Shown: positions 1-64,000 of the stretch, one piece after another
How the letters are laid out: every line of letters starts with the position of its first letter
Numbering within the stretch: the stretch's first letter is position 1
Assembly: GCA_020746835.1 (NCBI GenBank)
Contig: JAGPNK010000013.1
Location: 1,240,001 to 1,304,000 of the forward strand
Reading direction: 5' to 3'
From: Stachybotrys elegans
Taxonomy: Eukaryota; Ascomycota; Sordariomycetes; Hypocreales; Stachybotryaceae
DNA: 64,000 bases
The notes under the pieces: model-generated
Database searches by the model: none
What the model was told of the DNA's origin: nothing
The model's input: the letters and a program-made list of their open reading frames with translations, nothing else
Translations under genes and position numbers: made by a program

Positions 1-262
1 CCGCTCGGCGACTACACACAGGAGCTTGACGTGGAGACAAGGAGTTGGGAAATTGGCGACGGTATATGATAGGAACAGGATACTTCATGTTCAGTGTGCG
101 TGGAATTCGATTGATGCTTTTTGACTTGCTTGCCAAATATATAAACGATGAATGCACTGCTGCAAGATGCCATCCGTTTTACCTCTCTCATCCTTTAATT
201 TGGTAACGGTCTACCACGATTAAAACCACATTTCCCAGAAGTCTCCGACGCTCGATATCACA
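1..262. other. Left edge: possible tail of a cut gene plus promoter
   Basis: Frame 1 on the + strand is open from base 1 to a TGA at 67-69 and reads as 22 residues ending in EIGDGI. This could be the last codons of a gene lying mostly outside the window, but it is too short to identify. The remaining 190 bases are the 5' flank of the hydrolase starting at 263; I see no clear TATA element. Confidence 0.25.
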
Positions 263-1039
263 ATGACATCCTCGTCCACCTCCGACTTACACATCAACCC
301 ATCGTCACCTCATACGCACACCGTTGTCTTCTTACATGACCGAGGGGACAATGCGCAGAGTTGCAAGATGTCTTTAGGCCACTGGCGGGATTCTCGCGGT
401 CGTTCTCTTCCCGAGGTCTTTGGTACATTCCGGTGGGTTTTCCCTCAAGCTCCGCTGCGAAGGTGCGCCAGTTTGGGGGTGACATGGCCTCAGTGGTTCG
501 ACACATCGGACGGGCGCGCCTTTTCCAGCAACCAAGACCGCGAGGCTGAGGGGCTAAGGCAAGTCATCCCGATTCTTCAAAAGATCATTGCCGCCGAGGT
601 GTCTACGCTTGGCGGGCGGTGGGATCGCGTGATACTGGCGGGGAGCAGCATGGGCGCTGCGACTGGCGCTCACATCCTCTTCAACCTCGATATACCCAAG
701 GCCAACGGCGGCCGACTGGCGGCTTTCATGGGTTTCTCCTGCCGTTGCCCGTTTGCTGGCAGAGATCTGGCCGCAGTGCGCAAGGCTGTCGGGCTCAAAA
801 ACACACCCCACGGCAACGAGGTCGTTGCTGGGACGCCAATGTTGCTGGAGCACTGCGCCGACGACGCCCTTGTACGGGTATATGACGGCAAGGCAATGCG
901 AGATACTTTGCGCGGATTTGGGGCGCAAGTTGAGTGGAAGCTGTATCCCGATGGGGGAAACTGGTTCAACTCACCCCAAGGCGCAGATGATGCAATCAAG
1001 TTCTTGAGCAGGCATGTGCTTGCTCAAGAATTGCAGTAA
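263..1039 (+). CDS. Acyl-protein thioesterase/carboxylesterase-like alpha/beta hydrolase, altered active site
   Basis: A 258-residue single-exon protein of the phospholipase/carboxylesterase (APT1-like) family, which normally removes acyl groups from proteins or small esters in the cytosol. No signal peptide is visible. The nucleophile elbow is clear: AGSSMGA around Ser129. The acid region LLEHCADDALV (Asp200/201) also fits. Two positions are odd. The oxyanion-side motif usually written HGRGD reads HDRGD here (Asp26), and the C-terminal motif usually written DGGHW reads DGGNW (Asn233), so the expected catalytic His is Asn. Family assignment is firm; activity is doubtful. The ATG at 263 is the first good start and gives a normal family length. 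Confidence 0.85.
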   Translation: MTSSSTSDLHINPSSPHTHTVVFLHDRGDNAQSCKMSLGHWRDSRGRSLPEVFGTFRWVFPQAPLRRCASLGVTWPQWFDTSDGRAFSSNQDREAEGLRQVIPILQKIIAAEVSTLGGRWDRVILAGSSMGAATGAHILFNLDIPKANGGRLAAFMGFSCRCPFAGRDLAAVRKAVGLKNTPHGNEVVAGTPMLLEHCADDALVRVYDGKAMRDTLRGFGAQVEWKLYPDGGNWFNSPQGADDAIKFLSRHVLAQELQ

Positions 1040-1416
1040 GATTCTTTTTCGATGCGAAACTCGCATCACATCCTTGCTCGTCATGGATAGGCTGCCGGAG
1101 TCGCGTTCTCCTTGTTCTGCGCAGGCCAGGGCTCCAGGGCAAATGGTTCAGACTTAGGGAGGCAATCGGACGGAACTGTAGCGCATACGGCGGACTAGTC
1201 TAATTGGTAGATAGTATGAAAGTCAAGTCCATCATTGCTTACAATGGCTTGCCAAACATTCATTGCTCACGCGAGAACCTTGATCACGATAGTGGCGAAA
1301 GCTTTGTTGGAAATGGTCTATTCGCGATGCTAAAAGACAATAAACCAAATAAACTAACACCAATCAAGCCAGCTGCTCTGTTCGAAACCCGCTCGTACAG
1401 AGTAGCTGCTCTCCTC
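1040..1416. other. Intergenic, nothing recognised
   Basis: The 377 bases between convergent genes. Only short, unconvincing open frames are present; I see no RNA gene or repeat. Confidence 0.5.
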
Positions 1417-2598
1417 TCAGTGCTTTATGTGGTCCCGTAACCAGCCCGATGGGAAAGGCTTGCACATCTCCGCTTCCAGGAGTTTCTGGGAACGCTGCTT
1501 GTCCCAGAACATGAACCCCAGCCATCTCCACTTCCGGAAGACTTCATTGACCGAGTCAGGGTTCCCCCGCTGCTCTACTGGCACGCGTATTAGATCTTGG
1601 CCCCAGCCACAGCCTTTCTCGGTATGAATTGCGTCGTGCCATGCCCATGGTGGGCTTGTTGGGCTTTCTGGTTCCAGGTTGCTAGGCGATGTGCTTGTAT
1701 TGACACAAGGGCAAGAAATGCCAGGATGCGCATGGCGACCCGTTGTTAGGAAGATGGTCCCAAAATAAGTCGTTATCTCAGTATTGTGCGTCATGTATCG
1801 TATACTCAGACGTTTCGGTAACCCCCCACCCACCCCCTCTGAGATCTCGTGTAACTTGTCGTGAAAAGCGCCAAGGTCGGTGAGATTCAATGCTCTGTCT
1901 TTGGGGTAATATCTGCCATGTAAAGGATTGCGCCATATTTCCTCAAAAGTCTCTATTGAATTATGGAGTGCGCCGATGAAGTAATTCATCTGCGACACCT
2001 GCTCCATCTCCCACGATTCAAAGAGGCCAGATACCTGCGTGTAGAACTCGCAGCTGCGGAATTTCCAGAGACGTTCTCCATGCATATAACAAAGAACTTG
2101 ATACCTGATCAAGGCTTGGGCGATGCGTTGGCGCTCGACCAAGGTTGATGGAGCATGCCTCTGGTCGAGATTGTGCCGAAAGTAGTCGAGGTGGAATAGA
2201 ATATATAGATCCACAAAGTACTCGACGATGCGTGTCCACTTGGCCAGCTGCATGACAGTCTCTGTTCTCAAACCCGAACCCCATGACGCTCCCCTCTTCT
2301 GGAGAGACTCATAGTACTTTTGGACGCCAGCTTTGGTCTGCTTGTCATGATCCTCGTCCGAGAATCTGGATGTCTGTGCCAAAACCCGAGCATCCATTGC
2401 TACTGGCCCGAGAATATTGCAGACAACCCGGACGAGTATGTAGGACTTGAACGACAAGAATGTCCTATAGAATACGGGCGACGATTTGATGAGTGAACCG
2501 AGGCCTTGCACTGAGTCGAACCCTGACATGATCGCCACCCTCACATCCTCAGGGACGCGCTCCAGCGGAGGAAGACTCTCAGCATCTCTGGCATCCAT
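1417..2598 (-). CDS. Fungal hypothetical protein, F-box-like N-terminus
   Basis: A 393-residue protein. The frame is open up to 2754 but has no ATG before 2598, so 2598 is the chosen start; an unseen upstream exon is possible. The N-terminus (LPPLERVPEDVRVAIMSGF, then LGSLIKSSPVFYR) resembles the degenerate F-box-like starts of many ascomycete orphan proteins, followed by a mainly helical region with no domain I can name. Codon use and length support a real gene. No transmembrane segment or signal peptide is visible. Function unknown. Confidence 0.65.
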   Translation of the reverse strand: MDARDAESLPPLERVPEDVRVAIMSGFDSVQGLGSLIKSSPVFYRTFLSFKSYILVRVVCNILGPVAMDARVLAQTSRFSDEDHDKQTKAGVQKYYESLQKRGASWGSGLRTETVMQLAKWTRIVEYFVDLYILFHLDYFRHNLDQRHAPSTLVERQRIAQALIRYQVLCYMHGERLWKFRSCEFYTQVSGLFESWEMEQVSQMNYFIGALHNSIETFEEIWRNPLHGRYYPKDRALNLTDLGAFHDKLHEISEGVGGGLPKRLSIRYMTHNTEITTYFGTIFLTTGRHAHPGISCPCVNTSTSPSNLEPESPTSPPWAWHDAIHTEKGCGWGQDLIRVPVEQRGNPDSVNEVFRKWRWLGFMFWDKQRSQKLLEAEMCKPFPSGWLRDHIKH

Positions 2599-3387
2599 GG
2601 CCTCTATGTGGGTTGAGGGGGGACGTGGCCGTTGTCGTCGTTGGGAGGCTGCTCGAGAATCACGACTCAATCTGCACAGATGATGACGGTGAAGACTGGA
2701 TAAATTGGAGGGGAAATCAGGTGCTCGATATTCTTCTAGGCAGTCATGCGGCAATCATGCAATTGCATAGGCGGGGAGCTGGACAGGTGGCGCCGAGCTG
2801 CATGTAAGCGACAGGTCGTACATTGAGGGTTTATGCGTTACTCAAATGCTACGTAAGGCAGACAACATGCTTTGTTTGGCCCAAAATATTGCCTTCGCGT
2901 CCGTGCAGCGGATTATCTGAGGCGTCGGCTTCTGGGGCTTGACTGGCACACTGACCGCTCAATTCTTCTTCTTGCCGTAGATTTCACAGAATGGCGCATA
3001 GATCGGAGCTGACCAGTTTGTATACGCCTCCTACATTCCCTCATGCTGTGAACTTGATATTCCTCACCTCCTTCGACCCTGCGGGGTCGGTTGACGAGCA
3101 GAATGTGGGCGCTCGGCACCTCCATGTTGATGGCTCAGGTGCCTATACTCGACGGGAATTAATATAACCCTACACAGAGAGAACCCCGAAAGAAGACTGG
3201 TGCGCGTCAGCCGCTAAAGCCTTTTATCCAGACCAATTACTGGTGAAGGGTGGGATACCAAGGCCATGATTCAGCAAACCATATTATCCGAGAGATGCAA
3301 TAAAAGGCAAAGGCTGTCCCATAGTCCCTGTCGAGTCTGAACTTTATCTTTCCCCGCGTTTCTCTTCTCAGCCTTAGCAAGTCAAGA
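2599..3387. other. Intergenic between divergent genes
   Basis: About 790 bases serving as 5' flank for both the hypothetical protein (-) and the FAD oxidase (+). Open frames here are short and lack family resemblance. No clear TATA box or repeat was noticed. Confidence 0.5.
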
Positions 3388-5327
3388 ATGTCCAGATTAG
3401 CTGCAACAATTGTGTGGGTGCTTCTGCACGCAGTCAACGCGGCTCTCGTCCATAGGGAATGGAACGGCAGCCTCTACTCGTGCAAATGCTACCTTGGAGA
3501 TGCTTGCTGGCCAGGTACGGTGGAATGGAACCGGCTGAATGCTACCGTGGGTGGTAACCTTCGCCTCCATGTGCCTCCCGAATCAGTCTGCCACGACACA
3601 TTTGATGGTCCCCTGGGATCACTTGCAACCTACAATGAGACGGCTTGCCAGCAAGTTTCAGCAAACTACGCAAACGAAGAGTGGACGTACGGCAAAGGAA
3701 TCTATATGTGCTTTGAGTCTGATGCTAATGCCCTGCAGAGTCGAACAGGATGCCACGCTACTTTGGAAATATTTCACGAATCATACCTGCCCGCCGACAA
3801 TTGATCCCGGCTCACCATGTACCTTGGGATACTACGGAGTGATCATCCTAGACGCCCATACCAAGCATCACGTTAAAGCCGGAATAGATTTTGCACGTCG
3901 CCATGATCTTCGGCTTGTCGTTCGCAATACTGGCCATGACTTCATTGGTCGGAGTACTGGATGGGGATCTCTAATCATTCGGACCCAGGCGATGCAAGGC
4001 GTCAAATGGATCAAGAGTTACAAAGGCCCCGGGAGGTACCGTGGCCGCGCAGTCACCCTCAGTGCCGGCATTCAGGGCCGTGATATACTTACGCAAGCAC
4101 ACGCACAGCAGCCGCCCCAGGCACTAATGACGGGAGAATGCCCAGTGAGAAGGTCCCCAGGCAAAACGTGGAGCCTTGATCAAACTGACAGTAGACAGAC
4201 CGTCGGTATCGTTGGTGGGCTTATTCAGGGCGGTGGTCATGGGCCCTGGACAACGCTCAAGGGAATGGGTATGAAGTCTAATCCATACAGGTGGCAATGG
4301 CTAACATTTATTGTTACCGCTTCTAGTCGCGGATTCGGTTCTCTCATTTGAAGTCATCACAGCAGATGGGGTGATTCGTACAGCCAACGAAAGAGAGAAC
4401 CCCGACCTCTACTGGGCGCTCAAGGGTGGCGGCCCTCTCACCTTTGGCGTCGTCCTCTCGGCCACGGTCAAGACATGGGACGATTTGCCGGCTGCGGGCG
4501 CGACACTGTTTATCAACTCCACCACGGTCGCGAACGAGGATGTCTTCTGGGAGGGCGTGCGAATATTTCACAAGTACGCCAATCATCTCGTGGACAACGG
4601 ACTCTATGTCTACTTCGAAATATTCCCCCAGACGCTTCGAGTCCTCCCAGTCGTGGCCATTGACAAGACCAAATCGGAACTGGACGCCATCACAGCTCCC
4701 ATACTGTCAGAGCTCAGAGAGTCCGATGTTCCCTTTGAATATGCTTCGAATGAGTACCACAACTTCTATAGTCTTTACACTGACCTGTTTGAGGACGAAG
4801 TCCTCGGAGGCGTCTCCCTCACAGGGGGCTGGATGTTTAGTCGAAAGGACGTAAGGGAGAATAACGACGCGATTGTCGATGCGTTCAAGGTCGCGATAAG
4901 CCCGCGCGAGGACTTGCTGTACAGCGGAGGAATGATCGGGCACCTGTGGAACGCAGGCTACAATGTGCCTGTCCCCAACAGCGCCACACACCCGCGATTC
5001 CGCGACGCGTCCGACTTCATCATCAGCACGCTTCCCGTACCGGCCAATGCCAGCCTCGAGGTCAAGGCTGATCTTCAAGACGTGCTCACCAACACCATTG
5101 ACGCTGCGCTTCGAAAGGCTGGCCCGCACGGTTGCACCTACGTCAACGAGGCCGACCCGTACCAGCCAGATTGGCAGACGCATTTCTGGGGCGATTTCTA
5201 TCCCAGATTGAAGGAGATTAAGCACAAATGGGATCCCCATGGTTTATTTTGGACTATATCCACGCCTGGATCGGAGGATTGGGTACTCATTGAGACTGAA
5301 ACACGTCTCTGCAAGAGCCAGCAGTAG
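3388..5327 (+). CDS. Secreted FAD-linked oxidase, berberine-bridge type (AA7-like)
   Basis: Exons 3388-3686, 3739-4144, 4199-4268 and 4327-5327 give 591 residues. The introns are 52, 54 and 58 nt, and each join restores the family sequence across it (EEWT|VEQDA, ECP|TVG, KGM|VADSVL). A signal peptide (MSRLAATIVWVLLHAVNA) implies secretion. The FAD domain has RNTGHDF and GECPTVGIVGG. In this family the His and Cys in those motifs bind FAD at two points, typical of carbohydrate or alkaloid oxidases that make H2O2. The C-terminal BBE domain is present (YVNEADPYQ ... KWDPHGLFW). The second intron is 54 nt and stop-free, so retention would keep the frame. Convergent with the GH43 gene. Substrate unknown; an oligosaccharide oxidase (AA7) is a plausible guess. 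Confidence 0.9.
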
Positions 5328-5601
5328 ACCCGGTGGAGTAGACTGCGCGATCATTTTAATAGCTGTCTTGGTAGCTATCTACATTTCTTCAACTGGTATG
5401 ATGCTCTTCAATCCCATGTTATTGGAGATTCGAATGCTGGCTGTTCCGTAATCTGCTCAAGACCCGTGTACCGCCATCTAGACACGTACGTACTGAATGA
5501 CCCCTCCCCATATCTACCGTTGCTAGTTGCATACGCACCGACTACAGTACCTGTGATAAATTCGTCAGTAGCTGGTTCTGTCGGTCTCTTTAGAGGATGT
5601 T

Positions 5602-7302
5602 TCAGAACTTGCCTGAGTAAAACGGAACCAGTTGGTTCCCCCGACAGTGTCCAAAGATTTCCATCTCCACCTCTGCCTCCAGGTGCCCGTCGACGAGTCC
5701 GGCCGAGAACTCATAGTGCGTTGTATTGAGGGCCTCGATCTGTAGCCTAATGCGAGAGTCGCCTTTTGAGGACCAAGTTGCGGGAAATGCAAACTTGTCA
5801 TCCACCCACTTCATTCGCTCCGGCAGCCGAAATGGCGTGGTACTGATGCCTCTGAAGCGGATATGAGGAGAAAGGCGCTGGCTGCCGTTCGCTGCATCCG
5901 TCTCCAGCATGACAAGGCCAACGTCAAAATGTTGGGATTGATCTTGCAAAAGTGTCACTCCAACCTCCTGGTCTGCGCGAGTTAGCAACCCTTCCCATTC
6001 CACGTCGACGCTGAAGCGGAATCTTGAATGGGCCTGTTTGCGCGCCAGCAACGTTTGGCCCCAGCCTCTGCTTGAATCCCCGTCAAAGCCCGTCATGTTG
6101 AGGCGTGAAGAACGGAGCAGCAGCGTTCCGGGTCGTTCCTCGGGTGAGACCTTGTAGTTTTTAGCAACGGGGAGGCGCCAGTGGAACAGGTGCAGCGGCA
6201 GAGAGCTGCCGGGTTCGAAATCAATGACATCGTCAGAACCGACACGTATAGATGCTGCCAGCTCGGCGAAGGCATCTTCATCTGGTGGAGGCAACTGGAA
6301 ATCTCCTTGGATGGTGCCAGAGATGTTTGTAAATTCGGGCCATTGTCCCTCCTCCCATTTTACTGATGTCAAGACCGTCTCCCGTCCCATTGGGAAGTTC
6401 GAGTTGTACGGGTCTTCAGCATATCGCCCGCCAGCACGGTTCGCCAGTGCGACTGCCCACCACTGGCCTGAAGCATCCTGAAATAAGTCCGCGTGGCCAA
6501 CAGCTTGGAAGTACGAGCTGGTGTTTTGATACGCTGTGAGGACTGGGTTGTTTGGATGCGATTCCCAAGGGCCGGTGTAGTTGCGTGCTCGCGCCATTAT
6601 AGCGCGATGTCTCTCTCGAGTCCCGCCTTCTGCCAAGACGAGATATAGCCAGCCATCTTTTCGGTAGATGTGTGGCGCCTCCGGGGATGGTAAACCAGTC
6701 CCTCTCCAGACGCTGATGTAGGGCTGGGAGCCTGCTTCGCCCGTTTCCAGGTCAATTGGCACGTGGTAATTTATGGTGCCGTCTACAGAACCTGTGAACC
6801 ATGTTGTACCCGATTCCTCATCCCAATCTGGCGAGGGATCAATTCCTGGAAAGTCAAAGTGCACACGATCCGACCATGCCATGGAATCAAATGGGTCCTC
6901 TGTGGTGACAATAAAGTTATCCCAGCGTGTATAGTTCTGTCCAGGGATGGCCTGATGAGCCAATGTTGTCATGAGATAAAACGTCCCATCCCGATATCGC
7001 AGAGTAGGGGCATAGATACCGCTCGTTGCACCGCGGGCAAGGAACGCCAACGCTGGGAGTTGTTCTTGTCGGCTGAGTGCATTCGAGACGTGTCTCCAGT
7101 GAACCAGGTCGCGGCTGGCATAGATGGGGAGACCAGGAAACATGAGGAAACTCGAGGTTGTGCAGAAGAATGTGTTATTCAGCTCCGGTACAAAGGTGCA
7201 GGTAGGGTCTGGATGAAAACCGCTGAAGATTGGGTTGCTAATGGTTGACAAGGAAGCGGCCATGGCCCTGACGGCGAGCGCTGCCAGCAGTAGGAGGTGC
7301 AT
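5602..7302 (-). CDS. Secreted GH43 beta-xylosidase/alpha-arabinofuranosidase-like
   Basis: 566 residues, intronless. The start at 7302 (MHLLLLAALAVRAMA) gives a clean signal peptide; an in-frame upstream ATG at 7353 would bury it. GH43 five-blade propeller landmarks are in order: base Asp in GFHPDPTC, pKa-tuning Asp in GIDPSPDWDEE, and acid Glu in PEAPHIYRKDG. The C-terminal third matches the beta-sandwich domain found in GH43 beta-xylosidases. It would release xylose or arabinose from hemicellulose fragments outside the cell. A TATAAA on the minus strand at 7385-7390 lies about 85 bases upstream. Exact substrate cannot be told from sequence. Confidence 0.92.
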   Translation of the reverse strand: MHLLLLAALAVRAMAASLSTISNPIFSGFHPDPTCTFVPELNNTFFCTTSSFLMFPGLPIYASRDLVHWRHVSNALSRQEQLPALAFLARGATSGIYAPTLRYRDGTFYLMTTLAHQAIPGQNYTRWDNFIVTTEDPFDSMAWSDRVHFDFPGIDPSPDWDEESGTTWFTGSVDGTINYHVPIDLETGEAGSQPYISVWRGTGLPSPEAPHIYRKDGWLYLVLAEGGTRERHRAIMARARNYTGPWESHPNNPVLTAYQNTSSYFQAVGHADLFQDASGQWWAVALANRAGGRYAEDPYNSNFPMGRETVLTSVKWEEGQWPEFTNISGTIQGDFQLPPPDEDAFAELAASIRVGSDDVIDFEPGSSLPLHLFHWRLPVAKNYKVSPEERPGTLLLRSSRLNMTGFDGDSSRGWGQTLLARKQAHSRFRFSVDVEWEGLLTRADQEVGVTLLQDQSQHFDVGLVMLETDAANGSQRLSPHIRFRGISTTPFRLPERMKWVDDKFAFPATWSSKGDSRIRLQIEALNTTHYEFSAGLVDGHLEAEVEMEIFGHCRGNQLVPFYSGKF

Positions 7303-7929
7303 CTCGGTAAGAGGATGCGACGTGAAAGGACCGCGATAACTTCGGTCCATCACAATACCAGTCTGGGCTAGACTTCACCCCGGCTTTATAGGTACTTGTT
7401 GCATAATTCCTCCTCCAGCAACTGCATGTTTACTCGCTAATGCAAGCTCTTGGCGATGGTCGTTTATACAGCCAAGTTCTTGGTACGTCATGAAAGGAAC
7501 CTCGTCGATGCGGGGTAAACAGCGATTGATGTGTCGGCTACTTGAGGGTTCGGGCGAATCTCTCATCTGAGGGCCCCTAGAAAGCTTGGAATTATCCCGA
7601 TGGATGTGCCGCTCCGAGTGGAGGTGGGCATTTCCGCCAATCCACACCCCGAATCTTGGTAGCCAAGAGGTTGTGATGTTGGCATGGTACAATTTGGTCA
7701 AGATCCGCGTTCTCTAGTTAATTATCACGTTCATGAAGCGGTGAGCCATGCCTAGCTTGACATTGAGGGCTAGAATAGTCACTGAGAGGCATTGAGTTTA
7801 TGTTGCTTCAATTAGTAAATAACCCCTACTCGACCACAGAACAAACATCCGCCTACTAATCCACATGATGTGAACTGCAACATGGTGTAAGAAGCTTCAA
7901 ACTTTACCGCACTAATCAAGTGCTTGATT
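7303..7929. other. Intergenic: GH43 promoter and fasciclin 3' flank
   Basis: 627 bases. A minus-strand TATAAA at 7385-7390 fits the GH43 promoter. The short frames here are not family-like. Confidence 0.5.
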
Positions 7930-9303
7930 TCAAGCAAGGAGCCCAGCAAATGCGAATGCCACACACAAAGCCACAATAGCACGAGGCGCCAGCTCACTAC
8001 CAGCTCCGGTTGGGATAGGCGAGGTTGCGATGGCATGGCTGCTTGTGGTGGTAGCATCGGCTGTAGGCGTTGCAACGGCAACAAGTGTCTGTAGGAGCTC
8101 TGGGGTCGTCGTGTATGTCATGAGATCATCGAAGAAAGAGACACTCGAGAAAGGCAAGCTCGACACGGGAGATGCTCCAGGGAAAGCGACCCGGTCAGAG
8201 GCTGCGGCGGCGGGCTGGAGGGAAGCGCGGTCAAAGTCTCCGGGAGCCAGGACGCTGCAGGAGGGTTAGCAAGTTTAGAGATATCATGGCAGGAAGTGAC
8301 TAACCTATCGATTACATGAGCTATGCCGTTGTATAGGATGGTGTTGGGGAAGATGATTCTGGCATTGTTGACCCAGGCCGATCCATCAGGCAGCACGGTG
8401 AAGGTCAGATCGGGCCCCTGAAGAGACGCCACAGTGACATTTCCCAACGACGGGGAAAATATGACGTTGTTGGGAATAATGTGGTATCTCAGGACGCTTT
8501 GAAGAGTTTCCAGGTCAGCGGATTCGAGCACGGAGCCGATTGATTCGAACGCCTCATCAGTAGGCACAAAGATGGTGTAGTCGGAAATGTTGAGCCCTGG
8601 GACGTCTGCCCCGGTTTCGCCAAAGGCAAAGTTGAGCTGTGCGGTCTCCAGAGCGGCATTCATGGCACGGTAGCCGGCCCTAAAAGTGAAGAGCTGGAAG
8701 GGGGCGCCGAACGAAAGGACCGTGTCGATCTTGTGGATAGTAATGCCGTCGCCAAGTTTGATGTCCTGTGCATCCGAGCATGAGTGCGTGCAACAATGTC
8801 AAGGTTCAACGCAAGGGGCAACTTACGGCTTGGGTAACCGTGGAGATTGTTTGTTCACCAGACAGAATGCACACATCGTCTCCATTCTTGACCAGTCCAT
8901 TGTAGGCACCGCCCGCAAAGTTGGAGAAGGGCTGGATAGCAGTAATGTACGAATCGTCAAGCAGGGTCTGTGCAAACGTGGGAGTGTCTGTTATGACGCT
9001 CGACGGGTAAACGCCCTGGAAGACGTGGTTTGCAAGGAGCGCTCCGATGGCGACGCTGTCGTTGCGAAGCTCGATGGCCTGTCCCTCTGGAATGTCGCGG
9101 GGGACATTGGCAAAGGCTTGGTTTGTCGGCGCGACAATGGTGATGTTGGAAGCGGCAGAAAGCGTCTCGGCAAGACCATCCACGAGACTGACAAGCTCAA
9201 GCAAGGTGCTGAGATCATCCTGGGAAGCGAGGAGGGCTGCGAGGTCACCCTGGGCAAGGCATGAGCCTGCCATGAGCAGAAGAGACGAAACTGAGAGGCG
9301 CAT
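7930..9303 (-). CDS. Fasciclin (FAS1) two-domain, probably GPI-anchored protein
   Basis: Exons 9303-8827, 8765-8305 and 8254-7930 (introns 61 and 50 nt) give 420 residues. A signal peptide (MRLSVSSLLLMAGSCLAQ) comes first. FAS1 domain 1 follows (about 25-190; ITIVAPTNQAFANV and NHVFQGVY), then FAS1 domain 2 (about 195-325; YTIFVPTDEAFESIG, RYHIIPNNV, NGIAHVID). A Thr/Ser-rich spacer leads to a hydrophobic end (IVALCVAFAFAGLLA) typical of GPI signals. FAS1 proteins mediate adhesion at the cell surface. Both splice joins restore continuous FAS1 sequence. A minus-strand TATAAA at 9407-9412 lies about 105 bases upstream. Confidence 0.93.
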
Positions 9304-10295
9304 TCTGAAGGAGATGTAAAAGGGGTTATTGAGTATGAGTTTCGTGAAATGTCTTGGATTTGTGTTCTAAGATGCAGATAACCTCTGGATGGCCGTTTCA
9401 CTACCCTTTATACACGGCATCTTGAATCGAAGCCTGGTTGAAGCAGCCACAACACATACGTGTACTACCATGTCCACGATGTCTAAACTAAAATCACAGA
9501 CGTCTTCTTTTCTGCTCACGATCGAAATACACAGCATAGATCTGGTGTATTCCTCTCATCCTCATCGTGTTAGTTACAATATCGCAGCATAACGTTGTCT
9601 GCCCTGGAGGGCTCACGATGCACTGCCACTGTGCGGCCTCTGCGGCACCAATCACGCTACAAGATGCAGCCAAAAGCGGGGACGGTGAATTTTCGCCGGG
9701 CTCCCTTCTGGGCACAAGGATCTGGAGAATCAGGCTGGCCTGCAGATTTCCCGGCTGGACCCTTGGTAGGTGCAGGAGATCCAGGGGACTCAGGTTGTCA
9801 CGGCCCCAGATTGGCAGCGGTTCTCGGGTGGCATCAGGCAATCTCGTGTATATTTTCCCTTGGTATCATGGACTTTTGTTCAACGATGCATCATTGACTT
9901 CCCCGTGCTGTGTGACCCCTGGATGCCCGAGTGGCTGAGTGGATCGGAGCGACGATCTCCAAGCCAGGGCCTTAGGTCCCTTCAAGCGTCGTCAAGCGTT
10001 GGGTCAAGTCTGTCTGTCAACGGCCGTGGTCTCACTGCCTAAATTATGGGGTGCTACCGGTATTACCTTGGCCCAAAACCACCGGCTTCTGTGCCTTGGT
10101 CGGCTTCCCACGTCTGGTGATGACTTCATCTCTGGCAGACAAGCATGGACTCAGCCACAGCCAGCAGCCTCTCCTCTGGGGAGCTGACTAATTTGATGAA
10201 AAGTTCAGTTCGAGATCCATGTCGTGAATGCGCCCAAACTCGCTCAAAGTTCCCCGTAGTCCCCCCCAACTCGAGGCCCAAGAAAAGAACCAAAG
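9304..10295. other. Divergent promoter region between fasciclin and regulator genes
   Basis: 992 bases. Contains the fasciclin TATA element (9407-9412). Around 9924-10010 there is a stretch resembling the D-arm of a tRNA-Ser/Leu gene, but it lacks a box B and a closing acceptor stem, so I do not call a tRNA. No credible ORF. Confidence 0.45.
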
Positions 10296-11882
10296 ATGAG
10301 GAAGCGATATCGTGCCTGTGAAGCGTGCCACCGCCTGAAGATCAGGTGCGACGGGAGCCCAGCGACGGGGGGGCCATGCGAGCGCTGCACCCGCAACAAC
10401 CTGCAGTGCGTGCCGGCGGCGCCGCGTCTGCAGCGCGACCGCATCAGCGAGCTCGAGGCGCAGGTGCAGGCGCTCCAGAGCACGCTGCGCGAGAAGAGCA
10501 GCAGCACGACGCCCAGCGTGCTGTCGTCGGATGGCGCCCCCGAGAACCTGAGCCACGGCATGCTCGCCTTCCTCGACGCCCGCATCCCGCCCACCCACCA
10601 GCTGGATCTGCTGCAACAATTCCCGCAGCAGGCCGGAGCCGCCTGGCCAGTGATCCGCCCGCCCCAGGACCTGGATCTTCTCCGGCAAAAGTCGCCGATC
10701 CTCCTGCTCTCTTTGATGGCCTACTGCTTCACGCAGCAGGCCCAAGACACCGACCTAGAGGTGCATGAGGGGCTCGTGCGGGAGACGATGCGCCTGCTCG
10801 GCAACGAGGTCATTGGCAGGGGCCAGAGATCGCTGGAGCTCGTCCAGGCCCTGCTCGTGTCTGCCTTCTGGAACAAGTTCACGCGCTCCGGCATGCAGGG
10901 AAGCCCTTACCAGGTCATCCAGCTAGCAGCCGACATGGCCATCGATCTGGGGATTGGCGGGTTCTCGCTGCTCCCCTCCCCGGCGGCGTTTTTTTGCCGC
11001 CTCGAGGACCCATATTCCCTCGACGCCAGGCGGACTTGGCTCGCCTGTTTCATCGCCCTCTCGACCTCGTCCCTCAGCACCCGCCGGCCACACACGGTCC
11101 CTTGGAATGCCTATCATGAGCAGTGCGTTGCCCTCCTCGAGGCCCAGGGCGACGTGTCCGACCTCCTGCTGTGCCAGATTGTGCGCATCACGCGATTGGT
11201 TGAAGAAATCTCGACCAATCTGTCCCTCTGCCAAGTAGATAGCTTTGTCGACTGCAACAGCCCCGAGACCGAAGCCGTCATGCATGCCATGAAGGCCAAG
11301 GTCGACGAGTGGGCGGCTCAAGTCCCACCCAGCCTTGCGTCTTCACCAACCCTCGCGATATGGAACCATCTGGCCATCATGTACATATACGAGCCCGTCC
11401 TGCACACGCCCACAAACAAAGGGTCATTTGCAGCACCCTTTATTCCTGGGCGCATCCCTGTTCAGGATATCCCCAAGCCCGACAACATCACCCCGCGGCT
11501 CCAGGCGGCGCTCGGCGCCCTTGTACATCACGGCCATGCCATCATCGACGTTGCAGCCCACATGGATCCTGAATTGGTCATCAATCTTCCCTCGTTCTGC
11601 TTTTCCCCAATCGTCGTGTACGCGCTTTTTGTATTGGCCACTGGATTGGTGGTGGCGGCTGACCCCGAGAGCACGTATCGACAGCACATGGGCCGAGATG
11701 GTTTCCAGATCGACGAGTGCGGAAATAAGTTGAAAGGTCTTGTTGACAGGCTCAAGTCTCTTGATCCCACCATGAGCTGTTGGACGACGAAGCTTTTCGA
11801 TGCGACGGGATGGCTTCAGCAGTGGCACAGTGACTATTCCACCATCGTGGAGCGGTATGAGAGGAGCGTATCCAAATCATGA
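10296..11882 (+). CDS. Zn2Cys6 transcription factor
   Basis: 528 residues, intronless. The N-terminal zinc cluster spans residues 8-38: CEAC, KIRC, then GPCERC and LQC, spaced CX2CX6CX9CX2CX6C. A short coiled coil follows (ISELEAQVQALQSTLREK), the usual dimerisation element. The middle and C-terminal parts match the fungal-specific factor domain in character (helical, with RRTWLACFIALSTSSLSTRRP). It is a nuclear DNA-binding regulator of unknown targets. The first half is GC-rich (third positions mostly G/C), as often seen in such genes. The nearest genes are a fasciclin protein and, 2 kb downstream, an AA9 LPMO, but nothing shows regulation of either. Confidence 0.93.
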   Translation: MRKRYRACEACHRLKIRCDGSPATGGPCERCTRNNLQCVPAAPRLQRDRISELEAQVQALQSTLREKSSSTTPSVLSSDGAPENLSHGMLAFLDARIPPTHQLDLLQQFPQQAGAAWPVIRPPQDLDLLRQKSPILLLSLMAYCFTQQAQDTDLEVHEGLVRETMRLLGNEVIGRGQRSLELVQALLVSAFWNKFTRSGMQGSPYQVIQLAADMAIDLGIGGFSLLPSPAAFFCRLEDPYSLDARRTWLACFIALSTSSLSTRRPHTVPWNAYHEQCVALLEAQGDVSDLLLCQIVRITRLVEEISTNLSLCQVDSFVDCNSPETEAVMHAMKAKVDEWAAQVPPSLASSPTLAIWNHLAIMYIYEPVLHTPTNKGSFAAPFIPGRIPVQDIPKPDNITPRLQAALGALVHHGHAIIDVAAHMDPELVINLPSFCFSPIVVYALFVLATGLVVAADPESTYRQHMGRDGFQIDECGNKLKGLVDRLKSLDPTMSCWTTKLFDATGWLQQWHSDYSTIVERYERSVSKS

Positions 11883-13974
11883 AGCAGAGATGCAGAGATG
11901 GAATGTCTGAAGGCCATTTTGGTCAGGAATAACGAAGCAAACATGTTAATGGAATATTTGAGGGGCAGGTTCTTGTTTCATGCCCAGTTATTATTTCCAT
12001 CTAGATACGGACTTGTCCTTCATGCGATACACCACGTGCTTTACGTGCTACAAATACCCACCAGGTCTTTCACTGAAACAATCCATGTGCAAATCAACGG
12101 GGATCGTGTAGAAAGAAACAAGATGAAAATTGGAGATTGGATGGACAGAATTCCTTTTGTTGGGTGGCTTGAGTAGTGGTTTGTTTCATTTACATCAGCC
12201 GCACACCGCCCATATCCGCGCAACAAATCTACCGCTGTTACTTTATCTGAGGACAGGCCCTCGGGCTACACACGCGTCATTGTTTCATCAACATCCCGTT
12301 GCAAGGTCAAGTCCACCATAAACAATAAACGTATGAAGCTGCGTCTCCCTTCTCCCAGGATAGATTGGACAACCAATACTTGGTAATTTCCGCACTAATC
12401 AATGTTGTTACTGGTCGGATGAGCGTTTAATTAACCCTGATAGTTGGCTAATCATGTTTACTGGCTCTCCCATCCTCATGTACGCCCACGCCTTAGGTCT
12501 ACCCTGCCAGAATATAGAGAGACAAACACTCCCACCCCCTGTCGGCTCTTCAAATTGATCAGACCATAGCCGTGCAATCTTGCGTACACCGAACTACCCG
12601 TGTCGCCTGACAGCAACATATTCCGCTGGGAGCTGGGATCGTGTGTCACCCTTGTCCACGCAGAGATCTCAAAACTAAACCCTCGTCGTTTGGATGCTTT
12701 TGCCAAGGCAGTACAATTCGTATACCGATATTGCATCTAAATCTAATCAGAGTGGTGCCAAGTCCTCAGATGAACTCATGGCTACTTGGGAGAGCCCGTG
12801 CCCAATACGGCGGGCTTTGACCTTCTACCAAGCCGCTCAATGATGACATGAGGGCATCTTCATAGGACGCAAAGATATTCCTCCGAGGTTTTTACCACAG
12901 CTTCATCTCAAAACGTTATCCTGTGATGTTTGGTTCCGACGCTCACCAGAGATCACACGACAGGCTGGTCAGGAAGATCAGCGATGCGGCTATCTTGAGA
13001 ATTCTTCGCCAATCTTTGCGACTTTTGGCCATGTTCAACTCTGGGTCAGTGGTGGACCGGGCGTACATGGCGAAACTATAGTGGTGGCATATTCATTGCT
13101 CAGAGTCATCGGCGGGGGCCTCGCATGAAGCCTCTATAATACGGGGCATTATTCCGTGCTACCATGACTTTTCACGTTGGGACCTTTTGCGAATGGGAAT
13201 GTGGACTTGTGACCTGCTCATTTGAACTGGGCCGGGGGACTTGTAAGAGCCATATTAAATTCATGCAGATCATGCTTATTTCTCTAGGCGCTCCGCCACC
13301 CTTGTGTCAATGATCAGCGTCCACAGGGCCTTGTGTGCCCAGAACGGGGGTTGCCGCATCTTGACAAGCTGCCAACCATGCATTGACGAGCGCTACGTAG
13401 GTGACTGTAGTAGATTGCGCGTTGCCTCGACGCGCTTCCTGCGCAACTCCTCCCTCTTATCGGCAAACGTAATGCTTCTGCATCAATATTCATTTGGCTT
13501 GGACTTCCTGTTCTATGTTACAAATGATTGGTTCATCAGAGCTCGGGAATCTCCTTGGCTGTGGGAATCGGCAGATCTTTCTGGATTCATGAGACGACTA
13601 GGGGCAAAGAAAATGCTTGGCAATACGTCAATCCAGCCCGCCTTCAATCCATACGAGGCTTGTCTTGACGCACATCAATAATCGGGCCTTGTGAGAATGT
13701 GGTATGTTTGCGGAGGGAACATCCCCGATTCCACTTTATACACATGTTTCATGCGAATGGATTTCCCGAAAAGGATTCAACCTTAATCCTAGCCGCGGGC
13801 CATGACACGGACTACCAACCCGCGGTGGCATGGGTCAGGCCAGGCCAGTTGAGCTTCGTTTTCAAGATAAATAGTCCTGCTTCGCCCGTGAAGCCAGACA
13901 CTTTGGAGCCATCCACACACAGTGTCCGCGCCTCTCAACAGTCCCCAATCCCGATTGCAAGCCTTACGTTCATC
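11883..13974. other. Gene-poor 2.1 kb
   Basis: Open frames at 12476-12736 (-) and 13304-13681 (+) show no family resemblance and are likely chance. The last 120 bases are the AA9 promoter, with a weak TATA-like AGATAAATAG near 13865. No repeats or RNA genes seen. Confidence 0.5.
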
Positions 13975-15063
13975 ATGGTCAAGTCTATGGGTTTTCTGGC
14001 AACAGCTCTGCTGTCTGCCTCGGTTGCCAATGCTCACTACATCTTCAACATCTGTGGGTGGCTTTTGTGTTCCTCTGAGCTGTTTCATCGTCACTGACAC
14101 GCCCCAGTGATGCACAACGGGCAGCAGATCGGAGGAGAGTACGAATATGTCCGCCGCAACTCGAACAGCTACATGCCCTCTTTCATGGAGATTGTCACCT
14201 CGTGAGACACCAAAGTCTGTCCGCCCGACAGGTCGGTTTACTGACTCGGCTCAATAGCAACGATCTTCGTTGCAACAAGGGAGCCTCGGCAGGTAGCACC
14301 AAAACGTACGACGTCAAGGCTGGTGACCGCATCGGCCTCAAGATCTTCAACAACGAGTTCATTGAGCATCCCGGCCCAGGCTTCTTCTACATGTCCAAGG
14401 CTCCTGGCTCCGTCAGCGACTACGATGGCTCCGGTGATTGGTTCAAGGTGTAAGTGCTCTGAGACTGTGCCATTGCAGGTTCCTGGCCATCACATTATTG
14501 CTCTCATCCCATATTCGCCTAACAACATCGCCTAACCTATTGCTATATAGCTGGGAATCCGGCGCCGTTGGCCAACCTAACCAGAACGAAGGCTGGGGCA
14601 CGTGGATGGCCCACACCATGGAGTTCACCCTCCCTTCTTCGCTGCCCGACGGCGAGTACCTCCTGCGCGGAGAGCACATTGGCATCCACGAGAACCGTGA
14701 GTACCGCAACATTTCTGAGGAAAGCCACTTTACTAACTTGCCAACCTAGACGTTGGAAAGCCTCAGGTATGATCACACGCTCGTCTTCATGACCATATTT
14801 ACTGCGAAACAGCTTGCTAATGAAGCATTTTGTGACAGCTTTGTAAGTCTAACCCCATTTACATCCCTCATTTCGACAGTCTAACCGTTGGTACAGACAT
14901 GGAGTGCGCCCAGATTCGCGTTACTGGCGGCGGCAGCGGCACGCCTGGCCCGCTCGTCAAGATCCCCGGAGTCTACTCGACCTCGGACCCGGCCCTGACC
15001 TACAACTTCTGGGGGTCCGGCGGTCCCTACCAGATGCCCGGTCCTGCCGTATGGCAGGGCTAA
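13975..15063 (+). CDS. AA9 lytic polysaccharide monooxygenase, seven exons with a 4-nt micro-exon
   Basis: Exons 13975-14053, 14108-14201, 14258-14449, 14551-14696, 14750-14766, 14839-14842 and 14897-15063 give 232 residues. After the signal peptide (ending SVANA) the mature protein begins with His (HYIFN), the first copper-brace ligand. The second is the His in EHPGPGFFYM. The Gln and axial Tyr are in PQLYMECAQ. Copper-dependent oxidative cleavage of cellulose-type polysaccharides is the family role; there is no CBM. Exon 6 is only CTTT, coding Leu plus the first base of the axial Tyr, flanked by a GACAG acceptor and a GTAAGT donor. Reading through the following 54-nt intron also stays open but would insert 18 residues in this conserved site. 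Confidence 0.9.
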
Positions 15064-15406
15064 GCCTTGCCATAGTGCGCCAGTCCCGCGCTGGATGAGG
15101 GGAAGTGAGATGGATCGCTCGCTAACCCAAGCGGAGCCTGGGTCTCTTCGCTGGACTGTGATGTTTCGATTCTGAACTACCTCGTGTAGCTGTCTTATTA
15201 GCTTAGGTTCGATGCACATATGAATAACACCTACGTTTGTAAATCTCGCTACAGACTTTGTAGCAGTCTGTTGCTATTTTTCCAGACCATCTATTACCTG
15301 GGGAACAATCTTTTACTTAACTTTGTGAATATGCTCTCAAGAACTATTTATCCCTTTCTATGTCTGCCAATATTCATCAGGCGGTTGCTTAAACATTCGC
15401 TCCGTC
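15064..15406. other. Intergenic between convergent genes
   Basis: 343 bases between the AA9 and glutathione transferase 3' ends. Nothing recognised. Confidence 0.5.
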
Positions 15407-16124
15407 CTATTTACGTGCAGCGGCCATGGCCTCCTCATCAGCCTTCAACATTCCCTGGATCGCAGGCCTCTCCATGCATCGCTCCCACCAAGCTCTCACG
15501 GCCTTGCGGCTGAAGACGAGCTCCTCATACCCACACATGAACAACCTCCGAATGAGAGGGATGTAGTAAATGTCGACAAGCGTGAATGTTGGTCCAGCCA
15601 TGTAATCCTTTTCCTGCAAAAGACGTTCTGTGACGTCGAAGAACGTCGCCAGCGAGCGCGAGGCTTCTGCAACCGCGGCTTCGTCAGTTGGTATGCCGAG
15701 GAACTTCTTGACAAACTTCTCGAACGCGATTTTGCTGGCTGGCTCGGCAAAATAAGTCATTTCCACGAGCTGGGCTTGTTCAAGCAGCGCTGTGGCCTCC
15801 ACATCGGAGTCTTCTGGCAACAGAGGGAAAGAGTACTTTTTGGCCAGGTATTTGCAGATGGCGCGACTTTCGTAAAGCGTAAATCCGTCAGCAAAGGTGG
15901 CGACGGGGATCTTTCCCCATGGGTTTCGTTGCAGGTTCTCTGGAGACTACAGGCGGTTAGCTATTATTCCATCTTGTGAGAGACAGTTCCTCCACCTTTT
16001 GTTCTCCTTTCATGAGGTCCAAGTATACAACTTCATAGTCGGTGAAGCCGCCCTCAGCAAGAGTAAGGCGTACGCGGTCGGCGTTGGAGGAACCACGGGA
16101 GCTGTAGAGGGTAAAGGCAGGCAT
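15407..16124 (-). CDS. Glutathione S-transferase
   Basis: Exons 16124-15996 and 15946-15407 (49-nt intron) give 222 residues, the normal GST length. The N-terminal thioredoxin fold has SSRGSSNADRVRLTLAE and, across the join, SPENLQRNPWGKIPVA with the cis-Pro, then DGFTLYESRAICKYLA, the Ser-containing glutathione-binding motif. The C-terminal helical domain includes GPTFTLVDIYYIPLIRR. A cytosolic enzyme conjugating glutathione to electrophiles, with no signal peptide. Codon 1 at 16124 begins MPAFTLYSS, typical of the class. A TATATA at 16241-16248 lies about 120 bases upstream. Divergent from the Zn2Cys6 gene at 16663. Confidence 0.93.
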
Positions 16125-16662
16125 TTTGGAGGTGTAAGCCGAGGTTTGAAGAAGTCGGGATATATAAGTAGGGCTTTTTCGGGGGATACGAGGCATTGGA
16201 GTTGAGTTTCTGAGAAGAAGTTGAGCGAGGCATCCGGTAGTATATATACTTGAATCAACATGGCTGAGACTCAAGTTGGTGCGCCTCGAAATTGTCATCA
16301 GTCACCCAAATGTGGAGTTTTCTGGGCGCAGCCAAAGGATCGTGGGCCAAAGATGGCTGTTAATGGCATTCATGATTGGCTGCGTCGCTCCCAAAACTCA
16401 ATCCAGCTAGCGTCGGTGTTTGGTGCATGGATTGCTCGGACAAATTGAGGTGATCCTCTCGCAGTCCACGGTCCCAAATGATGAGAACATCGTCAATCCA
16501 TCCCACTCCCTCTACCGGACTCCGAGACCGCCTCTCCTGCCCAGGACTTGATTCGCCTGCTCGCTCCTCTGGCCGAAAGTAGGGTCGCTCTCCACGGATA
16601 GAGGGGCGGCGCTCGTATCGCTGTCCCACAACGGCCACCGCTCCTATCGCCGGGGTCACAAG
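16125..16662. other. Divergent promoter, GST and Zn2Cys6 gene
   Basis: 538 bases shared by the two genes. TATA-rich stretches occur at 16161-16166 and 16241-16248 on the GST side. No ORF. Confidence 0.5.
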
Positions 16663-17908
16663 ATGAAGTCTACAACCAGAGTGAAGACGGGCTGCGCAAC
16701 TTGCAGGTAACTTCTCCATCCCGTTACTGTCAGTTCGATCCTAGCATTCATTCTGCAACAGGATTCGACGAGTTAAATGCGACGAGGCCAAGCCATCCTG
16801 CAACAAATGCCTTAGTACCGGTCGCGTTTGCGATGGCTACGAGTCTCCCTTTAGAGTATTTTCCTACCAGTCTGCTGGAAAGGACGATGTTGTTCATGTT
16901 AAGCGCCCCATCCGGCCAGTCTTCGCCACAATCTCGCTTCCAAAAACACAGCTGCTTAGTCGGTGCTTCTCGACAAAGTCAATGCTTGGTGTCGATCTTG
17001 GCTGCGACGAAGAAGCGAATCAGATTCTCAATTTCTGCACAGCGGATTCATCAATACAGTATGCGGTCACATCGCTCATATCTCTGAGGGAAAATGCCGA
17101 AGTCTCCGGAGTCGTTTCCATGTCCAACGCGAAGCCAGATCTCGGCCAAGAATACGGGCTCAGTCAATACTGCATGGCCATGCAAGGACTCGCATCAAAC
17201 CTCTCATCGCCATCTCCCAAGGCGCTCAGGTCTGCGTTGCTTTGCTGCCAAGTCTTTATCAGCATTGAGCAAGTTCGGGGAAATTACGCCGCCATGGCCC
17301 AACACTTCATTCTCGGACTCGGTATCATGCGCCAATATCGCTCGAGACCAAGTCTTGACGCCAATCATGCCGTGATTCGGGCATACCCCGATCCGTTGCC
17401 TTTGATAGATGTTTTTGTCATCAAACTATTCGCCGCGCCATGCAAGTTCGTGGAGCCTCGAGCACAAGCCGGCAAGGGTCAGGCGGCAACGACCACTAGA
17501 ATATCTGACCGAGGTCGAGATAACTGTCCTCTTGCGCCCGATATGCGAGCAGAGCTTGTGAGGATTGCCGTGTCAACGCTTCAGCTTCTCAACAACATAT
17601 CACGCGTCGAATTGGCAACGGATGCAATTCAGCTACTAGATGTGAAAGCATCTCTGCTGTCAAGGCTAGAATCTTGGCTCACTGATCTCAACATGCTTTA
17701 CAGGGACATTAATACGGAGCCTATCACAATCTCCGTGACTCGGTTCTTCCATGGGCTGCTAAAACTCGTTCTACTGGGGGCATTGAGTGCTCCAACAGCT
17801 CCAGATACCCTACTGGCCATTGAGGCAGCAGAATTTCATGCTATTGCCTGCCACGCTGGGGGCAGGGTGAATGGCTACAATGTGTGGGATTTGAATAGAC
17901 GCAGCTAA
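16663..17908 (+). CDS. Zn2Cys6 transcription factor
   Basis: Exons 16663-16706 and 16762-17908 (55-nt intron) give 396 residues. The intron splits the zinc cluster: GCATC|RIRRVKCDE, then PSCNKCLSTGRVC, spaced CX2CX6CX5CX2CX6C. A DGYESPF tail follows, as in the fungal family with a degenerate DUF3468-type C-terminal half. A nuclear regulator with unknown targets. It shares a promoter region with the glutathione transferase, so a role in stress or detoxification control is possible but unproven. It ends 102 bases from the convergent F-box gene. Confidence 0.88.
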
Positions 17909-18010
17909 TACATATCATATTTGTATAAATTCTGGAGGTAGAAGCCTTTGATGGAGCAACATCGCTCGAAACAGTCGAATTTTCGTAGCACGGCTGTACC
18001 ATCGTTTAAC

Positions 18011-19837
18011 TCAGCCAGGCCTCAAGGGATTCTCTCTCCTGGTCCCTCCAGCATACAATTCCGCATCGTTGTGTTCGTTATAGATAGAACCCCTGCCAAA
18101 TATCTCGGAAAACTCTTCAAATGATAGGTTCTTGCTCACGCCACCTTTTGGATCTCTCAACCGTATGGATCTTAGAGGCTTCTGGTGTAGACCATCCAAA
18201 AGCACCTCCCATGTACCGCTCAGTAACCAGATGGACGATAGCTCCAAGCTCGTAGAAGGGTTGCAAGACGCGTCCAGGAAAATCTGGAAATCGGACAGAT
18301 GAATGCAGACGCCGGATAGATACACGTGGGATAGGTTTGGCCATCGCTGCAATGTGAGGAGATTGCTGACGTCGAAGACCGAACTATCCTCAAAGCTTTT
18401 GCTGCCCATGCTGATTGAGAGTTCTCGGATGCTAGGCGTGTCCAGAAAGGGCGCCAGGATGCTGTATAGAGTGGCATGTCTCGATACTTCATTCCGCCAG
18501 GAAAGACACCTGAAGGAGAAGTGCTGCAGTTGCTGCATCGCTGAAGGAAGACGATTTTGTATTTCGAGATTTGGGAGCAAATCAGAAGGAGACATGACAA
18601 CGGTCAAGTGGATCTCAATTCTCTCGAGCGGTGTTCCAAAATCCTGGACTGCCACGGGAAGCTGGGTAATTGCACCGCAGAGACTTGGCGTGAAGCCGTC
18701 CATGTCGGCGGCACGGAAGTGCATTGGCTGAAGCATATTCGCATAGAGTCGTGCATTGAGATCTTCGCTGCCAAATAGTGAAGGCATCTGTACCTTTGGG
18801 CCGGCCCCTAGGTCGGTGAAATCAAGCGTGCATGCGCATGGCATCCTCGCTCTTGCAGCGGCAAGTCTTTGCGCGAAACTCCCAGTTTTATGCAGCTCTT
18901 CTTGGTCGGAATAGAGCCTCTGATAAATTTGGTGGGCTGTTCTTAAAAGTGAAAGATGCATCTGATCCATTTCGGTAAGATCTTCTGACTGCGTGCCAGC
19001 GGCGATTCGGCGCCATGATGCGGATATAGCTCGTAGCTTTTGCACTCTAGCTTGTCCAGCTTCTTCAGCGGCTCCTCTAGGCCTCCACGTGCTGATTTCA
19101 TCCATGCTCGTTACTCTTTCTTCAACCGCACTGGCCTGATGAAGAATAAAGGTCTCGAAACTGCTGCTTAGGGAAGCATCGTAAAATTGCAATGCAACTC
19201 GAATGCCACGTACTCCCTTGCTGATGATGGGATGACGGGATATTTCCTCGAAGCGAGACAAAGATGAAGCCTGGAAACCCACGGTGACCACGGGGAGAAA
19301 TATCATGGAGCTGAGACGGTAAAACTTTTGGCATACTAGCCGACAGTTTGCTATATGCCTGCCACGAAGAAGCCAATGGACATCAATGCCCCGAGTGCCT
19401 TGCACAAAGTCAAACACGCTTGAGAGAATTTCATCAGGCAAATCCAATATGTGCCACGGTCGTAAACTTGGTTGGGATGCTTTATTGATAGCAAGCCGGA
19501 GTTGATGATGGTCATTCTCAAGGATCCGTTTTCGGTCGATTAAATGTTTGACCTCAGTCGCCAAAGCGAGGTTCGAATCAAGTAGGCCTCTGGTTCTAGC
19601 CTCGGTGAACCACGCCTCTGCGTCCTCTTTGTCAGCCCAATGGGCTTGGTCGCTTGACTGAGCCAAATATTCTTGCCAGCGTGGCTCCTTTGATATAGCC
19701 ACATATGCCCCACGCACATCAGACGTACGAAGCAGCTCAACCTGAACCTTGTCAAGGTTCTCCTTGACATTTCGGAGGGTGCTATAGGCGTCACCAAGGG
19801 CACCAGGGACTGAGGGGTTGATAGTGATTGGATCCAT
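18011..19837 (-). CDS. F-box protein
   Basis: 608 residues, intronless. The frame extends to 19885, but the first ATG is at 19837 (MDPITINP). The F-box is around residues 130-175: RPWHILDLPDEILSSVFDFV, then NCRLVCQKFYRLSS. Such proteins link substrates to SCF ubiquitin ligase through Skp1. A coiled N-terminal helix precedes it (LRNVKENLDKVQVELLR). The rest has leucine-rich-like patches (PSIRELSISMG, LQRWPNLSHVYLSGV), a common substrate-binding style in ascomycete F-box expansions. Target unknown. Confidence 0.8.
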   Translation of the reverse strand: MDPITINPSVPGALGDAYSTLRNVKENLDKVQVELLRTSDVRGAYVAISKEPRWQEYLAQSSDQAHWADKEDAEAWFTEARTRGLLDSNLALATEVKHLIDRKRILENDHHQLRLAINKASQPSLRPWHILDLPDEILSSVFDFVQGTRGIDVHWLLRGRHIANCRLVCQKFYRLSSMIFLPVVTVGFQASSLSRFEEISRHPIISKGVRGIRVALQFYDASLSSSFETFILHQASAVEERVTSMDEISTWRPRGAAEEAGQARVQKLRAISASWRRIAAGTQSEDLTEMDQMHLSLLRTAHQIYQRLYSDQEELHKTGSFAQRLAAARARMPCACTLDFTDLGAGPKVQMPSLFGSEDLNARLYANMLQPMHFRAADMDGFTPSLCGAITQLPVAVQDFGTPLERIEIHLTVVMSPSDLLPNLEIQNRLPSAMQQLQHFSFRCLSWRNEVSRHATLYSILAPFLDTPSIRELSISMGSKSFEDSSVFDVSNLLTLQRWPNLSHVYLSGVCIHLSDFQIFLDASCNPSTSLELSSIWLLSGTWEVLLDGLHQKPLRSIRLRDPKGGVSKNLSFEEFSEIFGRGSIYNEHNDAELYAGGTRRENPLRPG

Positions 19838-20650
19838 GTCCAAAGCCGTCTGTTCTTCGTATATCAGGCTGTGCTGGGAGAACACGTTGCGTTTAGGACG
19901 GCGATTAAGCTAGGATACAGAAGCCTTGACGAGTTGTTGTATGCTTTCGTAATGGTTCGAGTCAAAATGAGGGGGATAACCCGTAGCTGTCTGCAGGAAC
20001 GGAAGAACAGTCATGCCGCTCACACCAATCAAGGCAGCGAATGCTGTCCTGATCCCAACCCGCTATCCCTTTACGTGTCGTAAAGCAGCAAGCAGGTCGC
20101 TCACAGGGATCTTAGCCAATAACGAATAAAAGAGAGAGAAGTACTTGATTCTACAGCTAGGAACAGTACTAATATAAAGTATCTCTAACTACCTCTTGAG
20201 TATCTCTCCATTCCACTACAGAGTAACTAGTAGGCTAATAAAGGAGCAACTTTGGCATACATGAGGGCCAATACAAGTTTGCTGCTTTATGGCACTTGAA
20301 GGGATAACAACCTTTGGTACCCACAAAGAAGTACAGGGCATGTTGCCCAGTCCGGAGCTTCCTGAGATGATTATGGACTGTCTTCAAGCCAGGTCAAGAG
20401 GGAAAATGGAGGCTCGCCAATCTCGCACAAGGCAGAACATTGTCTCTGTTGTAGACGAATATTCTGCCAGCAGCATGGAGATGATTATTACAATACAGCT
20501 TCACCTTCATGATGTTTTCAAGTTCACACAAGAAATCCGTCGCAGGGTTGCGGACTGCTGTGAAAGGTGAGATGAGACTTGTCATGCCAAAAAAAAAAAA
20601 AAAAAAAAAGATGTATTCAACGCCACTATTTCCACCCTCAGCACGCCTTG
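19838..20650. other. Intergenic with A21 tract
   Basis: 813 bases. A 21-base adenine run sits at 20589-20609. A 93-codon frame at 20289-20570 (+) has no recognisable features and I do not call it a gene. Confidence 0.5.
20589..20609 (+). repeat. Homopolymer A21
   Basis: A run of 21 adenines, 40 bases past the stop of the minus-strand gene ending at 20651. Either a simple-sequence tract or a region prone to length error in sequencing. Confidence 0.9.
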
Positions 20651-21822
20651 TTAGCAGTTGCTAGCTGCACATATGGTTTCCACCATGACAGTGCTCAGTC
20701 CGGCAGTGAAAATATTCAGCACCAAAGCACCAGCCCGGGCAGCCCTGCACAGCTTGCAGTCCTTGATGTTCTGGTAGTTTGGACACGTGATGGTATACTG
20801 GAATCGGCTCTGAGCATCGTCTAGCTTGTCTGCGCCACGCCATGTTAGATCAGCCACTCGTCATAATACGGCATATCCCACTTACCAATGACTACACGCG
20901 CGGGGACACGTGTGATGTCTCGATCATAAGGAGACTCGCACTTGCAGTCGGGCAGCTGCTCACACGACCGCACACAAGACTGCGGGCTGCTGCAAATGTT
21001 TCGGACGTGGCACCGCTCCAGCTTCTGCGTCTCTTGCTTCCAAAGATCCTTGTTCTTATCGAAGACCTGCTTGGCTACCTCAGCCATGGCCCTCGCGTTC
21101 TTGGGCCCGCATTCGAATCGGATGGTGCAGTCGGGCAAGGGAGGATCGTACTCCTTGGCGCTATTGGGGATGGTGAAGGCCTTGTCTGCGCAGTACTCGG
21201 CGCCGCTGCCGCTGTACTCGACAAGGCCAAGGATATCCCTGGGGGAGTGATGCCCGACAAGCTCGACCGTCTCATCACGAACATTGAAGCTGATCTTGGG
21301 CCTTTCAGGTGCGGGTGGCGGTGGCGGCGGCGGCGGGGGTGGAGGAGGAGAGGAAGGGGATCCGGGAGGCTGATTGGGGTCATGAGTGCAGATAAATGCC
21401 ATGCTGCAGGACGTTCCATCATCGAGCATGTACAGGCCGTCTATGTGTCGGCTCCAGCAATACAGGGGCTCCTTGTCGTATGTATGGACTGCCCATCCAG
21501 CCCAGTTTGGGTCGCCGACGTCGTTGACGACATTGACGGTCCAATGATCGCCATTTGGCAGAGTTGTGCTGACACCCTCGGTGCGCCAAGGATAGGAGCC
21601 ATCCCAGGGCACTTCAGCCATGTACGTTGGCGTGCCCCATGCGGCGCCCGAGTAATACATCATTTGTCGGGACGTAGAGCCGCCGCCTGGTCCTCGACCA
21701 ATACCGCAGTCAGCCAGCACGAGGTTTTCGCTCCAAGTAGTGGCCATGGTGCCAAAGAGTGGCGAGGCCTCGCTCATGGATGCGCTCATGGCTGCGAAAG
21801 CCGGGGGAAGCGAGGATTCCAT
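20651..21822 (-). CDS. Conserved fungal protein with polyproline hinge, function unknown
   Basis: Exons 21822-20886 and 20829-20651 (56-nt intron, GTAAGT ... GCAG) give 371 residues. Ignoring the intron, the frame stops soon after the donor, but splicing adds a Cys-rich tail (FQYTITCPNY, KDCKLC, and a final AASNC). The N-terminal half is Trp/Tyr-rich (NLVLADCGIG, MMYYSGAAWG, AVHTYDKEPLYCWS). It is joined by a run of 12 prolines to a C-terminal half with many Cys (SSPQSCVRSCEQLPDCKC), suggesting disulfides and an extracellular fate, although no classical signal peptide follows the chosen ATG. The frame is open upstream without an ATG. A TATATA lies near 21952-21959. I cannot name the family. 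Confidence 0.75.
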
Positions 21823-22439
21823 GATGTCGGGTGTTGTGTGGATTGGGGAAAAGGGAGATGATGCTTGCAACGGTGCAGGTTGTTAATTGATGAATGATGA
21901 AGGTGGTGCTGAGGATGAGCCATTCTGGAAACTGCATTGCGGGAAGCTGTGTTATATATTTCTTCAGTGCTCACTCCTGAAGCCTTCACGATACCAGCTC
22001 GAATATTGGTACTCGTTTGGTCTGTACGGTATTCATTACATGGAGAGCTCGCTTGCCCTGGCTGCCCCATGAGGTCGGCGATGATGGTAGCAAGCACATC
22101 GGCGAAGGCCGACCAGGTGGGCGAAGCTAGCTGTTGGGTCCATCTTTGAACTCCATTATTACTGTTGAAAGAACCATCAATTGGCCAAGCTACGATCCAC
22201 CATGCCGGGCAACGCATGGTTGATGCCCCCTTCCCCGCCTTGCCATCTCTCCACTGTGAAAAATATCGACAGAAACGATCTTAGGACTCATGAGAAACTG
22301 GTGTCCGAAGTCGTGCTGCCGCTGCATTTTTGGGACATTATGTTTTTGTTTGACTAATTGAATGAATATGTGGTGAGATGTTCCAACATCAAGGATAATT
22401 CAGGCCCATCGTCTACCGCAAGCGGTGGTCGGTGCCGTA
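21823..22439. other. Intergenic
   Basis: 617 bases containing the TATA element of the polyproline gene (about 21952-21959). Another in-frame-looking ORF at 21710-21937 (-) overlaps the start of that gene in a different frame and has a hydrophobic N-terminus. I could not join it to the gene by a splice. Confidence 0.4.
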
Positions 22440-22961
22440 CTAATTGCGTGGCTGATAGTAAATTGTATGTGAGCTTTCTCCCTTCATCCTGTCATCTGCA
22501 TACGCCAGCGCCTGGTCTTTACAGTGTTTTAGATTCAAGTCCCGCACCCATCCGTGCTCCTGAAGCACCCGAATGGCATTCATTGCCCAGGTCACGCAGT
22601 CCTGCTGCGGGTAAGTATTCTTGGTTGGGAGAGGAACTTGTTGCAGGATGGTGGTGAGATGGTCCAGTGAAACATCCTCAGCTATTCGTCCTATGATCAT
22701 CTGCCCAAGGAGTTTGTCGTTGGGATCCACGTTTCGTTGAACCCGAAACCACCACCCCATGGTGGGATTATTCAGACGGAATGTGACAGGGTCGATATCA
22801 GATCTGTCGGTAGCATCGAAAATGTAGTAGTCGTGCCCTTTGCTTGCTTCGGGTGTGGCAATGATTGCCCAATGGTAGGCCGAATAGCCAAACGCCTGCC
22901 TAGCATGTCCTTCCGAGTGGCTATCCCTATGATACAGGGCCAGGGCGACAAGACGCGCCAT
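22440..22961 (-). CDS. Small conserved-looking protein, function unknown
   Basis: 173 residues from the ATG at 22961; the frame runs to 23006 but without an ATG. Conserved-looking landmarks are an early YHWAI, then YYIFDATDRSD, and later QQDCVTWAMNAIRVLQ followed by AYADDRM. An early His and a later Cys is the order seen in circularly permuted papain-like folds, but this is only a pattern match. A tract just before the ATG looks like a splice acceptor, so an extra 5' exon is possible. No signal peptide. Confidence 0.6.
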   Translation of the reverse strand: MARLVALALYHRDSHSEGHARQAFGYSAYHWAIIATPEASKGHDYYIFDATDRSDIDPVTFRLNNPTMGWWFRVQRNVDPNDKLLGQMIIGRIAEDVSLDHLTTILQQVPLPTKNTYPQQDCVTWAMNAIRVLQEHGWVRDLNLKHCKDQALAYADDRMKGESSHTIYYQPRN

Positions 22962-23564
22962 CACTCCAGCCGGCTGGGTCAAGAGAAAAGCAGAGGTACT
23001 GGTCAACTGTCAGCCGAGATGATGGGGCTTGGCTCCCGTTGCGCACGCCGTTGCTTTGTCCCGTCGGAGAGTTGGAGGGGCGTATCTGCAGAAATGATGC
23101 CTACCTTTACTTGGAATGACGTGGCTCATCAAACAATGGCCTTTGTTCAGCCCCAACAGCACAGTACTGCAGCTATTGTGCGGAAGCAAGATGTGAAGAG
23201 CGGGGGCGAGACGGTTGCGATCATTACGCAGTGAAAAGCGAAAAACAATGGTCCAGTTTCCTGAACCGTAAAAATGGGGCCCTACACAATTTTAAGTGGT
23301 TCAAGCGATGATCTAATTAGTAGGTCACCTCCAAGTTAGCACAGCAACATCATCTGGGGATCAACAAATGACCCATGTCAAGAGCAGCAGTCATTCAATG
23401 ATGCAGGCAATGAGCAGCGATCAAGTATACACAACACAAAGTCTATTGGGCTATTTTCAAGTTAAAATGTAACATGTGCAAGAATCGGTTCTTCCTGGTC
23501 ATCAAGAGACAGCCCAAGCAGTCAACCACACCACCACCACTACCACCACACCCGTCAAAACACC
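22962..23564. other. Intergenic
   Basis: 603 bases between two minus-strand genes. No family-like ORF. A CCA-repeat-like stretch near 23528-23550 lies in the AA9-CBM1 3' flank. Confidence 0.45.
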
Positions 23565-24619
23565 TTAGTTAAGGCACTGGAAGTAGAAAGGGTTGAGCTC
23601 CTTGCAGGTACCCTCGGCACAGGCGGTCGAGCCGGTGAATCCCTGGCCACCGCACTGAGCAAAGAGAGGCTGGCCCTGGCCGTTGGCGGGAGGCTGAGCG
23701 GGAGCCTCAGTGGGAGCGGCAGGCTCACGAGTAGCAGTGGCCAGAGTGGTGGGAACAGGAGCGGCGGGAGGGTTCTCGACAGGAGGAGCGGGGGCGGGAG
23801 CAGGGGCAGGGGCAGAGCCACCGCCGGAAGCCAGAGCCGGGCCGGGAATGGGGTAGTCGCTGTTGGCCTGGTAGACGTTGAAGAGGATACCAGCGTCAGA
23901 AGCGGTGTACAGAGAGGTGGCGACAACACCAGCGGGGACGTCGCTGCCAGAACCGGTGACCTCGAGGTTGATGCACTGGGGGTAGAGCTGGGCACCGTTC
24001 TCGCGGTTACCCTCGTGAAGAGCAACGATCTCGTGGCGCAGGACGTAGGAGCCAGGAGCCAGGGAGGCGGGGATCGTGGTGGTCCAGGTCAGGCCGTTCT
24101 CAATGAGCTCGTCGGTGACCCAGCGTCCGGGAGCGCTGGAGCCGTCGAGAAGGCCGCCCTCGTTGATCTTGAAGAACTCGAGCGAGGTCTTGTCGACGGT
24201 GCTGCAATCACCGTTGCACGAGGCCATGTAGTCGATGATGGGACCGACGTGAGACTGGGGCCTGTTGAAAAGTGTTAGAAAGGGAGCAGCGAGGAGGGAT
24301 TGTTGGGATGAACGTACCAGGTGTCCCAGGTGATGGAGATGCTGTCACCAGCCGCGACGGTGGCCGAGTTGGCAGCGTTGGTAGCACCGCGGTGGCAGGC
24401 AATGTCCGGGGAGGTGAGCGAGTCGGCCAGAACGAAGCCGTTGTCCTGGACAGTGGTGGCCCATCCGACGCTGTTGGGGGAGGGGTTGCCGGGCTCGAAG
24501 CCGGGGAAGGTCTCGCCGTTGATGGTGATGGAGGTGACGTGACCGTGGGCCGCGACGAGGGCGGGAGCAGCCGCGAGGGCGGCGAGGAGGAGAGAAGTCT
24601 GAGTCTTGGTGGCAGGCAT
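23565..24619 (-). CDS. AA9 lytic polysaccharide monooxygenase with C-terminal CBM1
   Basis: Exons 24619-24318 and 24261-23565 (56-nt intron, GTACGT donor) give 332 residues. The signal peptide ends PALVAA, so the mature protein starts with the copper-binding His ([12 protein letters not shown]). The second His is in [12 protein letters not shown], restored by the splice. QLYPQC supplies the Gln and axial Tyr. A Pro/Ala/Thr-rich linker (about 240-295) leads to a complete CBM1 ([16 protein letters not shown] ... FYFQCLN) with four Cys and aromatic residues for cellulose binding. Secreted, oxidative cellulose cleavage. Strong G/C third positions suggest high expression. A CTATATAG at 24870-24877 is a possible, rather distant, TATA element. 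Confidence 0.96.
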
Positions 24620-27502
24620 GGTGTCTGGTTTGAACTGTTGATGTTTTTTTGACGAAAAAGATGGGGGATGTCTTGTTGACGAAAGTGGTTCGGCTAGCGA
24701 AAGATTCTGGCAAATGTTACAGTTGAAGGAATGAAGCTGCAGTCAATGCAGAGAACGAAGGAAGGATAGCTGAAAAAGCCGGAAAAGGAATGAATGAGAG
24801 TAGGAAACGATGTGTTGTGGATGGAGAGGAAGGAAAGAATCGTCCATTCGACGGGCGACGGGCTCGTCCTATATAGTTTCGTCGGTCGTCGCAGATCGTC
24901 CTCAAAACGATCCGGCCTCACGGTCCGACTGGCGACTGACGGGCCACAAAAAGCGGACGGCGCTAATCATCGACCCCCAGGCGCCTCCCTTGGTTGGCAG
25001 TGGCGGTAGCACGCTGAAACCCATGCAGGTCCCTCAAACCCCCACTGCGTGCTTGTCGAGGGCTCCAGGCGGCTGGGCACGATGGGGGGGAGGCTTGGGA
25101 GGAAAGGGGGGAAAGGGGGGCGGATGGACCATGGCGCTCTGCGTAAATCGCTCGGTAGGCGGCAAGGCCAGATTGGCAGGTATAGCAGAGGGCGCTATGA
25201 GCGTGTGATGTGATGTCTCGTTTCGTCTGATCTATTCCCAGTCGACCTTCTCAGCTGGGCCGCCTGACTGAAGGATCCGTCTCTGGATGTGTAATCTGCC
25301 TGCGGGCGCGCTGACACTTTTAGAACTGTGGCAACTTCAGGACAAACCATGGTTCACTGCAGTCACTCCTTTCTTTGCTTTGTTCTTTTTTTTTGTTTCT
25401 TTTTTCCTCTTTTCCCCCTATCAGTCTTGCTGTTCATTGCTGTTCATCCCAAGCACAGCCATGCCTCTTTGCTTTGCCACGCCGCCCAGTCCCTCGGCGG
25501 CGAAACTTGGCGTTTCACCTTTCTCTGTGTTGGCGTCAGGTAAAACAATGTCTTATTACCGCGCGACCCACCACGAGGTCATCTTGTGGAAGCCATGAGT
25601 TTATGCCTGACACCCGCCCCATAAAATCGCGGCTTGCATGCCAAGTCGTTGCAAGTATGCCAGAAGTTGATTGCGCTCAGAGGGCTTATGGGCTCGGCGC
25701 GTTCCCACACCCGCACCCTATCATTAACGGTCCAAACGGTCCGTATGTCGCGTAAAACGGGCATGCCTGTTTGGCGAGATTGGGTTGCGGCCGTGGAGGA
25801 GACCACGTGGGTTCCGTACATTATCATGACTACGACTACGGCACTGATCGGCCACAGCATCCTTGGCTCGTCTCCCCTGAAGCAAGCCTTAGTAATGTTG
25901 ACAAGTTGCAAATCCTCGACCTACCTACTACGTCGTATTGCGGCATCCATCTGCACAGTCCAGCAGCGGTGGTGAGTGATCCCACGCTGGGCTGGAATGA
26001 GCGTTGCTGAATACTAATTGCACCAGTCTATACGGGAAAGTGCCTCCGAATCTCCATGACAGATTTAAGGTTTCAATCCGCCGTCTCCTACAGTGTGGTG
26101 CGGCACAGCCCGAAGGATGATCGATATATCTGCAATACGCCGCCCTATCGACCCCGTATGTGAGTAAGCACCCCAGAATCAGTCGCGATACGAGACTATG
26201 GATTGAGAACACGATATAAATATACACCTGCATGAGAAGCTTCGGCTCCGACTAGAGTCTTGAATCCGGGGGAATGCTGGAGTGCGAACCAAGATTCATC
26301 GTCCCATGTACTGTATTCATGCAACACTTTCTGAGGGGGCATTGATCCGGCCTAACTTTTCTAAACGGCCAAGGGTTTCCATATTCGTACAAGCTTAATT
26401 CTCATGACGGGAGGGAAACTCGGGTCTGTAACAATGCTTGCTTGAGGGCACACTGCGGTTACAGCTGGTCTAGGGTAGCCCATTACAACGAGACCTGGAC
26501 GCACAGGCGGAATGCATTTCTTGGACGCGTGATAGCCCGAGGGGAGACACTTTGAAGCAATAGTTATGTTTTCTATTGTATTTCTCTAATGTAGGCGTAG
26601 ATCCTTCCGACTTTGTAGCGTTGGTTTTGTGTCAATAACTTTACCACACAGGCGAATCAGAATCGGGCGGTGAAAAAGATAAAATAATCGAAGGCGATGA
26701 ATCTAGAAAAAAGAAGGAAAATAAAAAATAAAATAAAATAAAAACCACAGTGACACGTTTACACAGAAATCATGTTTCCTGCATTGTAGCCCACCGGCCA
26801 GATAATCAGCGGGAAAATCATATCGATTTGCCGCCCACAGGACACCTGTGTTCTGATCTGAGATTCGGCAATAAAGCTCACAACGTCTCGCCAGACTTCA
26901 CTTGGTCATACCGAGGCCAGCTATCTAGTACATCAGTGCGAGATATAAGCGACAAGCACGCCAAGATGCATCCACACCGTCAAGGGATGGCTTCCGCCAT
27001 GGCAGGTGGCTACCTTGAGCATCGGCATATTTGGACCCTGACGGCCTGGTGGGCCTTGACGAAAACCGTGGTTTCTCAAGCGATTACAGACCTCCACTCA
27101 GTATCTTGGCTTCTAGGTTTCCGCCCACGTGAAGGTGCCTGGGAAAGATCATGTAGAGATAGATGAAGCGGTCAGTTCATCTATGTCCTTGGCAAGCTAT
27201 CTATACCCCTAGCAATCCCCTTATCATTCAGGAGAACAAGGCTCTGCAACCTCATGCTGCTTATTAGCCAAGGCTTGCTTGTACTGGGCTGCTGTTTGCC
27301 ATCCCTGAGAGCTGAAAGGGATGCCGAGAGGGGGAGATTGGATGCGCATCCGAGTACCTTTCCCGGCCAAAATTCGGGAGGCAGTGTACCGTCAGGGGGA
27401 AATTTCGGTTCGGAGAAGAAAGCCGAGGCGGACGTGGCACCTTTCGATGAAATTAAAGGATTAATTCAACTATTTTGTACAAATTCTATATTCTAACACG
27501 GG
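24620..27502. other. Gene-poor 2.9 kb
   Basis: Upstream region of the AA9-CBM1 gene and 3' flank of copper amine oxidase 1. Contains a G-rich tract at 25084-25120, a pyrimidine tract near 25383-25420 and an A-rich AAAAT-type repeat at 26701-26742. Frames such as 26750-27166 (+) show no family resemblance. No transposon ends seen. Confidence 0.5.
25084..25120 (+). repeat. G-run cluster, potential G-quadruplex
   Basis: Four G-runs (7, 3, 6 and 6 G) separated by 6, 6 and 3 bases fit the canonical quadruplex pattern. It lies about 465 bases upstream of the AA9-CBM1 ATG, on the strand opposite to the gene's sense strand. Confidence 0.6.
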
Positions 27503-29560
27503 CTAATAGGGCGCCGGATACCACGGAGGGTTGGCATCTTCCAGATCGTATGACCCAGCAAGCGGCTCGACCCCATACGTCTCCACGTTTGCAACACCGT
27601 CTTCGTCGCCGGTGATGTGGATCTGCTGCCTCGTAGAGATGGCGCTGTCACTCCGCTTGTAATTCTGAGGCCGCAGCGTAATCCCCGACTGCGCGCCCTG
27701 GAAGACGGTAACCGGAAGATCGTAGGTATCGGGCATGTGATGCATGCCCAGGTTGAAGTAGAGAACAATGTCCTCTTGCTCGATGGATTCACCATCGAAG
27801 AAGTCGTTGAAATCGACAGCGATGGCCTGGTCCGACCACCCGGACGACCTGGGATGCGCCGAGACGGGCTCGGAATCCTTGCGTCGAAGGGCATACATGT
27901 GGTGGGTTGCCCAGTTGACCAAGTTCCCGAACACAGTCGAATTCTGGACTGTCAAGTGCGTCGTGGAGCCTGTGGAGGGATAGATTCGGAAACCGGGGAA
28001 CTCTCCGTTGCAGTTAGGCTTATCCTTGTTGACAACTGAATACGCCGCTGCTGCGTTGGGCGCCCAGTTGATCTTTCCCTGGTCCTCATTGGTGACGAAG
28101 CTTCTCTCAACCTTCATCGTGTTGACAACCTCGCCGCCCGACCAGGGGTAAACCTGAGAGTGAGGCACGAACTCGCTCTTGAACAGGGTGTTGTTGGTGC
28201 CGAGAATGTCAAGGTCGGCCTTGAAGTTCAAGACGTGGTCGTGCATGGAGCCCGACAGGTCCTTGCGAATGTGGAAGCCATAGTCCCACGCATTGGTGGC
28301 GTTGACGTTGCTCGAGCCTTGGATATATCCAGAAGCCCGGACGAGGACCTGGATAGACCCGTCGTAGTAGAATTCATAGGTCGTCTGGTAATCGTAGTTT
28401 CCAATCGTGCTGATACTGCGGACCATGAAGGCAATGTTCTTTGTTGCATGGAAGGAGCTCCAGTCATAGTGGCGGCTCATAGGGTAGTCCTTGGGGAACT
28501 CGAACAAGCAGAAGGCGTCGGTGTAGGTTGCATAGCTTGGGCAGTCGTAACCCGGAATAAGGTTGAAGTTCATAAAGTCAATGGTCACGTCGAGATAGGA
28601 CGCGTATGTCTGACTCTCGTCTGGCCCGGCATAATGAGCGAGCGCCTCTTGCATGGCGAGCTCATACACAACCCTCTCGCCCCTGAAGTGAACGTCGTGG
28701 AGAGAAATGCCGGCCGGGCCCGTGGCGACGTAGAAGGAGAAGCCCATCCACGAGACGTAGTTCTGGTCAGGGTCAAACTCGTACCGGGCACCATCCGGAA
28801 GAATGGTGACAGGAGGAGACTTGTCGTCGTGTGGAAGCTCATCTCCATTCCACTCCATCTCTTCGTCATAAGGGTTGGTCGGATCTCGACGCTGGATGCT
28901 GCGTCTTCTCTTCGTCTTCATCTTTCGAGCCTCTGCTGGGGTCTGAGACCTTCGGTTTACAGCCCGCTTTGCAACGCGTCTCATCAGGTCCTCGTTCTCC
29001 TCCTCACACCCTTCGTACACCACGGTGGGGTTACCATTGTTCACGTATGCCAGAGGGGTTGCCTTGGTCGAGTTTCCAATGGGAAGAGGTCTGTTTTCAG
29101 GGCAGCGTTAGACAAGTCATCCCAATGGCGTGATGCATTGACTTACCCAACCATGTATTCTCTCTCAAAGCAGTCTCCGTAACCCATTACACGGGCATAC
29201 CGCGGGGGCTTGGGGCCATTTCCGGCCAGATACGTAGTTGCTTCCGTCTTATTAGGAGGGAGCAGCCACGGGCGGTAGTCCCAATACTGGACATCACGAA
29301 GGCTTTGCCTTGTTCAGCAATGGTCCACAGTGCGGCCGATGAGCTCCTTCTTACCTTGACGAATTCTGGCGTTCCAAGAAATCTTCAATGTCGGATGCTT
29401 CCGAGTTGGAAATTCCGGCAAAGATGTTCTCATACGGCGCAGTGGAAGCAATGTAGGGTCCCCTTGCATCGCTGGCGGCACGGGGAACGTTCTGAGATCC
29501 GGCAACTGTGGCAGATGCGCCACTGATGGCGAGGGCCGTGAGGGAGGCAAGAGTCCACAT
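27503..29560 (-). CDS. Secreted copper amine oxidase 1, short form with basic insert
   Basis: Exons 29560-29355, 29302-29147 and 29090-27503 (introns 52 and 56 nt) give 649 residues. A signal peptide (MWTLASLTALAISGASA) is present. The tyrosine that becomes the TPQ cofactor is in TIGNYDY. Copper ligands are the HDH of SMHDHVLNFKADLDI and the His in LGMHHMPDTYD. The enzyme oxidises primary amines to aldehydes, NH3 and H2O2. Compared with the 775-residue paralogue at 52734, the stretch between EYMVGPLPIG and the YVSWMGFSFYV core is about 90 residues shorter. In place of an N3-like domain it holds a highly basic segment with many dibasic pairs (RRVAKRAVNRR, KTKRRRSIQRR), possible Kex2 sites. A TATATATA at 29635-29643 lies about 80 bases upstream. 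Confidence 0.92.
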
Positions 29561-32500
29561 ATTGACGATGTAGATGGCGGGATTTAGCCGTGACGAGTGG
29601 TGGTGAGGACCAAGAGAAAGGTCGTGATGACTACATATATATACCTACTGTGAGGCCTGGGGCTCGCATATTGTCACAGACGGCAGTTGACTAAATCGGC
29701 TGACCAGATCTACATGCCGGAAATGAGGCTCTCCGCCCCCGTATGAGTGCACTGCCCCGGATGCTATTAGGCAGGCAACTGTGGGCGAACATGGCCTTGA
29801 TCAACCGCACCCCACATGCAGAATCCTTCCATGAAGAGTCATGGGCGGCATCTGCTGTAGAGCAACCATGAATTTTCGGATTTCGGGCTCTTGTCGACTC
29901 CTACATCTCTCGTGTCTGTCTTGTTAAAATTCTCACCTAACAACAAGAATAAGATTGTAGGAGTAGGGCGAGAAGCAATCCTCATGCTGGTCAAAGGCTT
30001 GGATGGACAGTGCTGGTATTTTTAGCACCTCTGGGCACTTCCTATGGCACTATTGCAAATGCAGCTTACGTCTGACATGGCTTTTGGTCTTGGCAACCCA
30101 TCTGCAAGGCTGCTGTAGCCTCAATTATTACCAGGGGAGCATTCCTACAGACGGACTTTTGGGTGCCATGACCAATGGAAATTAGGGTCCTCTACTTGGG
30201 CCTTCCCTATGATGTTAGTCACCTTCAGGTGGGCCCTCAATGACAGCCTCGGGCGCTGGGATCTATCCGAGTCTAGAACGCCCTCTGCACCATCCCAGTT
30301 GACAGTTGACAGCCCGAAGACGGGTGCGCTACCCGTGAAATCATTTCCCCCAAGGGAACCCATGGCGCAGCGGACTGATATCATTTCGATGAATCCACCC
30401 AGCTCGGTTCCGATGATCACAACCATACTGGGCACTCGTGCTATGGAGGTTCTATTTTACGTCACTGTCGTTGTGGCCCTACGAGCTTGACCGCCTGGAC
30501 GATCTACCCAGACCCAGCTTTCACGATGCAGATTTTTGTGCAGATTTTTGTGCAGATATTCGTGGTATTATGTTCTCAACGTTATAGGAACGAGCGCGAG
30601 ACGAACATGGGGCTGCTGGATGGTTCTTTTGTATCTCGCATGACGAGCCTGCCCCCAGTGTCAGCACTCAGCCACACTCGGTAATTCCCACCTGGTGTTC
30701 ATCTCTATCACTTGCTTGTGGGTAATCAACGAGCTTAGGACATGGTTGAGCACAGCCAAGGTGCTACAAAAAATATTAACGTCACGGTTTTGGTCATGAG
30801 CGGACCTACCATGGTAAAGTACTCAGGCTATGCACAGTAAGTCCAGCTCGCTTAAGAGTATTAAAGTCGTTTGATGCTTATCTTTCCTGGTACTTCTTCC
30901 ATGTTGTGTAACGTCTGGTTGCGCATTATTGTCTTTATCGTCTCACGCGCCGGGCGCTTTTGCCGTCTAACCTTCATGAACCATCAGCGTGCTCACATGT
31001 GATTTTCCGTGTCTGATGCTTTCTTCAGCACACCTGGAGGTCAAATCTTGGCATGACCCTGCGGGGGAATGACACTCAAAATCGCTGATTGGCGTCACAT
31101 AGCCCTTACAATCCAATCGCTTTCGCATCACATTATCGCCAGCTAGAAGTTGTATTACGCCCCCATAGAACGCATTGCGCTGGTGGATGTTCCAAGCTCG
31201 CTTGAGGTTTTCTTGTTGCTGTGCTATGCATTTTTCTCAGCACTGTATCACATCTCTAGTCAACCTCAGGAAGAAAGTTCTTCTACAAAAAAAAAAAGTC
31301 CGCTGACCTTCGACTGTGTTATATGCAATTTGAATCACATGGCGATTTCCACAAACACACGGAGCAAGGAGTTCCCATTGGCCTAGACTACATGTCCTGT
31401 TAGGTCAAGGAAGACGTGTCACGCGTGGCATTCAAGTGCCCATAACGGTTGAAGCTCTAGCATGATGGGTGAATGCTATTGTCAGCTACCCACAGTTGAA
31501 TGGAACTTCCAGTTTGGACTTCAAGTCATAGCACTATCAGGTCTAAGGGACAGAGATTCCGCGACGGTCCCGATTACCCGGATTATTCGCAACGTCTGGT
31601 GTAGCACTGGCACGTCTACTCAGCCCACCTCTGAGCTCAGACACTTGGTTGTCTGAGTCTGGAACCGTTGAGCATAACATTCTGGTAAGCATGACGCTCT
31701 GGCGCACTCGTATTCGTTATGGTAGATGCAAAATTTGTAGATCATGTCTTATCCCTTTCCCTTAGCTCCATGCTACAAGACTCCTGCATGGCCCAGTACG
31801 TGCTGTGCACCATCATTCGAAAGCGCTAGAATAAAAAAAATGTTTCGCAGAAGCCTAGACCTCTCTGAATGTGGAAACTTCAGCTAATAATAATGGTATC
31901 GCCTGCAACCCTTTCGCATACATACAACAGTCATGCGGGCAGCCAGTGGCGCTGATGACCCGTACATTTTGGCATGGGCCTCAGATCCTCGCGTTCAGCC
32001 TTCACCGTTCTTTCCCATTTACAAGACCTGATTGGCTATCTCTGAAGCCTTGTTCCTTGTCTCACTTGAAGTCGCCATAGCTGAGACTTCCCGATTAGCG
32101 TGAGAAGATTCCAGATCGATCCGACCATGTGCCCGGCGCTATGACCAGAAGGTGCTAAGAATAACGCGGCGGTAACAAGTGGTAGAAAAGCATTCAGATT
32201 GAGAGAGTAGTCTGCCGGATTCTCGTCAGTGTAGGCATACATGGGTCTTTCATGAAAAATATGCAGGCATTTTATAGAGCAAAGAAGAGCACAAGGACGG
32301 AATGCGCTTGCATCTTGTTGTGACACGTCACAACGCATGTGCATTCACCCCGTTTTCGCACAACTGGAAGTGGAGGATTTCAGCCTCTCCCAGGCATCCC
32401 CCTTGCAACAGGAAAAAGGAATACCACCTTGCGGGGACGTTCATTGGCTGAGGGGAAGCCACCTCGTAAGTTAGCATCAATAGTTGCGCGCCACAAATCC

Positions 32501-32796
32501 ACGGCCCGGGCCTCAGACCAACCGGGGACGTGGAGTCTAGGCCTGGATTGTCCAGCGCGATCAGAAGATCACGGGTTCTCGTACTGTATTCAATAGTCCT
32601 GGTAACCTTGCAAATGAAGTTGCCACATAGCTTAATCCCGCAGCTGAAAGACTCGATTCCTACAAAATTTGAAAGTGAGCAAGACAGATTAAGTATATAA
32701 GGCCTGCGAGATTCCATCAAGTTGATGAGAGTGACAGAGCCAGTCTCATTCTTCCATCCATATTACCTGGTCAATAGCCTGCATCGACAAGTCGAA
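29561..32796. other. Gene-poor 3.2 kb between divergent oxidase genes
   Basis: 5' flanks of copper amine oxidase 1 (-) and the multicopper oxidase (+). TATATATA at 29635-29643 and TATATAA at about 32693-32699 fit their promoters. A three-unit 12-nt tandem repeat sits at 30528-30563. No ORF here resembles a protein family; no RNA gene or mobile element recognised. Confidence 0.5.
30528..30563 (+). repeat. 12-nt tandem repeat, three units
   Basis: Two perfect copies of GCAGATTTTTGT followed by a diverged third (GCAGATATTCGT). Non-coding context; likely a minor minisatellite. Confidence 0.85.
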
Positions 32797-34850
32797 ATGC
32801 TCCTTCGAAGTGGTTTCGGGTTCGCCGCTCTTGCGCTCACAGCGTTGCAAGTGGCAGCTCAGGCTAATGCACCCGTGTCGAGAACCGAGATTGAGGACCT
32901 TCCATACCACATCCCCGAGTCTGAGGCTGCTGCCCTTGAGGAAATCATCGAGGATGACTCTGATGTGGCCTTGCTTCAGAAAAGAAAAGACTGGCTGAGC
33001 CCCGAATACAAGTTCATTTATCAGAAGCCACTTCCTATCCCGCCAGTCAAATTGCCGAAACTGTATGAACCATCTCAAGGCCTTGCAACCTGCGACTAAC
33101 TCACTAATGAACAGAAAAGTCAAGAACCCCATCAATGGAAAGGATATCTGGTATTATGAACTTGAGATCAAGTCCTTTACCCAGCAGGTATACCCAAACC
33201 TGGGACCAGCCCAGCTGGTCGGCTACGATGGAATCTCGCCCGGACCCTCCATCGTTGTACCACGAGGTACAGAAAGCATTGTGCGATTCATCAACAACGC
33301 AGCAAAGCCGAACTCAGTCCACCTGCATGGCTCTCCTTCCCGAGCCCCCTTTGATGGGTGGGCAGAGGACACGACTCTACCCGGGCAATTCAAGGATTAC
33401 TACTATCCCAACGACCAGTCTGCCCGATTCTTGTGGTACCATGATCACGCTGTGGCCATTGTGAGTGAAGCCTCCGATGATGATAGCGCCACGGACAGAG
33501 CGATTCTAATACCCAACAGACGGCTGAAAATGCCTACTTTGGTCAGGCTGGTGCCTACCTCATTACTGACGCTGCTGAAGACGTCCTGAACTTGCCAAAA
33601 GGATATGGTGTTTACGACATTCCTCTCGTTCTCGCATCTAAACAGTACAACAATGACGGGTCACTCTTTTCCACGGCTGGTGAGACTGATAGTTTGTGGG
33701 GAGACGTCATTCATGTGGTGAGTGAAAGCAGTGATCCACCTTCAAGTAACATGCCTCTAACAACATAGAATGGACAACCGTGGCCCTTCTTCAATGTTGA
33801 GCCGAGAAAATATCGCCTGCGCTTCTTGAACGCTGCAGTGTCCCGCTCCTTTGCGTTGTACTTTGCGCAGTCAACTAGCACAGGGACAAAGCTGCCCTTC
33901 AAGGTTATCGCCTCGGACGCCGGCCTGCTGAGCCGGCCTGTACAGACATCTGTCTTGGTAGGTGAATGTGCCGCGACACGACTTCCTGCGCTAACTCTTC
34001 CCCAGTACGCCTCAATGGCCGAGCGCTGGGAGGTCGTGTTTGACTTTTCACAGTTCAAGGGCAAGAGCATTGACTTGCGCAACCTGGAAGACGTTGGCGA
34101 CTTTGGGGCCGATGACGATTACCTCAATACCAACAAGGTCATGCGATTTGTTGTCAGCTCAAAGTCTCCAGCACAGCCCGACACTTCTGTGGTGCCCTCG
34201 GCACTGAGACAGGTACCCTTTCCGGCGCATGGCAATGCAATCAACCATCATTTCCGCTTCCATCGCAGCAATGGGCAATGGCTTATCAATGACATTGGCT
34301 TTGCCGATGCACAAAACCGAGTGCTCGCAAATGTTCCCCGAGGCACCGTGGAGATCTGGGAACTCGAGAACAGCTCTGGGGGTTGGACACATCCAATACA
34401 CGTGCATCTTGTGGATCTGAAAGTTCTTTCACGAACAGGAAAACGAGGAGTTATGCCGTACGAGGCCGAGGGGTTGAAGGATGTTGTTTGGTTGGCGAAG
34501 GGCGAGACAGTCCGTGTGGAAGCACACTACCAACCATGGGCGTAAGTTTTGACCCACAGTGGGTATTTGACGACAGCTAACGGGTTCACAGGGGGCTGTA
34601 CATGTTTCACTGCCATAATCTGATTCACGAAGATCACGACATGATGGCGGCATTCAACGTCACAATCTTGGATGGATACGGGTATAACGAGACAACATTT
34701 CTGGACCCTATGGACCCCACATGGCGGCCTAAGCCTTACAATGTGAATGAGCTGCGAAGTCGAAGTGGTTATTTCAGCGATCAGAAGATCATCGAGCGGA
34801 TCAACTTCATGGCGTCATTCGACCCCTATGGAGATGACTCGGCACCATAA
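32797..34850 (+). CDS. Bilirubin-oxidase-like multicopper oxidase, secreted
   Basis: Exons 32797-33062, 33115-33460, 33520-33717, 33769-34541 and 34592-34850 give 613 residues. The signal peptide is MLLRSGFGFAALALTALQVAAQ. Four copper motifs are intact: VHLHGSPS, WYHDHAV, HPIHVHLVDLK, and HCHNLIHEDHDMM, which carries the type-1 Cys and axial Met. The NLIHEDHDMMAAFNV ending is the bilirubin oxidase-type signature. It would oxidise phenols or tetrapyrroles, reducing O2 to water. A propeptide-like stretch ending LLQKRKD offers a dibasic Kex2 site. Introns are 50-59 nt. A TATATAA lies about 100 bases upstream; AATAAA follows at 34947. Confidence 0.95.
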
Positions 34851-35487
34851 CTGTCTGTGTAGGAAAGATTGGACGAAGCAGATTATGTATCTCAAGAAGA
34901 AGCGTGCCAGGGTTTTAGACGTGGAGTCCCTTAATGTTAAATAGTAAATAAATAGCAGAACCATCATCTCTGGTATATTGATGCTGGGGTACACATCAGA
35001 CGACTGCTGTAGCGAACGCAATCAAACACATCTGCGGCTACAACGGTCGCAGTAGCCACTGTGTGCGCCGTGGAGGCTATTCCTCGACGAGCACCGCCAC
35101 CGGGGCCTCTTCCTCCCAGCAGCAAACAAAGCGAGCATCGTCAATCAATCGGTCTATACACTCGCCAAAAACCACAGAGTTAAAGGATGAATGGATTGTC
35201 AGAATTACCCCTTGGCCAGAGCCAGAGAATAATACGGGGGCTACGGCAGCACCACGTACAAGTCTGGCCTCAATGTGTGTACATACCGTTCGTTGGCGTG
35301 TGTTTATCTTTGTTCTTGGACCAAGAAGAAAAACAAAGGATGACAATACCCGCGCCACAAGTAGTGGTTTCTTTGACGGGATGGAAGCTGGGGCTTGTTC
35401 TCGTGCTATTTAAGCGACGATTTCCCTCGCCATGCCTGGCATACCATCACCATCACTAGACTTCTAAACGCATTTCGACACTTCACA
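34851..35487. other. Intergenic
   Basis: 637 bases. AATAAA at 34947-34952 is a likely poly(A) signal for the multicopper oxidase. No credible ORF. Confidence 0.5.
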
Positions 35488-36027
35488 ATGCCAGCTGGAT
35501 CCATTTCTCTATGTGCCTTGACGCAACACATCATTTCACTCGGTGGCTTGACGGCCGTCAGTGCATTAGCTGCCTATTATGCATTCCCGATCATGCGACA
35601 TTTCGAAGACAATGGCAGCTCCAGGGCCCATGGTAACGCTACCTTTGCCCTCGCCTTATTTTGTATCAAAGGCGCATACCATGCTTGGGGGCTCCTCAAA
35701 TTTCTCGTCTGCTCCGTCATAGCATCCGCCAGGCGCGACATCGAATTTCTGAAACATGCGGCAACCTCGCCGTGCACCGCGTTCACGTTTTCTATCTTCT
35801 TCATTGTATCACAATCCATCGTCATCGCGAGGGCACGGGCATGGCGGAGCTTGTTCGAAGACCAAGGGCCCGACGATCTAGTTTTTGGGGCGTCCTTCAT
35901 TTTGATCAGTTCAGCGGTCATGTTGGGTCTGACATGCATCATGTACATCTGGTTTTTTGTGATGCTATTGGGAAGCTTCGTCTTCGCGTGGCATATGGGA
36001 AAGTGGGACGATATCGGACTCTTTTGA
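35488..36027 (+). CDS. Small multi-pass membrane protein, unknown
   Basis: 179 residues from the ATG at 35488 (MPAGSISLCALTQHI); the frame is open upstream without another likely start. Roughly four hydrophobic segments are visible: about 8-33, 50-80, 93-112 and 127-165, the last long enough for two passes. No motif I recognise. Ends convergently 132 bases from the PAF-acetylhydrolase-like gene. Orphan-type gene; moderate confidence that it is real because the hydrophobic pattern is regular and the frame is complete. Confidence 0.55.
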   Translation: MPAGSISLCALTQHIISLGGLTAVSALAAYYAFPIMRHFEDNGSSRAHGNATFALALFCIKGAYHAWGLLKFLVCSVIASARRDIEFLKHAATSPCTAFTFSIFFIVSQSIVIARARAWRSLFEDQGPDDLVFGASFILISSAVMLGLTCIMYIWFFVMLLGSFVFAWHMGKWDDIGLF

Positions 36028-36159
36028 ATATATGGAAGCCATTGTGATGGACCGAACCTGTATTTCTAGAAATAGGTGATAAAGAGAAGCGATAGGAAAT
36101 GGGGGAAATGATATTGCAATGGAAGAGTCTATATGTTGATGTAACCATAACCCGCTCTC

Positions 36160-37356
36160 TCAAAGAGAAATTCTTTGAACCTGAATGCTGGGGACGCGGG
36201 TCTCAATCTGACGCATCGATTGCTTCTTTCCATGAAAGGCGAGATCTGAAAAGGCCTTCAACGTGCCAGATAGAGCATCGTCCATACCGCTTGATCCAAT
36301 GCTACCGAGAAGTTGTGCAAGACCCTGCTGAGCCTCGGCTGGTAAATCCAGTGTTTCCATCAACGTCGGCAAGTCTGTGAAGCTAGCGTGCAGCGCCCCT
36401 TGGACTGCCAGTTCTGCCTTGGCCCCTCGGAGAACAGGCCAGAATCGATTCCAAGTAGGATCATCGGTGCTATGGCCTGGGCGACCGACTTGGAGAAATG
36501 GTTTCTTGAGCCCATTGGTGAGTATAGGGTCCACCAGCCGGCCGTCGAGATTCATTCCGCCGCGGATTCGAGGGTCGCTAGCTGACAGGGCGGCAGCGGC
36601 AGCACCTCCAAGAGAATGACCAAGCACAACAACTTTGGTCAGATCAAGGCGTCCAGGATACTTGGCAAGTTTGCTGTCCACGAATTCTTGCTTTTGGAGC
36701 TGGTTGAGAACGAATGCAAGGTCATCCTTTCGAACCTGAGCGCTTGTCAGAAGCAGCGTTGACTAGTGATACAGGAATGAATGGCTTACTTGCACGTTTT
36801 TGGTTAACTGCGCGTTGTCCCCATCATCAATGTCCGCCCCAAGAACGATGGTTCCATCTGGGAACTCGACAATGTTGGCATCATAGGGATGATCGACCGT
36901 AACTACCACATAGCCTTGGCTAGCGAGTGATCTGGCCCTTGCCGTGTATAGCATGCGTGAGTTGCCGAGGCCAGGAGAGAACACGACGACGGGGTATTTG
37001 GGGCGCGGAATGGGGCGGCAAAGCGATACTTTTGCCAAGTCGCAAATCTCCATCTCAAATGCGGCGAACGTGTTGTCGGGAAGGCCAATCGACTGGGCTA
37101 TAAGTCCATGTGCCGCTGCCACCCCGGGCGTCATGTATGCGGTTTGCTTGGGGCTGCAAGCGCTCGCTTCGGCGACAGGGAGGAAGAGAGAAAGCAGCAC
37201 GCGCCGCTTCTGATTGTCCCCCTCGGGGGCGTAAGGATCCGTGCGGGCGGCATCCTCAAGAGGGACGACCTGCATAGCGACCGAGTACGGCCCTGAGGGC
37301 GATGGAACCGTCAGGGCGCTGACGGCCGTAAACGAAAGAAGATGGAGGAGTCTCAT
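36160..37356 (-). CDS. Secreted PAF-acetylhydrolase-like alpha/beta hydrolase
   Basis: Exons 37356-36790 and 36735-36160 (54-nt intron) give 380 residues. The ATG at 37356 gives a signal peptide (MRLLHLLSFTAVSALTVP). Core motifs match the plasma platelet-activating-factor acetylhydrolase family: PVVVFSPGLGNSR, GYVVVTVDHPYDA, the nucleophile elbow GHSLGGAAAAA, Asp in GMNLDGRL, and His in GALHASFTDLP. It is likely an extracellular lipase/esterase for short acyl esters; the true substrate is unknown. A TATATA at about 37471-37476 lies some 115 bases upstream. Confidence 0.9.
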
Positions 37357-38002
37357 GGTTGACAGAAGAAAGGGACTGATGATGAAAGACAGACAGGTGC
37401 CTTGTGTGAGAGAGAAACGAGTGTCTGAATGTGAGGTGATGGATATGCTTGGATGCCCTACCACGGCATTATATATAGCATGGAGAGTGAGGGCGAGAAC
37501 GTTGAGACGTTGCCTAAACGGGAACTGAAGTCGCGGGAGGCTATGTCCAATTTGCCCGGCTGGGTGGTCCCGGGAAGATCGTCGTCATGGCAAGGCGAGA
37601 TTTAACCATCCATCCACCATCTCCTCTGTCATTTGCTCCGCCGACACAAGGCGCGGCTCTGCTCCACCACGCCCTGTTCACACATTCCATGTGGACGGAT
37701 ACTCCGTAATAAACCCCTTGCCAAGCCAATTAGTGCTATTGCGGAGTACCATGATGCTGATTCAAGCCGTCACTGGTCGGATTTGCTAGTAACGCACCAC
37801 AGCACCTCGCACGATGACTTCCCAGCTAGGCATAGTGTCTGTGGATGCCTCCTTTCAGCTGCTTGTCCCACCTTTATGCTAATGACACGAGCAGCCTGGG
37901 ATTGGCACCCTGAGGATTCCTCCTTTCATCACCTTCTTCGCTGACTGTGCACGCGTTCCGGTTTCTGCGAACAAAGTTCCGAGCCGCTTCAGAGACGCTA
38001 CA
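37357..38002. other. Divergent promoter region
   Basis: 646 bases between the PAF-acetylhydrolase-like gene and the Zn2Cys6 gene. A TATA element is at 37471-37476. No credible ORF. Confidence 0.5.
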
Positions 38003-39635
38003 ATGCCCCTCGGTCCTTTTGACAAGAGGAGAAAGCAGTCTCGCTGCGAGTTTTGCTCCAAGACCCATAGAAAAGTAAGACGGTCCTCCTTCGCGCCACG
38101 GAGAAATGGTTGACATCTGTTAGTGCACAGGGCTTCAGCCTTGCAGCGAGTGCCTGAAAAGGGCTCTCCCTTGCTCGTATGCGGACAAGAAAGCCACCGG
38201 CAGGGATGTTATCCGGATAGATGCCGGCATTCATAGCAATGCGGCTGACTTTGCATCTTGGCGACCTCGTCACCCGGCTGGCAACCCGTCGCCAGTGGGC
38301 CAGCCAGCTTTACCGTACGGTTCCCTACTTGTGCTTTTCGACAGGTTTGCCGCGCGGAACAACTTTATTGGGAAAGGTCGGAATGCATTTGCTAGCCAGC
38401 TCAAGGCGGTATCCAGTCTAAGCTCTCACCCATATGTCCTGGATGCCATTCTCGCAATCGGAGCAATACAGGGGACTAAGGAAATGCCCATCGACGATAA
38501 GCGTCGCCAGCGCTTTCAATTTTGTGCCATTCATTATTACACGGAAGCAGTTGCAAAGATGGGCCGGCAGTTGGCTGTTGTGCCCAAAGTTACCATAGGC
38601 TCCGAGAAGGAGAGTTTCATCTGGACGACCATGTTACTTGGGCTGTTTGAGGTGAGGCACCAGTCGTCCTTGCTGGCTGGCCATGGTCAAACTAACCGAG
38701 AACCATCTGATAGCTCGCTGCCGAGACTACAAGCGACGGATGGGTCAAGCACATGGTCCACGGCACATCGAGAGCACTCGAGTCGGCAGGCATGTCACTT
38801 CACGACACAAAATCCGGGAGGGCATTGTTCTCGCACGTGCGGCTCTTTGAAGTCTGCCGAACCATTCTTTTCAATGAATCGACATTCCTGACTAGGCCAG
38901 AGTGGATCAGTCTTTCCAAGGTTGCTTGGACATCGGATTCCACTGCTGAGCGGTGTTGTCTCGGGGACATACTTGACATCATGGTGGCTTCTTCGGCTCT
39001 GCGCACCAGGTATGGACATCGTTTACTCCAAGTTCAATGCATAACCGTACTAAGGAGATGGTAGAGCATCGAAAATGGTCTCCAGTGATTTGACACAACT
39101 CACAATACACGACATCCTGGCTGCTCAAGACATTGCGCAGGCGGGGTTCGATATTCGACAGATGCTGTTCAGATGGCATATTGCATACGCAGAACTTGAA
39201 CCAGATGACCACTCCGATGATGATGCTAACACAATCACATCTCAAAGTGCGAATGAAAATGCTTTACTATCCCAGCTTTTTCACGCTGCTGTTAGCATAT
39301 ACCTCTCAGGAGTTTTTGACTACGAGACATCATTTTGGTCTTATCTCGACATTCCAACCCCAATACTGGAAGAAGCCACTATAAATGGATACGTTCAACA
39401 GCTGTTGGATCTATCCACGGCCGGCCTGGACAACAGTAGCCTATCACCACTCTTGTTTCTCATCCCTTTGAGAATAGCGGGTGCTAGAGCCCGGAACAAG
39501 CTGGATTGTGAGCAGATTGGACGGCTTCTGGGTAAAATCCGCCGAACATTCGCCATTGCCTCAGCTATTCAAAGCGACCTAGAGCATGTCTGGTGGAGAA
39601 AAGGGCTGCTTGATATGGATTTTGAGTTTGTTTAA
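38003..39635 (+). CDS. Zn2Cys6 transcription factor
   Basis: Exons 38003-38074, 38124-38651, 38714-39009 and 39065-39635 (introns 49, 62 and 55 nt) give 488 residues. The zinc cluster is completed only by the first splice: RCEFCSKTHRK|CTGLQPCSECLKRALPC, spaced CX2CX6CX5CX2CX6C. The remaining sequence has the fungal-specific factor layout, including YVLDAILAIGA, HYYTEAVAKM, HVRLFEVCRTILFNE and a C-terminal helical part. A nuclear regulator with unknown targets. Starts 647 bases from the divergent PAF-acetylhydrolase-like gene. Confidence 0.9.
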
Positions 39636-39786
39636 TAACACTGTTAATTTTGAGATTGCTGCCCGTAGTATACTTTATAATTGAAGGGCGTTTATATACA
39701 TGCAAGCATCTTGACCACTACAGCATGTTAGATCCCGCTAGTCAAAAGATGGAAGGCAGTGACTCCTCTTCCGTTGCCATTGCTTT

Positions 39787-40110
39787 TTATCTCTCGGCAC
39801 GAGCTAGAATAAGGGCCAGAGAGTCTCGTCCAGTGCTCCGAGCCCACTGCAGTGGGCTGAGGCCCGTTGAGTCGGTCGACGTCAAGAGCCCACTGCGATG
39901 AACTAGGCGCTGCACAACATCTTCCTCGCCACTTCGCATAGCAGCCCAGAGGCGCTCTACATCAGCAGTAGTCGGAGGTCGCACTCCTTCCTCCTCAAGG
40001 ACAGCCACAAGCTCGAGATAACCTGTCTCGGATGCCATAGCATGTAGAAGCTCGGCGTCCTTCAAGTTGGTCCGTATGTCATCCCTCCTCTGGCTGGCGA
40101 GGTCGAACAT
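39787..40110 (-). pseudogene. Out-of-frame ankyrin-like tail of an NLR-like gene
   Basis: About 107 codons open in a frame different from the DUF7708-like exon just upstream. The residues have an ankyrin-like rhythm: AELLHAMASETGYLELVAVL, then VERLWAAMRSGEEDVVQRLV and DSTGLSPLQWARSTGRDSL. No splice I could find joins it in frame to the exon ending at 40062. It is best read as the surviving C-terminal tail of a NACHT/ankyrin gene whose core was lost. Confidence 0.5.
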
Positions 40111-40902
40111 GAGTCGAGCAGGCGCATGCGGGCCTTTTGTCGCCGATGGAACGCTCCTGCTTCCGAGGATCGTATGAGGTGTTGGATACCCGTGCGATTC
40201 TCATTAACACTTAATATCTGAACCTCCTCTTTGATAGCTATGGCCCAGCGCTCAAGCTCAGACTGGAATCCCCGAATGTCTGAGTCGCCTAAGAAGCCAA
40301 ACAAAGTGCCCGAAAAACTCGAGCTCGTCTGACGCAGCATCCAGTGGCAAATGCGAACGACGATGATAAAGTACTCCGACATGTGCGACTGCAGTCTTTG
40401 GGACTGAGGATAGAGAAGTGCCATCCTCTCGTACCGGGGAGCTGAGCACCCGGCCAGCATCAATAGATTGGATAGCTTTTCTAACCAGGTTGACATGCCA
40501 ACCATAGACTGGTATCTTGTCAGAATACGCAAGGGTTGATCTCGTGAGACTCACAAATAGCGTCATGCGGACGAGCGCCCATACACTACAAGCTATAATG
40601 TTCTGTGACCCGCCAAGGACAATGTCTCCTAGGGCAGCGAACTGCTGTATCGACTGCAGGACGTTGGTCAGGCGGGGGCCAAAGCATCGCCGGTTACCGC
40701 TGTTTCTGGCAGATTGGCGATCAATCTGAGCTGTCAATCGCATAACATCCTGAATAGTCGGGGGCTTTTTCCGCCACTGGGCCTCGTTGCTGTCCAGTTC
40801 GATCTTTTGACTCGGAGAGAGATCCCGTCGGAAATCCAATACAGCTGCTTCTAGGCGAATATCGGCCCTCAGACTCGCCGCTTCGCGCACAGCAGTCGAC
40901 AT
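40062..40902 (-). CDS. DUF7708-like N-terminal fragment of an NLR-type protein
   Basis: Exons 40902-40555 and 40508-40062 (46-nt intron) read as 264 residues. The sequence has the DUF7708-type N-terminal domain found before NACHT or other effector cores in fungal NLR-like proteins: FRRDLSPSQKIELDS, IQDVMRLTAQIDRQ, GSQNIIACSVWALVRM, then SMVGMSTWLEKLSNLL and CSAPRYERMALLYPQS. It follows the family as far as KARMRLLDSCS, where homologues continue into the NTPase. Here it stops 13 codons later and overlaps the ankyrin-like tail in another frame. The NTPase is absent, so this is a truncated gene or pseudogene; whether it is expressed is unknown. Confidence 0.6.
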
Positions 40903-42257
40903 GGCAGATGTGCCTTTCTAGCGTTGAACATTTGCCTGGTTTGAGCGATAAACTCGATGATGGGCATGACATATGAGGGCTCATGTCATGCAAGGCAGAT
41001 TTGTCACGGCCGGCATGATGAGGCTGTGCTGGTGTCCAATGACATTTCAACAACATGCGCCTTACGAGGGGATTTGTGGGGCTGTATAGGCAGCCAGCTC
41101 TACATGGCTGCTGTCAGGAATAGGGTCACGTCTTCTGGACAACTCTGGCTGCATGGGTGGCCTTTACTTGCGTAATAATATAGATACAGCACCAAGGCGG
41201 AGTAAGAACACGGTTTAAGTCACCAAAACTCACTTCTCCCCGACGCCTGACGCACGTCCTTGCGTCAAACTGGCGAGAGGTGCAAAGGCTTGTCATGTAG
41301 AGGAAGCAACTGATTTACAACCCTTGCCAAAACCTTCCCTATAATTCTACTTGTACCCTGAAATAACCTGCAGAGCGTTGCTTCGTTTTAGTAATGAGAG
41401 TTGGCACAGAATACTGGACACGGGTTCATTTCCGAGTTGAGTGTGGTCTCTGCAACCGGATCCAGCTCGCACGGCATTATCGCACCATGTCCAGAACCAT
41501 CCACCGCCATCTTCAAGCTCCTGGAAGTCTGAGGCTGTGTCATAATCCGTATGGCTGCCTGAAAGGAATGCGGAAGCGATTGGCCTAGATAACAATGGCC
41601 TAAGATATGTCGGTTATGTTTAGAACCTAACCCTGCATCCTGATGACATACTGCATTATACAAACAATGTCTTGGTGTTCCCGCAATCAGTGGTCACTCA
41701 AAGGTTCATATCAATATTTTCGGTCATGATTGACTAATACACTAAAGAATCAAAAAGAGAATAAAAAGAAACTTGGATAGAGCGAGGCACCGAATGTCCT
41801 GTCGGTGGAAATGGTACGTGGATTGGAGCTGATGAGTAATTGCCACCAACACACACTACAATATGATGCCTCTGGTCACTGTCATTCCTTCAACGCCTTG
41901 CGTCCAATACTAAAAAGTACTAGTGCTGATGAATGTCTGACGGCGCGAACTTCCCAATCACGAACGAGGACCAAAGGATGCACGCTAAATGCATTGTATC
42001 CATCAGTGAGCCAGCTGCATGTCGGGTTAATAAAGCATGATAGATTGCAGAGTGTACTACTTAAGCCTACCGCCGGACAATGTCGCATTTGCATGCTGCT
42101 CTCCTTCATTTCCCCCAGGCCGGTTGTCATCGCGTTTTCTCTGGCCTGTGAGCAGGTCACGATCCCACCACAATCCAACAGACGGCTTCCTTGCGAAGCT
42201 AGAGGCATTTTCTGCCGCCATTCATGCTCACCCTTTGCCCTAACGGGGCCGCCGAAA
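40903..42257. other. Intergenic 1.36 kb
   Basis: 5' flank of the NLR-like fragment and of the P450 gene. A 177-codon frame at 41805-42338 runs into P450 exon 1 in the same frame, but its upstream part is not family-like. No repeats found. Confidence 0.45.
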
Positions 42258-44136
42258 ATGCAACCTCCATTGCATTTCGACCGTGCATTCACTGACCAGA
42301 TATTGGTTGGGACGGCTGCCACGGTGAGTCCAGACTAACCACCTAGCTCCATGGCTTATCTTAACTATTCATGTTGCTCCCCGGGCAGGGCGTAGCCTAC
42401 TGGATTGCACGAGTCATTTACAACCTCGCATTTCACCCGTTGGCAAAATACCCGGGACCCAAGATCGCAGCAGCCACTGACGTCTGGTGGGCTTACAAGA
42501 GGTATGCACTAATGACTGCCGTGAATACTCTATCGCATTCACTCAAACAAAGAAATTGTTGGTAGCACGACTGGAAGATACCCATGGATTATCCAAGATC
42601 TCTTGGAACAGTATGGTACTGCTATTCCGGCATTGCTTGGTGGTCATACGGGGAGAAATAACACATGACAGGAGATGTTGTGCGCATCGCACCAAATGAG
42701 CTCGTCTTTTTGACACCACAAGCAGCCAAAGGTACGTATTTGACTCATGTGGAGAGAAGATAGTGGCATCTTTTGCTGAATCTCCAAGACATATACTTGG
42801 CGCAGGAAAAGAACCTTGAGCTTTTCGTCCAGGTAGGCTACGACGCGCTGGATACTGGAGACGGCGGTATATCAGGCGAGACAAATCCCGTCGAACACCG
42901 AGAAATTGCCAAAAGACTGGCGCCAGCCTTCAGCTCGAGAAACTTCAAAGCAAAGGAGCCGACAATACACAAGCATATTGATCTTTTCGTCGATAAGATG
43001 AAAAACATTGGGGCTGGACCACGAGGTGCAGAGCTGCGCCAATGGTCTGACTGGTTGGCTCTTGACCTCTCCTCTGACATGACTTATGGTTATGAAATGA
43101 ACCAGATGCGAGACTGTAAGTCCACAAAGGGTCACAAGAGGAATCCAGTTGACAATGACAAGTAAAGGACTCGGTACTCCTGGGTTCTACCCTGAAGCTA
43201 AACTTGTTCCTCATCTTGAGTCAAATTACAAGAAAATTTAGCCTTCTAAAGCCCCTAGCGTACCTCGCTATCCCACCTTCTGTGTGGCTTATGCTACCAA
43301 AGCTGCTGAGGCTGAACACAGAGGAGGTTAATACGCGGATCCAACGTCGAGGTCAAATGGCGCACCTGGACTACTTTGAACAGCTGGTTCCAGCAGACCA
43401 ACCTGTCCCAGAAGATGACAACTACATCTATCATCTGAAAAACATCGCGGGGCAGCTGCTGTTAGCTAGCTGGCAGCCACTCGCCAACCAGTTTTACTCG
43501 CTGATCTTCTTTCTGCTTCAGGAGCCAGACGCCTACAAAGCTTTGGCGGGAGAAGTCAGGGGGGAATTCTCGAGCTACAGCGATATCAGCCTAGAGACGA
43601 TCGCGAAACTGAAGTTCCTGGATGCTTGCGTGCAAGAAAGCCTGAGGCTCCATCAAGATACAGTCGACGGCCTACCACGGATAAGTCCAGGCGCCGTTGT
43701 GGATGGGCACTATATACCCCAAGGGGTAGGTGAATATTGCTGTCGAGGTTTTCGCATGGTTGCCCCAGGCGACTGACCCCGACTCCAGGTTACCTGTCAA
43801 ATCAGTTACTTCGCCGCAGCGAGAAGCCCTCGGTTCTTTACGGATCCACTCAAGTACCGCCCAGAACGCTGGCTGCCTACAGACCATCCCCGGTATAGCG
43901 CAAGATTTAAAGATGATAACCTCAAGGCTTCGAAGCCGTTCAGCCAGGGACCCAGAGGCTGCCCAGGAGGCGCTATAGCCTTGGCCACAATCAAGTTGCT
44001 CATGGCCAAGGTCATCTGGCAATTCGACCTCGAAGCATCACTAGGTCAAGGCCGCCTTTCCTTTGAGAAAGACTTCAAGTTTCTTGTATTTTGGGAAAGG
44101 CCACCGTTCTGGGTCCAATTCCAGCCATGCAAGTAA
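42258..44136 (+). CDS. Cytochrome P450 monooxygenase, seven exons
   Basis: Exons 42258-42323, 42389-42501, 42566-42615, 42672-42731, 42789-43115, 43163-43725 and 43789-44136 give 508 residues. The N-terminal membrane anchor spans the first join ([23 protein letters not shown]), followed by [10 protein letters not shown]. The ExxR motif is in [13 protein letters not shown] in KYRPERWLP, and the heme-binding loop is [10 protein letters not shown] with the Cys ligand. All joins restore P450 sequence; the acceptor at 43162 was chosen over 43167, which would create a stop. It resembles microsomal fungal P450s of the CYP65/isotrichodermin-hydroxylase type in the YPGP and [12 protein letters not shown] regions, but the family is tentative. 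Substrate unknown; no polyketide, peptide or terpene synthase lies nearby. Confidence 0.93.
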
Positions 44137-45265
44137 CTTTGCACTCAGGGATATTCTCTATGCTTCTTCGCAGTCCAATCAATGGTTGTTTGGCCCTGAA
44201 GCCATGCCCCATTTATCTTGTTATCATCGAGGGCAAGGGTATTTTGGGCAAGCTGATCGCACAAAAATACATGGGCACTAGCGAGAGAGGCTGAATAGAT
44301 GGAGCGGGCGACTTGCCCTTGCTGGGTAGGGTAGCGAAGTCTTGGACCCAGGTGTGCCACGGAGTCGTCCGTTTCAGGAAAGGGACTGGTCTAGAGCGAG
44401 ATGCGCTGGCCATGTTGTGGGACTCGAGGGCCATCCGTCGTTGCCGACCAGCCTCTGTGGGCCGAGATATCCTCGAGTAGCTGCAGCTGAATGTCTAGCT
44501 GGCCGAGCGGGTGAGGGGCAGCGGGTCACTATCGGATCATAATAAATCGGTGTGCAATATCGTAGTTACGGGGCAAAGCGGTGGTGACAGCGTTGTTTTC
44601 CTCGGGAGCACTCTGCGTCTCAGAACCTTGCATTGCCCCAAATGACTGCCAAAGCCATGTCCTCTCCCAGAGGCATTGAGGGCCATCCCGGGAACACGAC
44701 TCGGGGATAAGTAATTAGTATCGGGCGCGCTATGTACGAAATATCGCAGCTGACAGGTGGATCGGATGAGTGGCGCATGTGCTCCGAAGCTTTCTCGGAT
44801 ATAATGGGCTTCAATAACCGCCTCATCGGGGCTCCCACGTGGAAACACTTGTCACGCCAGGAACCCCTGGCCACGGCCGGCGCTTGTCGAGGCTTGTCGA
44901 GGCTTGTCCCGAAACGCCCCAGTTCGTCGATTCTAGACGTTCAAGGGCTTTGCTGGCCCGCGAGCTATTGAGATTTGACACCCACTACCCAACGGCCTTG
45001 AGACTAGCCCGATCTCCTGTCATCTCTAGGTGACGCAGCAAGGGAAATTGCTTGGCCCGATGATACGGGTGGCGATGCTAGCGAGCGCCTCCGGAGTATC
45101 TGCATCTCCAAGGCCGTCTTGGTCTTGTTGCCGCCATACAAGAGCCTGGCGAAGCCCACACAGTCCACCGGACTGCTTCCATCTCTGTAGATCGATGCTA
45201 AATTCGCTCATCACCCCGGAGTCTCTAAGGGTAGAGAAGTGGCATTGAAGCCTACAGCTGACAAG
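44137..45265. other. Intergenic 1.1 kb
   Basis: Contains a three-unit 10-nt tandem repeat at 44882-44911. No family-like ORF or clear TATA element upstream of the CE8 gene. Confidence 0.5.
44882..44911 (+). repeat. 10-nt tandem repeat, three units
   Basis: Two perfect GCTTGTCGAG units and a diverged third (GCTTGTCCCG), about 360 bases before the CE8 start codon. Confidence 0.85.
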
Positions 45266-48200
45266 ATGCTCAGGAAATCACTCGTTTTACTTCTGGGCCT
45301 CTCTGGGTCGAGTGCCGTGGCAGGGAACTTGGAGTGTCGGGCACAACCCCCACAGCCCTCAAGCAGCGAGACGCCTTCTGCCGCTTCTACAACCTCCGCC
45401 TCCGTCTCTGCGCAGCTTCTTGATGCCATTGTCAATGATGGTGTCATTGCTTCAACCCCGAGCACCTTCCCAGTCGTCACGACGACCACCGCCACCACCG
45501 CTGCAAGCATCTCGACGACGTCGGCCAACGTAGCCGTGACAGTTGCAGCAGACGGGTCTGGCCAGTACTCCAACGTCAACTCGGCAATCTCCTACGCCCA
45601 GGCCAACAATATCCCGACCGTCACCATCAAGGCCGGCACATACACCGAGACCATCTCTATCCAGGCAACTGCGGCAGTCACGATTGTTGGAGAGACTGGA
45701 TCGACCGGCGAAGACTACTCGGGCAATCTTGTTACTCTGAGCAATGGTGGCGGCAATGCTCCTGTTGTCGAATTTTTTACCAGCGCCTCCAAGGGGGTGA
45801 CGTGGCAAAGCGTCAACTTTATCAACTCGAACCCTTCCTCTTCCGCCGGAGTCATCTTCCTTCGCGGCTCTAGAAACGCCTTCTACTCGTGCCAGATCAC
45901 AGCTGCGGGCGAGGTTGCCTTCACAGGCAGTTATGCTACCGGAATCATCGCCAGCTCGTACATCGAGGCATTCTCGAAGGTCATCTATGGCTACGCGAGC
46001 TTGTACATATACGACTCAACCATCACGGCGACCAACAACAACGCCCTGCTGGTGTACAACCAGGGCGGAGCTGATGGTACCGGCAAGCTCTTCAACTCCA
46101 CCATCGTCTTCGATGCGTGCCAAGTGTCGAGAAAGTCGGGAGCCACCAACAAGAATGTCTTTATCGCAGCTGCCAATGGCGATGGCTCCGTCGTGGTTCT
46201 CAAGGACACATCCATCGCCGACTTGATCGCGGCGACCGGCGTGTACGTCGACGCCAAGACGCAGGGCCCCAGCAACTCTTACATCGAGTTTGACACTACG
46301 GGGCCTGGATGCTACGAAAAGAACGCTGCAGCTCGAGCACCTTATGTATCTTTGGTCACGGACTCGGCCAAGCTTGCCCCCTACGACATCTCAAGCTTCT
46401 TCACCACCGCCCATTCTTCTGTCGCTGTCGCCGATGTTGCTTGGATTGACGATTCTGTCTTGTCGTCAATCGAGGAGGAAAAATTGGGATCGAGCACCTC
46501 GACTACCTCACTGCCATCCACTCTCCCAGAATCCAGCGTTGTCTCAAGCGTCAGCACTGCAGACACGACCACCACTTCGACTGAAGACGTGACATCGACC
46601 ACGGCTGCTGCAACTACGACTACCGCTGCTGCGTGCTACCCCTCGTCTGTGCCGTCTACTGCGCTGATCGTTGGTCCTTCTGGTTCATGCGCGACCTACA
46701 ACAGCATCGCTGACGCTGTGGCCGTGCTCCCCAATGATGCTACCTCGCAGTACATTTACATTCTGGCTGGCACCTACAACGAGAAGATTAAAATCGAGCG
46801 TGTCGGCATCACCATTGTTCGTGGCGAGTCTGATGACACAATGTCCTCTTCGTCCAACAAGGTCACCATTGAGAATTCGTCAGGTGTTCTGTCCAGCGCA
46901 GGCGGTTCCTCAGGGACCGCTACGTTCTCGGCCACCAAGTACGAAGCCAAGCTTGTCTCTTTCTACAACATCAATTTTGTGAACAGCTACCCCGCGGCCG
47001 CAAACACTGTGGCGATTGCTGCCTACTCCAAGGGTACCAAGGTGGCCTTCTATGGCTGCAATGTCAAATCTTCTCAGGGTACTCTATACCTGGACTATGG
47101 CAACTTCTTCTTCAGCGGTGGTCGTATCGAAGGAACAACCGACTTTGTCTGGGGTATTGGCGCGGGATACTTTTACAACTCGGTGATTGTGTCGACCAGC
47201 TCTTCTACTGGCCAGACCATCGCTGCACAGCGCTACCAGGGCCAATACGGCGGCTCGAGACTCGTCTTTGACGGTTGTGCTGTTGTGCCTTCGAGCAACG
47301 CTGTTCCCCAGCAAGGAGACTACCTCGGACGCGACTACAGTGCCAATGCCCAGGTTGCCTTCATCAACTCATACCTCGATGCACACATTGCCCCGGCCGG
47401 CTGGCTGATCGGCAACGCTGCTTCTTTCACTGGCACCTTTGCCGAGGCGAACAACACGGGACCAGGCTACACCCCAGCTCGTCGCCCCTCCGCCGTCACG
47501 ATACTCACCGACACATCCATGTACTCGGCAAAGAATGTCCTGGGGGATGACAGTTGGCTGGACTCTGCTGCTATCGCCCCGCTGCAGGTCTGGTCTGACT
47601 CCGTCTACAGCGCGTCGACAACCACCTCGGCCACCCAGTCTGCGACAGCGACCGCCACTTCTGCCTCCAACGTCTTTACGGTTGCTCCGACTCCCGCCGC
47701 CGGAGAGTATGGCAGCGTCTCGTCTGCCGTCGCCGCGCTTCCAGCCGACGGGAAGGAATGCACCATCTTTATCAAGGCCGGTTCCTATGAGGAGCAAGTC
47801 AGCATAACTCGAGCTGGCAAGGTTACCCTGCGCGGCGAGACGGATTTCGCAAACGACTTTACGCAAAACAAGGTCCTCATCAAATTTAGCCGAGGCGTTT
47901 CGACTAGTCTGGGACAGAATGAGCAGACCCCAGTCATGAACTGGAAGAATACTGCCGGGGATGGCCTGGATCTGTACAACCTCAACTTCACCAACACCTA
48001 CCCGCAGACATCGAACACCGCGGCGCTTGCTGCTGATTTCTTCGGCACAAAGATGGCCGCCTACGGATGCGCCTTCTCCGGGTTCCAGGACACGCTTCTG
48101 GTGAACCAGGGTGTCCAGGTCTTCAGCAACTGCTATGTGGATGGCAGCGTCGACTTCATTTGGGGTTACAGCAAAGCCTACTTTCATCAGTGCTACATCG

Positions 48201-51200
48201 CCTCCAACACGGCTGGCGCGTACATCACTGCCCAAAACAGACCCAATCCGTCTTGGGCAGGCGGGTTCGTCTTTGATAGATCCGTCATCACATACACACC
48301 AAGCCTGACGACATATGGCACTACATACCTGGGCCGACCTTGGTCGCAGTATGCCATCACGGTGTACATGAACTCTTTCTTGGACAAACATATTGCGCCT
48401 GAAGGTTGGGCGGTGTGGCAAACGAGCAACCCTCAGACATCCAATGTCCTCTTTGGAGAATACAAAAACATTGGTCCCGGCAACTGGACGAATAGCCGAG
48501 CCTCTTTTGCTTCTCAGCTCACCGATGCTCAAGCCTCGCAATACTCCCTAGCCTCTTTCATCGGGGACGCGACCTGGTTGAACAACACCGCTTACGACCT
48601 GGTGCCGAGTTACAGCTTGACACAATCAGCCAACCCGTCAGACTCCAACCCCGCGCCAATCCTGTCCCACCCTACCAGTGGTACGGAGCCTCCCGAGGGA
48701 GCGGTTCTGGTAGCAGCGGATGGAAGCATTTCGGGCGCGCACACAAGCCTGACTGCAGCCCTCGCCAGCTTGCCCAAGGACGCGAGCGCTCAGATTGTCT
48801 TCATGTATCCCGGAACGTACAACGAGCAAGTGCCAACCGTGAACCGCCCTGGCCCAATCATGATCATCGGATACACCAGTGATGCACCTGGCAAGAGTTA
48901 CAAGACCAACCAAGTTACCATTACGCAGTCTCGAGGCCTCTCAGTGAGCCCTCTACCTGCTGGGCACAGCAACGCCGAGACCGCGACCATTGCTACTGCT
49001 AGTAGCCGAATCTCGTGGTACAACATCAACTTGGTCAACTCGGACAACTTGGACGGTGCCAAGCCGAGCTACGTCACGCTTGCGGCCAGCATTTACGGCG
49101 ATAAGATTGCCTTTTACGGTTGCTCGTTTATAGGATGGCAAGACACGCTCCTTACCGGTGCCACAGCCGGAAGCCAGTACTACGAGAGCTGCTATATTGA
49201 CGGCGCCATTGATTTCATCTGGGGCTACTCGAAGGCGTACTTCAAGGGCTGCACCATCGCGGCAAAGAGAGCCAAGTCGGCCATCACTGCCCACAGCCGT
49301 GCAAGCTTGTCGGCAATTGGCGGCTACATCTTTGACCAGTGTCTCTTCACCGAGGCCGAGACAGCCACTGTTGATCTTACTGGTCAGGTCTACCTGGGAC
49401 GCCCATACTCTAAGTATGCCCTTGTGGTTATCAAGAACAGCTTCCTGTCCGATATCATCCAGCCTGCGGGTTGGAAGACTTGGTCTGCCACTGACCCCCG
49501 TACCGACTTCATTACCTTCGCCGAGTATAACAACTCCGGTCCCGGTAATTGGGAGAACAACGCTGCTGCTCGCCAGGCTTTCCAGAATGCTACACTTTTG
49601 ACCAGCGATTCTTACCCCCTCGCCTCGGTCATGCCCAGCACCGACTGGATTGATATGACGCACTGGGATCAGATTGAAACTCCTCAGCCCCCTCCGCCGC
49701 CGCCTCCGGCCCCCTACGATGGAACCAAGCCACCCGCTGGCGCCTTTATCGTATCCAAGAACCCAATTGATGGCCTGACAACATACGACACCATTCAGGC
49801 TGCCTTGAATGCACTTCCCGTGTCGAGCAAGGCTCTTGGCATGATCTTTATCTACCCTGGTGTGTACGATGAGCAATTGATCATCAGCAAGTCTGGTACT
49901 ACCATGCTTCTCGGCTACAGCGCTTCGCCAGATGATTACTCTCAAAACCAGGTCACCATCAACTTCAACAAGGGTATCGACACTCAAGCGGATGCATCCA
50001 ACTCCGACTCTGCGACAGTCTATGCCATTGGTAACTATCTGCAAGCCGTCAACATCAATTTTGCCAATACCTTCGGAACCACCCTCAAGTACGTCTTTTT
50101 TTCTCTGTCTTACCATCTTCTCTCGCTAACATTTTCCAGCTATGCCTCCGTTGGCTTTGCTGTGAGAAGCAGCAAGTATGCTTCTCTGTACGGCTGCCAG
50201 GTGTACGGCAACCAGGACAGCCTGCTCATTAATGGATACTTCTTTGCATCCAACTCTTACATCGAGGGGAATATTGACATGATCTGGGGTTCTGGCGCTG
50301 GTTACTTCCTCAACAGCACCATCTCTCCCAACCGCGACGGAATCGCCATTACGGCTAGCAAGCGTTCCACCAACACCACGGCTGCTGGCTTTGTATTTGA
50401 TCAGTGTACCATCACGCCTGCCAAGGGTGCCAGCTACAACTCAGTCTCGCTTGGTCGACCTTGGAATGCCAACGCCCGCGTTGCCTACATTGACAGCTAT
50501 CTTGATTCCTGCATCGAGCCCAGTGGATGGGATCAATGGACCAAGTCGGATCCGCGTACTCAGGGCGTCATGTTTGGAGAGTTTGCAAACGATGGCCCGG
50601 GTGCTGGCTCGGCTTATCGTGCACCCTTCGCGACACAGCTTACCGCCGATACTGCCGCCCAATTCCAGCTTGCCAACTTCTTCAGCCTCACCAGTTGGAT
50701 CAATATGACGCTGGTTCCCGCGACACCCTTCAATGCTGGAGCAGTGGTGATTCCGACAACCACGACCACTCCGGTCTCGACAATCACCACTTACTTCACC
50801 CAGGTCACGACGCTCAAGCAGACTGAGATAACCACTTTCCAGGCGCCCGACACCACGTCCACAATCAAGACCACTTTCACAATTGACGCTGCGACGACCT
50901 TTACCCCTCCGCCAACCACTCGTACCACTGTAATCAAGTCAACAACGACTTCAGTCGCCACGGTGGAAGAGCCCGATGCCACCACTACTGTCAAGGCCCG
51001 AGTGACTGTTGACATTGGCACAACCATCACTCCAGACGCCGTGACCGAGACGTCAACTGAAGAGCTGACATCAACCATCACAAGTGTTGTCACCAAGGAA
51101 GCTGATACCACCACTATCAAGTCTACAGTATTCACGACAAGCTGGCACACAGTAGCCCCCAAGGCCACGACAGCGACCGAGGTTGTGCGCTCGACCGAGT

Positions 51201-52051
51201 CCTTCACAGTGACCAGCACACCGAAGCCAGTGACTCTGAAGTTGGCCACAACAATTACGGTTGGTGACGATAAGGCCACAACTGTCACGGCGAAAGCCCT
51301 CACCACGACATCGACTGTCTTTGTCACATCCACCAAGGTGGTGAAGAAGACTACTACACTCGCGTGTCTCCCAACAAAGGGACCATCTCGCAGATCTCTG
51401 GATGAACTGTATCTCGAGGAGCGGGCCATTGGTGACGTAACGGTTACCGTCACGGTCCTGTCGACTTTGAGTACTTTTATCAAGACTTCCACCCTCACAC
51501 TCCCTGGAAGCACTGCAACTACTGAGCTCATCTCGACAAAGACAATTGGCAAGCCCACTACTCTGAAGCCCGAGACGGTATTTGAGACAGCCTTGTCTGT
51601 CCAGACACGCTATTCCACCCTGACTCATTCCGGAAGCACACTGACAACGACTGCTACTGAGGTGGTGTCTTCTGGGAAAACAGAGGTACTCAAGCCGTCT
51701 ACCGTCCAGGTGGTGGTTACGAGCGTCAAGACTACGGTTGCCAAGTCGACTGTGCAGCCTCCGGATGTGACAGAGACTGTCATCACCACCAAGACCGTGA
51801 AATCCACCACGACTCTCCCACAGGTCAAACAGACTGTTACGCACCTCGAGGGCGTGGAAGTTACCAAGCTTGTTGTTCTCCCCGTCTCGACCTCGACGAC
51901 ATGGAATACGGTTCGATCAACGCTGAAACCAAGCGCGACAGTGTTGATCCGCAGCACCGTTACAAAGACCAAGACATCCAAGATCTCGGCTATGGTGACA
52001 AGCTGGGTCACAAAGACAAGCAAGGGCGCCAAAGCATGCACGGCATCCTGA
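45266..52051 (+). CDS. Giant secreted protein with five tandem pectin methylesterase (CE8) domains and Thr-rich tail
   Basis: Exons 45266-50088 and 50140-52051 give 2244 residues; the 51-nt intron has GTACGT, CTAAC and CAG and no stop. The ATG at 45266 gives the signal peptide MLRKSLVLLLGLSGSSAVAG. CE8 beta-helix units lie at about residues 88-400, 455-785, 801-1122, 1142-1472 and 1486-1808, each closing with a Trp motif (VAWIDD, DSWLDS, ATWLNN, TDWIDM, TSWINM). CE8 uses two Asp, a Gln and an Arg/Trp pair. D1 has none of the motifs. D2 has SQGTL, TTDFVWG and LGRDY. D3 has FQDTL, VDFIWG and LGRPW. D4 has WQDTL, IDFIWG and LGRPY. D5 has NQDSL, IDMIWG and LGRPW. Linkers are Ser/Thr- or Pro-rich. 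The last 437 residues are Thr/Val-rich, like a glycosylated wall stalk, with no GPI signal seen. Expected role: pectin demethylation outside the cell. Confidence 0.92.
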   Translation: MLRKSLVLLLGLSGSSAVAGNLECRAQPPQPSSSETPSAASTTSASVSAQLLDAIVNDGVIASTPSTFPVVTTTTATTAASISTTSANVAVTVAADGSGQYSNVNSAISYAQANNIPTVTIKAGTYTETISIQATAAVTIVGETGSTGEDYSGNLVTLSNGGGNAPVVEFFTSASKGVTWQSVNFINSNPSSSAGVIFLRGSRNAFYSCQITAAGEVAFTGSYATGIIASSYIEAFSKVIYGYASLYIYDSTITATNNNALLVYNQGGADGTGKLFNSTIVFDACQVSRKSGATNKNVFIAAANGDGSVVVLKDTSIADLIAATGVYVDAKTQGPSNSYIEFDTTGPGCYEKNAAARAPYVSLVTDSAKLAPYDISSFFTTAHSSVAVADVAWIDDSVLSSIEEEKLGSSTSTTSLPSTLPESSVVSSVSTADTTTTSTEDVTSTTAAATTTTAAACYPSSVPSTALIVGPSGSCATYNSIADAVAVLPNDATSQYIYILAGTYNEKIKIERVGITIVRGESDDTMSSSSNKVTIENSSGVLSSAGGSSGTATFSATKYEAKLVSFYNINFVNSYPAAANTVAIAAYSKGTKVAFYGCNVKSSQGTLYLDYGNFFFSGGRIEGTTDFVWGIGAGYFYNSVIVSTSSSTGQTIAAQRYQGQYGGSRLVFDGCAVVPSSNAVPQQGDYLGRDYSANAQVAFINSYLDAHIAPAGWLIGNAASFTGTFAEANNTGPGYTPARRPSAVTILTDTSMYSAKNVLGDDSWLDSAAIAPLQVWSDSVYSASTTTSATQSATATATSASNVFTVAPTPAAGEYGSVSSAVAALPADGKECTIFIKAGSYEEQVSITRAGKVTLRGETDFANDFTQNKVLIKFSRGVSTSLGQNEQTPVMNWKNTAGDGLDLYNLNFTNTYPQTSNTAALAADFFGTKMAAYGCAFSGFQDTLLVNQGVQVFSNCYVDGSVDFIWGYSKAYFHQCYIASNTAGAYITAQNRPNPSWAGGFVFDRSVITYTPSLTTYGTTYLGRPWSQYAITVYMNSFLDKHIAPEGWAVWQTSNPQTSNVLFGEYKNIGPGNWTNSRASFASQLTDAQASQYSLASFIGDATWLNNTAYDLVPSYSLTQSANPSDSNPAPILSHPTSGTEPPEGAVLVAADGSISGAHTSLTAALASLPKDASAQIVFMYPGTYNEQVPTVNRPGPIMIIGYTSDAPGKSYKTNQVTITQSRGLSVSPLPAGHSNAETATIATASSRISWYNINLVNSDNLDGAKPSYVTLAASIYGDKIAFYGCSFIGWQDTLLTGATAGSQYYESCYIDGAIDFIWGYSKAYFKGCTIAAKRAKSAITAHSRASLSAIGGYIFDQCLFTEAETATVDLTGQVYLGRPYSKYALVVIKNSFLSDIIQPAGWKTWSATDPRTDFITFAEYNNSGPGNWENNAAARQAFQNATLLTSDSYPLASVMPSTDWIDMTHWDQIETPQPPPPPPPAPYDGTKPPAGAFIVSKNPIDGLTTYDTIQAALNALPVSSKALGMIFIYPGVYDEQLIISKSGTTMLLGYSASPDDYSQNQVTINFNKGIDTQADASNSDSATVYAIGNYLQAVNINFANTFGTTLKYVFFSLSYHLLSLTFSSYASVGFAVRSSKYASLYGCQVYGNQDSLLINGYFFASNSYIEGNIDMIWGSGAGYFLNSTISPNRDGIAITASKRSTNTTAAGFVFDQCTITPAKGASYNSVSLGRPWNANARVAYIDSYLDSCIEPSGWDQWTKSDPRTQGVMFGEFANDGPGAGSAYRAPFATQLTADTAAQFQLANFFSLTSWINMTLVPATPFNAGAVVIPTTTTTPVSTITTYFTQVTTLKQTEITTFQAPDTTSTIKTTFTIDAATTFTPPPTTRTTVIKSTTTSVATVEEPDATTTVKARVTVDIGTTITPDAVTETSTEELTSTITSVVTKEADTTTIKSTVFTTSWHTVAPKATTATEVVRSTESFTVTSTPKPVTLKLATTITVGDDKATTVTAKALTTTSTVFVTSTKVVKKTTTLACLPTKGPSRRSLDELYLEERAIGDVTVTVTVLSTLSTFIKTSTLTLPGSTATTELISTKTIGKPTTLKPETVFETALSVQTRYSTLTHSGSTLTTTATEVVSSGKTEVLKPSTVQVVVTSVKTTVAKSTVQPPDVTETVITTKTVKSTTTLPQVKQTVTHLEGVEVTKLVVLPVSTSTTWNTVRSTLKPSATVLIRSTVTKTKTSKISAMVTSWVTKTSKGAKACTAS

Positions 52052-52733
52052 GCGCAGGATGCGGAGCGGTGAATTGAAGCATAGCTTTGTTCTTTGTACT
52101 GAGTAGGAACCTGTTTCTACTAACCCTTTTAATACTAATACAATCTGATTCCAAAGCAACACTTTGCTCTTGGTGATGACATTGCCAGGGTCTATTTCCC
52201 CTCTTTACAAGGTCAAGGTGCTGTCAATTCCCTGCCACTGCCTTGCACAAAAGTTCCTCCTAGCCTTGCTCTATTGTGATGCGATACCCTGCGGTACTTT
52301 CCGATAAGCAATATATTGTGGTTACCAACTAGGCAAAGTCGTATCAACAAGACAAAAGCCTACCGGTTCTGGATCCGTTGCTGGCCTAGCCGCCCCCTTT
52401 TACCACGATTACAAAAGCCACCATTCATGCGGAGTAAAATAACCCCCGCTTGGATGACGATTCAGGGAAGCAAAGCCAGGCACAACCCGTTTGCCTAGTC
52501 ATCTTACAGGAGCTGCCAAGCCCCGAAGATAGCGGTTGCATGCGCTAAGTCTGCAGCCAACGTGTCGAGCATGTGGCTATTGAAATTGCTGGTTGCCAAG
52601 GCCGAGGTCGCCGCATCGTCCATAAATAAGGCTGCAGCTGCAGCACGTTGCGCAAGCCCGACACACCGACCAAAGATTCTAGTCAGAGAGGACAATAATT
52701 AGTCAATTAGTCTGGCTGTCTTGACGTCTGGCG
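52052..52733. other. Intergenic
   Basis: 682 bases between two same-strand genes. TTAATACTAATAC-type A/T-rich sequence at 52128-52141 probably belongs to the CE8 3' end. No clear TATA element before the amine oxidase. Confidence 0.5.
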
Positions 52734-55061
52734 ATGCTCTCTTACTATCTGTCGGCCGCTCTTGGCCTGGCCACCGTCGTCTCCGCAGCCGGAGCCCGGA
52801 CCTCCACTCGTGAGCGGATTGAGAGGCAGCTTGAAGGCACCTGCGGTATCTTTGAGCCAGCTCCCACGGTCCGAGCTCCGCGCAAGAATGTCTGGGCGCA
52901 GATGTCTGCCGAGGATAACGTCGCTGTTTGGAATCTGCTCCATGATCCAGAGACAGGACTGAACCTGACGGACCCTGCTGAGGCGACTCTGACGGACAAT
53001 TACGTCTTCTGGATCGACACTCTGCCCGTCAACAAGACGGACGTCCTGCCCTATCTGAAGAGCTGCAGCCATCCTCCGCCGCCAAAGTATGCCCGAGCTG
53101 TCATTTTCGCCGGCGGCAAAGATGACCCCGACTCTCAGGAGTACATGATCGGACCACTGCCCGTGGGACCCGAGACACGCGTTGAGAAGCTTGACTACAT
53201 TTTCAACGGCGGAGATGGCGGCCGCGTTCCATACAATGCTCGTTACTTCGATGGCAAGAGGTCCGCCGCTACTGATCCCCTCCTCGCCTCTATCATGGCC
53301 AACATCTCCGACATAACCGAGGACCTCATTGGCGGATCATACTTTGGTTCTGACAACGAAAACACCACCCTCTGGGTATCCAGCCCTACGCCAGTGTCGT
53401 ACGATGGAACCCAGGCTTTCCGAAACATCATGTTCCGCTACCCCGGACCGGCGACCTATCTAACGCCACTCGACTTTTTCGTGCTGTTGAACTGCACTGG
53501 CACAGACCCAAGCCACTACCGGCTCCGCGGCTTCGTGACGGCCAGTAGATTGTTCACATCAGTTGCGGAGCTGCGAGAGGCATACGAAGCCGGAGAGCTA
53601 TCCAACGAAATCAAGCAGACACGGAATACCGACTGGGCCATGCTCGACTATAAGCCTGAGCTGGGCCAGCGCGATCTGGAAAGCAAGCTGGCACCGCAGA
53701 GCCTAGAGATTGGCGGCAAACGCTACCGCGTCGATGAGAAGGAGCGCTATGTCGAGTACATGGGCTGGAGCTTCTACGTCGCCTACACCCGCACGCTTGG
53801 CGTCACGTACCACGACATCAAGTACAAGGGCGAACGTATCTTGTACGAGCTCTCGCTCCAGGAGGCCGCTGCCCAGTATGCAGGCTTCCAGCCCAAGGCA
53901 GCCAACACTGTCTACCATGATACCTACTACGGCCTAGGCACGTACATGGGTACTCTTGTCGAAGGCTTCGACTGTCCCTTTGGCAGTACCATCTGGAATC
54001 TGACATACCACGAAGGCAACAGGTCCATTACCAACGCTGACTCCTTCTGCATCTACGAGTCTGATTCGGGATACCCCATGTCGAGGCACCGCTATGAAGA
54101 CAGCACCGACTATGGCTTCAGCCACCTGGGAACAATCAAGGGCACAGCTCTGACGACCCGTACCATTGCTACGATCGGCAACTACGATTACATGTTTGAC
54201 TACATTTTCCATGTCGATGGCTCGATTGAGATTGTCGTGCGCGCTTCGGGCTACCTCCAGTCTTCCTTCTTCTACCCTGATCAGGGTCGTTTTGGCCCCC
54301 GCATCCAGCAGGGCACGCAGGGCTCTCTGCATGACCACATCCTTACCTACAAGGCCGACTTCGACATTATTGATACCGCAAACAGCCTTGAGGTCAGTGA
54401 ACTCGTGCTGGTCAACCAGTCGCAGCCGTGGTTCCCCGAGCTCGGACTCTTTGAGCAGATGGAGTTGTCGAAATCGACCATGGACAAGGAGCAGCAGTTT
54501 AACTGGATGCCCAACAACCGCGCCATGTACTGCATCGTTAACCCCAATGCTACCAACGCGTGGGGGGAGAAGCGTGGCTACCGCATTGTTCCTGGCAAGA
54601 GCAACATTCACCTGACACTGAATGACTCGCCCTTTTCGCGCAAACAGACGCCTTTCACCAAGACTCACCTGGCGCTCACACGCCAGCGAGACACTGAGCC
54701 ATTTGCAAACAGCTGGGCCAATGTAAACCTTCCCTGGAAGCCCCAGCAGGACTTCCTCAAGTTCTTTGATGGCGATGATGTCGTGGAGGAAGATGTGGTG
54801 CTGTGGTTTAACCTCGGAATGCACCACTTTACCCGCGCCGAGGACGTCCCCGTCACTTTGTACACCGAGGCTGTAAGCAGCATCGTTTTTGCGCCGCAGT
54901 CGTTCAACGACAGGGCCCAGGATGGAGACATCCTCAACAGGAGATGGATTACCTACAACTCCGAGACGGATGCTTTGGAGTACGATGATTATGGTGTCGA
55001 GCTTGGGCAATGCACGGTTAAGCTGACCGAGCCAGTGCTGGGCATCAACAGGAATGGATAG
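52734..55061 (+). CDS. Secreted copper amine oxidase 2, full length
   Basis: 775 residues, intronless. A signal peptide (MLSYYLSAALGLATVVSA) leads into the small N2/N3-like domains, then the large catalytic domain from about residue 330 (YVEYMGWSFYVAYT). TPQ-forming Tyr is in TIGNYDYMFDY. Copper ligands are the HDH of SLHDHILTYKADFDI and the His in LGMHHFTRAEDVP. It converts primary amines to aldehydes with release of H2O2 and NH3. This is the usual length for the family, unlike the shortened paralogue at 27503-29560. Several N-glycosylation sequons (NLT, NKT, NIS, NTT) fit secretion. Confidence 0.95.
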   Translation: MLSYYLSAALGLATVVSAAGARTSTRERIERQLEGTCGIFEPAPTVRAPRKNVWAQMSAEDNVAVWNLLHDPETGLNLTDPAEATLTDNYVFWIDTLPVNKTDVLPYLKSCSHPPPPKYARAVIFAGGKDDPDSQEYMIGPLPVGPETRVEKLDYIFNGGDGGRVPYNARYFDGKRSAATDPLLASIMANISDITEDLIGGSYFGSDNENTTLWVSSPTPVSYDGTQAFRNIMFRYPGPATYLTPLDFFVLLNCTGTDPSHYRLRGFVTASRLFTSVAELREAYEAGELSNEIKQTRNTDWAMLDYKPELGQRDLESKLAPQSLEIGGKRYRVDEKERYVEYMGWSFYVAYTRTLGVTYHDIKYKGERILYELSLQEAAAQYAGFQPKAANTVYHDTYYGLGTYMGTLVEGFDCPFGSTIWNLTYHEGNRSITNADSFCIYESDSGYPMSRHRYEDSTDYGFSHLGTIKGTALTTRTIATIGNYDYMFDYIFHVDGSIEIVVRASGYLQSSFFYPDQGRFGPRIQQGTQGSLHDHILTYKADFDIIDTANSLEVSELVLVNQSQPWFPELGLFEQMELSKSTMDKEQQFNWMPNNRAMYCIVNPNATNAWGEKRGYRIVPGKSNIHLTLNDSPFSRKQTPFTKTHLALTRQRDTEPFANSWANVNLPWKPQQDFLKFFDGDDVVEEDVVLWFNLGMHHFTRAEDVPVTLYTEAVSSIVFAPQSFNDRAQDGDILNRRWITYNSETDALEYDDYGVELGQCTVKLTEPVLGINRNG

Positions 55062-55247
55062 GAGATCCATGGGTATATCATTCTTCAACCAAACCAAGTT
55101 ATTCTGACGTTGTGAACACAACGTATTTACGTAAATAATCATCACTCAGACAAACGATTCATCCTTGATGGAGCCCTGTGACATATCTCATTATTGAAGA
55201 GCTAACAGGGCCATCGCCCAAGGCTATTGTTGCATGTCGTTTGCTAT

Positions 55248-56947
55248 CTAAACCTGGGAATGCTCGGTCTTAACCTTTTGGAGAGGATCTTCGTCGCCAA
55301 AAGCCTCGACGTGATACGTCTTGAACTTCCTGGCAGAGACCTTCTTTGCGAATAGCAGGTTCAGCTCCTCAAATGTGCGATCCTTGGTTTCAGGCAGGCG
55401 GAAGAAGGCCCAGACAAATACGAGGAAGGCCGTGGTGCCCCAGAAGAATCCCGTGTATCCCTTCAAGTTCCACTCCGTCGGGTTCATGAAGTAGGGCTGC
55501 AAGACTCCTGCAATAACAGCGCAGATTGCGTAGGCATTTCGAGCCAGGCAAATCGTCTTCTGTCGGAGGCGCGTAGAGCCAATCTCAGCAGGCAGAGCCC
55601 AGCCCAGTTGACCCGCGGAAAGCTGGAAGGTGAAGGTCCAGATCAACGTGAGGACGGCTTGGACCATAGCCACAGAGTCGTTGCTGGTGCGGGTGTTGAG
55701 CGCGCCAATGACATAGAGGATCACGCCCATGGCAAACATGCCCCAGACATAAGCGGTTCGTCGTCCGACATATGGCATAATGGCGAACCACGCAACAAAG
55801 CAAGCAAAGAGACCCATAGCGTTTCCGCCAACATTGAGGTAATACGTGGTCTGCGAGTCGAGGCCAACCTGCTGGAAGAAGTAGGTGCTGTTGTAGGCAA
55901 AGTATAGACCCGAAAAGATCTGGCCAGCAAAGGTCATGCAAGCAATCTCTGTTCGGCGCAACTCGTCACCCTTGAAGCAGTCTCGGTACGACGTACCAAC
56001 TGACAGCTCCTCCTCGAGGCGGTTGGTGTATACGATGAGGCCAAGCGTCTCTCGGATCTCCTCGTCGGAAGCGTTGGGGCGGAGCCTACGAAGAGACTTT
56101 TCAGCATCATCCTCCCTTCCGATGCGGACGAGGTGCCAAGGGGTATCAGGCGCGAAGCACAGAATAGGCACAAGAATGACAGGCCAGAACCACTGGATGG
56201 CGAAGGGAATACGATAGGCCCAAGCGGTGTCGTTGCTCACCAGACCTGCGAGGACGCCGGCGGCAATGAGCTGACCCATAATGAAGCACATCTGTCCAAC
56301 GAATTAGCCATGTGTCAGGTTAATGGTTGTATGGAAATGGCACTCACATTTGTGTAGCTAGTCAGGTAAACTCGGAGGCTCATGGGCACAACCTCGGAAG
56401 CATAGGCTGGGGCTGTAGTAGCAAAGATACCCCAGGGCAAGCCGCACAGCACTTGACCAGCCAGCAGCACGCCAGCATTGGGGGCAAAGAAGACGATGAA
56501 GATGAGTGCGCTCAGGGTGACTAGGGCACCAATCAGAACCCTCACGTGGCCCCATTTGGTGACGAGGTATCCGTTGAGGAGGGTTCCGAAGAAGGCACCG
56601 ATACCCGACGCGTTGCCGAGACCGGCCTGCCAGGCTGCTGAGAGCTGGTAGTTGTCGGTGGCCTCGTTGTAGGTTCCGTAGCGCTTGGCAAAGGCCGGGT
56701 AGGCATAGAAGTTGTTGAGCAGGTTCAGGTCGTAGCCTTCCATGACGACGCACATGCAGACCATGAGACACCAGAAGAGGGCGCGAGGGTACTTGCGGAT
56801 GGCTTCACGAACAGTGAGGTCGTGCTCTGTCTGGGCAGCCTGCTTGGCCTTGGTCGTAGTGTCGAGACCGACAGTCAACTGGACCGCGGTCTCGACGCCG
56901 ATGTCCTCCGCATGCGCGACGACTGTGTCAGGGGCCGTCTTGGACAT
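55248..56947 (-). CDS. MFS sugar permease (maltose/hexose:H+ symporter type)
   Basis: Exons 56947-56348 and 56291-55248 (56-nt intron) give 547 residues. The ATG at 56947 starts MSKTAPDTV; an upstream frame has no supporting features. Twelve-helix sugar-porter layout: EGYDLNLLNNFYAYPAF, GLPWGIFATTAPAYASEV, the loop TSYTN|MCFIMGQLIAAGVL across the splice, DTPWHLVRIGREDDAEKSLRRL, and the closing RLPETKDRTFEELNLLF, close to the family PETKGRT signature. The plasma-membrane importer is of the alpha-glucoside type. Next to a GH36 alpha-galactosidase it may carry melibiose, raffinose or other galactosides (inference). Divergent from the Zn2Cys6 gene; TATATATA at 57062-57070 lies about 115 bases upstream. 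Confidence 0.94.
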
Positions 56948-57285
56948 GATGGCGGCTGAGTGATGGAGATGGGAGGACAGGATGTAAGGGCAAAGTAAGG
57001 CCACTAGACAACTGGACTAGAGCATAGGAAAGGAGCAGGTCATCATGAGATACACACACACATATATATACATGTACATGCGGTCGTCTGGGGAAGAAAA
57101 TTCCAGCAGGCTGGCTTGAGGAAGAAACTCCATGTAATTTCATTGGGCAACCCAGTCCCCATGGGGTGGTACTGAGCCCATCTGGGGTAGGCAGCCTGGC
57201 CCAGATTAACTATGAAAGAAAGTTATCCAAGGTCCACGCCGAGAATTACTCCTTTAGGGACAAGCGCCGTGCATGATACGGCTCC

Positions 57286-57304
57286 TTTCGGTCCAGCGCC
57301 GAAA
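57286..57304. promoter_or_regulatory. Candidate Zn2Cys6 dimer site, TTTCGG-N7-CCGAAA
   Basis: A perfect inverted repeat with 6-bp arms and a 7-base spacer, lying between the divergent permease and regulator. Inverted CGG triplets are the standard target of Zn2Cys6 dimers. Confidence 0.5.
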
Positions 57305-57312
57305 AATAGGCT

Positions 57313-57324
57313 CGGTATTATCCG
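57313..57324. promoter_or_regulatory. Candidate Zn2Cys6 dimer site, CGG-N6-CCG
   Basis: A second inverted CGG pair with 6-base spacer, 8 bases after the first palindrome. The spacing matches that of PPR1-type sites. Confidence 0.45.
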
Positions 57325-57831
57325 ACCTCACGATGAAAACAAGGGCTCGGCCCATGCAAATTGTTCACGTGCTGCTATTGGAGCCCATGTTGAGCCGAGT
57401 TTCTCCGATAGCCCTTCACATGTCAGTTGAACCGTCCCTCTCTCACAGAATTGTTACCATGCGAGAGGTGGATAAGTAGAGGTAGTAGCATTGTGTGTTG
57501 CGAGCAGGACGAAGAAACCAACTTGCGAAGAGACATGCCTCAATTGCAATTACATCTTCACCGCCACGTCGGAGAATCCCCGAGAGCCTCGGGTCACTGA
57601 CAGCCACTACGTAGTACAGGAGAAAAAAGGAGCCCACCTCGCGTGGTGGCCTCTTAGCCGCCCCCCTCACTAATATCACAACGAATTAAATAGTCCACCG
57701 TTGACTCAACCAGCCCCCGCTCGCCAAGACATCGGTACGGTAACCCATCATGGATGGGAAGAAAAGCTCTCTTCACCAAGGCGACGAGCAGGGCCTCTGT
57801 TCCTTCGGCAGCCTCCAACCTCTAATCCACC

Positions 57832-59643
57832 ATGCCCCAAGACCAGATCAAACCTCGGCAACAAGCCTGCGATAATTGCCGGTTCCGAAAGGTCAAGTGC
57901 GATCGTGGCCAGCCCTGCCGGAACTGCACCTCGGGAGCCCTCAGGTGCGAGTACCTGCGTGCGGTGCGGAGAAAGGGGCCTCGATGCGGTCATGGCCGGC
58001 GACAGGAGCAGATACGGCAAGGGCTGCCATGCAACGAGGCGTCCATGGACGTCTTCCGTCTTGTCGCACCTCCCACGCAGGCCACCCACCATGGCCTCGC
58101 TCGGAACAGTAGTCAAAGTGTGCGTAGCAATGGGGGATCGCGCTTCAACAGCCAATCGGCTGAAGAATGGCCCTGGTATCTGGAAGCAACAACGCCTGCC
58201 GGCATCACTTGTGCTACTCCGTCCGCCGTGCTCGACGTGTCCCCACCCTCCGTGGGCTGTCTTGAGCTGGACAATGACAACTACACCAAGCGTCTGTCGC
58301 AGTCTCTGGCCGCCCATATCCAAGTTTTCCTAAAACACCTGTTCCCCATCATGCCTGTGGTTGACGACGAGTTTGTCGCCGATGCCCTTCGTCTGGGAAG
58401 CCTGCCGCCGTCTCGTTACGCAGTCATCATTGCAATATGCGCTGCCACACGGATACAGTTGAGAATGGACAGCACCAACCCGGGGGAAAATACCGATTAC
58501 GGACTACCGTCAGAGCCGCAACTAACAGGGGAGATGTTGGTGAATCTTGCCGAGAATGCACTGCGCCAATACAACATCATCGACGATTTCGGACTAGATT
58601 CCATTTTGGCCTCCTTCTTCCTATTTGCCAGCTATGGCAACCTCGACAATCCACGCCACGCCTGGTTCTATCTCAACCAAGCAATCTCGCTCTCTCATTC
58701 TCTGGAAATAACCTCCGAACACGGGTATCGAGATCTGGACAAGGTCGACGGAGAAAAACGAAGGCGAGTATTCTGGGTGCTTTTCGTCACAGAAAGAACG
58801 TTCGCACTGCAACATCGCCGGGCAGTACAGCTACGCGGTACCATCGCTAAACCACAAATCATCGACTCCGAGTGCCCTGTAGTGATGAACGACTTTGTCA
58901 ATCACATCCAAGTCTTCGAGCAGCTCCCGCCCTCACTGTACGTCTGGCAATGTCAAGACGAAAGTACCCAGCTCAGCCTGTCCCCGATAATCAACGAAAA
59001 GCTGTGTGCTATAGAGCCGCATAATTCCGTAATTGAAAGCCAGAGACTCGACACCCTTCTCACGCAGCAATGGCTACGCATCGCCATGTGGAGACTGGCA
59101 TTTGGGAAGAAGCCTGCGACGTCTAGCCGGGGCGCACTCTTACCTACCGATTTACCCATGGATGCGGGGAAACTAATCATGGAGGCGTTGAGCAATGCCG
59201 GACCTCGAACAAGAGACTGCCACGGTATCGGATTGGAGCAAAAGCTGTTTGACATTGGCATCAGTCTGGCCGACTCGGCCCGCATCTCGACATGGAGCGA
59301 TTCGACTCTGGAGGTAGGACCGAAAGATCTTTTAGCCTGCATCATCAAGTCATTATCCCAGGCTCGAGGGTGCTCCTCCCATCTACTGCCTGAGCTTCTG
59401 GAGCACTCTGGGGATATTCTTGGGCCAAGTAGTCCTGCTCCCTTCATTAATTTGCAGTGGAATCTGCCACATGTCACTGGCAGCGGTGAAGAAAGCGCGC
59501 TCGTGGAGGACATCACGACGGCCGAGCCATGCTCCAATGACTGGTCAGTCGACAGCGGTGCAGATTTTTCGGACTCACAGGCATCAATAATAAGTCCCTT
59601 CTGTGATAATATGTCGATTCTTGGGAATGGCTTTGAGCTATGA
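57832..59643 (+). CDS. Zn2Cys6 transcription factor, likely regulator of the adjacent sugar genes
   Basis: 603 residues, intronless. The zinc cluster begins at residue 13: CDNCRFRKVKC, then GQPCRNCTSGALRC, spaced CX2CX6CX5CX2CX6C, followed by the basic RAVRRKGPR linker typical of sugar-responsive regulators of the MAL/AmyR/XlnR style. The central fungal-specific domain is clear (FLKHLFPIMPVVDDEFVADAL, ARHAWFYLNQAISLSHSLE-like helix, KRRRVFWVLFVTERTFAL). It sits between the permease (divergent) and the alpha-galactosidase (tail-to-tail, 30 bases). Local control of both is an inference from position and from the two CGG palindromes. Confidence 0.93.
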   Translation: MPQDQIKPRQQACDNCRFRKVKCDRGQPCRNCTSGALRCEYLRAVRRKGPRCGHGRRQEQIRQGLPCNEASMDVFRLVAPPTQATHHGLARNSSQSVRSNGGSRFNSQSAEEWPWYLEATTPAGITCATPSAVLDVSPPSVGCLELDNDNYTKRLSQSLAAHIQVFLKHLFPIMPVVDDEFVADALRLGSLPPSRYAVIIAICAATRIQLRMDSTNPGENTDYGLPSEPQLTGEMLVNLAENALRQYNIIDDFGLDSILASFFLFASYGNLDNPRHAWFYLNQAISLSHSLEITSEHGYRDLDKVDGEKRRRVFWVLFVTERTFALQHRRAVQLRGTIAKPQIIDSECPVVMNDFVNHIQVFEQLPPSLYVWQCQDESTQLSLSPIINEKLCAIEPHNSVIESQRLDTLLTQQWLRIAMWRLAFGKKPATSSRGALLPTDLPMDAGKLIMEALSNAGPRTRDCHGIGLEQKLFDIGISLADSARISTWSDSTLEVGPKDLLACIIKSLSQARGCSSHLLPELLEHSGDILGPSSPAPFINLQWNLPHVTGSGEESALVEDITTAEPCSNDWSVDSGADFSDSQASIISPFCDNMSILGNGFEL

Positions 59644-59673
59644 AACCGCCGCCAACGTGCCACAGTTTCGGCC

Positions 59674-61892
59674 TCAAACCTTTTCTATAAACACAACCTT
59701 GCTGTCATAGTCTCTAGCGAAGCGGAATTGAAAGCCCCCGTTCATCAACGTAGCTCCCGAGTAGATGTTTTCGCCGTCGACCTTGTACCTTGCTGTCGGT
59801 ACGAGACCTTCCAGTCGGAGCGTGGGGAAGTTATGAACTTGTCTGCGAAGTATCTGAAAGGCAAACAGAACCGCCTGGTTCCCATCTTGCGATATGAAAA
59901 GCGCAGCAGGGAAGTTGGAGTTATCCGGCAGCACGAGGCGGTGCATGTCTCCAGAGATGACAATGGGGTTGATTTTCTCCGCAAGGCCAATTAAGTCGGG
60001 AATCTGCACTCTGTCCTCCTCAGAAATCTTCCTTGGGTCGAGCTCCAACCCAAAAGAGCCGCCCATCATCGCGACATGTGCGCGGAACGTGAGAGGTGTG
60101 GTTCTTCCCGTTATCTCATTCGGGACGGCTGAGAGATGTGCCCCCATGGCCGAAGCGGGATACACAAGAGACGTTCCAAACTGAATATGGATACGGTCCA
60201 AGGCATCAGTGCCATCCGAAGTCCACACTTGTGGGAAATATTGCAAAATTCCGGCGTCAAAACGGCCTCCCCCGGATGCGCAGCCTTCCCAAATCACATC
60301 TGGGAATTTGGTGGTCAACTTCTCGAAGACACGATACATGCCCAACATGTAGGCGTGGTAGTTTTGGGGCGATGGGCTCTCGTGCATGCCGCGGTTGTTA
60401 TCCCACTTGATGTAAGTGATGGGCGCGCTTTCGAGAATGCCAGAGATGGAGTCAATGATGAAGTCTTGCACCTCGGGGAGAGCGACGTTGAGCACGAGCT
60501 GGTTTCTGTTCTCGGTCCGTGGGTTTTCTCCCACATGCAGGGCCCATTCGGGGTGCTTCTCGTACAGCTCCGACTTCTTGCTGATCATCTCTGGCTCTAC
60601 CCAGAGGCCAAACTGGAGCGTTTCGTCGGAGCCTGCTGCTCGCAGCTTCTTGACTCTCTCAACCAAATGACCCAGGCCTTTCGGAAACCTGGTGGTGTTG
60701 ACCTGCCAGTCTCCCAGAGAAGTATGGTCGTTGTGTCGGGGATATTTGTTGCCGAACCACCCATCGTCGAGGACAAAGAGTTTGACGCCAAGCTTAGCTG
60801 ACTCTTCTGCCAGACTATAAATGATGTCCTCATCGAAGTCAAAGTATACGCCCTCCCATCCGTTGAGCAGCACCGGACGCGGCTTGTTGACAAACTGGCT
60901 TTTAATGAGGTGCTGGCGATAGAGGCGGTGGAATTTGCGAGACATGGCCCCAACTCCGGTGTTGCTGAAGACCGAAACACACTCGGGAGATACGAAAGTT
61001 TCTCCAGGGGCAAGAGACCACGAGAAATGATACGGATTCATACCCACCAGCGCACGCGTCACACCCTGTGGGCTCTTTTCGACTTCAACGCTGAAGGATC
61101 CAGTGTAGACAAGAGAGAATCCCCAGGCATGTCCGTATGATTCGGTAGTGTCTGGTGATGTGAGGGCGAGGAAAGGGTTGTTATAATGCGAGCTATAACC
61201 GTTGATGCTGCCAAACCTGTAGGAATATGTCAGCACAGCAAATCTTCGCTGGACCAAAGTATTTCGCACCCTTGTTGGCCATAATCAACCTTGCGGCGGA
61301 TTCGATGGCATTCCCTGGTCCACTCGCCCTGCAGCTGGAGCATTTCGTAATCTCCATAAGGGAAGTCGACACTGAAACTGGCCAGTTTCTCGATGCTGAT
61401 CTTGTCGGTTCCGTTGTTGGTAATCTTGACGCTTCGTACAATGGCATCGAGTTGGGGGTAGATTGAGTAGGATAGCTCGGCGGTGATTGAGCGGTAGCTG
61501 TCCTCGAGGCACACCACCAGAGTTGTGACTTCGTCGTTACGGCCGAATGTGCAGGGCAGACCAGGCAATGGGGGCTTCCCATTCACAATTGTATACGACT
61601 TGTATTTGAAGTCGCACACCGTGTGGCCGGTTTCGTGCTTGATGTGCACTGCTGGTGTCCGGAAGTCGCCTCGGCCCAGGTCGGGGAACTCTCGGCGGAC
61701 ATGAGCGTGGTTCGCCCATCCGCCATCATTGCGAATGATGTGTGCTATCGGGTTCTCATCGACGCTTCCGCCGAAGTGATCCCCAATGAGATCGCCCGTT
61801 TCTTCATCCACGTGGAAGCGGTAGGAAACATTGTTTCCGTTCAAGGCAAACGACAATCCGTCCACAACCACCGCTGCAGGCACGTTAGCCAT
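59674..61892 (-). CDS. Intracellular GH36 alpha-galactosidase
   Basis: Exons 61892-61270 and 61216-59674 (53-nt intron) give 721 residues. The start at 61892 ([13 protein letters not shown]) has no signal peptide, so the enzyme is probably cytosolic, like the AglC-type GH36 group. An N-terminal beta-supersandwich (about 1-310) is followed by the catalytic barrel ([28 protein letters not shown]). The nucleophile Asp is in YIKWDNNRG, the acid/base Asp in [10 protein letters not shown], and CASGGGRFD lies between them. It cleaves terminal alpha-galactose from melibiose, raffinose or galactosides. Its lack of export fits the neighbouring permease: import first, then hydrolyse. An inverted CGG-N5-CCG at 62020-62030 lies about 130 bases upstream. 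Confidence 0.95.
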
Positions 61893-62520
61893 AATTTTTA
61901 GCAGTCGAGGTGCGCGAAGAATATACCCTGCCGGGGTGAGGGCCTCGAAGGAAGGCCTGTTGCTGCCATGATGAACCAATAAAAGGGGCGGCGTTGTTGT
62001 TGGAAACGTAGTCGTTTAGCGGCCCTACCGGTAACCCAATGTTAAATACCGTAATAGTCGATGGATCCTTAGCCGGCGCGTGACAGGAGAGGACTGGATC
62101 GACCTCGCAGTTCCGAGGGAAACCCCGAACATTTCCCCTCACGGCTAGACCCAGTCCTCACCATATCAAGGACTCGGCGGAGGGGCAACGTGGGGCGTTG
62201 ACATGACGAAAGCCCTGTGGAATTACCTACCCTAAACATCTTATGACACACATAGAGGCGTGCCATCATTGGAAGGCGTTCTAGTCTTGTACATGTATTG
62301 GTGTCTTTATCTACGACTTCTCTACTATGGCAGCCAAACTTGTTACCTCCACAGCGTTCTCACCACTACAACTATTCACTAGTAACCAAACCAGCTAGAT
62401 TACAAGAGGCAAGGCCCGTACCCAGTGCCAGCTGTGGGCAAGTCTTGGTAATGGTACGTTACACTCAAAATATATTCGCTTTTACAAGCCCTCCGTATTG
62501 AAACCATTTATTGGGTGTTG
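61893..62520. other. Intergenic: GH36 promoter and CorA-like 3' flank
   Basis: 628 bases. One CGG-N5-CCG inverted pair at 62020-62030; the spacer differs from the two sites in the permease/regulator promoter. No ORF. Confidence 0.45.
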
Positions 62521-63967
62521 CTAGACTGGCGGCGGTAACTGATCCTCAGCACAGTACCCACGGGTCCGAAACGCGCGCCTGTGTCGCGTTCCATATGATA
62601 CAGATTGCTCTTCTTCATCGCTTGCTTGCCCGGCTTTGTCGCTATCTTGCCCATCTCCATTGTCACCCTGCTTGGACGCCCCTTTCCTTTTGCTCTTCTT
62701 CTCGGCCCATTTCTCATCGTTTTCTTTTCTCTTCTTGTAGAGCTCATCCAGCAGCTTGTCTTTGCGTTTTAGCAGGCTCGCTTGGTCTATAGTGTACTTT
62801 TTCCACAACCGGCGTAGACCCGTGTACTCAGTGACCAGTGACAACGGGATGCGGAACAGAAGCGTCAGGAGAACCCTGACCCACTCGCTGAAGGCGATGG
62901 AAATAGATATGAAGATGACAACGGCGGAGACCAAGACTGGTTGAACTTTGTTAGCACATCCACTCCCGGTGAAGCTGTCAGCGTGGTGTCTTACACATAT
63001 ATTGAATTTGTTGCGGGAGTGACATCCAACTGTCGCCCGTGCTGGTCTGATTGTTCATCCCGAAGAAACCGGCGAAAAACCCGAGCGGTAGCTGCAGCGC
63101 AATGTTAGTCGAATCATCATCGTGAGGGGCCCAACGGCAGGAAGAATTACAAAGAAGATAGTAACCAGGGTAAAGGCCATGATGGCCCTCCCTTGCTTCA
63201 CGCTTTCGGTAGCTCTTTCCAGCGCCGACCTGGCCTCCACAATGCTGGCCTGTTGCTGCTTCAACGACAGCAGTCTCTCCAACTTTGAATGAGCGTTAGC
63301 TGAGACTCTACTCGTGGGGAACGTCTAGGGAAATACCTGTTGGCACGTGCGGAGCGCGGAATCCTTGAGATCATGAATCTCATCCAGTCGACTCCTGATA
63401 AGCTCCAGCAACATCTCTGCTTCCTGTACATCATTATCTGCGGGCTTGTGTATTGACTGAGACTTTGTGCTTATCAGAGTAGCTCGGTCGAAGTCATTAT
63501 CTCGAGGGAGCACGTCGCCTGTGAAGCTACCAGGCACAACGAAGAATCTCTCGCCCTCATCTTGCCCGTGGTTTCTATGCTGCCGGATGTATCTGCTGAA
63601 TTCTTTGACTACCTGGAGCTGCTGACTGAATACTTGCTGCATAATCATGAGCTCTTCGACCAGGTCGTGGGCTTCTTTGAGCAGTGTTCCTTCGGGGTTG
63701 ATGTCCATGTATCTCTGGTTGAATGCATAGGGTCCAGTATGGGACTTCATCAAGTGGAGAGCAGTGTTTCTCCAGAAACTATGGAAGGCGATGGTGGTGT
63801 GCTCAGTCTGTCCATGAGTCAATTGGACCAACTCTTGATGCGGATTCGGATGCTACGAACCACACGCCCAATAGCTGAGCCAAACAAGTCAATCACCTCT
63901 GGTCTCTGGTCTAGGGGCTTGGTTCGGTCGAAGAAGACTCTTGAACACTGGTCCACAATGATCAAAG
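62521..63967 (-). CDS. CorA-like Mg2+-transporter-family protein, partial at right edge
   Basis: The C-terminal part of a larger gene whose 5' end lies beyond the window. Exons seen: 63967-63861, 63807-63337, 63282-63151, 63091-62995 and 62936-62521 (introns 53, 54, 59 and 58 nt). The sequence reads LIIVDQCSRVFFDRTKPLDQ, a long helical part with coiled-coil character, then LERLLSLKQQQASIVEARSAL and SVKQGRAIMAFTLVTIFF|LPLGFFAGFFGMNNQ. GMN at the end of TM1 is the CorA signature, restored by the splice. TM2 is VSAVVIFISISIAF, followed by a charged Lys/Glu/Asp-rich tail. In fungi such CorA-like domains often end ankyrin or NLR-like proteins, so transport activity is not certain. The donor GTTCGT at 63860 is the least secure join. 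Confidence 0.82.
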
Positions 63968-64000
63968 CTGCATTCATTCATCAGCGGGACACGAAAGCCT

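What the first reader, a model, noticed from the sequence alone, without database searches (positions are those of the whole stretch)
45266..52051. Five pectin methylesterase domains in one secreted 2244-residue protein
Fungal CE8 enzymes I know of are single-domain, about 330 residues. Here five CE8 beta-helix units sit in one continuous frame with repeated closing Trp motifs, joined by Ser/Thr- and Pro-rich linkers and ended by a long Thr-rich tail. A polypeptide like this could act along a pectin chain in several places at once, or work as a wall-bound scaffold. I cannot say whether it has been described.
Basis: partly seen in the sequence, partly recalled or inferred. Interest (0 to 1): 0.9.

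Follow-up and report, generated by a model that had tools for sequence, protein, structure and literature searches.

The report
Five-domain fungal pectin methylesterase, two inert
One probably secreted fungal protein strings together five copies of a pectin-modifying enzyme fold in an order kept across many ascomycetes; the last three keep their working parts and the first two have lost them, which suggests that the first two hold the plant-wall polymer while the others modify it.

Summary
Window 45266-52051 is one gene of Stachybotrys elegans, deposited as a 2244-aa pectinesterase after removal of a 51-nt in-frame intron (50089-50139). All five CE8 (PF01095) domains pass Pfam's cut-off. It is neither a one-off nor an assembly join: of the 120 homologues listed (300 passed E<=1e-20), 93 show the same five domains in the same order, in four ascomycete classes. 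In trees each domain groups with its counterparts, so the layout predates those classes.

The new point is a conserved division of labour. D3, D4 and D5 keep the Asp-Asp-Arg triad (119, 118 and 117 of 120). D1 has lost it: the second Asp is Lys in 110 of 110 with a residue there. D2 has lost the first Asp: Gly in 102 of 102. All five lack the first active-site Gln. The tail is Thr-rich and basic with a 21-residue periodicity.

Best reading: a tethered pectin esterase with three catalytic modules, two non-catalytic modules that probably hold pectin, and a basic tail for retention. Activity and binding are inferred, not shown. Ten open-access literature searches listed no description. Verdict: a new variant of a known kind, widespread and apparently uncharacterised.

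The parts
45266..45325 (+). Signal-peptide-like N-terminus (MLRKSLVLLLGLSGSSAVAG)
   Evidence: Read by eye from the translation; no predictor was run.
45524..46465 (+). D1: CE8-fold domain without the catalytic triad (G215, K238, G305 in P0001 numbering)
   Evidence: Pfam 37.9 bits; triad counts; model matches PMEs.
46652..47581 (+). D2: CE8 domain with the first catalytic Asp replaced by Gly (G605, D626, R689)
   Evidence: Pfam 103.9 bits.
47666..48595 (+). D3: CE8 domain with intact triad (D942, D963, R1024)
   Evidence: Pfam 161.9 bits.
48686..49663 (+). D4: CE8 domain with intact triad (D1293, D1316, R1379); the Trp of LGRPW is Tyr
   Evidence: Pfam 146.8 bits.
49736..50662 (+). D5: CE8 domain with intact triad (D1634, D1654, R1714), interrupted by the intron
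   Evidence: Pfam 122.2 bits in two stretches.
50089..50139 (+). 51-nt in-frame intron, GTACGT...CAG
   Evidence: Comparison of the window's translation with deposited P0001.
50708..52048 (+). Thr-rich, basic C-terminal tail with 21-residue periodicity
   Evidence: no Pfam match; no reliable model.
52049..52051 (+). Stop codon

Best explanation
It is a secreted multi-module pectin methylesterase. SHOWN: five CE8-family modules in one frame, in an order that predates four ascomycete classes; D3-D5 keep the Asp/Asp/Arg triad; D1 and D2 have lost triad residues in a fixed way; the tail is Thr-rich and basic. INFERRED: D3-D5 remove methyl esters from homogalacturonan. D1 and D2 no longer catalyse but keep the groove and hold the chain, with Lys in D1 placed where it could meet a free carboxylate. 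The basic tail retains the protein on polyanionic pectin or on the hyphal wall. Tethering would let non-processive fungal active sites make several neighbouring de-esterifications per encounter, leaving blocks of free galacturonate.
Against: No activity, binding, expression or localisation data. D3-D5 lack the first active-site Gln (Dickeya Gln153), present in 14 of 18 single-domain fungal PMEs compared, so even they may be slow or act on something else. D1 is the least conserved domain (39 of 314 near-invariant columns, D2 63 of 310, against 103 of 310, 129 of 326 and 97 of 292 in D3-D5), which could mean a spacer. D1 and D2 are still net negative. 17 of 120 homologues lack D2 and 5 lack D1, at least two of these being records marked partial. 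The D1 model rests on 20 sequences and its five versions range from pLDDT 77.8 to 58.7.
Confidence: 0.5

Rival explanations
1. The active modules are esterases of a different preference. D3-D5 belong to a CE8 branch with a changed -1 subsite (no Gln153, Trp for Phe202), so their real substrate may be another ester or a particular methylation or acetylation pattern, and D1-D2 are spacers.
For: No Gln at the Gln153 position in any of the five domains over 120 homologues; Trp for Phe202 in every homologue with a residue in D2-D5 (102, 120, 120, 117). Both residues line the -1 subsite in Dickeya (PMC10530356 table passage).
Against: The Asp-Asp-Arg triad is kept in D3-D5. The four mucoromycete single-domain PMEs compared share the changed loop and Trp, though I do not know whether any was assayed.
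Confidence: 0.2
2. It is mainly a wall-bound pectin adhesin or scaffold: the tail sits in the hyphal wall, the five beta-helix domains stick to plant pectin, and catalysis is secondary.
For: Long basic Thr-rich tail with 21-residue periodicity; two inert domains.
Against: Three triads are kept nearly without exception over 120 homologues, which argues for catalysis. No hydrophobic GPI-type C-terminus. The tail has no predicted fold.
Confidence: 0.15
3. It is a polyprotein cut after secretion into single-domain PMEs.
For: Flexible Ser/Thr- or Pro-rich linkers, which proteases often cut (general knowledge). Dibasic pairs exist elsewhere: in D1, D2, D4, D5 and the tail.
Against: No dibasic pair in any of the four linkers. 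The domain order is kept across four classes, and two domains are not enzymes by the usual criteria.
Confidence: 0.13
4. Assembly or gene-model artefact that joins separate genes.
For: None found beyond the unusual length.
Against: 93 of 120 homologues from many assemblies have the same layout; the domains of S. elegans are only 22-39% identical to each other, so they are not collapsed copies; the open frame is uninterrupted.
Confidence: 0.02

Closest known systems
Aspergillus niger pectin methylesterase (PDB 5C1C/5C1E), CE8
   Same: CE8 beta-helix fold; best sequence match in the PDB to the whole protein and best structural match to D1.
   Different: Single domain, 299 residues in the crystal; keeps the Gln and both Asp motifs in the printed alignment; no tail or extra CE8 domains.
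Single-domain CE8 of Mucoromycota (Rhizopus, Umbelopsis, Phycomyces, Gongronella)
   Same: Share with D2-D5 the loop two residues longer without Gln153 and the Trp at Phe202 (four compared).
   Different: One domain, 327-346 aa.
Butyrivibrio fibrisolvens PmeC5 protein (2089 aa)
   Same: Very large secreted PME with additional modules (PMC12109409, passages).
   Different: Bacterial; one PME catalytic domain with a PL9 lyase and adhesin-like domains, not five CE8 modules.
Dickeya PemA D178A (PDB 2NSP)
   Same: D2 lacks the same Asp; the mutant was crystallised with a hexasaccharide (PDB title; alignment).
   Different: A laboratory mutant (Ala) of a single-domain bacterial enzyme; D2 has Gly by nature.

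Membership tests
Pectinesterase, CE8 / PF01095 | Profile match above Pfam's curated cut-off | tested here: met
   All five domains above 27 bits.
Pectinesterase, CE8 / PF01095 | Asp-Asp-Arg catalytic triad in D3, D4 and D5 | tested here: met
   D-D-R in the window's protein and in 119, 118 and 117 of 120 homologues; triad as given in passages of PMC12109409 and PMC10530356.
Pectinesterase, CE8 / PF01095 | Asp-Asp-Arg catalytic triad in D1 and D2 | tested here: not met
   D1 G-K-G, D2 G-D-R. These two are CE8-fold relatives and are not filed as enzymes.
Pectinesterase, CE8 / PF01095 | First active-site Gln (Dickeya Gln153) | tested here: not met
   No Gln in the aligned column of any of the five domains over 120 homologues; it lies in a loop of different length, so the position is approximate. 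Four single-domain mucoromycete relatives lack it too, so it may not define the family.
Pectinesterase, CE8 / PF01095 | Right-handed parallel beta-helix | tested here: met
   D1 model, pLDDT 77.8, best matches are PMEs. D2-D5 were not modelled; their fold is inferred from sequence.
Pectinesterase, CE8 / PF01095 | Release of methanol from methylesterified pectin | not testable with these tools
   Needs purified protein.
GPI-anchored protein | Hydrophobic C-terminal signal | tested here: inconclusive
   The C-terminus ends KTSKGAKACTAS and looks unlike one; read by eye, no predictor was run.

The most novel reading that the evidence does not exclude
A natural pectin ratchet. Two CE8 modules were converted into substrate-holding modules: one by losing the same Asp that was mutated for a crystal complex, the other by putting Lys in place of a catalytic Asp. 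They feed the chain to three active modules on the same polypeptide, giving a fungal PME block-wise (processive-like) action that single-domain fungal PMEs are said to lack. The device would have been kept since before four classes of filamentous ascomycetes split.
Probability: 0.3. Interest if true: 0.75.

Novelty: new variant of a known kind. Interest (0 to 1): 0.57.

Why it matters
The pattern of de-esterification (random or in blocks) decides how pectin gels, how it is cut by polygalacturonases and pectate lyases, and how plants sense damage (established knowledge, recalled). A conserved five-module PME, present in Fusarium, Verticillium, Colletotrichum and Aspergillus records and mostly labelled 'pectinesterase', 'pectin lyase fold' or 'hypothetical protein', would be an overlooked player. 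Its fixed inert modules make the idea of pseudo-enzyme domains as polysaccharide-binding modules directly testable. It also warns that counting CE8 genes undercounts CE8 domains, and that calling all five domains enzymes overcounts active sites.

Tried and rejected
Assembly or gene-fusion artefact: rejected on homologues and low inter-domain identity. Recent tandem duplication: rejected, each domain forms its own group across classes, and only two short arrays (3.1 copies of 9 bases, 2.0 copies of 15 bases) were found in the DNA. All five domains as one clade apart from single-domain PMEs: weakly rejected (AU p 0.0335); D2-D5 as one clade not rejected (p 0.087). How the five arose is left open, because the branches joining them are poorly supported. 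Tail structure: AlphaFold failed (pLDDT 28.8, pTM 0.22), so no fold is claimed. D1 as a free-standing protein: of 11 hits 8 match the D1 profile; of these, 2 also carry a scrap of D3 (P0242, P0247) and 1 a scrap of D4 (P0248). They look like fragments or short gene models, but P0241 (517 aa) and P0245 (477 aa) could be real D1-only proteins and were not followed up. Dibasic processing in the linkers: no dibasic pair there. Literature: 10 of 10 searches used; none listed a paper whose title or abstract start told of a fungal multi-CE8 protein. That covers an open-access library only, the hits were seen as listings, and only three papers were opened, as passages. Two papers (EMBO J 2007, doi 10.1038/sj.emboj.7601816; PMC4714216) were not held.

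Full report
WHAT IS THERE. The + strand carries one open frame, 45239-52051. From the ATG at 45266 it reads 2261 codons with five matches to PF01095 and no other Pfam family at E<=0.01. Scanned alone, D1 to D5 score 37.9, 103.9, 161.9, 146.8 and 122.2 bits against a cut-off of 27; the tail has no Pfam match. The best database hit is P0001, 'pectinesterase [Stachybotrys elegans]', 2244 aa. It equals the window's translation except for 17 missing residues and one changed residue at the join (2243 of 2261 identical). The 17 residues are a 51-nt intron at 50089-50139, inside D5, that keeps phase and has no stop. S. elegans is a hypocrealean ascomycete.

NOT A ONE-OFF. A search over the whole length returned 300 proteins at E<=1e-20; the best 120 are listed, 1482-2742 aa long. 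Over aligned columns the 119 others are 48.6-72.0% identical to P0001, median 60.1. I labelled their domains with five profiles made from the same set, which is somewhat circular. 93 of 120 read D1-D2-D3-D4-D5; 17 lack D2; 5 lack D1; 5 gave irregular (split or repeated) calls. By my class labels from genus names, the 93 comprise 69 Sordariomycetes, 13 Dothideomycetes, 4 Eurotiomycetes, 4 Leotiomycetes and 3 unnamed; the 17 without D2 are 9 Eurotiomycetes, 6 Sordariomycetes and 2 unnamed. The listing is sorted by score, so it favours full-length relatives. Within S. elegans the five domains are only 22-39% identical to each other, while each is 54-74% identical at the median to its counterpart in the other proteins.

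AGE AND ORIGIN. In a tree of 87 rows (69 domains from 14 proteins and 18 single-domain PMEs), each of D1-D5 is one side of a branch with support 99-100. A stricter tree of 41 rows agrees (100% of bootstraps for each). So the five-module layout existed before these classes separated. How the five arose is unresolved: the branches joining them are weak, D4 sits next to ordinary PMEs (79/85), the four mucoromycete single-domain PMEs fall among the modules, and holding D1-D5 together is weakly rejected (AU p 0.0335).

DIVISION OF LABOUR. Papers give the CE8 triad as two Asp and one Arg (PMC12109409 and PMC10530356, passages), in Dickeya numbering D178, D199 and R267. Across the 120 aligned homologues: in D1 the D178 position is Gly 108 and Ser 2 of 110 with a residue, the D199 position is Lys in 110 of 110, and the R267 position is never Arg (116 with a residue). 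In D2 the D178 position is Gly in 102 of 102 with a residue, D199 is Asp 100 and Glu 2, R267 is Arg 101 and Lys 1. D3 is D-D-R in 119 of 120, the last gapped at Arg. D4 is D-D-R in 118 of 120, with one D-D-C and one A-D-R; the Trp of LGRPW is Tyr in 120 of 120. D5 is D-D-R in 117 of 120, the rest gapped.

ACTIVE-SITE SURROUNDINGS. All five domains lack Gln at the Gln153 position. It lies in a loop that is two residues longer in D2-D5 than in ordinary fungal PMEs. The Gln is present in 14 of 18 single-domain fungal PMEs compared; the four without it are the Mucoromycota, which share the long loop. D2-D5 carry Trp for Phe202 wherever a residue is present (102, 120, 120 and 117); 5 of the 18 single-domain PMEs do too. 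Both positions line the -1 subsite of the Dickeya enzyme (PMC10530356 table passage). So D3-D5 have a changed -1 subsite, and D1 and D2 are inert by the usual criteria.

TAIL AND LINKERS. The last 447 residues are Thr-rich and basic: S+T 0.43 and charge +20 at the median over 114 homologues. Identity at multiples of 21 residues in the S. elegans tail exceeds all 500 shuffles, and 21 is the best of the periods 9-39 in 84 of 115 homologues, which are related and so not independent. No fold could be predicted. The four linkers contain no dibasic pair and are Ser/Thr- or Pro-rich.

HOW IT PROBABLY WORKS. D3-D5 should hydrolyse methyl esters. D2 has by nature lost the Asp that was mutated in the Dickeya enzyme crystallised with a hexasaccharide (PDB 2nsp title; alignment), so it is a good candidate for holding substrate without turning it over. 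D1 swaps a catalytic Asp for Lys, which could meet a free carboxylate. The basic tail may keep the protein on polyanionic pectin or on the hypha. A published simulation study says that fungal PMEs are not processive (PMC3913658, passages); three active and two holding modules on one chain would be a way round that. Only the anatomy is shown; binding and block-wise action are inference. Against it: D1 and D2 are the least conserved modules (39 of 314 and 63 of 310 near-invariant columns, against 103 of 310, 129 of 326 and 97 of 292 in D3-D5), all five modules are net negative at the median, and some lineages lack D2.

WHAT IS KNOWN. The nearest described large PME that I saw is the 2089-aa Butyrivibrio protein with one PME domain, a PL9 lyase and adhesin-like parts (PMC12109409, passages). 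Ten searches of the open-access library listed no paper that told in title or abstract start of a fungal protein with several CE8 domains. Subscription papers are not covered, and listed papers were not read in full.

SETTING. The window also holds plant-biomass genes: GH43, AA9 with CBM1, two copper amine oxidases, a sugar transporter, a Zn2Cys6 regulator and GH36. The same genome has three other places with CE8 matches, one on the same contig about 24 kb before the window.

Noticed in passing
window 47369-48541 and 48953-50116, - strand: Two long antisense frames (390 and 387 aa) lie opposite D2-D3 and D4-D5; probably by-products of codon usage on the coding strand.
   Followed up: no
window 27503-29044 (-) and 52734-55061 (+): Two copper amine oxidase genes in one window; the second begins about 680 bases after the PME gene's stop.
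   Followed up: no
window 55248-61979: Sugar transporter, Zn2Cys6 regulator and GH36 alpha-galactosidase next to the PME gene, a possible co-regulated pectin/galactoside group.
   Followed up: no
L007 (G000:C5:1215160-1215760, - strand): Another CE8 gene on the same contig, about 24 kb before the window's start.
   Followed up: no
P0123, P0127 (Berkeleyomyces rouxiae), P0126 (Penicillium digitatum), P0177 (Hypoxylon): Proteins of 359-398 aa that match only D3 or D5 strongly (418-535 bits), possibly a secondary break-up of the five-domain gene into single-domain ones.
   Followed up: partly
P0147 (Rhizoctonia solani, 550 aa): Matches the CE8 profiles in three stretches, possibly a two-domain basidiomycete PME.
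   Followed up: no
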